A stretch of DNA of 64,000 nt from NCBI RefSeq assembly GCF_007992115.1, contig NZ_BJZQ01000001.1, positions 124,001-188,000 on the forward strand, read 5' to 3'. Source of the DNA: Aeromicrobium flavum. Lineage in GTDB: Bacteria; Actinomycetota; Actinomycetes; Propionibacteriales; Nocardioidaceae. The notes beneath the pieces are model-generated. The model was not told the DNA's origin, made no database searches, and saw only the letters and a program-made list of their open reading frames with translations. The position numbers and the translations under genes were made by a program. Shown piece by piece: positions 1 through 64,000 of the stretch (its first letter is position 1; every line of letters starts with the position of its first letter).

Positions 1-1
1 C

Positions 2-1285
2 TTCGAGGCGGGCATGGTCGAGCGCGGCTTCTCCAAGGACGCCGTCAAGACGCTGTGGGAGATCCTCGTCCCCTTCGCCGACTACGCCTTCAACAAGGCG
101 CACTCGGCGTCCTACGGCGTCATCAGCTACTGGACGGCCTACCTCAAGGCGCGGTACCCCGCCGAGTACATGGCGGCGCTGCTCACCTCGGTCAAGGACG
201 ACAAGGACAAGTCGGCCCTCTACCTGGCCGAGTGCCGCCGTCTGGGCATCAAGGTGCTGCCGCCGGACGTCAACGACTCGGTGGCCAACTTCGCCTCGGT
301 CGGCACCGACATCCGCTTCGGCCTCACCGCGGTGCGCAACGTCGGCTCCAACGTCGTCGCCGGGATCGTCGAGGCGCGCGAGACGAAGAGCGCGTTCACC
401 GACTTCGCCGACTTCCTCGACAAGGTGCCCACGCAGGTCTGCAACAAGCGCGTCCTGGACTCGCTGATCAAGGCCGGCGCGTTCGACTCGCTCGGCCACG
501 GCCGGCGGGCGCTGGCCTCCATCGCCGAGGAGGCCGTCGACCAGTACATCGACATCAAGCGCAACGCGGCGATCGGCCAGGACTCGCTGTTCGGCGCGTT
601 CGAGGAGGAGTTCGACGGGCTCGGCATCACGGTGCCCGACATCGCCGACTGGGAGAAGACCCAGAAGCTCGCCTTCGAGCGCGACATGCTCGGCCTGTAC
701 GTCTCCGACCACCCCCTCGGCGGTCTCGAGCACGTGCTCGCGGCCAACTCCGACGCCTCGATCGGCACGCTGCTCGACGGCGACCGCCCCGACGGCGACG
801 TCCTGAAGCTGTGCGGCCTGGTCACGAACGTGCAGCGCCGGATGAGCAAGAAGGGCGACACGTGGGCCACGATCACGCTCGAGGACCTCGAGGGATCGGT
901 CGACATCGCGGTCTTCCCGGCGGCGTACAACCTCGCCGCGTCGGTCCTGACGCAGGACTCGCTGGTCGTGGCCAAGGTGCGGGTACGGCGCAACGACGAG
1001 GGCATGGACCTCTCGGCCAACGAGGTCACTCGGCCGGCGATCGGGGAAGGGCGCACGGACCAGCCGCTGGTCGTCAGCCTGGCCACCTCGCGCTGCACCC
1101 TCGACACGATCAACGCGTTCAAGCAGGTGCTGGGCGCCCATCCGGGCGTCACCGAGGTGCACCTGCGGCTCTCGGGCAACGGCAAGACCACGACCATGCG
1201 GCTCGACCAAGGACTTCGCGTCTCGACGACGTCGTCGCTGTTCGCCGACCTCAAGGAACTGCTCGGTCCGGGATGCCTCGCGTGA
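2..1285 (+). CDS. dnaE: DNA polymerase III alpha subunit, 3' end (partial)
   Basis: C-terminal 427 codons of the replicative DNA polymerase III alpha subunit; the 5' part, including the PHP and catalytic palm domains, lies outside the window. Visible parts in order: the end of the fingers domain (FNKAHSASYG followed by a TAYLKARYPAEYMAALL stretch), a helix-hairpin-helix segment around NVGSNVVAGIVEAR, the linker with MLGLYVSDHPL, and the OB fold (LCGLVTNVQRRMSKKGDTWA, then TLEDLEGSVDIAVFP). These match actinobacterial DnaE1. The TGA stop overlaps the GTG of the next gene. dnaE shortly before hisD is a common actinobacterial order. Confidence 0.96.
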   Translation, partial: FEAGMVERGFSKDAVKTLWEILVPFADYAFNKAHSASYGVISYWTAYLKARYPAEYMAALLTSVKDDKDKSALYLAECRRLGIKVLPPDVNDSVANFASVGTDIRFGLTAVRNVGSNVVAGIVEARETKSAFTDFADFLDKVPTQVCNKRVLDSLIKAGAFDSLGHGRRALASIAEEAVDQYIDIKRNAAIGQDSLFGAFEEEFDGLGITVPDIADWEKTQKLAFERDMLGLYVSDHPLGGLEHVLAANSDASIGTLLDGDRPDGDVLKLCGLVTNVQRRMSKKGDTWATITLEDLEGSVDIAVFPAAYNLAASVLTQDSLVVAKVRVRRNDEGMDLSANEVTRPAIGEGRTDQPLVVSLATSRCTLDTINAFKQVLGAHPGVTEVHLRLSGNGKTTTMRLDQGLRVSTTSSLFADLKELLGPGCLA

Positions 1286-1806
1286 CCCGCACGGCGTGGG
1301 CCTTCCTGGCGACCGCGGCCTCGGGCGTCCCGGCGGCGTTCGTGTGGTGGGCGTTCGCGCGGCCGTCCCAGTGGCTGGCCACCGAGAGCGGGCTCGTGCT
1401 CACCGAGGGCAACGCCCAGGGCCGCTTCCAGGTCGTCGCGGTGTTCACCCTCGTCGGACTGGCGCTGGGCCTGGTGGCCGGTGCCCTCGTCCAGCGCGCG
1501 ACGCGCCCCTCGCGCTGGTCGACGGTCGTCGGACTGGTCGCGGCCACGGTCGCGGCGTCGCTGGTGTGCTGGCGGCTCGGCGTCTGGCTCGGCCCGCCGG
1601 CGCCCCAGGAGGCCACCGGCCTGGAGGTGGGCGACACCGTCCCGGCCATGCTCGCCGTCGACGCGGTCGTGCCGTTCCTGGTGTGGCCGCTCACCGCGGT
1701 CCTGGGCTACACGCTGGCGCTCTACCTCGGGTCGGACGGGGTCGACGAGCGCGACGAGGCCGACGCCGCGTCGACCGACGAGCTCAGCGAGCGATCCGGG
1801 CGGTGA
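1282..1806 (+). CDS. Small integral membrane protein (DUF2567-like)
   Basis: 174-residue membrane protein of unknown function. About four hydrophobic segments are visible: WAFLATAASGVPAAFVWWAF near the N-terminus, VVAVFTLVGLALGLVAGAL, VVGLVAATVAASLVCWRLGV, and FLVWPLTAVLGYTLALYL near the end, followed by an acidic tail. The size and topology resemble actinobacterial DUF2567-type proteins, but that name is a weak recollection. I chose GTG 1282 because it forms a GTGA overlap with the dnaE stop; ATG 1273 in the same frame is the alternative. Its 3' end overlaps the convergent ybaK gene by 23 bp. Confidence 0.75.
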   Translation: MTRTAWAFLATAASGVPAAFVWWAFARPSQWLATESGLVLTEGNAQGRFQVVAVFTLVGLALGLVAGALVQRATRPSRWSTVVGLVAATVAASLVCWRLGVWLGPPAPQEATGLEVGDTVPAMLAVDAVVPFLVWPLTAVLGYTLALYLGSDGVDERDEADAASTDELSERSGR

Positions 1807-2272
1807 CCGCCCGGGTCTGGGCGATCAGGTCGGCCGGAGCCACCTCGAGGTCCAGGCCGCGCCGGCCGCCCGACACGAACACCGTGGAGTGCGTCAGGGC
1901 ACTGGCGTCGACGACGGTGCGATGCTGGCGCTTCTGCCCGAACGGGCTGATCCCGCCCAGGACGTAGCCGGTGGCCCGCTGGGCGGCGGCCGCGTCGGCC
2001 AGCTGGGCGCGCTTGCCGTCCAACGCCGCGGCGGCCCGCTTGAGGTCGAGGCTGCCCGAGACGGGCACGACGGCCACGGCCAGCGTCCCGTCGACGTCGA
2101 TCATGAGGGTCTTGAAGACCCGGGCGTGCTCCAGGTCGAGGGCGTCGGCCGCCTCGAGTCCGTAGGAGCGGGTGTGGGGGTCGTGGTCGTACGCATGGGC
2201 CGTCACGTCGATGCCGGCGCGGTGCAGCGCTACGAGTGCCGGCGTCGCCTCGCCGAGGTTCTTCTTCGCCAC
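1784..2272 (-). CDS. ybaK: Cys-tRNA(Pro)/aminoacyl-tRNA deacylase, YbaK/EbsC family
   Basis: 162-residue single-domain member of the YbaK/ProX editing family, which hydrolyses Cys (or similar small amino acids) mischarged on tRNA(Pro). Family hallmarks: the VFKTLMIDVDG segment with the conserved lysine near residue 54, the LAVAVVPVSGSLDLK strand, and the GYVLGGISPFGQK loop. Length is typical for a free-standing protein. The start is GTG 2272; a TAGCCT hexamer lies 7 nt upstream, so translation is probably leaderless. Its promoter lies at the 3' end of the upstream benE gene, whose TAG stop is part of the -10. Confidence 0.93.
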   Translation of the reverse strand: MAKKNLGEATPALVALHRAGIDVTAHAYDHDPHTRSYGLEAADALDLEHARVFKTLMIDVDGTLAVAVVPVSGSLDLKRAAAALDGKRAQLADAAAAQRATGYVLGGISPFGQKRQHRTVVDASALTHSTVFVSGGRRGLDLEVAPADLIAQTRAVTARIAR

Positions 2273-2279
2273 GTCGGTG

Positions 2280-2285
2280 AGGCTA
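2280..2285 (-). promoter_or_regulatory. -10 hexamer of ybaK, overlapping the benE stop codon
   Basis: TAGCCT on the minus strand, 7 nt before GTG 2272. The first three bases are also the benE TAG stop. The spacing predicts a leaderless transcript. No -35 was assigned. Confidence 0.55.
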
Positions 2286-3470
2286 CCGCTCCTCGGGGTC
2301 CGCGCGCTCCAACACGGCGCGGACGGCCAGCCCCAGCAGCAGGGCCCAGAAGGCGGCTCCCACCGACAGCAGCGTGATCCCCGAGGCGGCGAACAGGAAC
2401 GTCACGCCCGCGCTGGTGCGATGGGCCGGAGCGGACAGCGCTCCCTGCAGCGCGCCGACCAGCGCTCCGATCAGGGCCAGCCCGGCGACGGCCTCGATGA
2501 TCCCGGCGGGGGCCGCCGCGGCGAGCGCGACCACCACGCCCGCGGCTCCGGCGATGACGAGGTACCCGACACCGGCGGTGACGGCGGCGATCCAGCGCCG
2601 CTCGCGGGGGCCGGCCTCGTCCCCGGCGGCCAGGGCGGCCGACAGCGCCGCGAGGTTCATCGAGTGCCCGCCGAACGGGGCGACGAGGGCGGTGCCCAGG
2701 CCCGTGGCCACCACGGAGGAGCGCCACGGCACGGCGAACCCGAAGCTGCGCAGCACCGCCGCGCCGGGCAGGTTCTGCGACGCCATCGTGACGACCGTCA
2801 GGGGGATCGCGATGCCCACGACCGCCGGCCACGTCCACGCCGGCGTCGTCCACTCCAGGGCGGGGACGAGTGCGGCGGTGTCGACGCTGTCACCCGACCG
2901 CCGTACCGACACGACGATCGCGGCGACGGCCGCCAGGAGCGCCACCGGCACCGCCCAGCGCGGCCGCACCCGGCTGGTCACCAGCCAGGCGGCGATCACG
3001 GGCGCGACGTAGCCGGGGGAGTCGGCCAGGGCCACGAACGGGGCCAGGCACAGCGGCAGCAGGATGCCCGCCAGCATGGCCTGCGCGATCTCCGCGGGGA
3101 TCCGGGCGACCCAGGCGCCCAGCCACGGGACGGCGCCGATCAGCGCCAGCAGCAGCCCGGTGACGACGAACGCGCCCACCGCCGCCGGCCAGCCGCCCTC
3201 GACGCCGCCGGTCGAGACCAGCAGGGCGGCGCCGGGCGTGGACCACGCGAGGGTCACCGGCACCCGGTGTGCCAGGGCGAGCGCGATGATCAGCAGGCCG
3301 AACCCGACGGTCACGGCGAACAGTCCGCTGGCGGCCTGCGACTCCGTGGCGCCCACGGCGCGCAGCCCCGCGAGCACGACGGCGAACGACGAGGTGAAGC
3401 CCACCAGAGCGGTGACCACCCCGGCCGTGACGGGCGCGAGCCGGTCGTGGGTCGTGGGGGAGTGGGACAC
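2283..3470 (-). CDS. benE: BenE-family benzoate/H+ symporter-like transporter
   Basis: 395-residue polytopic protein with about 11-12 hydrophobic helices. It resembles the BenE family: an N-terminal TAGVVTALVGFTSSFAVVLAGL helix with AVGAT after it, SWSTPGAAL-like text (LAWSTPGAALL), the NLPGAAVLRSFGF region and the GGHSMNLAALSAAL motif. The family imports benzoate with protons, but no aromatic catabolic genes lie nearby, so the substrate is not established. The start is GTG 3470, supported by a TAGCCT hexamer exactly 6 nt upstream (leaderless). It is divergent from hisD, with only 39 bp between start codons. Confidence 0.9.
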   Translation of the reverse strand: MSHSPTTHDRLAPVTAGVVTALVGFTSSFAVVLAGLRAVGATESQAASGLFAVTVGFGLLIIALALAHRVPVTLAWSTPGAALLVSTGGVEGGWPAAVGAFVVTGLLLALIGAVPWLGAWVARIPAEIAQAMLAGILLPLCLAPFVALADSPGYVAPVIAAWLVTSRVRPRWAVPVALLAAVAAIVVSVRRSGDSVDTAALVPALEWTTPAWTWPAVVGIAIPLTVVTMASQNLPGAAVLRSFGFAVPWRSSVVATGLGTALVAPFGGHSMNLAALSAALAAGDEAGPRERRWIAAVTAGVGYLVIAGAAGVVVALAAAAPAGIIEAVAGLALIGALVGALQGALSAPAHRTSAGVTFLFAASGITLLSVGAAFWALLLGLAVRAVLERADPEER

Positions 3471-3476
3471 GCTGTG

Positions 3477-3503
3477 AGGCTAGGCCATCGGGCGACCTAG
3501 ACT
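3477..3503. promoter_or_regulatory. Divergent leaderless promoters of benE and hisD
   Basis: Minus-strand TAGCCT (3482 to 3477) lies 6 nt before the benE GTG. Plus-strand TAGACT (3498-3503) lies 6 nt before the hisD GTG 3510. The two -10 hexamers sit back to back in a 39-bp gap, so each promoter's upstream half overlaps the other and they should interfere. Confidence 0.65.
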
Positions 3504-3509
3504 TCAGGG

Positions 3510-4808
3510 GTGCTACGACGACTCGACCTGCGTGACCAGACCGACGGATACCGCGACGCGGTGCCCCGCGCGGAGGTCGACGTCGAGCATGCGCTCGCGG
3601 CGGTCGTCCCGATCTGCGACGACGTGCGCGACCGGGGCGCGGCGGCCGTGCTGGACGCCGGCGAGCGGTTCGACGGCGTGCGCCCCGAGCGACTCCGGGT
3701 CCCGGCCGAAGCCCTCGAGAAGGCCCTCGTCGAGGTCGATCCCGCAGTGCTGGACGCCATCGACGAGTCCATCGTGCGGCTGCGCCTCACCTGCGAGGCC
3801 GAGCTGGAGCGCTCCGTCACGGTCGACGTGGCGCCCGGCGCCACCGTCGAGCGACGGATCGTCCCGATGCAGCGCGTCGGCCTGTACGTGCCCGGCGGGC
3901 TCGCGCCGCTGGTCAGCACGGTCATCATGAACGCGGTGCCCGCGCAGGTCGCCGGCGTGCCCGGCATCGCGCTGGCCAGCCCGCCGCAGCCCGAGTTCGG
4001 CGGGCTGCCGCACCCCACGATCCTCGCCGCGTGCGCGCGCCTGGGCATCGACGAGGTCTATGCCGCCGGCGGCGCCCAGGCCCTGGCGATGCTGGCGTAC
4101 GGCACCGAGGAGAACGAGGCCGTCAACCTCGTCACCGGACCGGGCAACATCTTCGTCGCCGCCGCGAAGCGCCACCTGCAGGGCGTCGTGGCGATCGACG
4201 CTGAGGCCGGCCCCACCGAGATCGCGATCGTCGCCGACGCGACGGCCGATGCGGAGTTCGTCGCCGCCGACCTCATCAGCCAGGCCGAGCACGACCCGCT
4301 GGCCGCCGCCGTCCTGGTCACCGACTCGCTCGAGCTGGCCGCCGCCGTCGACGCCGAGCTGGAGCGCCAGGTGCCCCTGGCCCGTCACGAGGAGCGCATC
4401 CGCACCGCGCTGGCCGGGCAGCAGTCGGCGACCGTGCTGGTCCGCGACGTCGACCAGGGCGTCGACGTCGCCAACGCGTACGCCGCCGAGCACCTCGAGA
4501 TCCAGACGGCCGACGCCGCCGGCGTCGCGGCGCGCATCGTCAACGCCGGTGCCGTCTTCGTCGGGTCGTTCGCGCCCGTCTCGCTCGGCGACTACGCGGC
4601 CGGCTCGAACCACGTGCTGCCCACGGCGGGATGCGCCTGCCACTCGTCGGGCCTCTCCGTGCGCGCATTCCTCAAGAACATGCACGTCGTCACGTACTCC
4701 GAGGCCGCGCTGCGCGACGTCGGCGACCGGGTCGTCACGCTGGCCGAGGCCGAGGACCTGCCGTCGCACGGTGCCGCGGTCACCGCCCGGCTGGGACGCG
4801 CGCAGTGA
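3510..4808 (+). CDS. hisD: Histidinol dehydrogenase
   Basis: 432 residues, the full family length. It catalyses the last two steps of histidine synthesis, L-histidinol to L-histidinal to L-histidine, using Zn2+ and two NAD+. Diagnostic segments include [19 protein letters not shown] (NAD-binding region), the [14 protein letters not shown] stretch, [19 protein letters not shown] with zinc-ligand candidates, AEHLEIQT with the catalytic Glu/His pair, and [15 protein letters not shown] 3510 follows a TAGACT -10 by 6 nt, indicating a leaderless mRNA. It opens the his cluster and overlaps hisC by GTGA. Confidence 0.97.
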
Positions 4809-5884
4809 GCGTGCCGGCGTGGGTGCCGATCCGTGACGAGCTGCGCGAGGACGAGCCGTACGGTGCCCCGCAGATCGACGTCCCGGTCCGCCTGAACACG
4901 AACGAGAACCCGTACGGCCCGAGCGCCGAGGCGGCGGCCGACATCGCCGCCGCGGTGCAGGCGGCCGCGCTCGAGCTCAACCGGTACCCCGACCGCGAGG
5001 CCTGGGCGCTGCGCGAGGCGCTCGCCGGCTACCTCGGCCACGGCCTGACCTCGGCGCAGGTGTGGGCGGCCAACGGGTCGAACGAGGTCATGCAGCAGCT
5101 GCTGCAGGCGTTCGGGGGTCCCGGGCGCACGGTCCTGTCGTTCGCGCCGACCTACTCGATGTATCCCGAGTACGCCCGCAACACCCACACGCGCTGGGTC
5201 GCGGGACGTCGCAGCGACGACTTCTCGATCGACGTCCCGGCCGCGGTGGCGCTGATCGAGGCCGAGCAGCCCGACGTGGTCTTCCTCACCTCGCCGAACA
5301 ACCCGACGGGCACGGCGCTGGCACCCGAGGAGCTGCGCGCCGTGCTCGACGCGGCGCCCGGCATCGTCGTGGTGGACGAGGCGTACGCCGAGTTCCGTCG
5401 CGCGGGCACGCCGACCGCGCTCGAGCTGCTGGCCGACCAGCGCCGGCTCGTCGTCACCCGCACCATGAGCAAGGCGTTCGCGCTGGCCGGTGGACGACTG
5501 GGCTACCTCGCCGCCGACGCCGCGATCGTCGACGCCCTGCGCATCGTGCGACTGCCGTACCACCTGTCGTCGGTCACGCAGGCCACGGCGCTCGGCGCGC
5601 TGCGCCACACGGACGAGCTGCTCGCGCAGGTCGACGCCCTGCGCACGACCCGCGACGAGACGGCCGAGTGGCTGGCCGGCCGCGGGTACGACGTGGCCGC
5701 GTCCGACGCGAACTTCGTCCTGTTCGGGCATTTCGCCGATCGTCACGCCGTGTGGGAGGGTTTGGTCGATCGAGGGGTCCTCATCCGCGAGGTGGGACCC
5801 GACGGTTGGCTCCGGGTGTCGATCGGCACCCCGGAGGAGATGCAGGCCTTTCGCGCCGCACTGATGGAGGTGGACCCCCGATGA
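4805..5884 (+). CDS. hisC: Histidinol-phosphate aminotransferase
   Basis: 359-residue fold-type I PLP enzyme converting imidazole acetol-phosphate and glutamate to histidinol phosphate. Visible motifs: [12 protein letters not shown] near the N-terminus, [18 protein letters not shown] with the PLP-ring Asp, and [15 protein letters not shown] carrying the Schiff-base lysine. The GTG at 4805 overlaps the hisD stop (GTGA), indicating translational coupling. The stop codon forms an ATGA with a 28-codon ORF that precedes hisB. Confidence 0.96.
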
Positions 5885-5967
5885 GTGAGCGCCAGCGAGC
5901 GAACGATCCAGCACGACGAATCGTGCCGACGTCCTACTGTGCCTCGTCCTGGGCGGTGGCACGATGA
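5881..5967 (+). CDS. 28-codon mini-ORF bridging hisC and hisB (uncertain)
   Basis: Open frame with ATG at 5881 inside the hisC stop (ATGA) and TGA at 5965-5967 overlapping the hisB ATG (ATGA). The predicted product begins [13 protein letters not shown] and contains no histidine, so it is not a classical His leader peptide. Ribosomes leaving hisC could pass through it into hisB, keeping the cluster coupled across about 80 nt that otherwise hold no gene. A 6-bp hairpin lies inside. It may be a coupling device rather than a functional peptide; no homologue is known to me. Confidence 0.4.
5911..5926. repeat. Small hairpin in the hisC-hisB junction
   Basis: Perfect 6-bp inverted repeat GCACGA/TCGTGC around a CGAA tetraloop-sized spacer, inside the 28-codon mini-ORF and 38 nt before the hisB start. 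Just upstream (5884-5904) is a GAGTGAGCGCCAGCGAGCG stretch of a type often seen in actinobacterial intergenic repeats (recollection). Its role could be RNA processing or attenuation; this is inferred only. Confidence 0.5.
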
Positions 5968-6563
5968 GCAGGACCGCACGGATCGAGCGGAAGACCTCCG
6001 AGTCGCACGTCGTCGTCGAGCTCGACCTGGACGGCACCGGCCGCCACGAGATCAGCACGGGCGTGGGTTTCTACGACCACATGCTCACCGCGCTGAGCCG
6101 GCACTCGCTCATCGACCTCACGGTCCGCTCCGAGGGCGACCTCCACATCGACGCGCACCACACCGTCGAGGACACCGCGATCTGCATCGGCGAGGCAATC
6201 CGCGAGGCGCTCGGCGACAAGGCGGGCATCCGGCGCTACGGCAACGCCATGGTGCCGCTCGACGAGGCGATCGCGCAGTGCGTCGTCGACGTCTCCGGCC
6301 GGCCGTACTTCGTGCACACCGGCGAGCCCGAGCGTCAGATCACCGCGATCATCGGCGGCTCGTACATCGGGTCGCTGACGTCGCACGTCTTCGAGTCCAT
6401 CGCGCACCACGCCGGCATCACGATGCACATGAACCTGATCGCCGGGCGCGACCCGCACCACATCGCCGAGTGCCAGTTCAAGGCGCTCGCGCGCGCCCTG
6501 CGCGCCGCCGTCGAGCCGGACCCCCGCGAGACGGGAATCCCCTCGACCAAGGGCGCGTTGTGA
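5964..6563 (+). CDS. hisB: Imidazoleglycerol-phosphate dehydratase
   Basis: 199 residues, the length of monofunctional IGPD (no HisN phosphatase domain). It dehydrates imidazole glycerol phosphate to imidazole acetol-phosphate in histidine synthesis and normally forms a Mn-dependent 24-mer. Metal-binding motifs are present: [33 protein letters not shown], and the second copy [12 protein letters not shown] with [12 protein letters not shown]. The ATG at 5964 overlaps the preceding mini-ORF stop. A 22-nt gap separates it from hisH. Confidence 0.97.
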
Positions 6564-6585
6564 CCCGTGTGACCGGAGCCCGCGC

Positions 6586-7230
6586 ATGACGACCGTCGCC
6601 GTCCTCGACTACGGATCGGGCAACCTGCGGTCGGCCGTGCGCGCCGTCGAGCGTGCCGGGGGGTCCCGCGGGGTCGAGGTCGTCCTGACGTCCGATGCCC
6701 GGGTGGCCGAGCACGCCGACGGACTGCTCGTGCCCGGCGTCGGCGCGTTCGAGGCCTGCATGCGCGGCCTGCGCGAGGTCGACGGCGAGCGCATCATCGA
6801 GCGGCGCCTCATCGCCCACCGGCCCGTCCTGGGCATCTGCGTGGGCATGCAGATCCTGTTCGCCGAGGGCATCGAGCACGGCGTGCGCAGCAGGGGCTGC
6901 GGCGAGTGGCCCGGCACCGTCGAGAAGCTGCAGGCGCCGATCGTGCCGCACATGGGCTGGGACACCGTCGAGGCGCCCGCCGACTCGGGGATGTTCGCCG
7001 GGATCGAGTCCGAGCGCTTCTACTTCGTCCACTCCTACGGGGTGCGCGAGTGGCTCGTCGACGCCGAGGGCACGGCCTTCACGCCGCCGGGCGTCACCTG
7101 GACGCAGTACGGGGGCGACCGCTTCGTCGCGGCCGTCGAGCACGGCCCGCTGTGGGCGACCCAGTTCCACCCCGAGAAGTCCGGCGACGCCGGGCGCCGG
7201 CTGCTCGAGAACTGGATCGCCACGCTCTGA
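6586..7230 (+). CDS. hisH: Imidazole glycerol phosphate synthase glutaminase subunit
   Basis: 214-residue class I glutamine amidotransferase that releases ammonia from glutamine for HisF, with which it forms the heterodimeric IGP synthase. It has [11 protein letters not shown] at the N-terminus, the nucleophile Cys in [11 protein letters not shown], and the catalytic His/Glu pair in TQFHPEKSG near the C-terminus. Its partner hisF is about 2.6 kb downstream, separated by a minus-strand YitT gene, priA, a DUF1707 gene and a minus-strand lipoprotein gene. No Shine-Dalgarno site is evident before ATG 6586. Confidence 0.96.
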
Positions 7231-7236
7231 CGGGGT

Positions 7237-7893
7237 TCAGGCGCGGTATCGCTCCGGCCGGTGGTTGAACGCCAGCACGAGGTTGAGGATCACCGCGCCC
7301 AGCGCGGAGAGCAGGACGTTGTCCCACGGCACGACGAGCAGCGCCGCGAGCACGACGACGACGTCCAGCCCCATCTGCACGTAGCCGGCGCGCAGCCCGG
7401 CCTGCTCCTGCGCGATCAGGGCCAGGACGCTGAAGCCGCCCAGGCTCGAGCCGTGGCGGAACAGGATGAGGATGCCGACGCCGGCGAGCAGGTTGCCGGT
7501 GGCGACGCCGTAGACGGGTGCGAGGTCCGGCGACGGGATCATCTCGGCGTGCAGGGCCGTGAAGGCCGACAGCAGCGCCACGGCGATCGCCGACCGGACC
7601 GTGAACGACCAGCCCTTCTTCCACAGCGCGAGGGCGAAGAACGGCAGGTTCACCACGATCAGGATGAGCGACAGCGGCAGCGACGCGGCGTACGTGACCA
7701 GCAGCGACAGTCCCGCCGTGCCGCCCGTGACGGCATGCGCCTCGTGCAGCAGGTGCAGGCCCAGCGAGGCCAGCCACGTCCCGGTGAGCACGCCGAGGAC
7801 GTCCTCGGCGGCGGTGTGGGGGAGGGCGACGGCGGTGGGCTCGGTCGCATCGTCGAGATCGTGGGAGGCGTGCGGCGTGGGGGTGTCGTTCAT
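7237..7893 (-). CDS. YitT/YczE-family integral membrane protein
   Basis: 218-residue polytopic protein with about five or six hydrophobic segments, among them a [21 protein letters not shown] helix, [32 protein letters not shown] and a C-terminal [16 protein letters not shown] helix. The layout matches YitT/YczE-type membrane proteins of unknown transport function. It runs antisense to the his genes and ends 6 bp from hisH. A TAGAGT hexamer lies 9 nt before the ATG, which would leave only 2-3 nt of leader. Nothing ties it to histidine metabolism. Confidence 0.8.
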
Positions 7894-7902
7894 GGCCTGC
7901 CC

Positions 7903-7928
7903 ACTCTACGGAGCGTGGTCGATACGAT
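7903..7928. promoter_or_regulatory. Divergent -10 elements for the YitT gene and priA
   Basis: Minus-strand TAGAGT (7908 to 7903) is 9 nt before the YitT ATG. Plus-strand TACGAT (7923-7928) is 6 nt before the priA GTG 7935, predicting a leaderless priA mRNA. priA can therefore be transcribed separately from the hisD-hisH unit. Confidence 0.6.
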
Positions 7929-7934
7929 CGCGGG

Positions 7935-8657
7935 GTGACTCTCGAACTCCTCCCCGCCGTCGACGTCGCCGAGGGACAGGCCGTGCGCCTGGTCCAGGGC
8001 GAGCTCGGCAGTGAGACGTCCTACGGATCCCCGCTCGACGCGGCCCTGCAGTGGCAGGCCGACGGGGCGGAGTGGATCCACCTGGTGGACCTCGACGCGG
8101 CCTTCGGCAAGGGCAGCAACCGTGAGCTGCTCGCCGAGGTGATCGGCCGGCTGGACGTCAAGGTCGAGCTCTCCGGCGGCATCCGCGACGACGAGTCGCT
8201 CGACGCCGCCATGGCCACCGGCTGCCGCCGGGTCAACCTGGGCACCGCGGCCATCGAGGACCCGGACTGGTGCCGCTCGGCGATCGCGCGCTACGGCGAC
8301 CGCGTCGCGGTGGGCCTCGACGTCCGCGGACGCACGCTCGCGGCCCGCGGGTGGGTGAAGGAGGGCGGCGACCTGTTCGAGACCCTGGCCCGCCTCGACG
8401 CCGACGGCTGCGCGCGCTACGTCGTCACCGACGTCACGAAGGACGGCACGCTCACCGGCCCGAACCTCGACCTGCTGCGCCAGGTGTGCGAGCAGACCGA
8501 CCGGCCGGTCGTCGCCTCCGGAGGCGTCTCCAGCCTCGACGACCTGCGCGCGATCGCCTCGCTGACCGGCATCGGCGTCGAGGGCGCGATCGTCGGCAAG
8601 GCGCTCTACGCCGGTGCGTTCACGCTGCCCGAGGCGCTGGCCGCGGTCGCGGAGTAG
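7935..8657 (+). CDS. priA: Bifunctional phosphoribosyl isomerase A (HisA/TrpF)
   Basis: 240-residue (beta/alpha)8 barrel, a HisA homologue. It isomerises ProFAR to PRFAR in histidine synthesis; in actinobacteria the PriA form also does the TrpF reaction on phosphoribosyl-anthranilate. Seen here: catalytic Asp in [15 protein letters not shown], the phosphate-binding ELSGGIRDD and VASGGVSS loops, and the second catalytic Asp in [15 protein letters not shown]. No trpF occurs beside trpC, trpB or trpA in this window, which fits dual use but is not proof. GTG 7935 is fixed by a -10 exactly 6 nt upstream. Confidence 0.93.
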
Positions 8658-8659
8658 AC

Positions 8660-9175
8660 ATGACGGGCCTCGTGCGGTGGGACGGCTTCAGCGCCGATCC
8701 GCGACGGGCCGAGGTGGCCGGGATCCGGGCGGGCGACCTCGACCGCGAGACCGCGATCGAGGCGCTGCGCGAGGCGTACGCCGACGGCCGGCTCGACCGG
8801 GTCGAGTTCGACCAGCGATCGAACGCCGCGCTCGCTGCGACGCTCCTGGGCGAGTTCGTGCCGTTGCTCCGGGACCTCGAGCCGCCGGTGCCCGCCACGC
8901 GGTCGGTGCGTGAAGAGGCGCTGCGCCGGTACCGGCGGGAGACGCGCGACGCCCGCAACGGGGTGCTGGCGATCGGCACGCTGACGACGGGTGTCTGGGG
9001 CGCGACCGCCATCGCCGACGGGTCGCCGTACTTCTTCTGGCCGATCTTCCCGATCCTCGGGGTGGGGATCGGGTGGCTCATGCAGGTCGTCAACAAGGAC
9101 GATCGCATCGAGCACCACGAGCGCAAGATCGAGCGCCGCCTGCGCCGGCACGAGGACCCGCCCGGCGAGGAGTGA
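8660..9175 (+). CDS. DUF1707 and two-TM domain protein
   Basis: 171 residues. Residues about 17-72 match the DUF1707 (SHOCT-like) pattern: AGDLDRETAIEALREAYADG, then RLDRVEFDQRSNAAL and a leucine-rich end. A 2TM hairpin follows (VLAIGTLTTGVWGATAIADG and YFFWPIFPILGVGIGWLMQVV), with a charged Lys/Arg-rich tail. Function is unknown; such proteins are membrane-associated. ATG 8660 lies 2 nt after the priA stop, so the gene is probably coupled to priA. Confidence 0.85.
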   Translation: MTGLVRWDGFSADPRRAEVAGIRAGDLDRETAIEALREAYADGRLDRVEFDQRSNAALAATLLGEFVPLLRDLEPPVPATRSVREEALRRYRRETRDARNGVLAIGTLTTGVWGATAIADGSPYFFWPIFPILGVGIGWLMQVVNKDDRIEHHERKIERRLRRHEDPPGEE

Positions 9176-9178
9176 GCC

Positions 9179-9853
9179 TCAGCAGCCGTCGCGCATGAGG
9201 TCGGGCCTGGTGCCCTGCGTGACCTCGACGAGGCTGACGGCGTCCTTCGGTCCGATCGACTCGGGGTCGGCGTCGAACAGGTAGCCCAGCCAACGCTCGC
9301 CGTCGGTGACGAACACGCCGGTCTGGCCGTAGCCGGCCTCGACGAGCTCGGCGGTCTCGTGCACCCCGGACACCTCGCGCAGGGTGCTGCCGACGCCGAG
9401 GCCGTCGGAGGTGCGCGGCTGCTCGCCGCGGATGCCGAGCGACACGACCGTGCCGTCGTCCTTGGTCAGCACGTCGAGCGACGACGCGTAGTCGGCCTTC
9501 CAGCCCAGCGGCAGGACCCGTCCACAGTCCTCACCGGGCACCTCGACGTCGGCCTCGAACAGTCCGGTGTCGAGCGCCTGCTGCTTCGTCATGCCGACGG
9601 ACACGGGCCCGACCCGGCCCGGTGAGACGAGCAGCTCGTCGAGCGCCGGCAGGGCGGCGGGCGGCTCGGTGGTGGGGGTCGGGGTGGTGGGCGTCTCCGA
9701 GGGGGTCGACGACGTCGTCACCGAGGGGGTGTCGGCGGCGGGCGTGGGCTCGTCGTCGGGGGAGTCCGAGCAGGCCGCCAGGACCAGCGCCGCCGACGCC
9801 GCGACCACCCAGAGGCGGCTCGATCGGACGACGGACGCACGGACTACGCTCAT
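9179..9853 (-). CDS. Putative secreted lipoprotein
   Basis: 224 residues. The signal peptide ends in a lipobox, ALVLAAC, with the lipidated Cys near residue 27; an acidic and Thr/Pro-rich linker follows to about residue 65, then a globular domain with [33 protein letters not shown] and a C-terminal Cys. The GxVxxGMTxxQA phrase is reminiscent of small secreted actinobacterial domains, function unknown. The ATG at 9853 is supported by a TAGGCT hexamer 7 nt upstream, although that hexamer lies inside hisF. Its 3' end is 3 bp from the DUF1707 gene. Confidence 0.8.
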
Positions 9854-9866
9854 GCGCGTGAGCCTA
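9845..9866. promoter_or_regulatory. Interlocked divergent leaderless promoters (hisF and lipoprotein gene)
   Basis: Plus-strand TACGCT (9845-9850) lies 7 nt before the hisF GTG 9858. Minus-strand TAGGCT (9866 to 9861) lies 7 nt before the lipoprotein ATG 9853. Only 4 nt separate the two start codons, so each -10 sits in the first codons of the opposite gene. Confidence 0.6.
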
Positions 9867-10619
9867 GCCGTCCGTGTGATCCCCTGTTTGGACGTGGACG
9901 AGGGGCGGGTCGTCAAGGGCGTCAACTTCGTCGACCTGCGCGACGCGGGCGACCCCGTCGAGATGGCCCGGGTCTACGACGCCCAGGGGGCCGACGAGCT
10001 GACCTTCCTCGACATCACCGCCTCCAGCAGCGACCGGTCGACGACCTTCGACATCGTCGGCCAGACCGCCGAGCAGGTCTTCATCCCGCTGACCGTCGGC
10101 GGCGGCGTCCGCACGCCCGAGGACGTCGACCGCCTGCTGCGCGCGGGCGCCGACAAGGTCGGCATCAACACCGCGGCGATCGCGCGCCCCGAGGTCATCG
10201 CCGAGATCGCGCACCGGTTCGGGAATCAGGTGCTCGTCCTCAGCGTTGACGCCCGACGTGCAGACGATCAGCCCAGCGGGTTCGAGGTGACCACCCACGG
10301 CGGCCGCCGCTCGGCCGGCATCGACGCGGTCGCGTGGGTGCGCCGGGCCAGTGAGCTCGGCGTCGGCGAGGTGCTGCTCAACTCCATGGACGCCGACGGC
10401 ACGCAGGCCGGCTTCGACCTCGAGATGATCCGCGCCGTCCGCCAGGTCACCGACGTCCCCCTCATCGCCAGCGGTGGCGCGGGCCGGCTCGAGCACTTCC
10501 CGCCGGCCGTCGAGGCCGGCGCCGACGCGGTCCTGGCCGCCAGCGTCTTCCACTTCGGCACGCTGACGATCCCCGCGGTGAAGGAGACGCTGCGAGCCGC
10601 GGGACACGTGGTCCGGTGA
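9858..10619 (+). CDS. hisF: Imidazole glycerol phosphate synthase cyclase subunit
   Basis: 253-residue (beta/alpha)8 barrel that uses ammonia from HisH to convert PRFAR to IGP and AICAR. It begins [21 protein letters not shown], with the catalytic Asp in CLDVD; the second catalytic Asp is in VLSVDARR. Phosphate loops [10 protein letters not shown] and [12 protein letters not shown] are present. I prefer GTG 9858 over the in-frame ATG 9852 because the protein then starts as HisF proteins normally do and because the -10 spacing fits a leaderless start. Its TGA overlaps the next gene's GTG. Confidence 0.96.
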
Positions 10620-12427
10620 GCACCGCGACGCTCGACACCCTCGGCGGCGACGGCACCGAGCACCTGACCCGGCGCGGGTTCGCCGTCGTCGGCCGCGGCA
10701 TCGTCCGTCAGCGCGTCATGTTCACGTGGGCGGCGCTGGCCTCCCTGCTGTTCGGCGTCATGACGGTCGCCGACGCCTGGGTGCTGGGCTGGGCCACCGA
10801 CCACGTCGTCACCCCCTCGGTCTCGGCCGGCGCCGTCACGTGGTCGACGCTGTGGACCGGCATCGGCCTGTTCGTGCTGGCCGCGGTGCTGCGCACCGTC
10901 GGTGTCGTGGGCCGCCGCCTGCTCGGCGGCGTCGTCTTCTTCCGCCTCGTGCGCGACGACCGCCTGCGCGTCACCCGCCGCTACCTGCAGCTGCCGCTGC
11001 GCTGGCACCACCGCCACCCCGCGGGTCAGCTGCTCAGCAACGCCAACGCCGACGTCGAGGCCACCTGGTCGGTCTTCATGCCGCTGCCGATGGCGCTCGG
11101 CACGATCGCCATGCTCGTCGCCGCGATCGTCACGATGGTGCTGGCCGATCCCGTGCTGACCGTCGTCGGCCTCGTCGTCATCCCGCTGCTGTTCGTGGCG
11201 AACGCCGTCTACCAGCGGGCCCAGGGCCCGCGGATCGCGCTGGCGCAGAGCCTGCGCGGCGACGTCTCCACCGTCGCGCACGAGTCGTTCGACGGCGCCC
11301 TCGTCGTCAAGTCCTTGGGCCGCGAGGCCGACGAGACCGACCGGTTCCGCGCCGCGAGCGAGCGGCTGCGCGACGCGGCGATCGCCATCGGCCGCATCCG
11401 TGCCGTCTTCGACCCGGTGATCGAGGCGCTGCCCAACCTCGCCGTGCTCGCCGTCGTCCTGATCGGCGCCCTGCGGGTGCGCTCGGGTGCGGCCGACGCC
11501 GGCGACGTGGTGCAGGTCGCCTACCTCTTCACCGTGATCGGCATGCAGATCCGGTCCTTCGGCTGGGTGCTCGGCGAGCTGCCGCGCGCCGTCGTGGGCT
11601 GGGACCGCGTCTCGCGCGTGATCGACGAGGACGACGCGATGGACTACGGCGACACCGACGTGCCCGGCACCGGCCCGGTCGAGCTGCAGGTCGAGGGCCT
11701 GGACTACAGCCACCCCGACGAGCCCGACACGGGGGTGCTGCACGACATCGCGTTCACGGTGCCCGCCGGCACGGTCACCGCGATCGTCGGTGGCACGGGC
11801 AGCGGCAAGAGCACCCTCGCGTCCCTCGTCACCCGGCTCGTCGACCCCGACGCGGGCGCGGTGCGGATCGGCGGCTCCGACGCCCGCGACCTCTCCCAGC
11901 ACGCGCTGACCCGCGCCATCGCGCTGGTCCCGCAGTCCACCTTCCTGTTCGACGACACCGTCCGGGCCAACGTCGTGCTCGACCTCGACGTCCCCGACGA
12001 GCGGGTGTGGGAGGTGCTGCGGATCGTGCAGGCCGACCGCTTCGTCGCGGCGCTGCCCGCGGGCCTCGACACCGAGCTGGGCGAGCGCGGCACGTCGCTG
12101 TCGGGCGGCCAGCGCCAGCGGCTCGCGCTGGCCCGCGCGCTCGTCCGCGACCCGCGGGTGCTGGTGATGGACGACGCCACGAGCGCCCTCGACCCCGAGG
12201 TCGAGCAGCGGATCCTGCGCGCCCTCGCCGACCGCGACGGGTCCCCGACGACCGTCGTCGTCGCCTACCGCAAGGCCACGATCGGCCTGGCCGACGAGGT
12301 CGTCTTCCTCGACGCCGGCCGCGTGGCCGACCGGGGCACCGACGCCGAGCTGCGCGAGCGGTCGGCGGCGTACCGCAACCTCGTCGACGCGTACGACCAG
12401 GCCCGTGAGGAGGTCGACCATGAGTGA
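10616..12427 (+). CDS. Heterodimeric ABC exporter, degenerate-site subunit
   Basis: 603-residue half-transporter: six-helix exporter domain (about residues 30-330), then an ATPase domain. Walker [10 protein letters not shown] lies near residue 393 and the signature LSGGQRQR near 495. Two catalytic residues deviate: Walker B ends MDDATSALD, with Asp where the catalytic Glu is expected, and the H-loop reads VAYRKATI, lacking the switch His. This is the pattern of the non-hydrolysing half of heterodimeric exporters such as BmrC or TM287. It is coupled to hisF by GTGA and overlaps the next ABC gene by 8 bp. The substrate is unknown. Confidence 0.92.
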
Positions 12428-14192
12428 GACCCCGCAGCGCGAGGGCGGCGTCGCCGTCCTCCTGCGCGGCATGCGCCACAACCCCGAGATCACCGAGGGG
12501 CTGTGGCTCACCCTGGTGCTGGCCCTGATCAGCACCGCGGGCGGATCCCTGGTGCCCGTCGTGGTGCGCTCGGCCCTCGACGAGGGCTTCGGCACGGGCG
12601 ACGTCGAGACCTCCACGGTCACGCGGTACGTCGTCATCGCGTCCGTGCTCATCGTGGGCATCGCGGCGACGGGCTACTGGTCGAAGGTGCGCATCTTCAC
12701 GGCCAGCGAGCGCGGCCTGGCCAACCTGCGTGTCGCCGCGTTCCGGCACGTGCACGACCTGTCGATGCTCACGCAGAACACGCAGCGTCGTGGGTCGCTC
12801 GTCTCGCGCGTCACGTCGGACGTCGACCAGATCAGCCAGTTCCTGCAGTTCACCGGGATCATGATGATCGTCAGCGTCGGGCAGATGCTGGTGGCCACCG
12901 TGGTCATGGCTTTCCTGTCGTGGCAGCTCACGATCGTGGTCCTGGTCAGCTTCATCCCGCTGCTGATCAGCCTGCGCTGGCTGGCCGGCGCGATGTCGAA
13001 GGCGTACGACAAGGTCCGCGCCAGCGTCGGCGAGATGCTCGCCGTCATCGCCGAGCCCGTCGTCGGCGCCGCGGTCGTGCGCTCCTACGGCATCGAGGAC
13101 CGCACACAGCAGCGCGTCGACGTCGCCGTGCGCGCCAACTACCGCAACAACATCCGAGCCCAGACGATCACCGCGGGCGCGTTCTCGGCCGCCATCCTCG
13201 TCGGCGGCATCGCCAACGCCGCGGTCCTGGGCGTCGGCGTGTGGCTCGGCGTCCTGGGCGACCTCTCGATCGGCACGATCGTCGCGTTCGTGTTCCTGGT
13301 CGGCCTCTTCACCGGACCCGCGCAGATGGCCACGCAGGTGATCTCCGAGGCGCAGAACGCCATCTCGTCGTGGCGCCGCGTGCTCGACCTGCTCGACACC
13401 CCGGCCGACGTCGTCGACCCGGGCCCGGAGGGCGAGGCGCTGCCCGCCGGCGACCTCGAGGCGCGCTTCGAGCACGTGTCGTTCGCGTACCCCGACGGCC
13501 CCACGGTGCTGGCCGACGTCGACGTGACGATCAAGCCGCGCCAGCGCGTGGCCGTCGTGGGCGAGACCGGCTCGGGCAAGACGACGTTCGCGAAGCTGCT
13601 GACGCGACTGATGGACCCGGCCGACGGGCGGGTCGTGCTCGGCGACGTCGACATCTCCCGCGTGGCGTTCGACGACCTGCGCCGGCACGTGCTGATGGTG
13701 CCGCAGGAGGGCTTCCTGTTCGACGCCACCTTGCGCGAGAACCTGCGCTACGGCTCGCGCACCGCCACCGACGACGACCTCGTGCATGCGGTCGAGCAGC
13801 TCGGCCTCGCCGACTGGTTCGCGGCGCTGCCGCACGGCCTCGACACCCGCGTCGGACAGCGTGGCGAGTCGCTGTCGGCGGGGGAGCGCCAGCTGGTCGC
13901 GCTCGTGCGCTCGGCGCTCGCCGACCCGGCGTTCCTGGTGCTCGACGAGGCCACCAGCGCCGTCGACCCGCAGACCGAGCTGCGCGCCACCCGCGCCCTC
14001 GACCGGCTGCTCGACGGCCGCACCAGCGTCACGATCGCCCACCGGCTCTCGACCGCCGAGAACGCCGACCGCGTGCTGGTGTTCGACCAGGGCCGCCTCG
14101 TCGAGGACGGCCACCACCGCGACCTCGTCGACGCCGGCGGCGTCTACGCGCGGCTGCACTCCTCCTGGGTCGCGCAGGCCTCACTGGGCTGA
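12420..14192 (+). CDS. Heterodimeric ABC exporter, catalytic subunit
   Basis: 590-residue partner of the preceding protein. The transmembrane domain spans about residues 20-310; the ATPase domain has Walker A ETGSGKTT near residue 383, a canonical Walker [12 protein letters not shown] and a normal H-loop IAHRLST. Its signature is altered to LSAGERQ instead of LSGGQ. In heterodimers this altered signature faces the other subunit's altered Walker B, forming one degenerate site, while its own Glu pairs with the partner's intact LSGGQ. The gene starts inside the preceding one (ATG 12420), typical of a co-translated pair. Substrate unknown; drug or lipid export is usual for the family. Confidence 0.92.
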
Positions 14193-14220
14193 CCACCGGC
14201 CCCCTGAGAGACTGGACGAC

Positions 14221-14559
14221 GTGACCCCCTTGGATCCCGCGATCGCGGCACGGTTGAAGCGCGACGACGCCGGGCTCGTCCCGGCGGTGGTGCAGGACGC
14301 GACGTCCCGCTCGGTGCTGATGGTCGGCTGGATGGACGACGAGGCGCTGCACCGCACGCTGACCACGGGCCGCTCGACGTTCTGGAGCCGCAGCCGCGGC
14401 GAGTACTGGGTCAAGGGCGAGACGTCCGGGCACACCCAGCACGTGCGTGAGGTCCGGCTCGACTGCGACGGCGACACGCTGCTGGTCGTCGTCGACCAGG
14501 TCGGCGCCGCCTGCCACACCGGCGCCACCACGTGCTTCGACGAGGACCTGCTGACATGA
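14221..14559 (+). CDS. hisI: Phosphoribosyl-AMP cyclohydrolase
   Basis: 112-residue monofunctional HisI (no fused HisE domain). It opens the adenine ring of PR-AMP in histidine synthesis. Family motifs: [38 protein letters not shown] with the first zinc Cys and Mg-binding Asp residues, and the C-terminal CHTGATTCF Cys pair. GTG 14221 lies 28 nt after the ABC gene; a GAGACT hexamer 7 nt upstream is a variant leaderless -10. Its stop forms ATGA with the next membrane protein, the position where trpE usually stands in related genomes. Confidence 0.95.
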
Positions 14560-15119
14560 GTCGGATCGTCGAGCGCAACCTGCTGGGCCCCTCGGTGCTT
14601 CTCCTGCTCGCGCTCGGCGGCGGCACGCTGCTGGCCGTCCGCGCCGCGTGGGCGTCCGCGACGGCGTCGACCGCCGGGCTCCCCGAGGTCGACCTGTCCG
14701 TCACCGGCGCCGACGTGGTGCCGGGCGCGGTCGGGCTGGCGGTGCTCGTCATGGCCGCCGCGGCCGGCGTGCTCGCAGCCGGACCGATGCTGCGCCGCGT
14801 CATCGGCGTGCTCGTCGCCCTCGCCGGGGTCGCAGGGGCCGTGCTGACCTCGCGGACCGGCTCGGCGATGGAGACCGCACGCCAGCGCGCGCTCGACGAG
14901 GCAGCCGTGTCCGGGACCGTCGTGGACTGGGACGGCACGACAGCTCAGGCGTTGGCCGTCGCCGGTTTCGTGCTGGTCGCGGGGGTCGGCGTCCTGATCG
15001 CCTGGCTGGGTCCGCGGTGGGCCACGATGGGCCGCAAGTACGAGGCGCCCGCGGTGCGCGAGGCCGACTCGAGCGACCTGTGGAAGGCCATGGACGACGG
15101 CGTCGATCCGACCGTCTGA
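14556..15119 (+). CDS. Trp-biosynthesis-associated membrane protein (TIGR02234-like)
   Basis: 187 residues with about four transmembrane segments ([76 protein letters not shown]) and a cytoplasmic tail containing [14 protein letters not shown]. The topology and tail match the actinobacterial TIGR02234 family, found in trp operons and of unknown function. ATG 14556 overlaps the hisI stop, so here it is coupled to his, not trpE. Confidence 0.85.
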
Positions 15120-15127
15120 CGACCGAG

Positions 15128-15133
15128 TAGGCT
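15128..15133 (+). promoter_or_regulatory. -10 hexamer of the HGxxPAAW gene
   Basis: TAGGCT about 39 nt before ATG 15173, with an AGGAG Shine-Dalgarno just before the start. This gene therefore has a short leader, unlike many neighbours. Confidence 0.45.
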
Positions 15134-15172
15134 GTCGTCGAACCACCCCCAGCACCGCTAGGAGCAACCCCC

Positions 15173-15391
15173 ATGTCGCACGGATCGTCGCCGGCCGCCT
15201 GGACCGCCGTCCTTGTCAGCCTCGCCGGCTTCCTCGTCGGCGGGATCGGCCTGATCCCCGAGCCGAACTGGGTCGTCTTCACGATCGGCGTCGTCCTGGC
15301 CGTGGGCGCGCTGCCGCTGGGCAAGGTCATGTCGCTCGCGGGCTTCGGCACCAGCCGGGTCGACAACAGCGCTCCGGCGGAGAAGCACTGA
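15173..15391 (+). CDS. HGxxPAAW family small membrane protein
   Basis: 72 residues starting MSHGSSPAAWTAV, the hallmark that names this actinobacterial family. Two transmembrane segments follow (AVLVSLAGFLVGGIGLI and WVVFTIGVVLAVGALPLG), with a polar tail. It sits between the TIGR02234-like gene and trpC, its usual neighbourhood. Function is unknown. An AGGAG ribosome-binding site precedes the ATG. Confidence 0.9.
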   Translation: MSHGSSPAAWTAVLVSLAGFLVGGIGLIPEPNWVVFTIGVVLAVGALPLGKVMSLAGFGTSRVDNSAPAEKH

Positions 15392-15429
15392 CCCTCCCGG
15401 TCACCACGCCGGCCGCCTCGCGCGGCCGA

Positions 15430-15816
15430 TTGTTGCGTGCCCCGGCGGTCGCCGCCGCCGGCGGTGCCCTGGCCCTCGCGCTGGTCCACGTCCGCGATCC
15501 TCACGTCGACGGCGCGTACGGCTTCTGTCCGTTCCTCGTCCTCACCGGCCTGCCCTGCCCCGGGTGTGGCGGCCTGCGTGCGGCCAACCTGCTGACCCGC
15601 GGCGACGTCGCCGGTGCGGTCTCCAGCAACCTGTTCGCGGTGGTCCTCGTGGCCGTCGCCGCCGTCGCCTGGTCGGTGTGGTTCCTGCGCCGGCTCCGCG
15701 GCCGTCCGGCGCCGTTCCTGACGTGGTCGGCGCGCACGGTGACGATCGCGGGCCTGCTGGTCGTCGCCTTCGGGGTCGTGCGGGTGACACCGTGGGGCGC
15801 CTGGCTCGCCCCCTGA
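15430..15816 (+). CDS. DUF2752 membrane protein
   Basis: 128 residues from TTG 15430. The conserved core reads GFCPFLVLTGLPCPGCGGLRA, the Cys-rich DUF2752 signature, flanked by hydrophobic helices (VAAAGGALALALVHV and LFAVVLVAVAAVAWSVWFL) and a third near the C-terminus. Function is unknown. The start is uncertain: an in-frame CTG at 15388 overlaps the stop of the preceding gene (CTGA) and would add 14 residues. Confidence 0.8.
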   Translation: MLRAPAVAAAGGALALALVHVRDPHVDGAYGFCPFLVLTGLPCPGCGGLRAANLLTRGDVAGAVSSNLFAVVLVAVAAVAWSVWFLRRLRGRPAPFLTWSARTVTIAGLLVVAFGVVRVTPWGAWLAP

Positions 15817-15819
15817 CCC

Positions 15820-16158
15820 TCAGCCCGGGATGAGCCCGTCGAGCACGACCGCGACGACGGAGCCCACGAGCGACAGCGAGCCGAGCGCGATGGCGGCGAC
15901 TCCCACCCACAACGCGGCCGTCGCCATCGTGGTGTCGGCGGCGGGGCCGTACCAGGCGCGGGCCCGGTCGCGTGCGCCGCGGGCGAGCACGATCGCCCCG
16001 ATCCCCGCGCCGATCGACAGCAGGCCGCAGCAGCACCCGGCGACGATGCCGATGATGCCGACGGCGAGCGCCCACGTGGCCTGCTGGTCGTCCGGGGCGG
16101 CCGCCTGGCCGGGACCCCACGGGTACGAGCCGCCCGGGGGCGGGGGATAGCTGCTCAC
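15820..16158 (-). CDS. DUF4190-type small membrane protein
   Basis: 112 residues: a Pro/Gly-rich cytoplasmic N-terminus ([18 protein letters not shown]), a first helix with WALAVGIIGIVAGCCCGLLS, the GAIVLARGARDRAR connector, and a second helix near the C-terminus. The ALAxGIxGI...GIGAIVLGxxA pattern is typical of DUF4190. Function unknown. The start is GTG 16158 with a TAGGCT hexamer 6 nt upstream (leaderless). Confidence 0.78.
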   Translation of the reverse strand: MSSYPPPPGGSYPWGPGQAAAPDDQQATWALAVGIIGIVAGCCCGLLSIGAGIGAIVLARGARDRARAWYGPAADTTMATAALWVGVAAIALGSLSLVGSVVAVVLDGLIPG

Positions 16159-16164
16159 GCGAGG

Positions 16165-16170
16165 AGCCTA
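16165..16170 (-). promoter_or_regulatory. -10 hexamer, DUF4190 gene (leaderless)
   Basis: TAGGCT on the minus strand, exactly 6 nt before GTG 16158; it lies between this gene and the 3' end of the next minus-strand gene. Confidence 0.6.
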
Positions 16171-16179
16171 GAGCAGGCC

Positions 16180-17022
16180 TCAGGCGACCGGCTGCCCCTG
16201 GAACCGGCGGTAGGCGTACGCGGTCGCGACGGACACCACCGGGAAGACGACGAACAGGCCCAGCCCGCAGGCGCAGATCGCGAGGACGAACAGCACCCCC
16301 GACAGCAGGGCCAGCAGCAGCGTCTGGCCGACGTTGGCGGACACCAGCTTCACGCTCGACGAGATCGCGTCGAGGGGCGACTGGTGCTGGTCGACCACGA
16401 ACAGCAGCGCGAACCAGGTCAGGAACGCGAAGATCACGCCCGGCACGACGCACAGCGCCAGGCCCACCGTGATGCCGACCGAGAGCAGCAGCGAGGTCAG
16501 GACGACCGGACCGACCGGCACCCGGGCGATCGCGTCGGCCAGGTCGAAGCGGCGCCCCTCGGCCTCGTCGAGCGCTCCGCGGTACACGAATCCGCTGATC
16601 ACCAGGGAGAGGAAGGTCGAGACGAGGTTGCCGAGGGTGCCCACCACGCCGACGCCGGAGATCGGGTCGCTGCCGGAGAACGGGTCGGCGGCCGGGGCGA
16701 CGAACCAGCTGAGCCCACTGGCCAGCACCGTCACGGCGAACATGGCCAGGCCCGCGATGAGCCACTGGCCGGGATTGGCCACGAACTTGCTCCACCCGTA
16801 CGCGATGGCGTCGGTCGCACTGAACGGCTGCGCCGGCCCGGGTCCGGCGGGCGGCGGAGGCGGCGGGAAGCCCCCGGAGCCGTACCCGCCCGAGCCCCAG
16901 CCGCCGCTCCCGCCTCCGGGCGGGGGAGGGTAGGAGGTGCTGCCGTACGTCGGCGGGGGCGGTGGGACAGGCGCGTCCGGGTCCTGCGGATCAGGGCCGG
17001 TGGGCGGCTCGTGCGTCGACAT
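16180..17022 (-). CDS. Proline-rich integral membrane protein
   Basis: 280 residues. The first 65 are a disordered Pro/Gly-rich tail with PPPP runs; about six hydrophobic helices follow, including [43 protein letters not shown] and [20 protein letters not shown]. The layout resembles DUF975/YciC-like actinobacterial membrane proteins. Function unknown. ATG 17022 follows a TAGGCT -10 by 6 nt. Head-to-tail with the DUF4190 gene, whose product also has a PPPP tail. Confidence 0.75.
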
Positions 17023-17028
17023 GGGGCG

Positions 17029-17034
17029 AGCCTA
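17029..17034 (-). promoter_or_regulatory. -10 hexamer, proline-rich membrane gene (leaderless)
   Basis: TAGGCT on the minus strand, 6 nt before ATG 17022. Confidence 0.6.
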
Positions 17035-17120
17035 GGGACGATCCGCGGCTCCGTACATGCCCGAGCCCCGGTTTCTGCCCCGAAACGGAGGGTGCGTGCC
17101 GGTTCGTCGTCGGGCGGGGA

Positions 17121-17126
17121 TACGCT
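17121..17126 (+). promoter_or_regulatory. -10 hexamer of trpC
   Basis: TACGCT about 45 nt before trpC ATG 17172, giving a leader of about 39 nt with an AGGAG ribosome-binding site at 17161-17165. The leader is too short for a classical attenuator and no run of Trp codons is visible. Confidence 0.45.
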
Positions 17127-17171
17127 GGTGGTCAGTTCGGGCCCGAGACCGAACAGGGGAAGGAGAGTGCG

Positions 17172-17987
17172 ATGAGCGTGCTCGACGACATCCTGGCCGG
17201 AGCGGCCGAGGACCTGGCGGAGCGCCAGGCTCGTGTCAGTCTCGACGAGCTCAAGCAGCAGGCGGCCAAGCAGCCGCCGGCCCTCGACCCCATGCCGGCG
17301 TTCCGCGCCGAGGGCGTGTCGGTGATCGCCGAGGTCAAGCGGTCGAGCCCCAGCATGGGCGCGCTCGCCGACATCAAGAACCCGGCCCAGCTCGCCGCCG
17401 ACTACGCGTCCGGCGGAGCCGCCGCGATCAGCGTGCTCACCGAGCTGCGCCGCTTCAACGGCACCCTCGACGACCTGCGCGCCGTCCGCGCCCAGGTCGA
17501 CGTGCCGGTGCTGCGCAAGGACTTCATCACCACCTCCTACCAACTGTGGGAGGCCCGCGCCGCCGGCGCCGACATGGCCCTGCTGATCGTGGCCGCGCTC
17601 GACCAGAACGCGCTGGCCTCGCTCATCGACCGGGCCCGGTCCATCGGCCTGACGCCGCTGGTCGAGGTGCACGACGAGCCCGAGGTGCAGCGCGCGCTCG
17701 ACGCCGACGCCGACCTCATCGGGGTCAACGCCCGCAACCTCAAGACCCTCGAGGTCGACCGCCAGACCTTCGAGCGGCTGGCCCCGCAGATCCCCGACTC
17801 CGTCGTCAAGGTCGCCGAGTCCGGTGTCCGCGGCCCGCACGACGTGATCGAGTACGCCCGCTTCGGCGCGAACGTGGTGCTGGTCGGCGAGACGCTGGTC
17901 AAGGGCGACGACCCGCGCGCCAGCGTCGCCGACCTCGTCGCCGCGGGTCAGCACCCGGCGCTGCAGCACCGATGGCAGCCGAGCTGA
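17172..17987 (+). CDS. trpC: Indole-3-glycerol-phosphate synthase
   Basis: 271 residues, a monofunctional IGPS barrel that cyclises CdRP to indole-3-glycerol phosphate. Motifs: [12 protein letters not shown] with the catalytic Lys, VPVLRKDFI with the second Lys, [14 protein letters not shown], and KVAESGV with the phosphate loop. It starts at ATG 17172 with a good ribosome-binding site, not at the upstream in-frame ATG. It heads the trpC-trpB-trpA-lgt group; trpE and trpD are not adjacent. Confidence 0.96.
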
Positions 17988-18027
17988 CGCCCCAGCTCTC
18001 CTCGCCGCCCCCTCTCCCAGGACGACC

Positions 18028-19275
18028 ATGACTGACATCTCCGGCCGATCGCCGTCGCGATCGGCACTTCCCGACGGCCCCGGCCACTTCGGTCGCTTCG
18101 GCGGCCGCTTCATGCCCGAGGCGCTCATCGCCCCCCTCGACGAGATCACGCGCGAGTGGGAGGCCGCCCAGGCCGATCCCGCGTTCCGGGCCGAGCTCGA
18201 CCGGATGCTGCGTGAGTACGCGAACGTGCCCAGCCCCCTGTACGAGGCGCACCGCTTCTCCCGCGCCGTGGGCGCGCGCATCCTGCTCAAGCGCGAGGAC
18301 CTGAACCACACCGGCGCGCACAAGATCCGCAACGTCATCGGCCAGGCGCTGTTGGCCAAGCGGATCGGCAAGCCGCGCTGCATCGCCGAGACCGGGGCGG
18401 GCCAGCACGGCGTCGCCTCGGCCACCGCCTGCGCCTACCTCGACCTGGACTGCACCGTCTACATGGGCAAGGTCGACACCGAGCGCCAGGCGCTCAACGT
18501 CGCGCGCATGCAGATGCTGGGCGCTGAAGTCATCCCGGTCACCACCGGCAGCGCCACCCTCAAGGACGCGATCAACGAGGCGCTGCGCGACTGGGTCACC
18601 ACGGTCGACACGACGCACTACCTCTTCGGCACCGCCGCCGGACCGCACCCGTTCCCGACGATGGTGCGTGAGCTGACCCGCGGCATCGGCGACGAGGCCC
18701 GTCAGCAGGTCCTCGAGCTCACCGGCAGGCTGCCCGACGCGGCGGTGGCCTGCGTGGGCGGCGGGTCCAACGCGATCGGCCTGTTCACCGCGTTCGTCCC
18801 CGACGAGAGCGTCCGGCTGGTCGGCATCGAGGCGGGCGGCGACGGGTTCGAGACCGGTCGCCACGCCGCCACCATCACCGCCGGCGAGGTCGGGGTGCTG
18901 CACGGCGCCCGCTCGTTCCTCCTGCAGGACGAGGACGGCCAGACGATGGAGTCGCACTCGATCAGCGCCGGTCTCGACTATCCGGGTGTCGGCCCCGAGC
19001 ACGCGTACCTGGCCGACATCGGCCGGGCGCAGTACGTGCCCGCCACCGACGCCGAGGCCATGTCGGCGTTCGACCTGCTCTGCAAGACCGAGGGCATCAT
19101 CCCCGCGATCGAGTCCGCCCACGCCCTGGCCGGCGCGATCGCCCTCGCCCGCGAGATGGGCCCCGACGCCACGATCCTGGTCAACCTGTCCGGACGGGGC
19201 GACAAGGACGTGCACACGGCCGCGAAGTACTTCGGCCTCCTCGACGAGAACGACCGGGCGGAGACCGACGGATGA
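18028..19275 (+). CDS. trpB: Tryptophan synthase beta chain
   Basis: 415 residues, PLP enzyme condensing indole and serine to tryptophan. It has [13 protein letters not shown] at the N-terminus, [15 protein letters not shown] with the PLP lysine, the substrate loop [10 protein letters not shown], the phosphate-binding [10 protein letters not shown] and the C-terminal NLSGRGDKD. All are typical of the canonical TrpB1 type. It overlaps trpA by ATGA, as expected for an alpha2-beta2 complex. Confidence 0.97.
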
Positions 19276-20069
19276 CCGTGATCGACGACCTCCTGGCCCG
19301 CACCCGGGCCGAGAACCGCGCCGCCCTGGTGGGTTACCTGCCGGCCGGGTTCCCGACGGTCGACGGCTCGATCGCCGCGATCGCGGCGATGGTCGAGGGC
19401 GGGGTCGACCTCGTCGAGGTCGGCCTGCCGTACAGCGACCCCGTCATGGACGGGCCCACGATCCAGGCCGCCGCCGAGGCGGCCCTCGTCAACGGCACCC
19501 GCGTCGACGACGTGTTCCGCGTCGTCGAGGCGTCCGCCGCCACCGGCGCGCCCACGGTCGTCATGACCTACTGGAACCCGGTCGAGCGCCGCGGCGTCGA
19601 CCGGTTCGCCGCCGACCTGGCGTCCGCCGGCGGAGCGGGTCTCATCACCCCCGACCTCATCCCCGACGAGGCCACCGAGTGGGAGCGCGCGTCGCGGGAG
19701 CACGGCCTCGACCGGATCTACCTGGTCTCGCCGTCGTCCACCGACGAGCGCCTCGCGATGACGGCTGAGGCGGCCAGCGGCTTCATCTACGCCACCGCGG
19801 TCATGGGCGTCACCGGCCAGCGCCAGGAGACCAGCAGCCTCGCCCCCGAGCTGGTGGGGCGGCTGCGAAAGGTCACGGACAAGCCGGTCGGCGTCGGTCT
19901 CGGCGTCAGCAACGGCGCCCAGGCCCACGAGCTCGCGGCCTTCTCCGACGCCGTGATCGTCGGCTCGGCGCTCGTGCGGTGCCTGCTGGACCAGCCCGAC
20001 GAGGCGTCCGGACTGCGGGCGATCCGCGACCTGGCCACCGACCTGCGCGCCGGCGTCGAGCGGGACTGA
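19272..20069 (+). CDS. trpA: Tryptophan synthase alpha chain
   Basis: 265-residue barrel cleaving indole-glycerol phosphate to indole and glyceraldehyde-3-phosphate. The catalytic Glu is in [20 protein letters not shown], with the catalytic Asp in the following strand region; [12 protein letters not shown] and the phosphate loop [11 protein letters not shown] are also visible. Starts inside the trpB stop. lgt follows 2 nt downstream. Confidence 0.96.
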
Positions 20070-20070
20070 C

Positions 20071-20907
20071 GTGGGCATCGCGGCCTCCATCCCATCGCCC
20101 GACCAGGCGATCTGGCACCTCGGCCCCCTCCCGCTGCGCGCCTACGCGCTGTGCATCATCGCCGGCGCGGTGGCGGCGATCCTGATCGCCGAGCGCCGCT
20201 TCGTCGCGCGCGGCGGCCGGGCCGGCGCGATCGGCGACATCGCGATCTGGGCGATCCCGTTCGGCATCGTCGGCGGCCGGATCTACCACGTCCTGACCGA
20301 CGCCGAGCTGTACTTCGGCGAGGGCCGCCACCCGGTCGACGCGTTCAAGATCTGGGAGGGCGGCCTCGGCATCTGGGGCGCCGTCGCCCTGGGCGGCGTC
20401 GGCGCGTGGATCGCCTGCCGCCGCTACGACATCGACTTCCTGAAGATGGCCGACGCGCTCGCCCCCGGCCTCCTCGTCGCCCAGGCGATCGGCCGCTTCG
20501 GCAACTGGTTCAACCAGGAGCTCTTCGGCCGCCCGACGACCGTGCCGTGGGCCCTCGAGATCGATCGGCAGTACCGGCCCGACGGGTACGAGCAGTTCGC
20601 CACGTTCCACCCGACGTTCCTGTACGAGGCGCTGTGGAACCTCGCAGCGGCCGTCCTGGTGGTGTGGCTCGGCCGGCGGCTCACGCTCACGCACGGCCGT
20701 GTGTTCGCGCTCTACGTGATGCTCTACACGCTCGGCCGCGGCTGGATCGAGATGCTGCGGATCGACACCGTCAACCACCTCGGCCCGTTCCGGCTCAACG
20801 TCTGGACCTCGATCGTCGTCTTCTGCCTGGCCCTGGCCTACTTCCTGTGGGCCCGCCGCCTCCGCGGGAGCGCTGAGCGTGACGTTTCCGGGGCCGACAC
20901 GCCGTAG
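20071..20907 (+). CDS. lgt: Prolipoprotein diacylglyceryl transferase
   Basis: 278-residue membrane enzyme that transfers diacylglycerol to the lipobox Cys of prolipoproteins, the first step of lipoprotein maturation. The Lgt signature GRFGNWFNQELFGRPT is present, as are the N-terminal HLGPLPLRAYALCIIAGAV helix, GGRIYHVLTD and the C-terminal GRGWIEMLRID segment. GTG 20071 lies 2 nt after trpA, a linkage common in actinobacteria. At least three predicted lipoproteins are encoded in this window. Confidence 0.95.
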   Translation: MGIAASIPSPDQAIWHLGPLPLRAYALCIIAGAVAAILIAERRFVARGGRAGAIGDIAIWAIPFGIVGGRIYHVLTDAELYFGEGRHPVDAFKIWEGGLGIWGAVALGGVGAWIACRRYDIDFLKMADALAPGLLVAQAIGRFGNWFNQELFGRPTTVPWALEIDRQYRPDGYEQFATFHPTFLYEALWNLAAAVLVVWLGRRLTLTHGRVFALYVMLYTLGRGWIEMLRIDTVNHLGPFRLNVWTSIVVFCLALAYFLWARRLRGSAERDVSGADTP

Positions 20908-20937
20908 GCGACCCCGCGAACGTCACTGCCAGCGTCC

Positions 20938-21159
20938 TCAGGCCTTCGGGTCCTCGTCGAGCCGGTCGGCAGCCTCTTTGAGCTTGGCCGCGGCGTCGTC
21001 GATCTTCTCGGTGAACTTGCCGTCGGTGGCCTTGTCGGCGAGGTCCGCGACCTTGTCGATGGCGACGTCGATCTCCTCGTCGTGCTTCGCCGCCTCCTCC
21101 TTGGCCCGGTCGACGATCTGCTTGGTGTCCTTGCCCGTGAACCTGTCCAGGAGTCCCAT
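20938..21159 (-). CDS. Small MT0933-like antitoxin family protein
   Basis: 73 residues, highly charged and probably all-helical: MGLLDRFTGKDTKQIVDRAK at the N-terminus, then KVADLADKATDGKFTEKIDDAA. The repeated pattern matches the actinobacterial MT0933/Rv0909-type antitoxin-like family, whose members are often not paired with a toxin. No toxin gene adjoins it: lgt is convergent and miaA divergent. A GAGAGGGA ribosome-binding site precedes the ATG. Calling it an antitoxin rests only on the family name. Confidence 0.75.
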   Translation of the reverse strand: MGLLDRFTGKDTKQIVDRAKEEAAKHDEEIDVAIDKVADLADKATDGKFTEKIDDAAAKLKEAADRLDEDPKA

Positions 21160-21216
21160 GGTCTTCCCTCTCGTCGGTGGCGGGCCCGTGGTCGGTCCCG
21201 GAGGTCACGCTACTGA

Positions 21217-21222
21217 AAGACT
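21217..21222 (+). promoter_or_regulatory. Variant -10 hexamer of miaA
   Basis: AAGACT exactly 6 nt before the miaA ATG 21229; it deviates from TANNNT only in its first base. A leaderless start is likely. Confidence 0.4.
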
Positions 21223-21228
21223 GGCCCC

Positions 21229-22137
21229 ATGAGCCCGATCCGTCCCGTCGTCGCCGTCGTCGGCCCCACGGCGTCGGGCAAGACCGGGCTGTCGGTCCGG
21301 TTGGCGCAGGCCGTCGGGGGAGAGGTCGTCAACGCCGACTCGGTCCAGCTGTACCGGGGCATGGACGTCGGGAGTGCGAAGGCGACCCCGCAGGAGCGCG
21401 GCGGCGTGCCGCACCACCTGCTCGACGTCCTCGAGGTCACCGACGAGGCGAACGTCGCGCAGTTCCAGCACGGGGCGCGGGCGGCGATCGACGACGTGCT
21501 CGCGCGCGACGGCGTGCCGATCCTCGTCGGCGGGTCGTCGCTCTACGTCCGCGCCGCGCTCGACCCGCTGGAGTTCCCGGGCACCGATCCGCAGGTCCGG
21601 GCCCGCTGGGCCGCGCGCCTGGACGAGGTCGGGGCCGAGGCGCTGCACGCCGAGCTGGCGGCCCGCGACCCGAAGGCGGCCGCGGCCATCCTGCCCACCA
21701 ACGGGCGCCGGATCGTGCGGGCCCTGGAGGTGGGCGAGCTGACGGGCCGGCCCTTCATCGCGACGATGCCCGACCCGGTCTCGGTCTACCCGCAGGTCGT
21801 GATGATCGGGCTTGACGTGCCGCGGCCCGTGCTCGACGAGCGGATCGACACCCGGGTCGACCGGATGTGGGCCGACGGACTGGTCGAGGAGGTCCGCGGC
21901 CTGCCCGGCCTCGCCGGATCGCCCACGGCGTCCCGCGCGCTCGGCTACCAGCAGGTGCTGGCGTTCCTGGCCGGCGAGATCAGCGAGGACGAGGCGCGGG
22001 CGGAGACGAAGTCGGGCACGCGACGGTTCGCCCGGCGCCAGGACCGGATGATGCGCAAGGACCCGCGCATCCACTGGCTGCCCTTCGACGCCCCCGACCT
22101 GGTCGAGCGGGCGGTGGCCCTCGTCGGCTGCCCGTAG
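21229..22137 (+). CDS. miaA: tRNA dimethylallyltransferase
   Basis: 302 residues. It adds a dimethylallyl group to N6 of A37 in tRNAs reading UNN codons. P-loop GPTASGKTGLS is at residues about 9-19; then VVNADSVQLYRGMDVGSAK with the catalytic Asp, VPHHLLDVL, and the C-terminal RALGYQQVLAFL and GTRRFARRQDRMMRKD motifs. Full length and unremarkable. Its TAG stop forms the first half of the -10 hexamer of dapF. Confidence 0.97.
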   Translation: MSPIRPVVAVVGPTASGKTGLSVRLAQAVGGEVVNADSVQLYRGMDVGSAKATPQERGGVPHHLLDVLEVTDEANVAQFQHGARAAIDDVLARDGVPILVGGSSLYVRAALDPLEFPGTDPQVRARWAARLDEVGAEALHAELAARDPKAAAAILPTNGRRIVRALEVGELTGRPFIATMPDPVSVYPQVVMIGLDVPRPVLDERIDTRVDRMWADGLVEEVRGLPGLAGSPTASRALGYQQVLAFLAGEISEDEARAETKSGTRRFARRQDRMMRKDPRIHWLPFDAPDLVERAVALVGCP

Positions 22138-22140
22138 GCT
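22135..22140 (+). promoter_or_regulatory. -10 hexamer of dapF, overlapping the miaA stop
   Basis: TAGGCT, 6 nt before the dapF ATG 22147. Its first three bases are the miaA TAG stop codon. Predicts leaderless dapF mRNA. Confidence 0.6.
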
Positions 22141-22146
22141 GGGTCC

Positions 22147-22959
22147 ATGGAATTCGCGTGGTTCAAGGGTCATGGCACCGAGAACGACTTCGTGCTGCTG
22201 CCCGACCACGACGGCACGCTGCACGGCGACCTCGATCCGGCGTTCGTGGCAGCGCTGTGCGACCGCCGTCGCGGGCTCGGCGCCGACGGCGTCATGCGGG
22301 TCGTCCGGTGCACCGCGCTGGGCCACAACTCGCCCGCCGAGTGGTTCATGGACTACCGCAACGCCGACGGGTCGACCAGCCAGATGTGCGGCAACGGCAT
22401 CCGCGTCTTCGCGCGTCACCTGCTGGAGCAGGGACTCGTCGAGGGCCCGGAGTTCCCCGTCGACACGCGCGACGGGCTCAAGTTCCTGTCGGTCGAGGAC
22501 GACCTCCTGTCCGTCGACATGGGCGCGTGGACGACCGGCGCGCACACGAAGGTCGCGGCGAATGGCCAGGCCTGGGAGGCGCTCGAGGTGCACACGGGCA
22601 ACCCGCACGCCGTTGCGTTCGTCGACTCCCTCGCCGACGCGGGCACGCTGGTCGAGGCGCCCCGGCACGACGAGTCGGTGTTCCCCGAGGGCGTCAACGT
22701 CGAGTTCGTCCAGCGCCTGGCCGACCGTCACGTCGCCATGCGGGTGCACGAGCGCGGCTCGGGCGAGACCCGCTCCTGCGGGACGGGCGCGTGCGCCACG
22801 GCCATCGCGACCGCGAAGGCTGACGGCCAAGCCGGCCCCGCGACCTACCGCGTCGACGTCCCCGGCGGCACGCTGCACGTGACCGTCTCGACCGATCGAA
22901 CCGTGCTGACCGGACCGGCCGTCATCGTCGCCGGCGGCACCATGGAGTGGAGCGCATGA
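22147..22959 (+). CDS. dapF: Diaminopimelate epimerase
   Basis: 270 residues. It converts LL-DAP to meso-DAP for lysine and peptidoglycan. The two catalytic Cys residues are in MCGNGIRVFARH (C81) and SCGTGACATA near residue 215; the substrate loops KGHGTENDF and GNPHAVAF are also present. The product feeds the cell wall and lysine. Overlaps hflX by ATGA, the usual actinobacterial miaA-dapF-hflX order. Confidence 0.97.
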   Translation: MEFAWFKGHGTENDFVLLPDHDGTLHGDLDPAFVAALCDRRRGLGADGVMRVVRCTALGHNSPAEWFMDYRNADGSTSQMCGNGIRVFARHLLEQGLVEGPEFPVDTRDGLKFLSVEDDLLSVDMGAWTTGAHTKVAANGQAWEALEVHTGNPHAVAFVDSLADAGTLVEAPRHDESVFPEGVNVEFVQRLADRHVAMRVHERGSGETRSCGTGACATAIATAKADGQAGPATYRVDVPGGTLHVTVSTDRTVLTGPAVIVAGGTMEWSA

Positions 22960-24368
22960 CCGACGAGAACCGCCCCGACGGACCCGACCACGAGGTCGAC
23001 CGCGGAGAGATGGACCTGCAGGACCGCTCCTCGTTGCGCCGGGTCGCGGGCCTGTCCACCGAGCTCGAGGACATCAGCGAGGTCGAGTACCGCCAGCTGC
23101 GCCTCGAGCGGGTGGTGCTCGTGGGCGTCTGGACCGACGGCACCGTCGAGGACGCCGAGAACTCCTTGACCGAGCTCAAGGCGCTCGCCGAGACGGCCGG
23201 CTCCGAGGTGCTCGACGCGCTGATCCAGCGACGCCAGAAGCCCGACCCCGCCACCTACATCGGCAGCGGCAAGGTGGAGGAGCTGCGCGAGGCGGTCCGT
23301 GCCACCGGCGCCGACACCGTCATCTGCGACGGCGAGCTCGCGCCCAGCCAGCTGCGCAACCTCGAGGACAAGGTCAAGGTCAAGGTCGTCGACCGCGTGG
23401 CCCTGATCCTCGACATCTTCGCCCAGCACGCCAAGAGCGCCGAGGGCAAGGCGCAGGTCGAGCTGGCCCAGCTGCAGTACCAGACCCAGCGCCTGCGCGG
23501 CTGGGGCGGCAACCTGTCGCGCCAGGCCGGTGGCCAGGCGGCCGGCGGCGAGGGCATCGGCGGCCGCGGCCCCGGTGAGACGAAGCTCGAGACCGACCGC
23601 CGCCGCATCCAGGCCAAGATGGCCAAGCTGCGCCGCGAGCTGAAGGACCTCCGCGGCACCCGCGAGACGAAGAAGGCCGAGCGGCGCCGCAACAAGATCC
23701 CCTCGGTCGCGATCGCCGGCTACACCAACGCGGGCAAGTCGAGCCTGCTCAACCGGCTGACCGGTGCGGGCGTGCTCGTCGAGGACGCCCTGTTCGCGAC
23801 GCTCGACCCGACCACCCGCCGCGCCGAGACGTCCGACGGACGCGTCTACACGCTCTCGGACACGGTCGGCTTCGTCCGGCACCTGCCGCACCAGCTGGTC
23901 GAGGCGTTCCGCTCGACCCTCGAGGAGGTCGCCGACGCCGACCTCATCCTGCACGTCGTCGACGGCTCGCACCCCGACCCCGAGGGCCAGATCGCCGCCG
24001 TCCGCGAGGTCTTCGCGCAGATCGACGCGGCGCCGGTGCCCGAGATCATCGTGATCAACAAGGCCGACGCCGCCGACCCGCTGGTGCTCAAGGCCCTGCT
24101 GGCCCGCGAGCCGCACGCGGTCGTGGTCAGCGCCCGGACGGGCGAGGGGATCGATGAGCTGATGGGCGCCCTGGAGGCCGACCTCCCGGTGCCCGAGGTC
24201 CTCGTCGACGCGGTCGTGCCGTACTCGCGCGGCGACCTGGTCAACCAGCTGCACCTGCACGGCGAGATCGAGACCCTCGAGCACGTCGCCGACGGCACCC
24301 ACGTCGTCGCGCGCGCCCATCCCGAGCTGGCGGCCGAGCTCGCGGAGTTCGCGACCCACCGGGGCTGA
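22956..24368 (+). CDS. hflX: GTPase HflX
   Basis: 470-residue ribosome-associated GTPase. The N-terminal HflX domain has the DALIQRRQKPDPATYIGSGK segment; a glycine-rich linker (GGQAAGGEGIGGRGPGETK) precedes a long basic coiled coil, then the G domain with G1 GYTNAGKSS, G3 DTVGFVRHLP and G4 NKADA. HflX splits stalled ribosomes after heat or antibiotic stress and contributes to macrolide tolerance in mycobacteria. ATG 22956 overlaps the dapF stop; the in-frame ATG 22947 is less likely. Confidence 0.96.
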   Translation: MTDENRPDGPDHEVDRGEMDLQDRSSLRRVAGLSTELEDISEVEYRQLRLERVVLVGVWTDGTVEDAENSLTELKALAETAGSEVLDALIQRRQKPDPATYIGSGKVEELREAVRATGADTVICDGELAPSQLRNLEDKVKVKVVDRVALILDIFAQHAKSAEGKAQVELAQLQYQTQRLRGWGGNLSRQAGGQAAGGEGIGGRGPGETKLETDRRRIQAKMAKLRRELKDLRGTRETKKAERRRNKIPSVAIAGYTNAGKSSLLNRLTGAGVLVEDALFATLDPTTRRAETSDGRVYTLSDTVGFVRHLPHQLVEAFRSTLEEVADADLILHVVDGSHPDPEGQIAAVREVFAQIDAAPVPEIIVINKADAADPLVLKALLAREPHAVVVSARTGEGIDELMGALEADLPVPEVLVDAVVPYSRGDLVNQLHLHGEIETLEHVADGTHVVARAHPELAAELAEFATHRG

Positions 24369-24416
24369 GCCCGCGGCGGCTGTGGATGGGTGGTCCCGGG
24401 CGCTCGCCGGGCCGGG

Positions 24417-24422
24417 TAGCGT
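24417..24422 (+). promoter_or_regulatory. -10 hexamer of the DinG-like helicase gene
   Basis: TAGCGT, 6 nt before ATG 24429; leaderless start predicted. No SOS box was seen in the 60-nt gap after hflX. Confidence 0.6.
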
Positions 24423-24428
24423 TCTCCC

Positions 24429-26378
24429 ATGCCCTCCCGACCCGGTGTGACCGACGTCCTGGCTGCCGCGGTCGCCTCGGTGGGTGGGTCCGAGCGACCC
24501 GGGCAGGTGCAGATGGCCGAGGCCGTCGCGCAGGCCCTCGCCGAGGAGCGCCACCTGCTCGTGCAGGCCGGCACCGGCACGGGCAAGTCGCTGGGCTACC
24601 TCGTTCCCGCACTGCTGCACGACAAGCGCGTCGTGGTCGCCACGGCCACGCTGAACCTCCAGCACCAGCTCGTGGAGCGCGACATCCCGGCCCTCAAGGA
24701 GGCCGCCCGGGACACGATGTCCGCCGTGCCGCACCACGCCGTCCTGAAGGGCCGCGCCAACTACGCTTGCCTGCACCGCGTGCGGCAGGGCGCCCCCGAC
24801 GACCAGGGCGTGCTGGTCGAGGTGCCCGAGGGCTCGCTGGGCGCCGAGGTCGTCACGCTGCGCGAGTGGGCCGAGGGCCAGGCCGAGGCCGGGCACTCCG
24901 GCGACCGCGACGGCGCTCCCACCCACGGCGACCGCGCCTGGCGCCAGGTCAGCGTCACGTCGCGCGAGTGCCTGGGCGCGAACCGCTGCGAGTACGCCTC
25001 CGAGTGCTTCGCCGAGCGAGCCCGCGAGGACGCCTCGAAGGCACACGTCGTCGTCACGAACCACGCGATGCTCGCCATCGACGCCATCGAGGGCGTGCCG
25101 ATGCTGCCCGAGTTCGACGCGGTCGTCGTCGACGAGGCGCACGAGCTGGCGGCCCGGGTCACGCAGGCGTCCACCGACGAGCTCGACCCCGGCCTCATCG
25201 AGCGTGCGGCGCGCCGGGCTCGGTCGTACCTCGACGACGGCGGGACCGCCGACGACCTCAGCGACGCCGCCGACGCGCTGGCCGATGCCCTGACGCACGT
25301 CCAGCCGGGCCGGATCGACACGATCGAGCCCGGTCTGGCAGGCGCGCTGGCCCTCGTGCGTGACAGCGCCCGCGCCTGCTTCTCGAACTTCACGAAGGAG
25401 AAGGGCGAGGAGGCCGACCCCGGTCGCCAGCAGGCGCGCAGCACGATCGACGATGTGCGCCTGGTCGCCGAGCGCATGGCGGCGGGCCGCGAGACCGAGG
25501 TGCTGTGGCTGGGGGAGGGGCGCAGCGGGCTGCACCTCAAGATCGCGCCCATCGACGTGTCCGGCGCCCTGCGCGAGAAGCTCTTCGGTGAGAAGACGGT
25601 CGTCCTGACCAGCGCGACGCTGACGCTGGGCGGGTCGTTCGGCCCGGTCGCGGCGTCGCTCGGCCTCGACATGAAGGGCACGGACTGGACCGGCCTCGAC
25701 GTCGGCTCCCCGTTCGACTACACGCGCCAGGGGATCCTGTACGTCGCCCAGCACCTGCCCGCCCCCGGCCGCGACGGAGCCGACGCCGAGCAGCTCGGCG
25801 AGATCACGGCGCTGATCAAGGCCGCCGGCGGCCGGACCCTCGGCCTGTTCTCGTCCAGGCGTGCCGCCGAGAAGGCCGCGGAGTACGTGCGCGCATCACT
25901 GCCCGACCTCGACGTGTGGTGCCAGGGCGACGCCCAGCTGCCCGAGCTCGCGCGGCGATTCGCCGAGGAGCCCAGCGCCTGCCTGTTCGGCACCCTGAGC
26001 CTGTGGCAGGGCGTCGACCTGCCCGGCGACACCTGCACGCTGGTGATCATCGATCGCATCCCGTTCCCGCGCCCGGACGACCCGCTCAGCAGCGCGCGGC
26101 AGCGCCTGGTCGAGCGACGCGGCGGCAACGGCTTCATGCAGGTCGCCGCCCAGCACGCCGCGCTGCTGCTGGCCCAGGGAGTCGGCCGCCTGATCCGGCG
26201 CTCGACCGACCGTGGGGTCGTCGCGGTGCTCGACCCGCGCCTCGTGACGGCCCGGTACGGCGGCTTCCTGGCCTCCTCGCTGCCACCGCTGTGGCGCACG
26301 ACCGACCGGGCCGTCGTCACCGCGGCCCTGCGCCGCCTCGACGAGTCCGCGAAGGACAGGATCCGCGCGTCGGTTTGA
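24429..26378 (+). CDS. DinG/XPD-family ATP-dependent DNA helicase
   Basis: 649-residue superfamily 2 helicase of the DinG/YoaA/XPD type, which uses an iron-sulfur cluster and unwinds 5'-3'. Walker A AGTGTGKS near residue 50; motif II VVVDEAHELA near 236. Four Cys residues fitting the Fe-S domain lie between them (one in ANYACLHR, three in CLGANRCEYASECF). C-terminal motifs include LTSATLTLGGSFG and QGVGRLIRRSTDRG. It likely acts on R-loops or repair intermediates. YoaA and DinG cannot be told apart here, so no symbol is given. Confidence 0.92.
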   Translation: MPSRPGVTDVLAAAVASVGGSERPGQVQMAEAVAQALAEERHLLVQAGTGTGKSLGYLVPALLHDKRVVVATATLNLQHQLVERDIPALKEAARDTMSAVPHHAVLKGRANYACLHRVRQGAPDDQGVLVEVPEGSLGAEVVTLREWAEGQAEAGHSGDRDGAPTHGDRAWRQVSVTSRECLGANRCEYASECFAERAREDASKAHVVVTNHAMLAIDAIEGVPMLPEFDAVVVDEAHELAARVTQASTDELDPGLIERAARRARSYLDDGGTADDLSDAADALADALTHVQPGRIDTIEPGLAGALALVRDSARACFSNFTKEKGEEADPGRQQARSTIDDVRLVAERMAAGRETEVLWLGEGRSGLHLKIAPIDVSGALREKLFGEKTVVLTSATLTLGGSFGPVAASLGLDMKGTDWTGLDVGSPFDYTRQGILYVAQHLPAPGRDGADAEQLGEITALIKAAGGRTLGLFSSRRAAEKAAEYVRASLPDLDVWCQGDAQLPELARRFAEEPSACLFGTLSLWQGVDLPGDTCTLVIIDRIPFPRPDDPLSSARQRLVERRGGNGFMQVAAQHAALLLAQGVGRLIRRSTDRGVVAVLDPRLVTARYGGFLASSLPPLWRTTDRAVVTAALRRLDESAKDRIRASV

Positions 26379-26384
26379 TACCGT
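26379..26384 (+). promoter_or_regulatory. -10 hexamer of the secreted lysine-rich protein gene
   Basis: TACCGT immediately after the helicase stop codon, 35 nt before ATG 26420. It gives a leader of about 29 nt. Confidence 0.4.
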
Positions 26385-26419
26385 GGGCCGGACTCATCGC
26401 TCAACCACTCGGGGATCCC

Positions 26420-28165
26420 ATGCCGTTCCGTCTTCCGTCGCTCGCCGCTGCCTGCCTGGCGCTCATCGGATCCCTCTTCGTCACCATCGCGCCCGCTGAA
26501 GCAGCGGGCGCCTTGTCGACCAAGACGTCCGTCGTCGCCATGACCGAGGGCGGCTACGGCGCGGTCTTCGCGCGGTGCACGAAGAAGAAGGCCTGCAAGG
26601 GCAAGGTCTGGGTCCAGGGTGCCACCGCCCAGAAGCGCAGCTTCAAGGTCAAGGCGAAGTCCTCTGGCTGGGTCACCTTCCGCAACACCGGGTGGAAGAA
26701 GCAGCGCTCGGCGGTCGTCCGCATGAGTGGTGCCGCCCCCGTGCGCGTCACGATGCAGGCCAAGGTCGCCTACGGCACGATCTCCGGCACGGTGGCCCGC
26801 ACCGGCGGTGCGATCGCCTCGGGCGTCAAGGTCGAGCTGTGGCGTCTGGGCTCGCGCAACCGTCACGTCCTGGTCTCGACGGCCACCGACGTCGAGCGCA
26901 ACGGCGGCAGGTTCGCCTTCCGCGTCCGGATGGGCGCCAACAACGGTCCCTCGGCCGGGTACAAGCTGCACATCGTCGGCACCAGCGGCGGCGAGCGTCG
27001 CTCCTGGTGGTGGCGCGGCAACGGCAAGGGCGCGTTCGCCGGCGGAGCCCGCGACATGTCCGCCGGAAGCGCGGTCAAGGTCACGCGCGCCCTGAACTAC
27101 CGCTACGTCGCCAACGCGCGCTACTCCTCGATCAAGGGGCAGGTGCGCAACGGCTCGAAGGCCGTCGGCGGCACCGAGGTCACCGTCGTGGGCCGACCGC
27201 CGTACTGGTCGAAGTCCTCGCGGGTCCTGCGCGACCTCGACTTCATGGCCTGCGCCAGCGTCTACGGACGCACCAGGACCAACTCCAGCGGACGCTACGA
27301 GGTCGGCTTCCTGCCCACGTCGTCGGCGCGCGTGTACGCCGTCAAGCCCGCGGGGGGACTGTGGTTCGGCTCGGGCGACCGCGCCTGGGGCACCTGCCAC
27401 GCGCTGGTCAACAACCGCGCGGAGTCCCGGTCCACGGGGCGCATGCTGCCGCTGCCCAACGCCGGCCTCGTGAACCGCGCCCACAACGTCGGCTCCGGCC
27501 GCACCCGGGTCGCCGTCGTTGCCCAGGGCTACCAGGGCAAGAAGAGCTCGGCCAAGGTCGACCGCTACCTGACGGTCCGCGAGTACGCGAAGGGTCGTTC
27601 GATCCTGGCCTCCGACGTCGTCCGTGCCGGCAGCGGCCGCACGGTGAGCCTCGGCGAGGGGCACTACTGGTTCGAGATGGGCCGTCGCACCGGCTGCTCG
27701 GCCTGGTACAAGAGCCGCTACAAGAACAACGACGGCTACTTCAACGGCCTCGACCGCTCGTTCGAGAAGTGGAAGGCCAAGAACTACAAGATGTACCGCC
27801 AGCACTGCCGGGCCTGGACGGCCGGCACGTACAAGCTGGTCTACGTCAAGGGCTCGTCGATGCGGGTCGGCCTGAAGAACACCAAGGGCGGCTCCGTCAG
27901 CGGGCGCGTCACGGCGAAGAAGATCAAGCCGCGCACCGAGCTGATGATCCGCCTGACGTCCAGTGACGGCAAGAAGGTCTACCGCACCGCCATGACCGAC
28001 GGTGGCGGGCGCTTCAAGGTCACCGGTCTGGCCTCGGGCCGGTACAAGGTCACGGTCAACGCCGATTCGTGGCGTGGCATCTCGCGCGGCTTCAGCGGCA
28101 AGAAGTCGGTCAAGGTCACCCGTGGCAAGAACACGTCCGTCGGGACCCTGCGCTTCCGCCAGTGA
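26420..28165 (+). CDS. Secreted lysine-rich protein with carboxypeptidase-regulatory-like repeats
   Basis: 581 residues. Signal peptide of about 29 residues (LAAACLALIGSLFVTIAPAEA then AGA). The mature part is rich in Lys, Arg, Tyr and Trp. Three beta-sandwich repeats of the carboxypeptidase-regulatory/Cna-B kind can be read: ISGTVARTGGAIASGVKVEL (about 116), IKGQVRNGSKAVGGTEVTV (about 237) and VSGRVTAKKIKPRTELMI (about 492), the last ending RYKVTVNADSWRG. No LPXTG anchor or catalytic motif was found. Probably a secreted or wall-associated structural protein; function unknown. Confidence 0.8.
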   Translation: MPFRLPSLAAACLALIGSLFVTIAPAEAAGALSTKTSVVAMTEGGYGAVFARCTKKKACKGKVWVQGATAQKRSFKVKAKSSGWVTFRNTGWKKQRSAVVRMSGAAPVRVTMQAKVAYGTISGTVARTGGAIASGVKVELWRLGSRNRHVLVSTATDVERNGGRFAFRVRMGANNGPSAGYKLHIVGTSGGERRSWWWRGNGKGAFAGGARDMSAGSAVKVTRALNYRYVANARYSSIKGQVRNGSKAVGGTEVTVVGRPPYWSKSSRVLRDLDFMACASVYGRTRTNSSGRYEVGFLPTSSARVYAVKPAGGLWFGSGDRAWGTCHALVNNRAESRSTGRMLPLPNAGLVNRAHNVGSGRTRVAVVAQGYQGKKSSAKVDRYLTVREYAKGRSILASDVVRAGSGRTVSLGEGHYWFEMGRRTGCSAWYKSRYKNNDGYFNGLDRSFEKWKAKNYKMYRQHCRAWTAGTYKLVYVKGSSMRVGLKNTKGGSVSGRVTAKKIKPRTELMIRLTSSDGKKVYRTAMTDGGGRFKVTGLASGRYKVTVNADSWRGISRGFSGKKSVKVTRGKNTSVGTLRFRQ

Positions 28166-28175
28166 CCCTGCGCCC

Positions 28176-28181
28176 TAGGGT
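28176..28181 (+). promoter_or_regulatory. -10 hexamer of the galE-type gene
   Basis: TAGGGT, 6 nt before ATG 28188; leaderless start predicted. Confidence 0.6.
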
Positions 28182-28187
28182 GGTTTC

Positions 28188-29156
28188 ATGGCCATCCTGG
28201 TGACCGGCGGCGCCGGCTACATCGGTGCCCACGTCGTCCGAGCGCTCGAGCGAGCCGGTCTGGAGTCGGTCGTCGTCGACGACCTCTCCAGCGGCCATCG
28301 GGAGTTCGTGCGGCCCGAGGTGCCCTTCCTCGATCTGAACGTGCTGCATGCGAAGCAACTCGTCGAGCAGCTGTCCGAGCACCACATCGAGGCGGTCATC
28401 CACCTCGCGGCGTTCAAGTACGCCGGGGTGTCGGTCGAGCAGCCGGTGCACACGTGGCGCCAGAACGTCGGTGGCACCCTGAGCCTGCTGCGCGCGATGG
28501 AGCACCTCGACGTCGACGCGATCGTCTTCTCCAGCTCGGCCGCGGTCTACGGCACGACGGACGTCCCGCTCGTCACCGAGGACACCCCGACCCGGCCCGA
28601 GTCGCCGTACGGCGAGTCCAAGCTGGTGGGGGAGTGGATGATCCGCGACCAGGGCGTCGCCACGGGCCTGCGCCACACGTCGCTGCGGTACTTCAACGTG
28701 GTCGGCTCGGGTGAGCCCGACCTGTACGACTCCAGCCCGCACAACCTCTTCCCGCTCGTGATCCGCGCGCTCAGCCAGGGGCACCGGCCGCGCATCTTCG
28801 GCGACGACTACGCCACCGCGGACGGCACCTGCGTGCGCGACTACGTGCACGTCGCCGACCTGGCCGAGGCGCACGTCGTGGCGGTCCGCCGGCTGCTGGA
28901 GGGCCGCGAGCTGGAGCCGGTCTACAACCTCGGCAGCGGCGACGGCGTCTCGGTACGGCAGATCATGCAGGCGGTGGCCGATGCCACGGGCGTCGACTTC
29001 GAGCCCGAGGTCCTGGGACGGCGCCCGGGCGACCCCGCCCGCATCGTGGCGTCGGGCGAGCGCGCGACGCGCGACCTGGACTGGCGCATGCGGCACACGC
29101 TCGACGACATGGTCGCCAGCGCCTGGCAGGCCCGGCCCGCCGACCCGACGGACTGA
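28188..29156 (+). CDS. galE: UDP-glucose 4-epimerase (GalE-type SDR)
   Basis: 322-residue extended short-chain dehydrogenase. The NAD-binding TGGAGYIGAHV is at the N-terminus, the catalytic Ser lies in SSSAAVYGTTD, and the Tyr-x-x-x-Lys pair is in SPYGESK; LRYFNVVGSGEPDLYDSSP and the nucleotide-sugar segment DYATADGTCVRDYVHVADLA are typical of GalE. It interconverts UDP-Glc and UDP-Gal for surface polysaccharides. There are no other Leloir genes nearby, so a UDP-GlcNAc or other substrate cannot be excluded. Confidence 0.9.
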   Translation: MAILVTGGAGYIGAHVVRALERAGLESVVVDDLSSGHREFVRPEVPFLDLNVLHAKQLVEQLSEHHIEAVIHLAAFKYAGVSVEQPVHTWRQNVGGTLSLLRAMEHLDVDAIVFSSSAAVYGTTDVPLVTEDTPTRPESPYGESKLVGEWMIRDQGVATGLRHTSLRYFNVVGSGEPDLYDSSPHNLFPLVIRALSQGHRPRIFGDDYATADGTCVRDYVHVADLAEAHVVAVRRLLEGRELEPVYNLGSGDGVSVRQIMQAVADATGVDFEPEVLGRRPGDPARIVASGERATRDLDWRMRHTLDDMVASAWQARPADPTD

Positions 29157-29166
29157 GCCCGACGGA

Positions 29167-29853
29167 TCAGACCCGGCGAAGGACGGCGGTGACCTTGCCG
29201 ATGATCTGGGCGTCGGTGCCGTCGATCGGGTCGTAGGCGGGGTTCTGCGGGAGCAGCCACACCTGGCCGTCGCGACGGCTGAGCGTCTTGACCGTCGCCT
29301 CGCCGTCGATCATCGCGGCGACCATCTCGCCGTTCTCGGCCACCTGCTGCTGGCGGATCACGACGTAGTCGCCGTCGCAGACGGCCGCGTCGACCATCGA
29401 GTCGCCCTTGACCTCGAGCAGGAAGAGGGTGCCGTCGCCGACCAGCGAGCGGGGGAGCGGCATGACCTCCTCGACGCGCTGCTCGGCCAGGATCGGGCCA
29501 CCGGCCGCGATGCGTCCCACCACCGGCACGTAGGCCGGCTCGGGCACGGCGTCGCCGCTGCCGGTCTCGTCGTGCTCGACGGGTCGGCTGCGCATGGCGG
29601 GCTTGGAGTCGGGCAGGTAGATCTCCAGCGCGCGGGGGCGGTTCGGGTCGCGGCGGATGAAGCCCTTGCGCTCGAGCATGCGCAGCTGGTGCGAGACCGA
29701 GGACGTGCTGGCGAGCTCGCACGCGGCGCCGACCTCGCGCATGCTGGGCGGGTAGCCGTGCGACTCGATGTGCTCCTTGAGGAACACCAGGATGCGTCGT
29801 TGCCGCTTGGTCAGCCCGGTCAGGTCGACCGGTTCGTCCAGGTTCTCGCTCAT
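29167..29853 (-). CDS. lexA: SOS repressor LexA
   Basis: 228 residues. The N-terminal winged helix spans about residues 13-80 with recognition segment [11 protein letters not shown]. The S24 peptidase domain has the Ala-Gly self-cleavage site A117-G118 (RIAAGGP), nucleophile S152 (GDSMVDA) and general-base K189 (ATVKTL). It represses DNA-damage genes until RecA-stimulated autocleavage. ATG 29853 follows a TACGGT -10 by 6 nt (leaderless). An SOS box covers the -35, so it should repress itself. Confidence 0.97.
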
Positions 29854-29859
29854 GCCACG

Positions 29860-29888
29860 ACCGTAGTGCCGACGGGGCCCGGGATCAA
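29860..29888 (-). promoter_or_regulatory. lexA promoter
   Basis: Minus strand: -35 TTGATC (29888 to 29883), 17-nt spacer, -10 TACGGT (29865 to 29860), then 6 nt to the lexA ATG. The layout is textbook and leaderless. Confidence 0.65.
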
Positions 29889-29900
29889 ACAGGTGTTCGA
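29885..29900. promoter_or_regulatory. LexA box (SOS box) at lexA
   Basis: TCAAACAGGTGTTCGA matches the actinobacterial SOS-box consensus TCGAACN4GTTCGA with one mismatch. It overlaps the -35 of lexA and lies 27 nt before the -10 of the divergent gene at 29940, so it may control both. Confidence 0.75.
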
Positions 29901-29926
29901 TACGGCGTGTCCCGCGCTTCGTGTCC

Positions 29927-29932
29927 TAGGCT
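29927..29932 (+). promoter_or_regulatory. -10 hexamer of the gene at 29940
   Basis: TAGGCT, 7 nt before GTG 29940; leaderless start predicted. Confidence 0.6.
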
Positions 29933-29939
29933 GGGGCGC

Positions 29940-30248
29940 GTGAGCTACGTGGTGGTGGGAACCCGAGACGGTGACGGCTGGAAGGTCGACGTGTCCGGCG
30001 TCGGGTCGGGGTCCGCCTCCGACCTCACCCGGGTCGAGGCGTCGGCGCGTGAGGTGCTGCGCGACCACGGCGTCGCCGACCACGCCACCGTCGACCTGCA
30101 GCTGCTGCTGCCGGACTTCGAGGTCGACCTCGACCAGAGCGGCGTCCCGCGGCACGGCCTGGGCCCGGTCGAGCTGATCAGCGGCCTGATCGCGCTCGTG
30201 GTCGTGGTGGGCGCCATCGCGTTCCTGCTCGGACGCGCCCTGTCCTGA
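29940..30248 (+). CDS. Small single-TM protein divergent from lexA
   Basis: 102 residues. The N-terminal 80 form a small soluble domain (SYVVVGTRDGDGWKVDVSG, then ASDLTRVEASAREVLRDHG and VDLQLLLPDFEVDLD), and a C-terminal helix (LISGLIALVVVVGAIAFLLG) anchors it. The GWKVDVSGVG...T.V...EA start resembles HicB-like domains fused to a membrane anchor, only loosely. GTG 29940 is preferred to ATG 29907 because of the -10 spacing. The shared SOS box upstream raises the possibility of damage induction. Function unknown. Confidence 0.75.
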   Translation: MSYVVVGTRDGDGWKVDVSGVGSGSASDLTRVEASAREVLRDHGVADHATVDLQLLLPDFEVDLDQSGVPRHGLGPVELISGLIALVVVVGAIAFLLGRALS

Positions 30249-30257
30249 GCCGGTCGC

Positions 30258-31184
30258 TCAGCGCTCGAGGCGCTCGTCCAGCTCGGCGTTGAACCGGTCC
30301 AGTCCGGTGGCCAACTCGGCCTCCTGGGAGCGCCGGCGCGCCAGCGCCTCGTCCTCGGAGAGCGTCTCGCGGGTGACGATGTGCTCCCGCGCCGCCTCGA
30401 CGCAGGCGCCGAGCAGGATCGCGTACATCCCGATCCACAGCCACAGCAGCAGGACGACGACCCCGGCCAGCGCTCCGTACGTCTTGGAGTAGTTGCCGAA
30501 CAGGTCGACATAGAGGGAGAAGCCGACCGACACGAGCAGCCACAGGGCGGCGGCGATGACCACGCCCCGCGTGACGATGCCGTGGGCCGACGGCCGGTCC
30601 GGTGCCACGCGGTACAGGATGCCGATGGCCACGACGATCCCGCCGGCCAGCACCACCCACCGCAGGACGTTCGCCAGCAGGCGCATCCCGGGCACGACGT
30701 CGATCATGTTGAGCACGACCGGGACCACCGCGACGAGCGAGATCGCGACCAACCCGAACACGACGGCGGCCACCGTCAGGCCCAGGGCGAGCGCCTTCCG
30801 CGCGACGAACGAGCGCGCGTCCTCGAGTCCGTAGAGCTGGTTGATCGCCGTGACGAGGTTGCCGACACCGCCGGAGGCGGCGTAGACCGCGAGCAGGATC
30901 GCGACGGCCGCGCCGAGTCCGAGCGACCCCGAGGGCGCCGAGGTCAGCTGCTCGAGCTGGCCGTTGACCAGCGAGGCCGCGTCGGCGGGCAGGGCCTCGG
31001 AGATGCGCTCGGTCTGGTCGGCCACCGTGGCCGGGTCGGCGACCAGTCCGTAGATCGACACCGCCGCGATCAGGGCGGGGAACAGGGACGTGAAGAGGTA
31101 GAAGGCGACGCCCGCCGCGAGGAGCGGCGCCTGGCGCGCCGAGGCCTGGCGCCACGCGGTGACGGCGGTGCGAACGATCGACAT
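30258..31184 (-). CDS. YihY/BrkB-family membrane protein
   Basis: 308-residue polytopic protein with six or seven helices. Family marks: LLAAGVAFYLFTSLFPALIA near the N-terminus, the SGGVGNLVTAINQLYGLEDARSF segment, and YGALAGVVVLLLWLWIGMYA followed by GACVEAAREH. YihY/BrkB proteins (once misnamed RNase BN) have no agreed function. ATG 31184 follows a TAGCGT -10 by 6 nt. It lies between lexA and the LysM gene but reads on the lexA strand. Confidence 0.92.
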   Translation of the reverse strand: MSIVRTAVTAWRQASARQAPLLAAGVAFYLFTSLFPALIAAVSIYGLVADPATVADQTERISEALPADAASLVNGQLEQLTSAPSGSLGLGAAVAILLAVYAASGGVGNLVTAINQLYGLEDARSFVARKALALGLTVAAVVFGLVAISLVAVVPVVLNMIDVVPGMRLLANVLRWVVLAGGIVVAIGILYRVAPDRPSAHGIVTRGVVIAAALWLLVSVGFSLYVDLFGNYSKTYGALAGVVVLLLWLWIGMYAILLGACVEAAREHIVTRETLSEDEALARRRSQEAELATGLDRFNAELDERLER

Positions 31185-31190
31185 GCCCCG

Positions 31191-31196
31191 ACGCTA
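31191..31196 (-). promoter_or_regulatory. -10 hexamer of the YihY gene
   Basis: TAGCGT on the minus strand, 6 nt before ATG 31184; leaderless start predicted. Confidence 0.6.
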
Positions 31197-31251
31197 GCGG
31201 CGACCGGGGCGCCCCGCATGGCCGCCGTCGCCGCTCACGCGACACGCGGAT

Positions 31252-31267
31252 TCGAACACAATTTCGA
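31252..31267. promoter_or_regulatory. SOS-like box 1 upstream of the LysM gene
   Basis: TCGAACACAATTTCGA differs from TCGAACN4GTTCGA at one core position (T for G). It lies 108 nt before the LysM gene start and about 55 nt upstream of the YihY -10. Confidence 0.6.
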
Positions 31268-31301
31268 CAATGCTGGATTCTGTCGGAGGTGCGTCGTACA
31301 G

Positions 31302-31317
31302 TCGTTCATGTGTTCGA
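31302..31317. promoter_or_regulatory. SOS-like box 2 overlapping the LysM gene promoter
   Basis: TCGTTCATGTGTTCGA has a perfect right half (GTTCGA) and two mismatches on the left. A TACAGT hexamer at 31297-31302 abuts it, so a bound LexA would cover the start of transcription. Confidence 0.5.
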
Positions 31318-31374
31318 TAGAACATCTGATCGAATCGAACAGCACCGAACAGCCGCACTTCCCCGGAGGCCATC

Positions 31375-31776
31375 ATGAGCATCACCCTCGACCACACCCC
31401 GTTCCCGGTCATCGACCTGACGCGCCGTCCGGTCGTGACGCGCACGACCTACCGCGCCGGATCGACCACGCCCGCCGCGCCGCTGCGGCTCACGGGTCGG
31501 GGCCGGGTCGCGATCGTGGCCGTGGCGCTCGCGGTGATCAGCGCCGTGGTGATCGTCTTCGGCTCCGCCGTCGTCGCCACCGACACCGCGGCCGAGCCGG
31601 GGATCGTCACGACGGTCACCGTGCAGCCGGGCCAGACCCTGTGGAGCATCGCCGCCGAGGCGCGGCCCGATGCCGACATCCGCTCGACGGTGGACGAGAT
31701 CATCAAGCTCAACGCCCTCGAGGACGGCGCGTCGCTGCCCATCGGCACGACCCTGGCGGTTCCGGTCAACGACTGA
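31375..31776 (+). CDS. LysM-domain membrane protein, probable SOS cell-division inhibitor
   Basis: 133 residues: cytoplasmic N-terminus, one transmembrane helix (about 47-68, VAIVAVALAVISAVVIVFGSA) and an extracellular LysM domain (about 79-130, TVQPGQTLWSIAAEA ... IIKLNALEDGASLPIGTTLAVP). This is the architecture of YneA of Bacillus, DivS-type proteins of Corynebacterium and Rv2719c/ChiZ of mycobacteria, all encoded near lexA and SOS-induced to delay division. Two SOS-like boxes lie upstream. It also matches by position: lexA on one side and nrdR a few genes on the other. Functional assignment is inference. Confidence 0.85.
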   Translation: MSITLDHTPFPVIDLTRRPVVTRTTYRAGSTTPAAPLRLTGRGRVAIVAVALAVISAVVIVFGSAVVATDTAAEPGIVTTVTVQPGQTLWSIAAEARPDADIRSTVDEIIKLNALEDGASLPIGTTLAVPVND

Positions 31777-31793
31777 CCCCGCCCGCGCCCGCT

Positions 31794-31839
31794 CACGGCG
31801 CCCATCGATGCCTCGGGGAAGGGGCCGATGGGCGCCGTG
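31794..31839. terminator. Hairpin terminator after the LysM gene
   Basis: 14-bp perfect inverted repeat (31794-31807 and 31826-31839; arm starts CACGGCGCCC) with an 18-nt loop, 18 nt after the LysM gene stop. No T-run follows, as is common in actinobacteria. Confidence 0.65.
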
Positions 31840-31901
31840 TGCACTTTCCGGTGGTCGACACGTGTTCACCGCCACGTCGCCCCGGAGCGCTCACGACGGC
31901 G

Positions 31902-31907
31902 TACGGT
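31902..31907 (+). promoter_or_regulatory. -10 hexamer of the gene at 31939
   Basis: TACGGT about 32 nt before ATG 31939; the short leader carries a strong AGGAGGTG ribosome-binding site at 31928-31935. Confidence 0.45.
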
Positions 31908-31938
31908 GTGGGAAGACACCGATGTCAGGAGGTGCGCC

Positions 31939-32415
31939 ATGGCGATCGTCGCCCACGGCCACGAGATCCACGTGATGACCCGCTTCCGTGGACAGTTGCT
32001 GAGCCGAGCCGCCGTCCTGCTGGCCGCCAGCGCCCTGACCTGGCTGCTGCCCGAGCGTGCCGGTGCCCAGCACGTCGACGCGCCCTCCCGCTGGATCGGC
32101 GGTGCCGTCACCGAGGTCCACCCGGCTGCGGCGGGCGCCCTGCTGCTGACGCTGGTCGCCGCCGGCTTCGGCTGGCAGCGAGTGCGTCCGGCCGACATGG
32201 GCGCCCTCGCCTGGGTGGTGGCAGGGGGAGTGCTCGGGTTCGTGTCCCTGGCCCTGGTCCTGCTCGTCGGCTCGGGTGAAGGACCGGTCTACTGGTGGCT
32301 CGGCGCCGGCGTGGTCGTCACGTCGATGACGCTGCAGGTGCTGGCCGCGCTCGCGGGGCACGCCCTCGCCGTCGCGGTGGCCCGGCGCTCCGCCCCCGCG
32401 GATCAGGCCGACTGA
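31939..32415 (+). CDS. Hypothetical four-helix membrane protein
   Basis: 158 residues with four hydrophobic segments: AAVLLAASALTWLLPERAG, HPAAAGALLLTLVAAGFGW, MGALAWVVAGGVLGFVSLAL and a C-terminal WWLGAGVVVTSMTLQVLAAL. No recognised family. The AGGAGGTG site fixes ATG 31939; another Met lies 12 residues in. It ends 2 nt before a very long terminator hairpin shared with dps. Confidence 0.7.
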   Translation: MAIVAHGHEIHVMTRFRGQLLSRAAVLLAASALTWLLPERAGAQHVDAPSRWIGGAVTEVHPAAAGALLLTLVAAGFGWQRVRPADMGALAWVVAGGVLGFVSLALVLLVGSGEGPVYWWLGAGVVVTSMTLQVLAALAGHALAVAVARRSAPADQAD

Positions 32416-32417
32416 CG

Positions 32418-32481
32418 CCCACGCTCCGAACGACGAACGACCCGGTCCGTGGACCGGGTCGTTCGTCGTTCGGAGCGTGGG
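32418..32481. terminator. 31-bp perfect inverted repeat, bidirectional terminator
   Basis: Arms 32418-32448 and 32451-32481 are exactly complementary over 31 bp with only 2 nt (GT) between them. It fills the gap between two convergent stop codons. Each arm contains GAACGAC repeated twice. Most natural reading: a bidirectional terminator; a protein-binding palindrome is possible. Confidence 0.8.
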
Positions 32482-32483
32482 GA

Positions 32484-32990
32484 TCAGCCCTTGAGCTGAC
32501 CGCCCGCGCTCTCCAGGTGCGCGCGCACGAACCAGTGGAACAGCTCGAGCGTCTTGATCTGGCCGATGATCATGTCCTCGGTGACGGGGTCGAGGTCCGC
32601 CACGGCCTCCTGGGCCTTGCGATGGTCGTCGATCAGGCCGACGTACACCGCGTCGAGCGCCTTCAGGTGCTCGGTGGTGGTGGCGCGACCGAGGGGGTAG
32701 TCGTCCCACGAGCGGCCGTCGACGATCGCCTTCGGCGTGCCCAGGGGCTCGCTGCCCAGCGTCGCGATGCGCTCAGCGGTCTCGTCGACCATGTCGCGCA
32801 CCTCGACGACGTGCGGATCGATCATCTCGTGCACGGCGATGAAGTGGGGACCCACGACGTTCCAGTGCACGTGCTTGAGGGTGAGCATGAGGTCGTTGAG
32901 TGCGTTCAGGCGGTCCTGGAGCGTCTTCGCGAGGCTCTCGCCGTCGGCGATCTCCAGACCGGGAACCGTGTACTTGGGTTTGGTGGCCAT
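32484..32990 (-). CDS. dps: Dps-family ferritin-like DNA protection protein
   Basis: 168 residues, four-helix bundle of the Dps type, forming a dodecamer that oxidises and stores iron and shields DNA. The ferroxidase ligands line up with E. coli Dps (H51, H63, D67, D78, E82): here H42, H54, D58, D69 and E73. The C-terminus has ELFHWFVRAHLE. ATG 32990 is preceded by TACGGT at 6 nt, and the spacer itself reads GGAGGC, so leaderless and Shine-Dalgarno readings overlap. Confidence 0.94.
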   Translation of the reverse strand: MATKPKYTVPGLEIADGESLAKTLQDRLNALNDLMLTLKHVHWNVVGPHFIAVHEMIDPHVVEVRDMVDETAERIATLGSEPLGTPKAIVDGRSWDDYPLGRATTTEHLKALDAVYVGLIDDHRKAQEAVADLDPVTEDMIIGQIKTLELFHWFVRAHLESAGGQLKG

Positions 32991-32996
32991 GCCTCC

Positions 32997-33002
32997 ACCG
33001 TA
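32997..33002 (-). promoter_or_regulatory. -10 hexamer of dps
   Basis: TACGGT on the minus strand, 6 nt before ATG 32990. Confidence 0.5.
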
Positions 33003-33044
33003 GGGGGGCGTGCCGCCCTCGCAACCGCAGCAGGTGTGACCTGC

Positions 33045-34160
33045 TCAACGCTCCGTGTCGCCGCGGAGGCGAGCGTGTTCCTGGGCGCCGCGTACGCGGG
33101 CCACGGCCGCCGTCCACGCCCGCTCGGCCTCCTCGGTGCGGCCCAACCGCGCCAGCAGGTCGGCGCGGGTGGCGTGGAACAGGTGGTCGTCGAGGGGCAG
33201 TCGCTCGACCGCATGGAGCGCCGTCTCGGCGCCGTGCACCTCGGCGACCGTCATCGCCCGGGAGAGCGCCACGGCGTCGGTGGGCGCCACCTGCATCAGC
33301 TGGTCGTGCAGGGCCAGGATCCGGTCCCAGTCCGTGTCGGCCGCCTCCGTCGCCGTGACGTGGGCCGCCTGGATCGAGGCCCGCAGCTGGTAGGGACCGG
33401 AGCGGTTCTCGCGCATGCTGCCGCGCAGCAGGAACAGTCCCTCGGCGATCTCGTCGCCGTGCCACAGCGAGCGGTCCTGCAGACCGAGCGGCACCATGGT
33501 CCCGTCGTCGGCCTGGCGGGCGTCGCGCCGGGCGCGCGTCAGCAGCATGATCGCCAGCAGGGCGCGCGGCTCGGCCTCACCGGGGAACATCTCGAGGATC
33601 ACGCGGGCCATCTCGCTGGCCTCCAGGGGCAGGTCGGCCCCGCAGTGGGGGTGCACGATGCCGTCGTCGAAGACCAGCATGAGGACGTCGAGCACGCGCC
33701 CCAGCCGCTCGGGACGGTCCTCCGGCGCCATCGGCTCGCGCAGCCAGGCGCCGGCCCGGTGCTGCGACCACGTGAGCCGCCGCTCCATCGTCTCGTCGGG
33801 CACGGAGAACGCGCACGCGATCTCGTCCGTCGGCAGGCCGCCCGCGACGCTCATCAGCAGGGCGATCCGCGCGGCCTCGGGCAACGACCCGTGGCAGCAC
33901 GCCGACAGCAGGACCAGGGCCTCGTCCGACTCGTCCGGCGCGAGCGCCGGGGGATCGGACGGCTGGTCCGCGGCCTCCCACGCGTGGCGCAGCAGGGGCG
34001 TGACGGGATCGGTGCGCAGGTCGACGTCGTCGCGCACGAGGCGGGTGAGCGCCTCGTCGACGGCGGCGCTCGCAGCGGACAGGTCGCCCGAGCGCACGGC
34101 CAGGGCGGCCAGGGTGCGCAGGCGAGCCGAACGCAGTTCGCGGGGGAGGGTCGAGGTCAT
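33045..34160 (-). CDS. SigG-like (COG4941) sigma-factor-related protein with degenerate region 2
   Basis: 371 residues. The C-terminal part fits the COG4941 group (ECF sigma factor plus TPR-like domain): LVLLSACCHGSLPEAARIALLMSVAGGLPTDEIA (region 4), then VLDVLMLVFDDG, LAIMLLTRARRDAR, GPYQLRASIQAAHV, DWDRILALHDQL and LLARLGRTEEAERAW. The N-terminal 90 residues are short and lack the usual -10-recognition helix with its Arg-rich RRRAID stretch. It may be a truncated or non-promoter-binding derivative. ATG 34160 overlaps the stop of a 12-codon ORF with a strong ribosome-binding site. Confidence 0.75.
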   Translation of the reverse strand: MTSTLPRELRSARLRTLAALAVRSGDLSAASAAVDEALTRLVRDDVDLRTDPVTPLLRHAWEAADQPSDPPALAPDESDEALVLLSACCHGSLPEAARIALLMSVAGGLPTDEIACAFSVPDETMERRLTWSQHRAGAWLREPMAPEDRPERLGRVLDVLMLVFDDGIVHPHCGADLPLEASEMARVILEMFPGEAEPRALLAIMLLTRARRDARQADDGTMVPLGLQDRSLWHGDEIAEGLFLLRGSMRENRSGPYQLRASIQAAHVTATEAADTDWDRILALHDQLMQVAPTDAVALSRAMTVAEVHGAETALHAVERLPLDDHLFHATRADLLARLGRTEEAERAWTAAVARVRGAQEHARLRGDTER

Positions 34161-34195
34161 CGTGTCGTCGCGCTGTCCGGGCGTGCGGTGGACAT
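34157..34195 (-). CDS. 12-codon upstream ORF coupled to the SigG-like gene (uncertain)
   Basis: Product MSTARPDSATTR. A GAGAGGAG ribosome-binding site (34208 to 34201) sits 5 nt before its ATG 34195, and its TGA overlaps the ATG of the SigG-like gene (ATGA). The sigma-like ORF has no ribosome-binding site of its own, so translation probably passes through this peptide. It could alternatively be the last trace of a lost upstream gene. Confidence 0.45.
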   Translation of the reverse strand: MSTARPDSATTR

Positions 34196-34376
34196 GGCGA
34201 CTCCTCTCGGTCCGGGGCGACGGTGTGGTCTGGCGGTGGTCCATGGGGTGACCCCTCGATGGTCGCCGACACGCCCGCACTTCGCGACTCGACGGGAGGC
34301 GACCCCCCGCTGACCTGCGGAAACAGGGCGGGCGGAGGGGACGGATGGGATTCTGTCGGACTTCTTTGCGAAGTTG

Positions 34377-34405
34377 TTGCTTACCGTCGGGGAGCCACGT
34401 ACAGT
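34377..34405 (+). promoter_or_regulatory. nrdR-nrdJ promoter
   Basis: -35 TTGCTT (34377-34382), 17-nt spacer, -10 TACAGT (34400-34405). It is the most canonical housekeeping promoter in the window. Transcription would begin near 34412, leaving a leader of about 143 nt. The rest of the 394-nt gap upstream (34161-34376) shows only the mini-ORF and no other gene. Confidence 0.7.
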
Positions 34406-34407
34406 AA

Positions 34408-34423
34408 CCACTACATCTAGTAG
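34408..34423. promoter_or_regulatory. Candidate NrdR box
   Basis: CCACTACATCTAGTAG matches 12 of 16 positions of an ACACTATATCTAGTGT-type NrdR box (consensus from memory). It straddles the predicted start point, as expected for a repressor. A weaker palindromic stretch (ACATATAGGT, 34444-34453) lies about three helical turns downstream and could be the paired box. Confidence 0.5.
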
Positions 34424-34554
34424 TTACACAGATGTGATTCTCCACATATAGGTCCACAGGCGGACCGGTGTTACCCACACGATGACCGGAGATGTCCACA
34501 TTCCGTCCCCAGATCCATCCACGGGGCGGATTCGGCCCGAGGCGAGGAGGAAAG

Positions 34555-35061
34555 ATGCACTGCCCGTTCTGCAAGCACACCGACACGCGCGTGCTCGACT
34601 CGCGGGTGGCCGACGAGGGCGGCTCGATCCGCCGCCGCCGCGCGTGCTCGCAGTGCGAGAAGCGCTTCACCACGATCGAGCAGATGCAGCTCATGGTGGT
34701 CAAGCGCTCCGGCGCCACCGAGCCGTTCGTCCGCGAGAAGGCCGTCGCCGGCGTCGCCAAGGCCTGCAAGGGACGTCCGGTCTCCACCGACGACCTGGCG
34801 TGCCTGGGCCAGCAGGTCGAGGACACCCTGCGTGCCTCCGGCCAGGCCGAGATCAACACCCAGGACATCGGGATGGCGATCCTCGAGCCCCTGCGGGCCC
34901 TCGACGAGGTCGCCTACCTGCGCTTCGCGTCCGTCTACAAGTCCTTCGACTCGGCCGACGACTTCGTCGCCGAGATCGCCGGTCTGCTGGCCGACCAGGC
35001 CGACATCACCCAGGTGCTCGACCCCTCGTCGCAGCGCCCCACTCCCGGCGCCGGGTCCTGA
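34555..35061 (+). CDS. nrdR: Transcriptional repressor NrdR
   Basis: 168 residues. N-terminal zinc ribbon [17 protein letters not shown] ... [15 protein letters not shown] with four Cys ligands, then an ATP-cone domain (about residues 46-136) that senses ATP/dATP. It represses ribonucleotide reductase genes when dATP is high. A GAGGAGG ribosome-binding site fixes ATG 34555. It is 62 nt from nrdJ, the usual nrdR-nrdJ pair, and a candidate NrdR box covers the promoter, so autoregulation is likely. Confidence 0.97.
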
Positions 35062-35123
35062 CCGACCCCTCGCCCCACGCACGACACACCCACCACGCAG
35101 CACCACCACGACAGGAGCACCAC

Positions 35124-38045
35124 ATGACCGAGACGGTCGGCGGGAACTCGGGACCCGCCCCTCGCACCAGCCGCAAGTCCGCCAAGACCGGACTGAAGAT
35201 CGAGCGTGTCCACACGACCGAGGGCGTGCACCCGTACGACGCGGTCACGTGGGAGCGTCGCGACGTCGTCCAGACCAACTGGAAGACCGGTGAGACCGTC
35301 TTCGAGCAGCGCGGTGTGGAGTTCCCCGACTTCTGGAGCCTCAACGCCTCCACGATCGTCACCACCAAGTACTTCCGCGGTGCCGTGGGCAGCCCCGAGC
35401 GCGAGGCCAGCCTGCGCCAGCTGCTCGACCGCGTCGTCCTGACGTACGTCAAGGCGGGCAAGGACTTCGGCTACTTCGCCACCGACGCCGACGCCGAGAT
35501 CTTCGAGCACGAGCTGACCTACATGCTCCTGCACCAGGTCTTCAGCTTCAACAGCCCGGTGTGGTTCAACGTGGGCACCTCGAGCCCGCAGCAGGTCAGC
35601 GCGTGCTTCATCCTGGCCGTCGACGACTCGATGGACTCGATCCTGAACTGGTACCGCGAGGAGGGCCTGATCTTCAAGGGCGGCTCCGGTGCCGGCCTCA
35701 ACCTGTCGCGCATCCGTTCCAGCAAGGAGCTGCTGCGCTCCTCCGGTGGCACGGCTTCCGGTCCGGTGTCGTTCATGCGTGGTGCGGACGCGTCGGCCGG
35801 GACGATCAAGTCCGGAGGCGCCACCCGACGCGCCGCCAAGATGGTCGTGCTGGACGTCGACCACCCCGACATCGTCGAGTTCGTCGAGACCAAGGAGCGC
35901 GAGGAGGAGAAGATCCGCGTGCTGCGTGACGCGGGCTTCGACATGGACCTGGGCGGCTCGGACATCACCAGCGTCCAGTACCAGAACGCCAACAACTCGG
36001 TCCGCGTCAACGACGAGTTCATGGAGGCCGTCGAGGAGGGCACCTCCTTCGGCCTGCGCGCCCGCACCAGCGGCGAGGTCATCGAGGAGATCGACGCCCG
36101 CGACCTGTGGGGCAAGATGGCCCAGGCCGCGTGGGCCTGCGCCGACCCGGGCATCCAGTACGACTCGACGATCAACGACTGGCACACGACGCCGGAGTCG
36201 GGCCGGATCACCGCCTCGAACCCGTGCAGCGAGTACATGCACCTGGACAACTCCAGCTGCAACCTCGCCAGCCTGAACCTGCTCAAGTTCCTGTCCGAGG
36301 ACGGCTCGTTCGACACCCAGAAGTTCGTCAAGAGCGTCGAGTTCATCATCACCGCGATGGACATCTCGATCTGCTTCGCCGACTTCCCGACCGAGGCGAT
36401 CGGCGACACGACGCGCAAGTTCCGTCAGCTCGGCATCGGCTACGCCAACCTCGGCGCCCTGCTGATGGCGTCGGGCCTGGCGTACGACTCCGACGGCGGC
36501 CGCGCGCTCGCCGCGGGCATCACGTCGCTGATGACCGGCACGTCCTACCGCCGCAGCGCCGAGCTCGCCGGCGTCGTGGGCCCGTACGAGGGCTATGCGG
36601 CCAACGTCGACGGCCACCAGCGCGTCATGCGCAAGCACCAGGCGGCCAACGACGAGATCCGCACCAAGCACGCGATGGACATCGCCGTGCAGAAGGAGGC
36701 CACCAAGCAGTGGGCGGCCAACCTGAAGATCGGTGAGAAGAACGGCTGGCGCAACTCGCAGGCCTCGGTCCTGGCGCCCACCGGCACGATCGGCTTCATG
36801 ATGGACTGCGACACGACCGGCATCGAGCCGGACTTCTCGCTGGTCAAGTTCAAGAAGCTCGTCGGCGGCGGCTCGATGCAGGTCGTCAACCAGACGGTGC
36901 CCGCCGCGCTGGAGAAGCTCGGCTACACCGGCGAGACGATCGAGGCGATCGTCGAGTTCATCGCCGAGCACGGTCACGTCATCGACGCCCCCGGCCTGCG
37001 CCCGGAGCACTACGAGGTCTTCGACTGCGCCGTCGGCGAGCGGGCCATCAAGCCGATGGGTCACGTGCGGATGATGGCGGCGGCCCAGCCGTTCCTGTCC
37101 GGCGCCATCAGCAAGACGGTCAACATGCCCGAGAGCGCGACGGTCGAGGAGATCGCCGACGTCTACTTCCAGGGCTGGAAGCTCGGCCTGAAGGCGCTGG
37201 CCGTCTACCGCGACAACTGCAAGGTCGGCCAGCCGCTGTCCAGCCAGAAGTCGCAGGACGACAAGACCTCGGCGGCCGACGCGCCCCAGGCCGAGGTCCA
37301 GGTCATCGAGAAGATCGTCGAGAAGCCGATCCGTCGGCGCCTGCCGAAGTCGCGCGCCTCGATCACGACCAGCTTCAGCGTCGGCGGCGCCGAGGGCTAC
37401 ATGACCTCCGGTGCCCACGACGACGGCACGCTGGGCGAGATCTTCCTCAAGCTGGGCAAGCAGGGCTCGACTCTGGCCGGCGTGATGGACGCGTTCAGCA
37501 TCGCCGTGTCGATCGGCCTGCAGTACGGCGTGCCGCTCGAGACGTTCGTGACCAAGTTCACGAACCTCAAGTTCGAGCCCGCCGGCCTCACCGACGACCC
37601 GGACGTCCGCATGGCGCAGTCGATCATGGACTACGTCTTCCGCCGCCTGGCGCTGGACTACATCGACTTCGACACCCGGTCGGCCATGTCGATCTTCTCG
37701 GTCGACGAGCGTCAGCGGTACCTCGACACGGGCTCGTACGAGCCGGTCAAGGGCGACGGGTCGACGGCGGCCGAGCTGGTCGCCGACGAGCCCGAGGGTC
37801 CGTCCGCCGCGGCGGCCGCCGAGCTCAAGGCCGAGGCGCAGATCAACGACGCCGACGCCGTGGCGGTCCAGGTCGAGACGGCACGTCCCGCCTCGGGTCG
37901 GGCCCACACCTCGGCCGAGCTGCTCGAGGAGATCACGGGTGCGGCGGTCGACAGCCCGCTGTGCATGACCTGCGGCACGAAGATGCGTCCCGCCGGCTCC
38001 TGCCACGTCTGCGAGGGCTGCGGCAGCACCAGCGGCTGCAGCTGA
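35124..38045 (+). CDS. nrdJ: Adenosylcobalamin-dependent (class II) ribonucleoside-diphosphate reductase
   Basis: 973 residues. It reduces ribonucleotides using adenosylcobalamin to start the radical, so it works with or without oxygen. Visible: the GGSGAGLNLSRIRSSKE region, active-site NPCSEYMHLDNSSCNLASLN with the Asn-Cys-Glu set and radical Cys, the PTGTIGFMMDCDTTGIEPDF loop, and a C-terminal Cys-rich tail (CMTCGTKMRPAG, CEGCGSTSGC) that relays electrons and may bind zinc. The unordered segment 805-900 is Ala/Glu-rich. ATG 35124 has an AGGAG site. It makes growth depend on cobalamin unless another RNR exists. Confidence 0.97.
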   Translation: MTETVGGNSGPAPRTSRKSAKTGLKIERVHTTEGVHPYDAVTWERRDVVQTNWKTGETVFEQRGVEFPDFWSLNASTIVTTKYFRGAVGSPEREASLRQLLDRVVLTYVKAGKDFGYFATDADAEIFEHELTYMLLHQVFSFNSPVWFNVGTSSPQQVSACFILAVDDSMDSILNWYREEGLIFKGGSGAGLNLSRIRSSKELLRSSGGTASGPVSFMRGADASAGTIKSGGATRRAAKMVVLDVDHPDIVEFVETKEREEEKIRVLRDAGFDMDLGGSDITSVQYQNANNSVRVNDEFMEAVEEGTSFGLRARTSGEVIEEIDARDLWGKMAQAAWACADPGIQYDSTINDWHTTPESGRITASNPCSEYMHLDNSSCNLASLNLLKFLSEDGSFDTQKFVKSVEFIITAMDISICFADFPTEAIGDTTRKFRQLGIGYANLGALLMASGLAYDSDGGRALAAGITSLMTGTSYRRSAELAGVVGPYEGYAANVDGHQRVMRKHQAANDEIRTKHAMDIAVQKEATKQWAANLKIGEKNGWRNSQASVLAPTGTIGFMMDCDTTGIEPDFSLVKFKKLVGGGSMQVVNQTVPAALEKLGYTGETIEAIVEFIAEHGHVIDAPGLRPEHYEVFDCAVGERAIKPMGHVRMMAAAQPFLSGAISKTVNMPESATVEEIADVYFQGWKLGLKALAVYRDNCKVGQPLSSQKSQDDKTSAADAPQAEVQVIEKIVEKPIRRRLPKSRASITTSFSVGGAEGYMTSGAHDDGTLGEIFLKLGKQGSTLAGVMDAFSIAVSIGLQYGVPLETFVTKFTNLKFEPAGLTDDPDVRMAQSIMDYVFRRLALDYIDFDTRSAMSIFSVDERQRYLDTGSYEPVKGDGSTAAELVADEPEGPSAAAAAELKAEAQINDADAVAVQVETARPASGRAHTSAELLEEITGAAVDSPLCMTCGTKMRPAGSCHVCEGCGSTSGCS

Positions 38046-38062
38046 TCGACCTCGCGTCGCCC

Positions 38063-38102
38063 GACCGGCCCGGACTCTCCTCGCGGAGGGTCCGGGCCGG
38101 TC
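38063..38102 (+). terminator. nrdJ terminator hairpin
   Basis: 18-bp stem (38063-38080 with 38085-38102; arm starts GACCGGCCCGGA) and a TCGC loop, 18 nt after the nrdJ stop. The only mismatch is a potential G-U pair. No T-run. Confidence 0.7.
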
Positions 38103-38149
38103 CCGTCTCAGCTGCGGCCGAAACCGCGCCCGCGCCCGCGTCCGCCACT

Positions 38150-38216
38150 CCCCACTTTTGGAACTGGATTCACCTCGGATCGGCGATTCGACGTGAAACC
38201 AGTTCCAAAAGTGGGG
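38150..38216. repeat. 24-bp inverted repeat between nrdJ and the flavoprotein gene
   Basis: Arms 38150-38173 and 38193-38216 pair over 24 bp with a single A-A mismatch and a 19-nt loop. The outer arm starts CCCCACTTTTGGAACTGG, AT-richer than its surroundings. Both flanking genes point the same way and nrdJ already has its own terminator 48 nt upstream, so this may be an operator, a second terminator or a dispersed palindromic repeat. Confidence 0.65.
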
Positions 38217-38237
38217 AAGGGCGCGGACGATGGGGGC

Positions 38238-39413
38238 ATGGAGCGTCTGGTGATCATCGGGGGAGGGCTCGCTGCCGCGAAGGCAGTCGAGCGACTGCGC
38301 GACGAGGGGTACGAGGGGTCGATCGACCTGGTGGGTGCGGAGGACCACGCCCCGTACGAGCGTCCGCCGCTGTCGAAGGACCTCCTTCTGGGTCAGGACA
38401 CCGACCCGACCGCGCTGGCCGACGACTGGTGGGCCGCCAACGACGTCCGCCTCCTCACCGGAGTGAGGGCCGTCGCGATCGACCGGGAGGCGCAGGCGGT
38501 CGAGCTCGACTCGGGGGAGGCGCTGCCGTACGACCTGCTGGTGCTGGCGACCGGCGCCGAGCCCCGCGTGCCCGACCTGCCCGGGGCCGACCACGCGCTC
38601 TACCTGCGCACCCTCGAGGACCAGGAGCGGGTGCTGGCGGCGCTGCGGGCGGGCGGACGGCTGGTCATCGTCGGCGCCGGCTGGATCGGACTGGAGGTGG
38701 CCGCGGCAGCGCGTCACCACGACGTCGAGGTGATCGTGCTCGAGCAGGCCGACCTGCCGCTCGGGTCCGTGTTGGGGGCCGACCTGGCCCGTCACCTGCT
38801 CGACCTGCACCGGTCGCACGGGGTCGACCTCCGTACGGGCGTCACCGTGGAGGAGGTGCTGCTCGAGGGTGACCGACCGGTCCGCGTGCGCACCGCGCAG
38901 GAGTCGATCGAGGCCGACCACGTCCTCGTCGCGATCGGGGCTGTCCCGTCGGTGGAAATCGCGCGGGACGCCGGGCTCGAGATCGATGACGGCATCGTGG
39001 TCGACGAGCGGTTCCAGACGCAGGACGAGCACATCCTGGCCGTCGGCGACGTCGCGAACGCCTGGAACACCGCCCTGCACGCGCGGATCCGGGTCGAGCA
39101 CTGGGACAACGCGATCCGTCAGGGCCGGGCGGTCGCCGACGTCCTGCTCGGCCGCGAGGCGCACCACGACTGGCTCCCGTACTTCTACACCGACCAGTTC
39201 GAGTTCTCGATGGAGTACGTCGGCCGCCCGGGTGAGGACGACCGCCTCGAGGTCCGTGGCGACGTGGGAGCGAACGAGTTCATCGCCTACTGGATCGACG
39301 CGGAGGGCCTGCTGACGGGCGCGATGAACGTCGGCATCTGGGACGTGAACGACACGCTGCGGGCCATGGTGGGCACCCGGGTCGACCCCGAGGCGCTCAC
39401 CGACCTGCGCTGA
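38238..39413 (+). CDS. FAD/NAD(P)-dependent ferredoxin-reductase-like oxidoreductase
   Basis: 391 residues of the rubredoxin/ferredoxin reductase family. The FAD-binding IIGGGLAAAKAVERL starts at residue 5, followed by APYERPPLSKDLLLG; the NAD-binding VIVGAGWIGLEVAAAA is near residue 145, and the second FAD motif ILAVGDVANAW near 266. The C-terminus carries YFYTDQFEFSMEYVG. These enzymes pass electrons from NAD(P)H to a ferredoxin serving a P450 or oxygenase; no such partner is encoded nearby. ATG 38238 fits the family start better than the upstream in-frame ATG. Confidence 0.9.
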   Translation: MERLVIIGGGLAAAKAVERLRDEGYEGSIDLVGAEDHAPYERPPLSKDLLLGQDTDPTALADDWWAANDVRLLTGVRAVAIDREAQAVELDSGEALPYDLLVLATGAEPRVPDLPGADHALYLRTLEDQERVLAALRAGGRLVIVGAGWIGLEVAAAARHHDVEVIVLEQADLPLGSVLGADLARHLLDLHRSHGVDLRTGVTVEEVLLEGDRPVRVRTAQESIEADHVLVAIGAVPSVEIARDAGLEIDDGIVVDERFQTQDEHILAVGDVANAWNTALHARIRVEHWDNAIRQGRAVADVLLGREAHHDWLPYFYTDQFEFSMEYVGRPGEDDRLEVRGDVGANEFIAYWIDAEGLLTGAMNVGIWDVNDTLRAMVGTRVDPEALTDLR

Positions 39414-39460
39414 CCGACACGGCGCGCGTGTGACGAAGCGCACCGCCCGGATGCGTCGGG

Positions 39461-39506
39461 TGCATTAGTGCAAAGGATGCACAACTGCATATTCTGCAAG
39501 AGTGCA
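39461..39506. promoter_or_regulatory. Six phased TGCA elements at the tetR promoter, probable TetR operator
   Basis: TGCA occurs at 39461, 39469, 39478, 39486, 39495 and 39503, alternating 8- and 9-bp steps, i.e. a 17-bp unit repeated about 2.7 times. Pairs form interrupted palindromes such as GTGCA-N5-TGCAC (39468-39482). The -10 TATTCT (39490-39495), 6 nt before the GTG start, lies within it. It probably binds several dimers of the adjacent regulator. Confidence 0.65.
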
Positions 39507-40128
39507 ATCAGAGACCGTCAGCCCGCTCGTCGCCGAGCGCCAGCGCCGCACGTGGACTGCGATCCACCGTGCCGCCGCGGACGCCACGCTCGAGCGCGGT
39601 CCCGGCGACGTGACCGTCGCCCAGATCGCCGAGATCGCGGGTGTCTCGCCGCGGACCTTCTTCAACTACTTCGACTCGAAGGAGGACGCGATCGTCGGCG
39701 TGCAGGCTCCGCACCTGACCGACGACGTGCTGCGCGACCTGCGCGAGTCCACCGACGACCCCGCCATCTTGCGGGTGTGCCGGCTCGTCACCGAGGTGGC
39801 GCGCTCGACGATCGGCCCCGGCGTCGACATGGACCAGCGACGAGCGCTGGCCGCCGCCCATCCGCACCTGCGCGGACGGCTCACGGCGATGTTCGGCGAG
39901 GCCCGCAAGCTGCTGATGGCCCGTCTCGTCGACGACGTCGAGCCGCCGTGGTCCGGCATCGAGGGGCTCCCGGCCGACCCTGCCGAGGCCCGGGCCCTGA
40001 TCCTGCTCGCCAACGGCATCGTCACGCTCGCGTGGATGTCCGACACCGACCGACTCTTCACCGACCCCGACGCCGCGCTCGCGGAGTCCATCGACACCTT
40101 CCGAAAGGTCACGACCACCGCACTATGA
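39502..40128 (+). CDS. TetR-family transcriptional regulator
   Basis: 208 residues. The N-terminal TetR helix-turn-helix is clear: RRTWTAIHRAAADATLERGP, then VTVAQIAEIAGVSPRTFFNYFDSKEDAI with the recognition helix. The ligand-binding C-terminal domain is unassigned. GTG 39502 is fixed by TATTCT 6 nt upstream, so the mRNA is leaderless and the start codon itself touches the last TGCA element. Overlaps the MFS transporter gene by ATGA; it most likely represses itself and the pump and is released by a pump substrate. Confidence 0.93.
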   Translation: MQSETVSPLVAERQRRTWTAIHRAAADATLERGPGDVTVAQIAEIAGVSPRTFFNYFDSKEDAIVGVQAPHLTDDVLRDLRESTDDPAILRVCRLVTEVARSTIGPGVDMDQRRALAAAHPHLRGRLTAMFGEARKLLMARLVDDVEPPWSGIEGLPADPAEARALILLANGIVTLAWMSDTDRLFTDPDAALAESIDTFRKVTTTAL

Positions 40129-41711
40129 CCACTGCCGCTCCCACCCCCGATCTGCACCAGAAGCGCACCATCCGCCTGGTGTTCGCCGCCCTCATGCTCG
40201 TGATGCTGCTGGCGTCGCTGAGCCAGACGGTCCTGTCGACCGCGCTGCCGACCATCGTCGGCTCGCTCGACGGCGCCGACCACATCGCCTGGGTCATGAC
40301 GGCCTACCTGCTCGGCATGACCGTGACGATGCCGATGTACGGCCGTCTTGGCGACCGCCTCGGCCGCAAGCCGCTGCTGCTGCTCGCCATCACCCTCTTC
40401 ACGATCGGCTCGCTGGTCGGTGCGATCGCGCAGGACATGAACGTCCTGATCGCCGGACGCGCGATCCAGGGCCTCGGCGGCGGTGGCCTGATGGTGCTGT
40501 CGCAGGCCGCGATCGCCGACGTCGTCCCGGCGCGGGAGCGCGGCAAGTACATGGGCATCCTCGGCGCGGTCTTCGGCCTGTCGTCGGTGGCCGGCCCGCT
40601 GCTGGGCGGCTGGTTCACCGAGGGACCCGGCTGGCGCTGGACCTTCTGGATCAACGTGCCCCTCGGCGTGATCGCCTTCGTCGCCGTCGTGATGCTGCTG
40701 GCCAAGCCCGCCCTCGAGCGCGCCCAGGCGCGCGTCGACTACCTCGGCATGGCGCTGCTGGCCATCGCCACCAGCGCGCTCATCCTCGGCGCGACCTGGG
40801 GCGGCCACCAGTACGACTGGGACAGCCCGCAGATCATCGGTCTGGGCATCGTCACCGTCGTCGGCGCGATCGCGTTCGTCCTCGCCGAGCGCGTGGCGCA
40901 GGAGCCGGTCATCCCGCTGGCCCTGTTCCGCGACCGGAACTTCAACCTCACCACGGTCGGCGTCATCATCCTGGGCGTCGCGATGTTCGGCTCGCTGTCG
41001 TACCTGCCCACGTACCTGCAGATGTCGGTCGGCGTCGACGCCACCCATGCGGGTCTGATGATGATCCCGATGATGGGCGGCATGCTCATCACCTCGATCA
41101 CGGTCGGCCAGGCGGTCAGCCGCACGGGTCGCTACCGCTGGTTCCCGATCGCGGGTGCGGTCGTCACGGGTGCGGGCCTGTTCTGCCTCTCGACGATCGA
41201 CATAGGCGACTCGCGCTGGATCATCGAGGGCTCGCTGCTGGTGCTCGGCATCGGCATCGGCCTGGGCATGCAGATCCTCACGCTGATCGTCCAGAACTCG
41301 TTCTCGCACCAGATCGTGGGCACGGCCACCGCCGCGAACAACTTCTTCCGCCAGGTCGGCGGCACGCTCGGTGCCGCCGCGGTGGGCTCGATCTTCACCT
41401 CGCGCCTCACCGAGACCCTGGCCACGGAGCTGCCCTCGACCGGCCGGTCCGGCAGCGGGTCGTCCTCCCTGACCCCCGACGCGGTCGCCCAGCTGCCGCA
41501 GGAGCTGCACGACATCGTGGTGGGCGCCTACAACGAGGCCCTCATGCCGATCTTCCTGTGGATCGCGCCGTTGACGCTCGTGTCGGCCGCCGTGCTGTGG
41601 TTCGTGCACGAGAAGCCGCTCAAGCACACCATCGAGGCGGCGAAGAAGGACGAGTCGCTGGGCGAGCACACGCTCGACGCCGCCGAGGCGATGTCCGGCG
41701 CCGAGCGCTGA
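40125..41711 (+). CDS. MFS multidrug efflux transporter (DHA2/EmrB-QacA type, 14 TMS)
   Basis: 528 residues, 14 predicted helices. DHA2 motifs: LSQTVLSTALPTIVGSL in helix 1, motif A GRLGDRLGRKP between helices 2 and 3, motif C-like VFGLSSVAGPLLGGWFTE in helix 5, and WRWTFWINVPLGVIAF. It exports lipophilic drugs or cations with proton antiport; the substrate is not deducible. It is translated from within the tetR stop, so the two form one regulated unit. It ends 1 nt before the convergent recD stop, with no hairpin between. Confidence 0.94.
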   Translation: MTTAAPTPDLHQKRTIRLVFAALMLVMLLASLSQTVLSTALPTIVGSLDGADHIAWVMTAYLLGMTVTMPMYGRLGDRLGRKPLLLLAITLFTIGSLVGAIAQDMNVLIAGRAIQGLGGGGLMVLSQAAIADVVPARERGKYMGILGAVFGLSSVAGPLLGGWFTEGPGWRWTFWINVPLGVIAFVAVVMLLAKPALERAQARVDYLGMALLAIATSALILGATWGGHQYDWDSPQIIGLGIVTVVGAIAFVLAERVAQEPVIPLALFRDRNFNLTTVGVIILGVAMFGSLSYLPTYLQMSVGVDATHAGLMMIPMMGGMLITSITVGQAVSRTGRYRWFPIAGAVVTGAGLFCLSTIDIGDSRWIIEGSLLVLGIGIGLGMQILTLIVQNSFSHQIVGTATAANNFFRQVGGTLGAAAVGSIFTSRLTETLATELPSTGRSGSGSSSLTPDAVAQLPQELHDIVVGAYNEALMPIFLWIAPLTLVSAAVLWFVHEKPLKHTIEAAKKDESLGEHTLDAAEAMSGAER

Positions 41712-41712
41712 G

Positions 41713-43404
41713 TCAGCGCGCTGCCTGACGGGCGGCGAGTCGTTCCGCGATCCCACTGGATCGGGCGACTCGCCGCCCGACTGCTGTGCGGATGTCGTCG
41801 GGCGTGCCGATGACCGTCACGGCGTCGACGGCGCGCGTGATCGCGGTGTAGAGCAGCTCGCGCGTCATCGCGCGCGAGTCGGCCCCGGGCAGCAGCACCG
41901 TGACCTCGGCGAACTCGCTGCCCTGGCTGCGATGGATCGTCATCGCGTAGCCGGTCTGCACGTCCGGCAGCCGGGAGGTGGCGAACTCGCGGACCGGCTC
42001 GCCGTCGATCGCCACGACCAGCTGGCCCTCGCGCTCGATCACCACGCCGGCGTCACCGTTGAACACCCCGAGCGGGGCGTCGTTGCGGGTGACGAGCACC
42101 GGGCGCCCCGGGTACCACTCCCCGTAGCCGACCTCGGCCCGCAACCGTGCGGTGACGCGGTCGTTCCAGGTCGTGGCGCCGAAGGGTCCGTCGCGATGGG
42201 CGCACAGGAGCCGGTGACCGCTCAGCCTGGCCAGGGCCGCGGGGGCGTCGTCCCGCCGGCCGGCGGCCACGAGGTCGCGGGCCAGCGGCACCAGGGTGGA
42301 CTCCAGCAGGTCGGCTCCCGCCGCCGGGTCGACGAGGCGGATCGCCGGGTCGCCCGCTGTGAGCAGGTCGACGGCGGTGTCGGCGTCGCCGTCGCGCACG
42401 GCGGCCGCCAGCCGCCCGATGCCCGCACCGAACCGGTGGCTGCGGGTGAGGCGCACGATGTGCTCGTCCGACCAGCCGGCGACGACGTCGTGCAGCACGG
42501 CCCCTGCCTCGACGGACGCCAGCTGGTCGGCGTCGCCCACGAGGATCAGCCGGGTGTCGGGGCGCAGGGCCTCCAGCAGGCGGGCGACGTGCTCGAGGGA
42601 CGCCATGGACGTCTCGTCGACCACGACGACGTCGTGCGGCAGGCGGCGGAGCCGGTCGTGCCGGAACCGGGTGTGGTTGTCGGGGCGCCAGCCCAGCAGC
42701 CGGTGCATGGTCGACGACGGGAGCTGATCGAGCCACGCACGCTCGTCATCGGTGAGCGTCAGCCGCGCGGCGGTGGCCGCCACGGCTTCGCGCATGCGGG
42801 CGGCGGCCTTGCCCGTGGGGGCCGTCAGCGCGACCCGCAGCGATCGGCCGTTCATCGCCAGGGACTGCGCCTGCAGGATCGCCAGCAGGCCGGCGACGGT
42901 GGTCGTCTTGCCGGTGCCGGGCCCGCCGGTGAGCACGATCGTGCCGACCCGTGCCGCCCGCTCGGCCGCGGCCCGCTGGTCCGCGTGCTCGGCGCCGGGG
43001 AAGAGTCGCTCGAGGTCCTCAGCGAGTCGCTCCTCGTCCAGGGCCGGCGGCGACAGGGCCGCCCGCGCGGAGAGATCGTCGCACAGGGCGACCTCGAGCC
43101 GGCGGTAGCGGTCGAGGTAGAGCAGGCCGTGCTCGACCACGAGCACGCGCCCGAGGGCACTGTCCTCGACCGCACGGAGCCACGCGGCGGCGTCGGGCCA
43201 GGACAGCCCGGGCACCTCGGGGTCGTGGCGCGGGTCGAAGCAGGTCGACCCGTGCCGCACGCCCCGCACGGCGAACGCCAGGGCGAGCAGGGGCAGGGGC
43301 GCCGACTCGCCGGCGATCCGGCCGAGGCGGGCCGTGATCGCCGCGTCGCCGGGGGTCAGGATCTCCGCGGTGACGAAGTCCTCGATCGTGGCGTGGGCGG
43401 TCAT
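41713..43404 (-). CDS. recD: Exodeoxyribonuclease V alpha subunit (RecD)
   Basis: 563-residue SF1B helicase, the fast 5'-3' motor of RecBCD. Walker A GGPGTGKTTT near residue 163; then APTGKAAARM, VVVDETSMAS (motif II), GDADQLASVEAGAVLHD (motif III), TIHRSQGSEF and LLYTAITRA (motifs V-VI). The N-terminal 150 residues are the RecB-contacting domain. The start is ATG 43404, which overlaps the recB stop by ATGA; the longer open frame upstream is antisense noise. The order recC-recB-recD indicates one operon. Confidence 0.95.
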   Translation of the reverse strand: MTAHATIEDFVTAEILTPGDAAITARLGRIAGESAPLPLLALAFAVRGVRHGSTCFDPRHDPEVPGLSWPDAAAWLRAVEDSALGRVLVVEHGLLYLDRYRRLEVALCDDLSARAALSPPALDEERLAEDLERLFPGAEHADQRAAAERAARVGTIVLTGGPGTGKTTTVAGLLAILQAQSLAMNGRSLRVALTAPTGKAAARMREAVAATAARLTLTDDERAWLDQLPSSTMHRLLGWRPDNHTRFRHDRLRRLPHDVVVVDETSMASLEHVARLLEALRPDTRLILVGDADQLASVEAGAVLHDVVAGWSDEHIVRLTRSHRFGAGIGRLAAAVRDGDADTAVDLLTAGDPAIRLVDPAAGADLLESTLVPLARDLVAAGRRDDAPAALARLSGHRLLCAHRDGPFGATTWNDRVTARLRAEVGYGEWYPGRPVLVTRNDAPLGVFNGDAGVVIEREGQLVVAIDGEPVREFATSRLPDVQTGYAMTIHRSQGSEFAEVTVLLPGADSRAMTRELLYTAITRAVDAVTVIGTPDDIRTAVGRRVARSSGIAERLAARQAAR

Positions 43405-46400
43405 CGGCTCACCGTTCCGTCGAGCAGCTCGGACAGGGCGACCACGAGGGACGCCGGCGGCTGCCAGGAGAAGACGCCGTAGGGCACGCCGTCGTGTCGC
43501 GGCGCGTCTGCGCCGGTCATGCCGCGCAGGTAGAGGTACAGCACGCCGCCGAGGTGGTGCTGCGGCGCGTAGTCGCGTACCCGCCACCGCAGGAACCGGT
43601 GCAGGACGACCGCGTAGAGCAGCGCCTGCAAGGGGTAGGTGCCCGAGTTCATCGCGCCGGCCAGCGCGTCGGGGCGGTAGCCCGCGACCGTGAGCGGCGC
43701 GTCCGTGGCGCCCAGCCAGTTGGTCTTGTGGTCGACCACGAGGAACCGGCCGTCGGGAAGCCGCAGGACGAGGTCGATCGAGCCGATCAGGTAGCCGCGC
43801 AGTGCCTGCTCGGCGAGCCCGGGCGAGCGCAGCCGGGCGGCGAACGGCCGGATCGGGTCGCCGGGTGCCAGGTGGGCCTCGAGCAGGTCGGCGAGGTCGC
43901 CCAGCCGTGCCAGGGAGGGGACGGGGTCGTCGCCGCCGCCCATCGGGATCTCGAAGTCGAGCTCCTTGAGCTGGCGGTCGCGCAGGAGCGTGGCGAGGTC
44001 GAGGTCGTCGGCGAGAGGACCGAGGGGAGTGGTGAGGATCGCCTCGAAGGCGGCGACGGCGGCGGGCACGTCGAGCTCGACCGGCCACAGCGCGAGCTGC
44101 TCGACCACGCGCGCCTCGATCTCGCCGGCGAGGTCGTCGGCCGTCACGTCGACCTCCTCCAGGACCGCGTGGACGAGGCTGCCGAAGGTGGCACCCTTCG
44201 GCAGGTCGGCCATCGGGGAGGGCCGCGCGTCGGCCGCGGCGGTGACCGGGGCGAGGAGCGCCTCGTCCTCGTCGGTGGTGCCCTCGTCGTCGGGCTCGCT
44301 GCCGACGTGGGGCGTGTCCTGGTCGTCGCGGATGAGGCCGGAGTACGAGGTTCGCCGCCACGCGGTGTCGAGCTCGCGATCGAACGCGCGCACCGCGAGG
44401 TCGTGGGGCTCCTGCGCCGGGGCCGGCGCGGTCACCGCGCGCGGCACGACGCGCTCGAGGGCGGGTCCGCCCCGGTCCTGCCAGCCGCGCAGCACCGACA
44501 CGGCGGTGGCGTCGTCGGGGACGGGGGCCACCTCGGGCACGTCGGGTCGGGCGGGGTCGGCCCGGAACAGCAGTCGGTGCAGCCCGGAGTTGCCCGCGTC
44601 CCGCGTGGGCGCCCACCACGCGACGAGCTGGGACTTCGCGCGAGTCATGGCGACGTAGGCCAGCCGCAGCACCTCACCGGCGTCCTCGGCCTGGGCAGCG
44701 CGCGAGTGCCCCGAGAAGTCGGGGTGCCCCGACCCGCCGACGTCGAGGAACCGGGCGCCCGTGGCGTCGTGGAAGCGCGGCCGCTCCTCGCGGTCGGGCC
44801 GCCAGCGGTTGAAGAGGAAGGGCAGGTAGACGATCGGGAACTCCAGCCCCTTGCTGGCGTGGATCGTGAGGACCTGGACCGCCTTGGCGTCGCTGTCGAG
44901 GCGGCGGGTGAGCTCGGCCGAGTCGCCGCTCTCGCTGCGCTGGCGGCGCAGCCACTGCACCAGCCCGGACAGGCCGAGCCGCTCGCGCAGCGCGACCTCG
45001 TGCAGCAGGTGGGCGACGTGCCGCAGGTCGGTCATCCGGCGGTAGCCGTCGGGCCGGGCGAGGATGCGGGCGGCGAAGGCCTCGTCGGTGAGCGACTCGA
45101 CGACGGCGGCCACGCCGCGAGCGCCCAGGAGGTCGGCGAGGTCGCGCGCGCGGGTGGCGAGGCGGTCGGTGAGGTGATCGCCCTCGAGCACGAGCGTGGT
45201 GGCGTCGTGCCCGAGCAGGTCGGTGAGGCCGGCCGCCCGGACGAGGCCCGACCGCTGGGGCGACTCCATGGCCTCCAGCAGGGTCAGCCAGTCGGCGGCG
45301 GCCTCGCTGGTGAGCACGTTGCTGCCGCCGCCGAGGACGGCGGGGATGCCGTGGCGCACGAAGCTGCGGCGGACGAGGTCGGCCTCGCTCCCGGTGGCCA
45401 CCAGGACGGCGATGTCGCCGGCGGCGATCGGGCGGACGCCCCCGGGACCGCCGTCGTACGAGGCGGGGGAGGCGAGCACCTCGGCCACGTCGAGGGCGAG
45501 GTCGTCGACGATGCGCTGGCGGGCCCCGGCGACCGGCAGGTCGCGGTGCGGCTCGTCGGCTCCCTCACGGTCGAGGACGCGCAGTCGGAAGGCGTCGGGA
45601 CGCGGCAGGCCCTGCAGTCGGCTGCCGTCGTGGCGCGCCCGGACGGGACGGACCGCGATGTCGGGGTGCCCGAGCTGCGCGCCCGCGAAGGTCGCGCCGA
45701 GCGCGTCGACCAGGGGTGCGTCGCTGCGCCAGTTGACCGGCAGGGTGCGACGATCGGTGGCGGTCGCCGCGGCACGCAGGTAGGTGTGGACGTCGCCGCC
45801 GCGGAAGGCGTAGATCGCCTGCTTCGGATCGCCGATCAGCACCAGCGTCGCGACGCCGCCGAACGCCCGGTCGAGGACGTTCCACTGGACGGGGTCGGTG
45901 TCCTGGAACTCGTCGACGAGGACGACCCGCCAGCGGGCGCGCATCAACGTGCGGGCCGGCGAGTCGGGGTCCTCGAGGACGGACTCGAGCCGCCGGAGCA
46001 GGTCGTCGTAGTCGAGCAGGCCCAGCTCACGCTTGCGCTGGTCGAGCCGGCGTCGGACGACCTCGGCGAAGCGGACCCGCACCCCGGCCGGCGAGTCGGG
46101 CTCGGCGTCGGTGGGCACGAGGGCCGCGTGGGGGTCGGCGACGACGGCGTGGGCCAGGGCGCGGGCCTGGCCGTGGGAGAGGGCCGGGTCGTCCTCGCGG
46201 GCGTACTTGGCCACGTAGAGGTCGTCGACGATCTGGTCGACCAGCTCGGTGAGGTCGTCGGTGAGGTCGGCCGAGCCGTCGGAGTCGCCGGCCGTGCCGA
46301 GGCTGCGCAGCACCGTCTGGCAGAACTGGTGGGTGGTGGCGATGGTGGCGCCGTCGAAGTCGGCCAGCGCAGTGCGGAGCCGGGCCCGCCGGGCCGCGAG

Positions 46401-46712
46401 CTCGGTCTCAGGCGCGTCCGCGAGCAGCCGGAGCAGCGGGTCGTCGCCCGATCGGTGCGTCGCCGGGTCGGCCAGTGCCGCCTCGGCCGCGACCAGCTGG
46501 TCGCGCACGCGCTCGCGCATCTCGCGGCTGGCGGCGCGACCGAAGGTGATGACCAGCAGCTCGGGGAGGGTGACGACGCCCTCGGCCACGTAGCGGGTGA
46601 CGAGGGCGCCGATCGTCCAGGTCTTGCCGGTGCCCGCGCTGGCCTCGAGCAAGGTGGTGCCGACGGGCAGGGGATCGGTGATGTCGAACGGGCGCAGGTC
46701 GGAGGCGGTCAC
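43401..46712 (-). CDS. recB: Exodeoxyribonuclease V beta subunit (RecB)
   Basis: 1103 residues: UvrD-like 3'-5' helicase plus C-terminal nuclease. Walker A EASAGTGKT at residues 23-31; motif II VLVDEFQDTDPVQW and motif III IGDPKQAIYAFRGGD near 290-310; ASKGLEFPIVYLPF in the 2A/2B region. The nuclease domain has GSLVHAVLEEVD and GSIDLVLR ... FLVVDHKTN with the Asp and DxK residues near 975-995, so cleavage activity should be intact. GTG 46712 overlaps the recC stop. It processes double-strand ends for recombination and degrades foreign linear DNA. Confidence 0.95.
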   Translation of the reverse strand: MTASDLRPFDITDPLPVGTTLLEASAGTGKTWTIGALVTRYVAEGVVTLPELLVITFGRAASREMRERVRDQLVAAEAALADPATHRSGDDPLLRLLADAPETELAARRARLRTALADFDGATIATTHQFCQTVLRSLGTAGDSDGSADLTDDLTELVDQIVDDLYVAKYAREDDPALSHGQARALAHAVVADPHAALVPTDAEPDSPAGVRVRFAEVVRRRLDQRKRELGLLDYDDLLRRLESVLEDPDSPARTLMRARWRVVLVDEFQDTDPVQWNVLDRAFGGVATLVLIGDPKQAIYAFRGGDVHTYLRAAATATDRRTLPVNWRSDAPLVDALGATFAGAQLGHPDIAVRPVRARHDGSRLQGLPRPDAFRLRVLDREGADEPHRDLPVAGARQRIVDDLALDVAEVLASPASYDGGPGGVRPIAAGDIAVLVATGSEADLVRRSFVRHGIPAVLGGGSNVLTSEAAADWLTLLEAMESPQRSGLVRAAGLTDLLGHDATTLVLEGDHLTDRLATRARDLADLLGARGVAAVVESLTDEAFAARILARPDGYRRMTDLRHVAHLLHEVALRERLGLSGLVQWLRRQRSESGDSAELTRRLDSDAKAVQVLTIHASKGLEFPIVYLPFLFNRWRPDREERPRFHDATGARFLDVGGSGHPDFSGHSRAAQAEDAGEVLRLAYVAMTRAKSQLVAWWAPTRDAGNSGLHRLLFRADPARPDVPEVAPVPDDATAVSVLRGWQDRGGPALERVVPRAVTAPAPAQEPHDLAVRAFDRELDTAWRRTSYSGLIRDDQDTPHVGSEPDDEGTTDEDEALLAPVTAAADARPSPMADLPKGATFGSLVHAVLEEVDVTADDLAGEIEARVVEQLALWPVELDVPAAVAAFEAILTTPLGPLADDLDLATLLRDRQLKELDFEIPMGGGDDPVPSLARLGDLADLLEAHLAPGDPIRPFAARLRSPGLAEQALRGYLIGSIDLVLRLPDGRFLVVDHKTNWLGATDAPLTVAGYRPDALAGAMNSGTYPLQALLYAVVLHRFLRWRVRDYAPQHHLGGVLYLYLRGMTGADAPRHDGVPYGVFSWQPPASLVVALSELLDGTVSR

Positions 46713-49700
46713 AGGGCGGCCTCCCGCTGGTGATCGAGCGCGCCGTCCCACAGTCGCGGGGCGAACGTGGTGAAGCCGTCCTCGAGGAGGGTCTCGAACG
46801 GCGCCTGGGCGCCCCAGACCCGGACGATCTCGTCGGCGTCGCGTGCTGCGGGCGGACCGAACGCCCGGGGGATGCGCTGCCATTCGCGGGCGGTGATCCG
46901 GGCGGCCGCCTCGGGGCCGCGCGTCCGCAGGTTGGTGGTGTAGAGCAGGGCGATCTCGACCGGCAGCGGCAGCGGACGGCACAGGCCGGCGTCGCGCAGG
47001 TCGACCAGGTCGGCGAGCAGGCCGAGGGCCGTGTCGGGGTCGGCGGGGGCGGTGGTGACGACCTGGGCGGTGCCCCGGCCGACCTTGCCGGCCGTGTGGG
47101 CGGCCCATCGGACGTCGGGTCGCTGCACGGCCAGGGCGAGCAGCCGGGCCCAGTCGCGCAGCCGGTGCCGGCCGTGGACGGTGGAGTACGAGACGGTCAC
47201 GACGCGGTCGCCGTGGATCCCGTCGACGGTGCCGGTGAGGCGGCGGCCGTCGGGCAGGGCGACGTCGATGTCGACGGACGTCGCCTCACCCGGGCGGAGG
47301 GCCGCCGTGCCGGCGACGAGGGCGGCCACGCGGGTGCCCACGTCGGCGCTCAGCGCGGCGCCGAGACGGCCCGGGGGCAGCATGCCGGCGCGCCGCACGG
47401 CCGCCCACGCGTCGTCGGGCCCGACGCCGCGGACGGCGTCGTCGAGGAGCCGCTGGCCGATCTGCCACCGTTCGAGGCCGTCGAGCGTGATCGGGAGGTC
47501 CTCGTCGAGCAGGTCCTCGTCGCCGGTGAGGGCGACGTCGAGCCGCTGCCGCCAGAACGCGCGGATCGGGTTCTGGACGAACGCCAGCACGTCGGCCAGG
47601 GCCAGGTCGCCGACGGGCGGTGCGGGCAGGGTGGCGGGCAGGAAGGGTGCCGGCTCGGTGCGCGGACCGAGGCTGGCCCGGGCCCCGGCGAGGGCCGCGG
47701 GGTCGAAGCTGAACGGGCGCCCGTCCGCGACGATCGCGTCCGGCAGGAGGTTGCGCGGGTCGAACGGCTGCAGCGGATGGTGGGTGACGACGTCGACCGC
47801 CTCGCCCGCCGTGCGCCGGACCTGGTCGAGCAGCTCGCCCAGAGGGACGGCCGGGGGGCGCGGCTGGCCGCGGTGCTCGTCGGCGCCGGTGTAGGTGACG
47901 ACGAGTGTCTCGGTGGCCGACATCACCGCGTCGAGCAACAGCTGACGGTCCTCGGCGCGGGCATCCCGCTCGCCGGTGAGGGGCCGTCGGGCCAGCACGT
48001 CGTCGCCGTCGACGTGCGTGGCGCGCGGGAAGATGCCGTCGTCCAGACCGACCAGGCACACCACGCGGTGGGGCACCGAGCGCATGGGCACCATCGTGCA
48101 GACGGTGAGGCTGCCCGTGCGGAAGTTGGCCCGGGACGGCCGGCCGGCCCAGCGGTCGCGCACCATCGACAGCACCTCGCCCGGGCGCAGGACGGTGGCG
48201 TCGTCGGCGAGCCGTTCGAGCTCACGGTCGGCTTGCTGGCGCTGCCACGCGTCGGTCAGGGGGACGTCGGCCATCGCGGTGAGCATCGTGTCGATCCGGT
48301 GTGACCACGCGGTGAGCGTGCCGTCGCGGCCGAAGGAGTCGACCGCCTGCTCGAGGGCGTCGACGAAGGTGACGAGGCGACCCACCAGGTCGACGTCGCC
48401 GCTGGGCACGTCGTCCAGCGGCAGGACGTCGGCCACCGGCCGGGCCGGGTCCTCGGTGGCCGCGACGCCGCTGACGAGGCGGTCGAGCCCGGCGCGCCAC
48501 GTGTTCTGCTCGATCGGGAGGCCGAACCGGCGCCGGTGCTCGGCGTCGAAGCCCCACCGGACCCCGCTGGACTCGACCCATGAGGTGATCCGCTCGACCG
48601 CGTCGTCGTCGAGGTCGAAGCGGTGGCGGACCGGACCGGTGGCCAGCAGGTCGAGCACCTCGGCGTTCGTGGCGCGGCCGCGCCGGGCCAGCTCGAGCAC
48701 GGCGACGACGAGCCCCAACAGGGGGTTGGTGCGGGACGCGGCACGGTCGGCCAGCATGACGCGCAGCCGGTGCCCCGGGTGGTGGTGGGCGTGACCGACG
48801 ACCTCGGCCTGCCCGAACGCGGCGTGGAACAGCGGCGCGTAGGACTCGATGTCGGGCACCATCACGAGGATGTCGCGCGGCTCGAGGGTGGGGTCGTCCT
48901 GCAGGAGCCCCACGATCACGTCGCGCAGGACGTCGACCTGGCGCGCGCGGCCGTGGCACGCGTGGACCTGGATCGTGCGGTCGCCAGCGCCCGGCGCGGG
49001 GCCTCCGAGCCCGGCGCGGTCGGCGGTGACGTCGGCCTGGACCCGGCCCAGCAGGGTGTCGGGGCGCGGGGCGGCGATCGGCGGGTGCACCCGGGCGTCG
49101 GCAACCACCGCGGTGATCGAGCGCTGCAGCTCGCGCACGTCACGGCCGAGCGCGGCGAGCAGCGGGTTGCCGAGCAGCTCGGCCGAGTCGTCGTCCTGCC
49201 TCGCCACGATCGTATCGGCGGCGGTGAGCTGGTCCCAGGCCGCGGGGGAGGAGTGGGGCAGCCACAGGTGCACGTCGCGGTGCTCCGCGAGGGCCGCCAG
49301 CACCTGCAGCTCGCCGAGCGGCAGCCGGTTGTGGCCGAACAGGCTCACCCGGTGCGGCAGGTCGACGGTGTCGGCCGAGCCCCGGAGCGCGGCCACGGTG
49401 GCGTCGATCCGCTCGTCGGGCGAGGGCGCGTCGATGAGGCGGTGGACGCGCCGCCAGACCTCGGGCTGCCACCGGACGTCGGGCGCGAGGGCCGACCCGG
49501 TGCCGTCCTCGTCGCGGCCGTCGGTCCAGGCGCGGGTCATCGCGGGACGCTGGCGCGCGTAGGCGTGGAACCGGGCGGCGACGTGCCGCGCGACACCGAG
49601 GCGCCGGTCGCGGCGCAGCTCGCGCTCGAGCCCCTCGTGCTGGTGGCCGACGTGACGCGAGACCGTGGCGAGCCACGGCTCGCCGAGACCGGCGTCGAGG

Positions 49701-50002
49701 ACCTCGAGGACGCGCCACGTGAGGGCATCGGGCCGCCACGGGTCCTGGTCGTCCTCGGCCAGCAGCTCGGCGATGATCGACTGCGGCCGGGCGAAGCGGA
49801 TGCCCGCAGTGACCCCGTCGGCGCCGCCCGTCGACGCGCCGAGCCGGTGGCTGAGCCGCTGCGACAGCCAGCGCTCGGTGCCGAGCGCCGCGACCACCAC
49901 GAGCTCGGTGCCGAACGGGTCGTCGGTGGGCTCGGCCAGCAGCTCGGCCAGGCCGTCGGCGAGCAGGTCGGTGCGCTCGGCCCGGTGCAGGTGGAAGGTC
50001 AT
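46709..50002 (-). CDS. recC: Exodeoxyribonuclease V gamma subunit (RecC)
   Basis: 1097 residues, an inactive helicase/nuclease homologue that splits the strands and reads the Chi sequence in RecBCD. Marks: MTFHLHRAERTDLLADGLAE at the N-terminus, GFDAEHRRRFGL, CTMVPMRSVPHRVVCLVGLDDG near 620-650, and LVVTYTGADEHRGQPRPP. The gene starts at ATG 50002, 110 nt from the divergent NERD-like gene. No clear -10 or SOS box was seen upstream. Confidence 0.94.
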   Translation of the reverse strand: MTFHLHRAERTDLLADGLAELLAEPTDDPFGTELVVVAALGTERWLSQRLSHRLGASTGGADGVTAGIRFARPQSIIAELLAEDDQDPWRPDALTWRVLEVLDAGLGEPWLATVSRHVGHQHEGLERELRRDRRLGVARHVAARFHAYARQRPAMTRAWTDGRDEDGTGSALAPDVRWQPEVWRRVHRLIDAPSPDERIDATVAALRGSADTVDLPHRVSLFGHNRLPLGELQVLAALAEHRDVHLWLPHSSPAAWDQLTAADTIVARQDDDSAELLGNPLLAALGRDVRELQRSITAVVADARVHPPIAAPRPDTLLGRVQADVTADRAGLGGPAPGAGDRTIQVHACHGRARQVDVLRDVIVGLLQDDPTLEPRDILVMVPDIESYAPLFHAAFGQAEVVGHAHHHPGHRLRVMLADRAASRTNPLLGLVVAVLELARRGRATNAEVLDLLATGPVRHRFDLDDDAVERITSWVESSGVRWGFDAEHRRRFGLPIEQNTWRAGLDRLVSGVAATEDPARPVADVLPLDDVPSGDVDLVGRLVTFVDALEQAVDSFGRDGTLTAWSHRIDTMLTAMADVPLTDAWQRQQADRELERLADDATVLRPGEVLSMVRDRWAGRPSRANFRTGSLTVCTMVPMRSVPHRVVCLVGLDDGIFPRATHVDGDDVLARRPLTGERDARAEDRQLLLDAVMSATETLVVTYTGADEHRGQPRPPAVPLGELLDQVRRTAGEAVDVVTHHPLQPFDPRNLLPDAIVADGRPFSFDPAALAGARASLGPRTEPAPFLPATLPAPPVGDLALADVLAFVQNPIRAFWRQRLDVALTGDEDLLDEDLPITLDGLERWQIGQRLLDDAVRGVGPDDAWAAVRRAGMLPPGRLGAALSADVGTRVAALVAGTAALRPGEATSVDIDVALPDGRRLTGTVDGIHGDRVVTVSYSTVHGRHRLRDWARLLALAVQRPDVRWAAHTAGKVGRGTAQVVTTAPADPDTALGLLADLVDLRDAGLCRPLPLPVEIALLYTTNLRTRGPEAAARITAREWQRIPRAFGPPAARDADEIVRVWGAQAPFETLLEDGFTTFAPRLWDGALDHQREAAL

Positions 50003-50112
50003 GTCGGCCTCAGTCTGCCGTGTGCCTCGGACATCGGTGTGCCGTCGTCCCGGAACGTCCCGGTGAAACCATTCCCGAGACCTGCGTCATGGAACGGTGG
50101 GAGGTTCGTCTC

Positions 50113-50700
50113 ATGAGCATGAGCCGACGGACCGTGCGCAGCGTGGACCCGCTGTCGCGCCCCCAGCTGACGGTGGTCCGGGGGGACGCCGCAAATGTTG
50201 CCGAGCCCGCCCCGGAGCGGTCGGATGCCACCGACGTCCTGGGCCAGACCCTCATCGACGCGTTCGGTGACCGGGTCCTGTTCCTGTTCCACCGGCGGAT
50301 CCCCGGCCAGACCGGCGACCTGCCCATCATCGCGGTGACGTCGACGGGGGTGCACCTCATCGAGCCGCGGTCGTACCCGGGCAAGAAGGTCCGCGCGTGC
50401 CGCGACGGCAGCACCTTCGTCATCGACGGGGTGCGCCACACCGGCATCGCGGACCAGATGCGCGAGCACGCCGAGGCGCTGCAGGCCACGGTCTCGACCG
50501 GGCCGCTGCCGGACGTCAGCGTGCACACCAGCTACTGCTTCGTCGACGGCGAGCTGCCGTTGCGCCCGCTTGAGATCGCGGGCGTGCGGGTCCTCTCGGT
50601 CCGGTCGACCCTGCGCCGGCTGCGCGCCGGCGGACCCCTCGACGAGCGACAGGTGGAGGCACTGCACCGCGACCTGTCGCGGCGGCTCGTGCGCACCTGA
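50113..50700 (+). CDS. NERD (nuclease-related) domain protein with altered catalytic residues
   Basis: 195 residues. The core FGDRVLFLFHRRIPGQTGDL, VTSTGVHLIEPRSYPGKKVRA and FVIDGVRHTGIADQMREHAEA follows the NERD pattern (nuclease-related domain), where one expects an IDH stretch and a Asp-x-Lys pair. Here those read DLP and E84-P-R86, so metal-dependent cleavage is doubtful. GGGAGG before ATG 50113 sets the start; ATG 50089 is possible. It is divergent from recC, suggesting a link to DNA end processing, but this is inference. Confidence 0.75.
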   Translation: MSMSRRTVRSVDPLSRPQLTVVRGDAANVAEPAPERSDATDVLGQTLIDAFGDRVLFLFHRRIPGQTGDLPIIAVTSTGVHLIEPRSYPGKKVRACRDGSTFVIDGVRHTGIADQMREHAEALQATVSTGPLPDVSVHTSYCFVDGELPLRPLEIAGVRVLSVRSTLRRLRAGGPLDERQVEALHRDLSRRLVRT

Positions 50701-50708
50701 CGCACCAC

Positions 50709-50757
50709 GGACACGACGATGGGGCGGCTCTCTCGGGGCCGCCCCATCGTCGTGTCC
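50709..50757. terminator. Bidirectional terminator between the NERD gene and actP
   Basis: Perfect 20-bp inverted repeat (50709-50728 and 50738-50757; arm starts GGACACGACGATGGGG) with a 9-nt loop, between convergent stop codons. Confidence 0.8.
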
Positions 50758-50766
50758 ACGTCAGCG

Positions 50767-52386
50767 TCAGTGGCTGATCGCCCGTCCCTCGGCGCCGGCG
50801 CCGGTGAGCGAGCGGACCTCCATCTCCGCGGCCTTGTACTCGAGGTGCTCCTTGCTGGTGAGCGTGCCGATGATGCCCAGCAGGAAGGAGGCCGGGATCG
50901 ACACCAGGCCCGGGTTGGACAGCGGGAACCACGACCAGTCCTGGCCCGGGAACATCGCTGTCTCGGCGCCCGACACGGCGGGACTGAAGAAGATCAGTCC
51001 GACCGTGATGATCAGGCCGCCGTAGATGCTCCAGAGGCAGCCGCGGGTGTTGAACCGCTTCCAGAACAACGAGTACAGGATCGTCGGCAGGTTGGCCGAG
51101 GCCGCGACCGCGAACGCCAGCGCCACGAGGAACGCGATGTTCTGGCCGTTGGCCGCGATGCCGCCGGCGATCGCCACGATCCCGATCACGATGGCGGCGA
51201 TCCGGGCCACCTTGACCTCCTGGCCGTCCGGCGCGTTCCCGCGGTGGATCACGTTCGCGTAGATGTCGTGCGCGAACGAGGCCGAGGCCGTGATCGTGAG
51301 TCCGGCGACGACCGCGAGGATCGTCGCGAACGCCACGGCCGAGACGATGCCCAGCAGCAGCGTGCCGCCCAGCTCGTAGGCCAGCAGCGGCGCCGCCGAG
51401 TTGGCCGCACCGGGTGCCGCCGCGATCTTCTCCGGTCCCACCAGCGCCGCGGCGCCATAGCCCAGCGTCAGCGTGAACAGGTAGAAGAGGCCGATCAGCC
51501 AGATCGCCCAGACGACGGACTTCCGGGCCTCCTTGGCCGTGGGCACCGTGTAGAAGCGCATCAGGATGTGCGGCAGGCCTGCGGTGCCGAGCACCAGGGC
51601 GATCGACAACGAGATGAAGTCCAGCTTGGTGACGCCGTCGAGGCCGTACTTCTTGCCCGGTTCCAGCGCGGCACCGGCAGCAGCACCGTCGCCCAGCAGC
51701 TCCGAGAAGTTGAATCCGTACTGCCACAGCACCCACACGGTCATGAGCAACGCGGCACCGATCAGCAGGATCGCCTTGATGATCTGGACGTAGGTCGTGC
51801 CCTTCATGCCGCCGACGAGGACGTAGACGATCATGAGCGCGCCGACTGCGGCGATGACGATCGCCTGGCCGAACTCGTCGTTGATGTTCAGCAGCAGGGC
51901 GACCAGGCCGCCCGCGCCGGCCATCTGGGCCAGCAGGTAGAAGAACGACACGACGAGCGTCGACGTGGCGGCGGCCGTGCGCACGGGGCGCTCCTGCATG
52001 CGGAAGCTCAGCACGTCGGCCATGGTGAAGCGGCCGGTGTTGCGCAGCAGTTCCGCCACCAGCAGCAGGGCGATGACCCACGCCACCAGGAAGCCGATGC
52101 TGTAGAGGAAGCCGTCGTAGCCCGTCAGGGCGATGGCCCCGGCGATGCCCAGGAACGACGCCGCCGACAGGTAGTCGCCCGAGATGGCGATGCCGTTCTG
52201 GCGCCCGGTGAAGGACGAGCCGGCGGTGTACATCTGGTCGGTGCTCTTGTTCGTGCGGCTGGCCCGGATCACGAAGACCAGGGTCAGGACGACGAACCCG
52301 GTGAAGATCGCGATGTTCAGGGTCGTGTTACCGACCTGCTCGGTCTCGGCGGCCTTGAGGATCGCCGGCAGGGTGTGCGTGGTCAT
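50767..52386 (-). CDS. actP: Cation/acetate symporter ActP
   Basis: 539 residues, sodium:solute symporter family, about 13-14 helices. ActP-type text: YTAGSSFTGRQNGIAISGDYLSAASFLGIAG near the N-terminus, GRFTMADVLSFRM, LYVLVGGMKGTTYVQIIKA-like segment (MIVYVLVGGMKGTTYVQ) and PHILMRFYTVPTAKEARKSV. It imports acetate or other short monocarboxylates for growth. Overlaps the DUF485 gene by ATGA, the standard pair. A succinyl-CoA:acetate CoA-transferase gene 9 kb away may use the imported acetate. Confidence 0.94.
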   Translation of the reverse strand: MTTHTLPAILKAAETEQVGNTTLNIAIFTGFVVLTLVFVIRASRTNKSTDQMYTAGSSFTGRQNGIAISGDYLSAASFLGIAGAIALTGYDGFLYSIGFLVAWVIALLLVAELLRNTGRFTMADVLSFRMQERPVRTAAATSTLVVSFFYLLAQMAGAGGLVALLLNINDEFGQAIVIAAVGALMIVYVLVGGMKGTTYVQIIKAILLIGAALLMTVWVLWQYGFNFSELLGDGAAAGAALEPGKKYGLDGVTKLDFISLSIALVLGTAGLPHILMRFYTVPTAKEARKSVVWAIWLIGLFYLFTLTLGYGAAALVGPEKIAAAPGAANSAAPLLAYELGGTLLLGIVSAVAFATILAVVAGLTITASASFAHDIYANVIHRGNAPDGQEVKVARIAAIVIGIVAIAGGIAANGQNIAFLVALAFAVAASANLPTILYSLFWKRFNTRGCLWSIYGGLIITVGLIFFSPAVSGAETAMFPGQDWSWFPLSNPGLVSIPASFLLGIIGTLTSKEHLEYKAAEMEVRSLTGAGAEGRAISH

Positions 52387-52745
52387 GCGAGGCCCTCGGC
52401 TTCCATCTCGTCGCGGATCTTGGACGAGCGCGGGTCGAGCTCACGGTCGGCGTACCGGACGTAGGCCATCGTTACCGCGAAGGTGGCGACGAACTGCAGC
52501 AGACCGAAGATGAGGCCGACGTTGACGTTCCCGATGACCTTCTGGCTCATGAAGTCGACGGCGTACGTCGACATGAAGACGTAGACGAAGTAGAAGGTCA
52601 GGCCGGCGATGGTGGCCGGGATGACCCAGCTGCGGTACTTGTGGCGCAGCTCCTGGAACTCGGGCGAGGCGAGGACCCGCAGGTACGCGGCCTCGCGATC
52701 GGTGGGGGGCACGGAGGCCTGTTCGTATTCGGCCGGCTTGCTCAC
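52383..52745 (-). CDS. DUF485 membrane protein (YjcH-like), actP partner
   Basis: 120 residues, two transmembrane helices (SWVIPATIAGLTFYFVYVFM and VNVGLIFGLLQFVATFAVTMAY) between polar ends. YFRELRRRY-like EFQELRHKYRSW before helix 1 is the DUF485 signature. Nearly always encoded before acetate permease. GTG 52745 is chosen because of a GGAGGTG ribosome-binding site 5 nt upstream. The transcript also carries a CRP-like site near its start. Confidence 0.92.
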   Translation of the reverse strand: MSKPAEYEQASVPPTDREAAYLRVLASPEFQELRHKYRSWVIPATIAGLTFYFVYVFMSTYAVDFMSQKVIGNVNVGLIFGLLQFVATFAVTMAYVRYADRELDPRSSKIRDEMEAEGLA

Positions 52746-52784
52746 AGCAACACCTCCACGGTGATGGGTGGGACGACGTGGCCG

Positions 52785-52807
52785 CGATCACAGTGATCGA
52801 GGTCACA
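52785..52807. promoter_or_regulatory. CRP/GlxR-like site upstream of the acetate permease operon
   Basis: AGTGATCGAGGTCACA (52792-52807) matches TGTGAN6TCACA in 9 of 10 defined positions. A second perfect palindrome, CGATCAC-A-GTGATCG (52785-52799), overlaps it. A cAMP-responsive regulator would sit next to the predicted start point of the DUF485-actP mRNA. Confidence 0.6.
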
Positions 52808-52811
52808 TCGA

Positions 52812-52817
52812 ACGCTA
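52812..52817 (-). promoter_or_regulatory. -10 hexamer of the DUF485-actP operon
   Basis: TAGCGT on the minus strand, about 66 nt before GTG 52745. Transcription would begin near 52805, within the CRP-like site. Confidence 0.45.
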
Positions 52818-52923
52818 GAGGGGCGCCGACGCGCGGTCATCGGGCGACGCGGCGCGTGCGACGAACGTCCGTTTCGTGCGACGAACGGTCGACGGGCGGA
52901 CCGGCGGCGCCGCCCGGCGGCAC

Positions 52924-53433
52924 TCAGTCGGTGGCGGTGGAGCGCTCGAGCGCGGCTTCCAGGGCTGGAACGACGCCGGTTCCGACCCGGGCGACGTGGT
53001 GTCCCGCGTGCAGCAGGTAGCGGGCGCAGGCGCGGAGCGAGGCCGGCATCGGGGGCAGGTCGCGGTCGGCCTCGCCCAGGGCTCCCGCCACGTCGGCGCC
53101 CATCCGGCCGGGCGCGAGCGAGGTGTCGCGCGCGTCGACGATCCCGATCCCGGCGCCGGCCTGGGCGGCGCTGCGCAGCAGGTGGACGACGTGCGGCAGG
53201 TCCTCGGCGGACGCCTCGAACGGCAGCAGCGGCAGCAGTCGTGCCGTCAGCAGGTCGGCGATCTCGTGCGCCTCGGGGGTGAAGGCGGCGTCGAGGCCGA
53301 GCCGGTGCGTGGTGGCGGCCCCGAACCCGCTGCGCGCCGCCGGGTCGGCCGGCGGCCACGTCGAGCCCTCGAGCGTCGGCGCGGTGAGCGCGATGCTACG
53401 GTCGCGCGGCGATCGGGGTGTGAACCATTTCAC
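52924..53433 (-). CDS. Hypothetical protein divergent from the McrB-like gene
   Basis: 169 residues, soluble, without a recognised domain. It begins VKWFTPRSPRDRSIALTAPT and then is mostly helical: GLDAAFTPEAHEIADLLTARL, DLPHVVHLLRSAAQAGAGIG and SLRACARYLLHAGHHVARVG. GTG 53433 is chosen because TACGAT lies exactly 6 nt upstream (leaderless); an in-frame ATG at 53469 would add 12 residues containing an odd Cys-Pro-Pro stretch. It is divergent from mcrB and might belong to that module, but nothing in the sequence proves it. Confidence 0.65.
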   Translation of the reverse strand: MKWFTPRSPRDRSIALTAPTLEGSTWPPADPAARSGFGAATTHRLGLDAAFTPEAHEIADLLTARLLPLLPFEASAEDLPHVVHLLRSAAQAGAGIGIVDARDTSLAPGRMGADVAGALGEADRDLPPMPASLRACARYLLHAGHHVARVGTGVVPALEAALERSTATD

Positions 53434-53439
53434 ATCTGC

Positions 53440-53445
53440 ATCGTA
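53440..53445 (-). promoter_or_regulatory. -10 hexamer of the gene at 53433
   Basis: TACGAT on the minus strand, 6 nt before GTG 53433. Confidence 0.55.
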
Positions 53446-53573
53446 CGGGGGACACCACGTGCGACGCATGGAAGAAATGTGACCAGAGTTGCGTCATGGG
53501 ACGGATGAGCCCCCGTCTCACGGGAGCAAGCACCACACCGGACTCGGACGGCAGACGGAGGGAGGACAGCACG

Positions 53574-55250
53574 ATGAAGGTCGAGCAGATCTGGTGGCGG
53601 GAGATCTCCGCCGAGGACTTCCACGTCATGGAGAAGTCCGGGCGCGGCCTGCGCGGTCGCAGCGTGCTGGAGATCCCCCAGGTCCCCGGGCTGCTGGAGT
53701 TCCTCGGCCAGGACCGTCGCCTGGCCGCCGACCAGTGGCAGGACGTGCGCATCGTCCCGCACGTCATCGGCGAGTCCGAGGCTGCCGCACCCCTGGTCTT
53801 CCGGGCGCAGCGTCGCCAGGGTGGCTACGAGCTCACCGCGCAGAACCGCCACGACGAGCGCCACGAGCGCCACCCCGCCTGGCTGCCCGGCCGCGGCGGC
53901 TGGCCGAGCCACCTGCGCGTCCCGCACTCCGTCGACGACGCGAAGTCGATCCTCGCCGACATCGGCGGGATGCACGTCTACGTCGCGAGGGCCGAGTCGG
54001 GCCAGTACTTCGCCGGCACCACCACCGGCACCGCCACCCCCGTCGGCTGGCCCTCGTCGTGCCGTCCGCTGTTCAGCGGCGTCGGGTCGGGCGTCATCAC
54101 GCCGGGCAGCGGCTCCGTCAAGGCGCTGACGCCGCTGGCGCGCAAGATCCTCGACGCCTTCCGCGACCGCAAGAGCGTGCTCGTCTACGGACCGCCCGCC
54201 ACCGGCAAGACGCACGCCGTGGCCCAGGTCCGCCAGATCCTCGACGAGGCGTGGACCTCGGGGGAGTCCATCGACATCGACCCGAGCCGGCCCGAGCAGC
54301 CGTTCGTGTCCGGCTTCGAGTCCTCGCCGATCGCGACCCCGGTCATCACCGACTGGGTGACCTTCCACCAGGACTACGGGTACGAGGACTTCATCGTCGG
54401 CCTGCGCCCCACGGGCGAGGGCATCCGGCTGGCGCCGTTCGCCGGCCGACTCCTGGACCTCGCCATCCGCCTCGACCGCCAGGGCAACGGCGCGTCGCTG
54501 CTGGTGATCGACGAGATCAACCGCGGCAACGTGCCGAAGATCCTGGGCGACTTCATGACCTACATGGACGACTCCTACCGCCGTGCGGCCGACGGCAGCA
54601 GCCGCCAGGCCATCCCGGTCAACCTGCCGAAGGTGCAGCGCAGCCCCACGGGCGATCCGGTCACCGAGCCGATCTGGCTGATCTCGGGCGACTCGTACAT
54701 GCTGCCGCAGCCGTGGTTCTTCCCCCACGACATGCACATCCTGGCCACCATGAACTCGGTCGACCGGGCCGTCGCCCCGCTCGACTCGGCCATCGGCCGG
54801 CGCTTCGAGCGGATCGACGCCTACGCCGACCTGGACTTCCTGGCCGAGCACCTCGGCGTGAGCCTGGAGGTCGCCACCGCGCCGGACATCGACGCGGAGT
54901 CGTGGACCCCGCAGGCGGCCGCGGTGGCCCTGCTGGCCTACCTCAACGACGAGATCACCGAGCGCCTCGGCCAGGACTACGAGCTGGGGCACCTCTACTT
55001 CTGGAAGATCGCCACGTGGGAGGACCTGAAGCGCGTGTGGGACCACGACATCTGGCCGCAGATCCGCGACCGCTTCGGCGCACGTCCTGACCAGCTGGCC
55101 GACCTGTTGCGCGTCAACGCGCGCAACGCCCCGCAGAACTACCCGTTCCGCACGCGCACCCTCACCGGTCGCGCGCTCGCGGTCGACCCCCTCATGCGCC
55201 GGTCCGACGAGGACACGGCGATCACCCTCGACTTCCTGGTGCGTGGCTGA
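53574..55250 (+). CDS. McrB-like AAA+ NTPase
   Basis: 558 residues. The N-terminal 170 residues are a separate domain, perhaps for target binding, with no recognised family. The McrB-type AAA+ core has Walker A GPPATGKT (206-213), HQDYGYEDFIVGLRP (265-279), Walker B LLVIDEINRGN (309-319) and sensor-like MNSVDRAVAPLD (393-404), where McrB has MNTADR. In McrBC, GTP-driven translocation by McrB activates the McrC nuclease on modified DNA. A GGAGG site sets ATG 53574. The TGATG overlap ties it to the McrC-like gene. Confidence 0.88.
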   Translation: MKVEQIWWREISAEDFHVMEKSGRGLRGRSVLEIPQVPGLLEFLGQDRRLAADQWQDVRIVPHVIGESEAAAPLVFRAQRRQGGYELTAQNRHDERHERHPAWLPGRGGWPSHLRVPHSVDDAKSILADIGGMHVYVARAESGQYFAGTTTGTATPVGWPSSCRPLFSGVGSGVITPGSGSVKALTPLARKILDAFRDRKSVLVYGPPATGKTHAVAQVRQILDEAWTSGESIDIDPSRPEQPFVSGFESSPIATPVITDWVTFHQDYGYEDFIVGLRPTGEGIRLAPFAGRLLDLAIRLDRQGNGASLLVIDEINRGNVPKILGDFMTYMDDSYRRAADGSSRQAIPVNLPKVQRSPTGDPVTEPIWLISGDSYMLPQPWFFPHDMHILATMNSVDRAVAPLDSAIGRRFERIDAYADLDFLAEHLGVSLEVATAPDIDAESWTPQAAAVALLAYLNDEITERLGQDYELGHLYFWKIATWEDLKRVWDHDIWPQIRDRFGARPDQLADLLRVNARNAPQNYPFRTRTLTGRALAVDPLMRRSDEDTAITLDFLVRG

Positions 55251-56533
55251 TGATCGAACACACCCTTCTCGAAGGCGGACCTGCCCAGCCGTTCCCGGGC
55301 ACCGAGGCCGACCTGGCCGAGCTGCGCCTGCGCTCGGCCGAGCTGGCCACGCGTCTGGGCCTGGCCGACCAGCCGTTCGTCATCGACGAGGCGGCCGGCA
55401 CCATCGCCGTCCGGGGCGTCACCGGCTACGTCGCGCTCGGCGACTCGACGATCGAGATCATGCCGCACTTCCTGCGCCACGACCCGGGCTGGCGCGTCTC
55501 GCTGCTGACGATGCTGACGACCGTCCAGCACCTGGAGTGGGTGCCGATGGTCGACCGCGGCACGCGTCACGCCGGCCTGCCCGACCTGCTCGGCATGATC
55601 GTGGCGGGTGCGATGGCGCGAGCGGCCTCCGAGGGCGTGCCGCGCACGTACGTCGAGCGCCGTGCCGTCACCGCCGGGATCCGTGGCCAGATCGACCCGG
55701 CCCAGATGTGGCGCCGGGTCGTCGACCCGCACAGCGTCGACTGCCGCTTCTCCGAGTTCGTCGCCGACGGCCCGATCACCTCGGCCCTGAAGTGGGCGTG
55801 CGCCGAGCTCTCCGGCGCGGTGCAGCAGCCGTGGCTCGAGTCCGAGCTCCGCGCCTACGCCGATCTCTTCCCCGAGGCCTCCCGCGACCTGCCGCCCCCG
55901 GCGGTCATGGACGCGCTGCAGCTGACACCGCAGTTCGGCTTCCTCAGCGAGGCGCTCGACATCGCCCGCGTGCTCTCGGTCGGACCCCAGAACGGCGCCA
56001 GCGGGCGCACCGACGGTCCGACGCGTGCCTTCCTGTGGAACACGAAGCAGCTGTTCGGTGACTTCGTCCAGGTGATCGCCGAGCGGGCCGCCCGCCAGGC
56101 CGGCTTCAGCGCCTACCGCGGTGGTCGCGGCCGCCGGCTCACCGACGTCGACGCCACCGCCGACGTGGTGGACACGGTCATCGAGTCCCCGTCCGAGCTC
56201 GTCGCGGCCTCCGTGTGCGCCCGTGACTACACCGAGGACCTCGCCGACGAGTTGGCTGCCCCGCTGATCGCGGCCGGCCGCACGCTGGGCGCCTCCGACG
56301 TCGCCCTCGTCTTCCCGGCGAGCATGGGCCTGCGCCCGGGAACACAGCTGCGGGTCCGCGAGGCCGGCGGGCCGTCGATGCTGCACCTGCTGACGGTCGA
56401 CCCCTCGGGCCTGGGCGAGTCGGGTGGCATGGAGCGCGTCGTGCGCGAGTTCGAGCTCGACCTGTCGATGGTGCTGACCATCGCCCAGCGCCGCCCGGTC
56501 GGCTCGCGCCGCCTCGGCGGCACCGTCGCCTGA
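55250..56533 (+). CDS. McrC-like protein without a visible nuclease lysine
   Basis: 427 residues. The N-terminal half follows McrC: TGYVALGDSTIEIMPHF, LLTMLTTVQHLEW, PRTYVERRAVTAGIRGQID, and later FLWNTKQLFGDFVQVIAER, matching the stretch that leads into the PD-(D/E)xK domain. After K266 there is no lysine at all, and no D-x-K or E-x-K can be found; the nearest acidic stretch reads VIESPSELVAASVCARDY. The C-terminal beta-rich part (DVALVFPASMGLRPG) is still McrC-like. It may bridge McrB to another effector rather than cut DNA. Confidence 0.8.
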   Translation: MIEHTLLEGGPAQPFPGTEADLAELRLRSAELATRLGLADQPFVIDEAAGTIAVRGVTGYVALGDSTIEIMPHFLRHDPGWRVSLLTMLTTVQHLEWVPMVDRGTRHAGLPDLLGMIVAGAMARAASEGVPRTYVERRAVTAGIRGQIDPAQMWRRVVDPHSVDCRFSEFVADGPITSALKWACAELSGAVQQPWLESELRAYADLFPEASRDLPPPAVMDALQLTPQFGFLSEALDIARVLSVGPQNGASGRTDGPTRAFLWNTKQLFGDFVQVIAERAARQAGFSAYRGGRGRRLTDVDATADVVDTVIESPSELVAASVCARDYTEDLADELAAPLIAAGRTLGASDVALVFPASMGLRPGTQLRVREAGGPSMLHLLTVDPSGLGESGGMERVVREFELDLSMVLTIAQRRPVGSRRLGGTVA

Positions 56534-56548
56534 CCCCGCCGGGGGTCA
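56531..56548. terminator. Minimal bidirectional hairpin between convergent stops
   Basis: TGACCCC-GCCG-GGGGTCA: the left arm begins with the McrC-like gene's TGA stop and the right arm ends with the reversed stop of the SNF2 gene. Stem 7 bp. Confidence 0.5.
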
Positions 56549-59125
56549 GTGGCGCAGCTGGACCAGGATCTCCAGCTCGGAGTCGGTCAGCTCGGTCAGC
56601 GCGCCCTCGCCGGCGTTGACAACGGCGTCGGCCAGCGCGCGCTTCGCGCTGATCAGCTCGGCGATCGACTCCTCGATCGTGCCCTCGGCCACCAGGCGGT
56701 GGACCTGGACGTGCCGCGTCTGGCCGATGCGGTGCGCCCGGTCGGTGGCCTGGTCCTCGACGGCCGGGTTCCACCAGCGGTCGTAGTGCACGACGTGGTC
56801 GGCCCGCGTCAGGTTCAGGCCCGTGCCGGCGGCCTTCAGCGACAGCACGAACACGTCGGTCTCGCCGTCCTGGAACGCGCGCACCATCTTCTCGCGCCGG
56901 GCCACGGGCGTTCCGCCGTGCAGGAAGTCGTGCCGCACCTTGCGCTCGGCCAGGCGGCGGGCCAGCAGGCGACCCATCTGCGCGTACTGCGTGAACACCA
57001 GCGCCGCGCCGCCCTCGTCGACGATCTCCTCGACGAGCTCGTCGAACGTCTCGAGCTTGCCCGAGCGTCCGGCCAGCCGGGCCTCGGGCTCGTGCAGGAA
57101 TTGGGCGGGGTGGTTGCAGATCTGCTTGAGCTGCGTCAGCAGCTTGACGACGAGGCCGCGCCGGCGGATGCCGCTGGCGTCGGCGATCTCGGACATCGTG
57201 CGCTGGACGACCGCCTCGTAGAGCCCGACCTGCTCGCGGGTGAGCGGCACCCGGTGGTCGGTCTCGATCTTCGGCGGCAGCTCGGGGGCGATGCCGGGGT
57301 CGGACTTGCGCCGGCGCAGCACGAACGGGCGGATCAGCTGCGACAGCTGGGCGGCACGATCGGTGTCGTGGTCGCGCTCGATCTGGCGCGACCACTCGCG
57401 CCGGAACTGCTCCCGGGTGCCCAGCAGGCCGGGGGTCGTCCAGTCCAGCAGCGCCCACAGCTCGCCGAGGTGGTTCTCGACCGGGGTGCCGGTCAGCGCC
57501 ATGCGCGCGTCGGAGTCGATGCGGCGCAGGGCCTGCGCGGCGCCGCTCGCGGGGTTCTTCACGTGCTGTGCCTCATCGGCCACCACGAGGTTCCAGCGGT
57601 GCTGACGCAGCTCCTCGACGCTCGAGCGCATCGTGGCGTAGGTGGTGACGACGAAGCCCGACTTCGCGTCCGCGAGGCTGCGCCGCGGGCCGTGGTAGCG
57701 GGACACGGGCACGCCCGGGGCGAACCGGCCGATCTCGCGCTCCCAGGTGGCCAGCACGGACGCCGGGCACACGACCAGGGTCGGCTCGGGGGAGTCGAGG
57801 TGCAGGTGCAGCGCGATGAGCATGAGCGTCTTGCCCAGGCCCATGTCGTCGGCGAGGATGCCGCCCAGCCCCAGGTCGACGAGCTGGCTCATCCAGCGCA
57901 GTCCGCGCAGCTGGTACTCGCGCAGCTGGCCGTCGAGCGACGCGGGCTGCGCGGCGGGCGTGATGTCGGCGTCCTGCTCGGCGAGCCGGCGGCGGACGTT
58001 CTCGAGCCAGCCGACGGTGTCGACCTCGGTCTCGTAGCCGTCGATCTCGAGGCTGCCGGTGACCGCGGCGCGCAACGCCTCGCCCGGATCGAGGGTGCGG
58101 CCGTGCCCCGCCAGCACCCGGGCGACCTGCTGCTGGTCGACCATCACCCAGCGGTCGCGCAGGTGGAGCATGCCCGACTGGGACGCCGCCAGCTGCTCGA
58201 CCTCGACGCGGCTGAGGTGCTCGCCGCCGACCGACACGCTCCAGTCGAAGCGGAAGAGCTGGTCGGACGTGAAGGCGCGGGGGCGGTCGTGCTCGCGCTC
58301 GAGCGGGGAGTCGTCGCGATCGACGCGGCTGACGACGCCGGTGGCGCGCACGTCGTGGCGCAGGCCCTCCGGCCACTCGATCTCGACGCGGTTGGCCAGC
58401 GCCGAGACCAGCGGGCGGCCCTGGCCGAGCTGGCCGAGCTCCTCCGGGGTCACCCGGACGCGGCCCTCGCGCGCCATCTGCTCGGCCGGCGGCCAGCTGA
58501 CGGCGAGCCGCTCCAACATGGCGACGAGCGCGGGCCGGGCGGCGGGGCCGAGGTGGTGGTCGTCGCGGGACAGCACGGTGGGCGCCGGGACGGAGGCGCG
58601 ATTCATCGCCTGGGGGCGCACGTGCAGCTCGAGGTCGGCCATCGCGTCCGCGCCCGTGCTGAGGGTGACGTCGAGCCGGTAGGAGAAGCTCGTGGGCCGC
58701 TCGATGGTGGGGCGCGGCTGCTCCGTCTCGCGCCGGCGCTGGGGCGTCGTGGCCACGGCGGGGGCGTCGGCGACCAAGGCCGCCAGGAACGCGCGGACGG
58801 CCGCCTGGCCCTCGGCGGCCGTGGGCCCGATCGAGCGTCCGGCGTCGAGCATCTGCTGCATCTCGGACGGGCCGGGGGTGGCGAGGGTGCCGGTGGCCAT
58901 GAGCCGCAGTGCGACGATCGCCGGGGTCGCCCAGGCGCGGACGCTGGCATCGGCCGAGAGGGCCCGGATCCCGCCGCTGAGCGGGCCCACGGCCTCGTTG
59001 GCGGCGGCCTCCACCGGGCCGCGCGGGGTGTCGAAGACGAAGCGCGATCGAGCCGGGTCGTCCGGGTCGGCGACGAACCGGACCGGGTGTCGCAAGGCGA
59101 TCTGCAACTCCGTCGGCGTCGGCAT
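56546..59125 (-). CDS. SNF2/SWI2-family DEAD-like helicase
   Basis: 859-residue SF2 translocase. The N-terminal 400 residues, with no known enzyme motif, contain a region ending in LARVEVEQLAASQ-type text and precede the ATPase. Then DDMGLGKTLMLIAL (motif I, near 438), VVADEAQHVKN (motif II), LTGTPVENHLGELWALLDW (motif III), and C-terminal AGTGLNLTRADHVVHYDRWWNPAVE with DRAHRIGQTR. SNF2 proteins remodel or pump DNA; bacterial ones often accompany defence genes. It is convergent with the McrC-like gene. GGAGGG directly abuts ATG 59125, too close for a normal ribosome-binding site. Confidence 0.9.
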   Translation of the reverse strand: MPTPTELQIALRHPVRFVADPDDPARSRFVFDTPRGPVEAAANEAVGPLSGGIRALSADASVRAWATPAIVALRLMATGTLATPGPSEMQQMLDAGRSIGPTAAEGQAAVRAFLAALVADAPAVATTPQRRRETEQPRPTIERPTSFSYRLDVTLSTGADAMADLELHVRPQAMNRASVPAPTVLSRDDHHLGPAARPALVAMLERLAVSWPPAEQMAREGRVRVTPEELGQLGQGRPLVSALANRVEIEWPEGLRHDVRATGVVSRVDRDDSPLEREHDRPRAFTSDQLFRFDWSVSVGGEHLSRVEVEQLAASQSGMLHLRDRWVMVDQQQVARVLAGHGRTLDPGEALRAAVTGSLEIDGYETEVDTVGWLENVRRRLAEQDADITPAAQPASLDGQLREYQLRGLRWMSQLVDLGLGGILADDMGLGKTLMLIALHLHLDSPEPTLVVCPASVLATWEREIGRFAPGVPVSRYHGPRRSLADAKSGFVVTTYATMRSSVEELRQHRWNLVVADEAQHVKNPASGAAQALRRIDSDARMALTGTPVENHLGELWALLDWTTPGLLGTREQFRREWSRQIERDHDTDRAAQLSQLIRPFVLRRRKSDPGIAPELPPKIETDHRVPLTREQVGLYEAVVQRTMSEIADASGIRRRGLVVKLLTQLKQICNHPAQFLHEPEARLAGRSGKLETFDELVEEIVDEGGAALVFTQYAQMGRLLARRLAERKVRHDFLHGGTPVARREKMVRAFQDGETDVFVLSLKAAGTGLNLTRADHVVHYDRWWNPAVEDQATDRAHRIGQTRHVQVHRLVAEGTIEESIAELISAKRALADAVVNAGEGALTELTDSELEILVQLRH

Positions 59126-59167
59126 CCCTCCATTGTCGCGCACGCCCGCAAACGACGGTTCGCGTGG

Positions 59168-59187
59168 TATAGTTGAATCATCAACTA
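59168..59187. promoter_or_regulatory. -10 box and palindromic MarR-type operator of the dioxygenase gene
   Basis: TATAGT (59168-59173) overlaps a perfect inverted repeat TAGTTGA-ATCA-TCAACTA (59170-59187). The repeat resembles MarR-family operators that sense quinones or oxidants (recollection). An AAGGAG site follows, before GTG 59200. Confidence 0.65.
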
Positions 59188-59199
59188 CAAGGAGTCGAC

Positions 59200-60042
59200 G
59201 TGAACCTTCGTCCCGAGACCGTGCCCACGCACTCACTGTCGGACCTGACGAACCGACTCGTGCCGAGCCCGCGCATGCCCGTGCTGTTCGTCGGCCACGG
59301 CAACCCCATGAACGCCCTCGCGGACAACACGTTCACCCGTGAGTGGGAGCGCGTCGGTGCCGGCCTGCCGGCCGCGCAGGCGATCGTCGTGATCAGCGCG
59401 CACTGGCTGACGCCGGGCGGCACCCACATCACGGACGCGCCGCGCAACCCGATCATCTACGACTTCGGTGGCTTGCCCGACGAGCTGTACCGCGTGCAGT
59501 ACGAGACCCACGGCGACGCGCAGGTCGCGCGGATCCTGGCCGAGCACCTCGTCGAGTACGAGGCGAGGCTCGACAGCCAGTGGGGCCTGGACCACGGCAC
59601 CTGGAGCGTGCTGAAGTTCCTCGCGCCGGCGCCCCAGGTGCCCGTCCTGCAGATCAGCATCGACTACGCGATGCCGCTGCCCGACCTCTACGAGCTCTTC
59701 GGCCGCCTGCGCGACCTGCGCCGCCGCGGCGTCGTCTTCATCGGCAGCGGCAACATCGTCCACGCGCTCAACCGGGTGCGCTGGGGCGGCGGGCCGGCGT
59801 GGGACTGGGCCGTCGAGTTCGACGCCCAGACCGCCGACGCCATCACCGACCGTGACGTCACCAAGCTGCTCGACCCGTACCGGACCTGGTCCGCGGCCCG
59901 CGTCGCCGTGCCCACGGACGACCACTACCGCCCGATGGTGGCCTCGCTCGGCCTGCTGGAGCCCGACGAGGAGATCGGCTTCTTCAACACCGAGATCGAC
60001 ATGGGCTCGGTCGGGATGCGGTCCTTCATCACCGCGGGGTGA
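59200..60042 (+). CDS. ygiD: 4,5-DOPA-type extradiol dioxygenase (YgiD/LigB family)
   Basis: 280 residues. Members open catechol rings with a bound metal. Metal-ligand His residues appear in LFVGHGNPMNAL and VISAHWLTPGG; the GLDHGTWSVLKFLAP segment and GSGNIVHALNRV complete the fold. The YgiD branch is often a housekeeping or quinone-stress gene of unclear natural substrate. The GTG start has a good AAGGAG site; the upstream TTG frame is less likely. The transcript begins just at a MarR-type palindrome. Its 3' end overlaps the convergent serine-hydrolase gene by 14 bp. Confidence 0.92.
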   Translation: MNLRPETVPTHSLSDLTNRLVPSPRMPVLFVGHGNPMNALADNTFTREWERVGAGLPAAQAIVVISAHWLTPGGTHITDAPRNPIIYDFGGLPDELYRVQYETHGDAQVARILAEHLVEYEARLDSQWGLDHGTWSVLKFLAPAPQVPVLQISIDYAMPLPDLYELFGRLRDLRRRGVVFIGSGNIVHALNRVRWGGGPAWDWAVEFDAQTADAITDRDVTKLLDPYRTWSAARVAVPTDDHYRPMVASLGLLEPDEEIGFFNTEIDMGSVGMRSFITAG

Positions 60043-61180
60043 CGCCGAGGCCGCGCAGCACGGCACCGGTGAAGTCGTCGAACGTCAGGTCGTCCGGGCC
60101 GGCCGGCTTGGGCCCCAGGCGCACGGCGACGACGTCGGCCGACGGGACCACGGCCAGGAACTGGTTGCCCCAGCCGAGCGCCCAGAACGCGTCCGCGGGG
60201 GCGGCGGGAGCGAGCCGTCCGGTGAACGGCGGGCGGTCCTGCTCGAACCCCGCCGCCCGGCGCACCTCCCGGACGCGTCCCTCGGCGTTCGTCCACCACA
60301 GCAGCCCGTAGCCGGCATTGAGGTCCGAGGACGGCGTCGTGAGCTCGGCCACCGCCCGCTCGGACAGGATCCGACGACCCGCGAAGGTGCCGCCGTCGCG
60401 CATCATCACGCCCAGGCGGGCGAGGTCGGCGCAGGAGGACACGATCCCGGCGTAGGTCTTGAGTCGACCGGCGCGGTCGCGCTCCCACGTCGTGTCGACC
60501 AGCCCGAGCGGCGTGAGCAGCCGGGCGCGGGCGAACGCCTCGACGTCGCCCACCGTCGAGTCCAGCACCACCGACAGCAGCTGGCTGGCGAGGTTGTCGT
60601 AGCGCCACTGCGTGCCGGGTCGGTCCTGCTGGCCGGGGGCGAGGGCCGCGGCCGTCTGGTCGGCCGCCCGGATCATGGCGTCGTCCGCCTGCTCGGACCA
60701 CGCCCGGCCCGACGTCATCGACATCAGGTGCCGCACGGTGACCGCTGCGGACTCCTCGGGCCAGTCCGGCACGTGCCGCCCCACGGGGTCGTCGAGGTCG
60801 ATCTCGCCGTCGGCGGCCGCGATCGCCAGCAGGACGGCGACGACGGACTTCGTGATCGAGTAGACGCGTCGCGTGGCGTGCCGGGCGCCTGCGGGGTGCT
60901 CGTGCACCACCTCGTCGCCCCGCAGGACCACGGTGCACGTCGACCTGCTGGCGTCGACGAGCCGGTCGAGCTCACCGAAGTCCGGCGGGGGAGTGGGGGC
61001 CGTCGTCGGCGTCCGGGATGCCGAGGGTGTGGGCAGGCTGGCGTCGGACATGGCGGACCTTTCCGAGGACGGAGGCGTGCAGGCGCCCAGCAGCAGGCCG
61101 GCGGCGAGGACGGCCGTCGCGGCCCGCCCCCGCCGAGTGGCGCAGAACGGGGTGCCGAGTGGCGCAGAACTGCCCGCCAC
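60029..61180 (-). CDS. Beta-lactamase-family serine hydrolase, lipoprotein
   Basis: About 383 residues. A lipobox LLLGAC (Cys near residue 33) follows a short signal; a Ser/Thr/Pro linker leads to the hydrolase. Catalytic SxxK is in YSITKSVVAVLL and the Y-x-N motif in RYDNLASQLL; GLVDTTWERDRAG and YGLLWWTNAEG are typical of the class C/EstB-like group. The start is uncertain: only GTG 61180 and other GTGs inside an inverted repeat offer in-frame starts before the lipobox. It may act on peptidoglycan or esters rather than antibiotics. Confidence 0.85.
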   Translation of the reverse strand: MAGSSAPLGTPFCATRRGRAATAVLAAGLLLGACTPPSSERSAMSDASLPTPSASRTPTTAPTPPPDFGELDRLVDASRSTCTVVLRGDEVVHEHPAGARHATRRVYSITKSVVAVLLAIAAADGEIDLDDPVGRHVPDWPEESAAVTVRHLMSMTSGRAWSEQADDAMIRAADQTAAALAPGQQDRPGTQWRYDNLASQLLSVVLDSTVGDVEAFARARLLTPLGLVDTTWERDRAGRLKTYAGIVSSCADLARLGVMMRDGGTFAGRRILSERAVAELTTPSSDLNAGYGLLWWTNAEGRVREVRRAAGFEQDRPPFTGRLAPAAPADAFWALGWGNQFLAVVPSADVVAVRLGPKPAGPDDLTFDDFTGAVLRGLGVTPR

Positions 61181-61212
61181 TCGTCGAGTGGCGGGCACTT
61201 TTGCGCCACTCG
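61134..61212. repeat. Repeat cluster: direct repeat plus 28-bp inverted repeat
   Basis: CGAGTGGCGCAGAAC occurs at 61134-61148 and again at 61156-61170. The second copy begins an inverted repeat (61156-61183 and 61185-61212) with only a single-base loop and two mismatched positions over 28 bp. It sits between the stop of the CoA-transferase gene and the lipoprotein gene and overlaps its likely start codon. Likely the CoA-transferase terminator. Confidence 0.65.
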
Positions 61213-61230
61213 CGGAGGGGGTGGACGGGT

Positions 61231-62736
61231 TCACATGCTGCCGGTGTCGAGGTACCGCTGGTGCCACGACAGCGCCTCGCCCAGCAGGTGCGGGGTGTGG
61301 CGCGCCTCGGGGCGGGCGGCCAGGGCGCGCTCGAGGTAGTCGCGCAGCTGCGGCCGGAAGTCCGGGTGCGCGCAGTGGTTGATGATCCGCTCGGCGCGAC
61401 CGCGCGGCGACAGGCCGCGCAGGTCGGCCAGGCCGTACTCGGTGACGATCACGTGCACGTCGTGCTCGGTGTGGTCGACGTGGCTGACCATCGGCACGAT
61501 CGTCGAGATCGCGCCGTCCTTGGCGGTCGACGGGGTCAGGAAGAAGTTGAGGTAGGCGTTGCGCGCGAAGTCGCCGCTGCCGCCGATGCCGTTCATGACC
61601 GCGCTGCCCATGACGTGGGTCGAGTTCACGTTGCCGTAGATGTCGGCCTCGATCATGCCGTTCATGGCGATGATGCCCAGCCGCCGGATGACCTCCGGGT
61701 GGTTGGAGATCTCCTCGCTGCGCATGAGGATCCGGCCCTTGTACCCGTCGATGTTGTCGTGGAACCGCTGCATGCCCGCGCGGGACAGCCCGAACGATGC
61801 GGTCGAGGCCGCCCGCAGGGTGCCCGAGTCGAGCAGGGCGAGCATCCCGTCCTGCAGCACCTCGGTGTAGGCGACCAGGTTGGTGAACTCGCTGTCGTCG
61901 AGGCTCTGGCACACCGCGTTCGCCACGTTGCCGACGCCCGACTGCAGGGGCAGCAGCTCGGGCGGCATCCGGCCGGCGCCGACCTCGCCGCGCAGGAACT
62001 CCAGCGCATGGCTCGCGATCGCCTGCGACACGTCGTCGGGGGCGGAGAACGCCGCGCCGGCGTCCGGCTCGCGGGTCTCGACCACGGCGACGATCTTGGC
62101 CGGGTCGACCTTCAGGTAGGGCTCGCCGATGCGCTGCATCGGCTCGGTCAGCGTGAGCGGCCGACGGTGCGGCGGCAGCGCCGTGCCGCTGTAGATGTCG
62201 TGGAAGCCCTCGAGCTCGCGCGGCTGCCAGTGGTTGACCTCGAGGATCACCTTGTCGGCCTGGTCGAGCCACGTCTTGTTGTTGCCGACGGAGCTGCCCG
62301 GGACGAGCAGGCCATCGGGCAGGATCGCGGTCACCTCGATGACGGCGATGTCGAGCGGCCCGTAGAAGCCGAACCACATCTGCTGGGCGGAGTGGCTCAG
62401 GTGGGCGTCGATGTAGTCGACCTCGCCCGCGTTGATCTGGCGGCGCAGGGACGGGTCGGAGTTGTACGGCAGTCGGGTGGAGATGGCGTGCGCCTCGGCC
62501 AGGACACCGTCGGCCTGCGGAGCGGTGGAGGCACCGGTCCACAGGCCGATGCGGAACTCCTCGCCCGCGTCGTGCGCGGCGCGGGCCTTGGCGGCGAGCG
62601 CCGACGGCACGACCTTCGGGTAGCCGGCGCCGGTGAAGCCGCTCATCCCGACGTTGTCACCGGGCCGGATGAACTGGACGGCCTCCTCGGCGGACATGAT
62701 CCGCGAGAAGGCCACCGGGCACGTCACACGACTCAT
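61231..62736 (-). CDS. Acetyl-CoA hydrolase/succinyl-CoA:acetate CoA-transferase
   Basis: 501 residues of the class I CoA-transferase family (TIGR03458-like). It begins with SRVTCPVAFSRIMSAEEA, then GDNVGMSGFTGAGYPKVVP; later GSSVGNNKTWLDQADKVI, GIGGSGDFARNAYLNFF and VIVTEYGLADLRGLSPRGRAE, all characteristic. It moves CoA between succinate and acetate (or propionate), giving acetate activation without ATP or completing a modified TCA cycle. ATG 62736 is chosen over ATG 62775. Alternative: acetyl-CoA hydrolase. It may use acetate brought in by the ActP homologue. Confidence 0.9.
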   Translation of the reverse strand: MSRVTCPVAFSRIMSAEEAVQFIRPGDNVGMSGFTGAGYPKVVPSALAAKARAAHDAGEEFRIGLWTGASTAPQADGVLAEAHAISTRLPYNSDPSLRRQINAGEVDYIDAHLSHSAQQMWFGFYGPLDIAVIEVTAILPDGLLVPGSSVGNNKTWLDQADKVILEVNHWQPRELEGFHDIYSGTALPPHRRPLTLTEPMQRIGEPYLKVDPAKIVAVVETREPDAGAAFSAPDDVSQAIASHALEFLRGEVGAGRMPPELLPLQSGVGNVANAVCQSLDDSEFTNLVAYTEVLQDGMLALLDSGTLRAASTASFGLSRAGMQRFHDNIDGYKGRILMRSEEISNHPEVIRRLGIIAMNGMIEADIYGNVNSTHVMGSAVMNGIGGSGDFARNAYLNFFLTPSTAKDGAISTIVPMVSHVDHTEHDVHVIVTEYGLADLRGLSPRGRAERIINHCAHPDFRPQLRDYLERALAARPEARHTPHLLGEALSWHQRYLDTGSM

Positions 62737-62749
62737 GCCCCCCAGTGTT

Positions 62750-63160
62750 TCAGTTCTGGGACGGCTCCGAAACATCGGGCGTCGCGCCCTCGGGGGACTG
62801 CGCCTCCTGCTCGGCGATCTCGCGGCGGACCTTGTCCATGTCGATGACGCGGATCTGCTCGATGATCTCGTCGAGCGCCTGGGCCGGGAGGGCGCCGGGC
62901 TGGGCGTAGAGCAGCACGCCGTCGCGGAACGCCATCAGCGTCGGGATCGACGAGATCTGGACGGCGGCGGACAGCTCCTGCTCGGCCTCGGTGTCGATCT
63001 TGGCGAAGGTGATGTCGGGGTGGCGCTCGCTGGCGGCCTCGTAGACGGGGGCGAACTGCATGCACGGGCCGCACCAGCCGGCCCACCAGTCCACCAGCGT
63101 GATGCCGTCGCCGGTCACGGTGTCCTGGAACGTGTCGGCGGTCAGGTTGATCGTGGTCAT
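62750..63160 (-). CDS. trxA: Thioredoxin with C-terminal extension
   Basis: 136 residues. The thioredoxin fold carries the redox motif WCGPC (C30, C33) and the cis-proline loop SSIPTLMAFRDG near residue 70. A helical, acidic extension of about 30 residues (VIDMDKVRREIAEQEAQ onward) goes beyond ordinary thioredoxin, as in some actinobacterial TrxA copies. It reduces protein disulfides. A GAGGAAAGG site precedes ATG 63160. It is followed by the CoA-transferase gene, 13 nt away. Confidence 0.93.
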   Translation of the reverse strand: MTTINLTADTFQDTVTGDGITLVDWWAGWCGPCMQFAPVYEAASERHPDITFAKIDTEAEQELSAAVQISSIPTLMAFRDGVLLYAQPGALPAQALDEIIEQIRVIDMDKVRREIAEQEAQSPEGATPDVSEPSQN

Positions 63161-63241
63161 GATGGCCTTTCCTCGGGTACTCCGTGGTCAACGTCCTCCT
63201 CCACTGTGGCATTCCGCTGGTTGCGGCAGCATGATCGGGAC

Positions 63242-64000
63242 ATGGACCGCAGGAGCGTCATCGCCGGGGGAGCGGCGCTCGGCGCGGCGTGGCTCGCCGG
63301 CTGCAGCGGCGACGACGGATCGCCGCGACCTCGCACCTCGGCGACGTCGGCTGCTCCCACGCCATCACCGAGCGCGAGCGAGCCCGCCGGGCCCTCGCCG
63401 ATCGACCCGCGGCTGGACGGGACGATCGCCACGGGCCTGAACGTGCCGTGGGCCATCGTCTTCCTCGCCGACGGCACCGCGCTGGTCACCCAGCGCGACG
63501 ACGCGTCGATCGTCCGGGTGACCGCCGACGGCGACGTCTCGGCGGTCGGGGACGTGCCGGGCGTCGCGCCCGGGGGAGAGGGCGGCCTGCAGGGCCTGGC
63601 CGTGGCCCCGGGCGACGAGTCGGCGCTCTACGCCTACCTGACCGGCCCGGAGGACAACCGCGTGGTGCGCCTGGCGTTCGACGGCGAGCGGCTCGGTGCC
63701 GCCGAGCCGATCCTCACGGGGCTCGACAAGGCCTTCAACCACCAGGGCGGCGCGCTGACGTTCGACCGGCGCGGGCACCTCTTCGTGGCGGTGGGCGACG
63801 CCGCGAACGCCGACACCGCCCAGGACCGCGACACGCTCAACGGCAAGATCCTGCGGATCGACACCCAGGGCCGGCCCGTCGCCGGGAACCCGTTCGGCAA
63901 CGAGGTGTGGTCGTACGGCCACCGCAACGTCGAGGGCCTGGCGTGGGACGAGCAGGGCCGGCTGTGGGCCAGCGAGTTCGGCGCCCAGTCCACCGACGAG
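63242..64000 (+). CDS. PQQ-dependent sugar dehydrogenase-like lipoprotein, 5' part (partial)
   Basis: First 253 residues of a gene that runs off the window. MDRRSVIAGGAALGAAWLAGC is a signal with a lipobox and an Arg-Arg start, compatible with Tat export. A Ser/Pro linker leads to the beta-propeller: LNVPWAIVFLADG, GEGGLQGLAVAPG, FNHQGGALTFD, DTLNGKILRIDTQG and YGHRNVEGLAWDEQGRLWASEFG are the soluble aldose/glucose-sorbosone dehydrogenase motifs. No PQQ biosynthesis genes are in view. ATG 63242 follows a CATGAT hexamer by 6 nt, a weak leaderless signal. Confidence 0.9.
   Translation, partial: MDRRSVIAGGAALGAAWLAGCSGDDGSPRPRTSATSAAPTPSPSASEPAGPSPIDPRLDGTIATGLNVPWAIVFLADGTALVTQRDDASIVRVTADGDVSAVGDVPGVAPGGEGGLQGLAVAPGDESALYAYLTGPEDNRVVRLAFDGERLGAAEPILTGLDKAFNHQGGALTFDRRGHLFVAVGDAANADTAQDRDTLNGKILRIDTQGRPVAGNPFGNEVWSYGHRNVEGLAWDEQGRLWASEFGAQSTDE

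Follow-up and report, generated by a model that had tools for sequence, protein, structure and literature searches.

A conserved array of phased TGCA half-sites at an Aeromicrobium tetR promoter, a probable set of TetR operators of a type found in many actinobacteria

AtsR of Corynebacterium glutamicum is a TetR-type regulator that represses an exporter operon from the site TGCAAAATTGCA (TGCA-N4-TGCA); the available text reports mutation of this site, which has its A/T flanks inside (W-inside), and concludes that it binds one dimer (PMC9210681). For SGR5269 of Streptomyces griseus, two sites of the form TTGC-N7-GCA(A/T) and two EMSA shifts are described (PMC3511530), and the MftR operator is given as a GGCA-N5-TGCC palindrome inside a 27-bp footprint, in which single changes did not impede binding (PMC8728441). 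Larger assemblies are also on record: EthR is reported as an octamer on a 55-bp operator, QacR and CgmR as pairs of dimers (as cited in PMC9210681), and SCO7222 and ActR are each described with three operators and three shifts (PMC3511530).

The window considered here, i.e., the whole stretch of Aeromicrobium flavum DNA that was analysed (64,000 nucleotides), contains a TetR-type gene and an efflux pump gene preceded by six TGCA half-sites over the promoter. It resembles the AtsR system in its TetR-type regulator, TGCA-N4-TGCA site and exporter operon; according to the available text, however, AtsR has a sole, W-inside 12-bp site for one dimer, and its exporter is of the RND type. The SGR5269 region is likewise composed of palindromes in one footprinted region beside the regulator's own gene, with autoregulation proposed, but it has two sites with a half-site step of 9 instead of 8, and the divergent MFS gene is apparently not regulated (PMC3511530). 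The MftR operator as described has G/C flanks inside (S-inside) with a step of 9, which counts among its similarities, and differs in its single site and in another half-site base (PMC8728441). EthR, QacR and CgmR resemble our reading of the window in that a single operator takes up more than one dimer of the TetR family, whereas their half-sites and spacing are different and the available text describes no TGCA lattice; the operators of SCO7222 and ActR have other sequences, and a regular tandem pitch is not among the features described for them in the accessible text (PMC3511530). Multi-dimer TetR operators and sites like those of AtsR, MftR and SGR5269 are already known, while a wide TGCA lattice rule is undescribed in the accessible parts of these sources, and we found no description of a regular TGCA lattice in the open-access literature searched.

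Read directly from the window, the six TGCA copies are located at 39461..39464 (e1), 39469..39472 (e2), 39478..39481 (e3), 39486..39489 (e4), 39495..39498 (e5) and 39503..39506 (e6), with successive steps of 8, 9, 8, 9 and 8; the six coordinates and the alternating 8/9-bp steps reported in the first-pass annotation were exact on re-reading. The pattern TGCA-N4/5-TGCA-N4/5-TGCA has four matches in the window, every one within the array, and none in any of 100 dinucleotide shuffles. Across the organism's own 3.09-Mb genome (3,090,412 bases) the three-element pattern is matched four times in the array and once elsewhere (C2:193988), the reversed control pattern is matched once, and the single occurrence of the four-element pattern is the array itself. 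At the array, a repeat finder reported a 13-nt direct repeat, 39461-39473 and 39495-39507, whose copies agree to 85%; it listed no inverted repeat with arms of at least 10 nt, the palindromes proposed below having shorter arms. A chance origin was rejected on the basis of the shuffles, the genome-wide uniqueness, the conservation in the genus and the comparison with Markov shuffles, and a simple tandem repeat was rejected because the spacers differ.

The tetR gene (39502..40128, plus strand) has a GTG start codon and encodes a protein of 208 aa with the recognition helix VSPRTFFNYF and a TetR_N domain (PF00440; 38 bits, cut-off 24). A -10-like hexamer, TATTCT (39490..39495, plus strand), is found 6 nt upstream of the GTG at 39502, and the layout of TANNNT, 6 nt and a GTG overlapping element 6 recurs in 7/7 genus loci read. 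Judged by the positions of the hexamer and the GTG, the array extends over the likely core promoter, the first codon and what is presumably the start of the transcript. The earlier claim that a leaderless tetR gene has its -10 and its start codon within the array is well supported, since this layout holds in all seven loci; the -10-like box directly precedes the start codon and leaves no room for a ribosome site, and the tetR transcript is probably leaderless. The end of tetR overlaps by 4 bp the start (40125) of a gene for a DHA2 (EmrB-type) efflux MFS transporter (40125..41711, plus strand), which is assigned to this class at 264.6 bits against TIGR00711 (cut-off 230.2). On the other side, the array is preceded by a ferredoxin-reductase-like gene (38193-39413; Pyr_redox_2).

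The nearest NCBIfam model to the window TetR is that of MftR (TIGR03968), but with 40.3 bits against a cut-off of 224.9 the protein falls outside MftR. Its predicted structure contains 11 helices (mean pLDDT 92.3), and the nearest PDB folds are transcriptional regulators of the TetR family, namely SCO0337 (2dg7, TM 0.62) followed by SCO3201, with MftR of M. tuberculosis ranking further down; SCO0337 is also the best PDB entry by sequence (5.7e-8). In an alignment of 53 sequences (the window protein and 52 of 63 relatives), T52, F53, F54, N55, Y56, F57, S59 and K60 are invariant and S49 and R51 are conserved at 90% or more, an invariance that arises partly by selection, because FFNYFDSK served as a search peptide.

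Elsewhere in the window, a large ORF at 34482-38045 presumably encodes a protein resembling a ribonucleotide reductase of the cobalamin-dependent class. Between two genes, at 38143-38223, there is an 81-nt near-perfect palindrome (40-nt arms, 88% complementary). At up to two mismatches, the arm CCCCACTTTTGGAACTGG is matched 29 times in the organism's own genome (17 on the plus and 12 on the minus strand, against none for the reversed control), and 16 of these matches form eight facing pairs 49 bp apart; the element is a palindromic repeat dispersed over the genome. Its exact core of 16 bases was found in 12 of 205 loci, all from this genome.

The TetR protein was sought in 148 genomes, including 49 of the genus Aeromicrobium, where strong matches (E <= 2.5e-38) were obtained in 10: the own genome, six with 62-68% and three with 39-40% identity. 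The first-pass annotation had held that orthologous promoters lacking the phased elements would speak against it; all six elements with identical steps are retained in each of the six other genomes with a 62-68% orthologue. The best named relative is a bin of Aeromicrobium choanae (locus L003, 64%), which carries the same array as L086, so that the two together make up one of the seven genus loci counted. Across these 7/7 loci (62-100% protein identity) none of the 24 TGCA columns varies, and the mean column agreement is 5.1/7 in the spacers, 4.3/7 in the 30 upstream columns and 5.5/7 in the 30 downstream columns, which are coding. Genome G016 has four elements at steps 8, 9 and 8, and in G001 and G042 TGCA copies occur at steps 9, 17 and 8, with a degraded GGCA (by eye) where the element is missing. 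The four-element pattern is present in 8 of the 49 genus genomes, all 8 being among the 10 tetR carriers and none among the other 39 (Fisher 1e-7, relatedness of the genomes not corrected for). As a separate observation, a GCAAC-N5-GTTRC-like block is seen by eye roughly 9-23 bp upstream of element 1 in several orthologues (L084, L086-L089); at about 39438-39452 of the window it is hardly retained (by eye).

Beyond the genus, a TetR-protein search yielded 147 loci, of which 80 were kept and 78 counted as distinct, with the duplicates L081 and L082 left out and L003 of the own genus included. At least one in-phase step (8, 9, 16, 17 or 18) was observed between TGCA copies in 69/78 loci and at least two in 60/78, compared with 4.0% and 0.3%, respectively, in order-1 Markov shuffles of the same regions. 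Within a region that begins 150 bp upstream of tetR and ends 36 bp inside it, 335 of the 339 TGCA pairs up to 28 bp apart are spaced at 7-9, 16-17 or 24-26 bp (8 bp, 72 pairs; 9 bp, 62; 16 bp, 71; 17 bp, 42; 25 bp, 44), counts that are not independent, because the loci are related to each other. A control stretch further on, 186 bp long, mostly coding and of other composition, contains one TGCA pair up to 45 bp apart across all loci. Nine of the 78 relatives have no in-phase step: L030, L034, L049, L050 and L060 carry two TGCA copies 25 bp apart, and L066, L067, L068 and L070 carry one or none. A pump relative (E up to 1e-4) accompanies 61 of the 80 loci, in 4 cases upstream on the other strand.

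The recognition helix shared by the 78 loci partly reflects the search itself, FFNYFDSK having been a search peptide; a scan by DNA pattern only, free of this bias, gave 8 positives among 394 genomes of the class, 5 from the own genus and 3 from others, and each of these 3 adjoins, at 150-180 bp, a TetR with the helix VSxRTFF[NSA]YF. A phylum scan for steps 8-8-8 was positive in 9/296 genomes, 7 of them through plain 8-mer tandem repeats; the remaining two are L163, which is found at an RTFF-type TetR, and L170, with no such helix within 2.7 kb. The array belongs to a type of operator that occurs in many actinobacteria. Its earlier interpretation as operators of the local TetR gains support from the conservation among orthologues and from the association with one type of TetR, and since related bacteria keep the spacing, the array very probably provides a series of docking sites from which the repressor turns off its own gene and the pump downstream.

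Among the other TetR loci of the same genome (33 hits surveyed, 30 with loci, located by family coordinates), two in-phase steps occur in 0/29 and one in 4/29. A second TetR of this genome, L151 (G000:C4:157421; helix VSRRTLFNYV), has TGCA copies at -83, -64, -56 and -37 (steps 19, 8 and 19), where the 19-bp step exceeds the 8-9 bp step by roughly one helical turn, and a fifth copy at -51. The Subtercola lobariae locus L008 comprises 13 places of the lattice, of which 7 are exact TGCA and 6 are degraded, mostly 8 bp apart and starting about 106 bp before tetR; its left half-sites are TGCA, and the right ones after the first are degraded.

The direction of each element was set by the bases flanking TGCA, A/T outside and G/C inside. 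With the 8-step pairs of the seven genus arrays taken as units, the inner flanks are G/C in 37/42 and the outer flanks A/T in 36/42 cases (binomial tests 7e-4 and 2e-11, for related sequences and with backgrounds of 0.65 and 0.35 that were assumed, not measured). Elements e1, e3 and e5 are of the left type (W-TGCA-S) and e2, e4 and e6 of the right type, e6 overlapping the GTG start codon; e1, present in 7/7 genus arrays, and e5 are assigned by the genus majority. The window itself departs from the pattern with G before and T after e1 and C before and A after e5, and the polarity therefore characterises the genus and not the window copy as such. In the wider locus set, TGCA neighbours 8 or 9 apart are of opposite types in 65 cases and of the same type in 2 (67/134 unclear), and those 16 or 17 apart are of the same type in 48 cases and of opposite types in 2 (63/113 unclear).

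Array ends and symmetry were listed for 71 of the 80 loci, leaving out L066, L067, L068 and L070 (no array), the duplicates L081 and L082, and the Corynebacterium loci L071, L073 and L075 (steps 9, 8, 17 and 9). A left element opens and a right one closes 53 of the 71 arrays; the reverse order is seen in 4, an odd number of places in two groups of 8 and 2, and 4 are ties. Among the 18 outside the majority is L003 of the genus, owing to an additional degraded CGCA that was included in its count. The prevalence of left-start, right-end arrays favours S-inside palindromes as the units, three of them in the window at a 17-bp pitch: the putative operators GTGCATTAGTGCAA (39460..39473), ATGCACAACTGCAT (39477..39490) and CTGCAAGAGTGCAA (39494..39507), delimited by the flank polarity in the genus. 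Most likely, the array consists of three adjoining 14-bp palindromes at a 17-bp pitch for three dimers. The first-pass annotation had suggested up to three overlapping operators; the six conserved half-sites do leave room for more than one TetR dimer, about three, but the flank polarity points to units that adjoin rather than overlap.

Taken together with the gene order, the sequence evidence makes it probable that the array represents the operators of the TetR encoded directly behind it, three palindromes that would repress the tetR-MFS operon. TetR dimers would dock on TGCA half-sites paired into palindromes, W-TGCA-S NN S-TGCA-W, lying head to tail at the 17-bp pitch across the -10 box, the start codon and the point where transcription presumably starts, with possible cooperativity of neighbouring dimers. 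The bound repressor would block RNA polymerase, and a ligand, probably a substrate of the pump, would free TetR from the DNA, upon which the regulator and the pump would be produced together.

A different pairing of the same half-sites deserves the most attention among the alternatives, although we consider it unlikely: TetR dimers on the W-inside pairs e2-e3 (TGCAAAGGATGCA) and e4-e5 (TGCATATTCTGCA), two binding fully, with e1 and e6 as flanking half-sites. Among relatives, the step that stays more constant is indeed the W-inside one, right to left (8 in 116/137), the S-inside step varying between 8 (87) and 9 (97), and no flank is better conserved than the T on the W side (202/254); yet the genus Aeromicrobium is unusual in having an S-inside step of 8 and a W-inside step of 9, not 8. 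The second 9-bp junction of the array exactly holds the -10-like hexamer, which may explain these unusual steps. TGCA centres 7-8 bp apart suit one TetR dimer less than centres 9-10 bp apart, which also counts against W-inside pairing, as do the predominance of left-start, right-end arrays and the conservation of e1 and e6 like the rest (7/7), which orphan half-sites would not need. Parallels for it are AtsR, whose operator TGCAA-N2-TTGCA needed both halves in EMSA according to the available text, and the own-genome paralogue L151 with its 8-bp step between two of 19. The AtsR-like form is absent from the array in the comparison of DNA sites, the W-inside pairs there having a step of 9. Neither spacer symmetry nor paired changes of degraded half-sites separated S-inside from W-inside pairing in the 71 of 80 loci listed.

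The AtsR 12-mer was found in 26/151 genomes (29 loci) of the genus of genome G501, which we take to be Corynebacterium. An RTFF helix is encoded near 6 of the 29 loci, and 3 have the start of an MMPL-like gene (by eye); the remaining 20 show neither feature, in line with the many chance matches to be expected of a 12-mer. The three MMPL-like loci, L174, L176 and L194 (probably Corynebacterium), contain 4 to 6 TGCA half-sites, some degraded, with the 12-mer inside the array; the S-inside step is 11 there, and the W-inside step stays at 8, in favour of W-inside pairing. In L174 the 12-mer precedes the MMPL-like gene (by eye) and further half-sites follow 11 bp outside it; the published AtsR site may therefore be the centre of a larger array. 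Given the constant W-inside step, the loci with an S-inside step of 11, the AtsR motif and L151, the assignment of three dimers to three S-inside palindromes is held only moderately.

The proposal of a single-dimer operator among chance or inherited TGCA copies without function, for which L058 and L065 with only one pair in the lattice walk could be cited, is very improbable in view of the invariance of six elements in 7/7 loci (62-100% protein identity) while the spacers drift, and of the 13 lattice places in Subtercola L008. Binding of the array by another protein, or a DNA-modification hot spot, independent of TetR, is suggested by the self-complementarity of TGCA and can practically be dismissed, given the co-occurrence with tetR in the genus (8/10 vs 0/39) and the presence of the array at RTFF-type TetR genes across the class.

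What makes the three-palindrome operator interesting is not so much the single locus as the rule that it exposes across many actinobacteria. Tentatively, we suggest that TetR proteins with an SxRTFFNYF helix, a large actinobacterial class, might bind, in place of isolated operators, a lattice of tandem TGCA palindromes with dimers side by side around the DNA, at a 16- or 17-bp pitch in fixed register, with up to 13 half-site places and one nearly fixed junction; the copy number would set the cooperativity and thus the sharpness of exporter-gene induction. If this is true, the operator could be read from bare sequence for many uncharacterised actinobacterial TetR-exporter operons, and probably the number of bound dimers as well. 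The arrays, with lengths from one to about six units, would form a natural series relating operator copy number to the induction of drug pumps, and they pose a sharp structural question, namely which neighbouring half-sites share one dimer.
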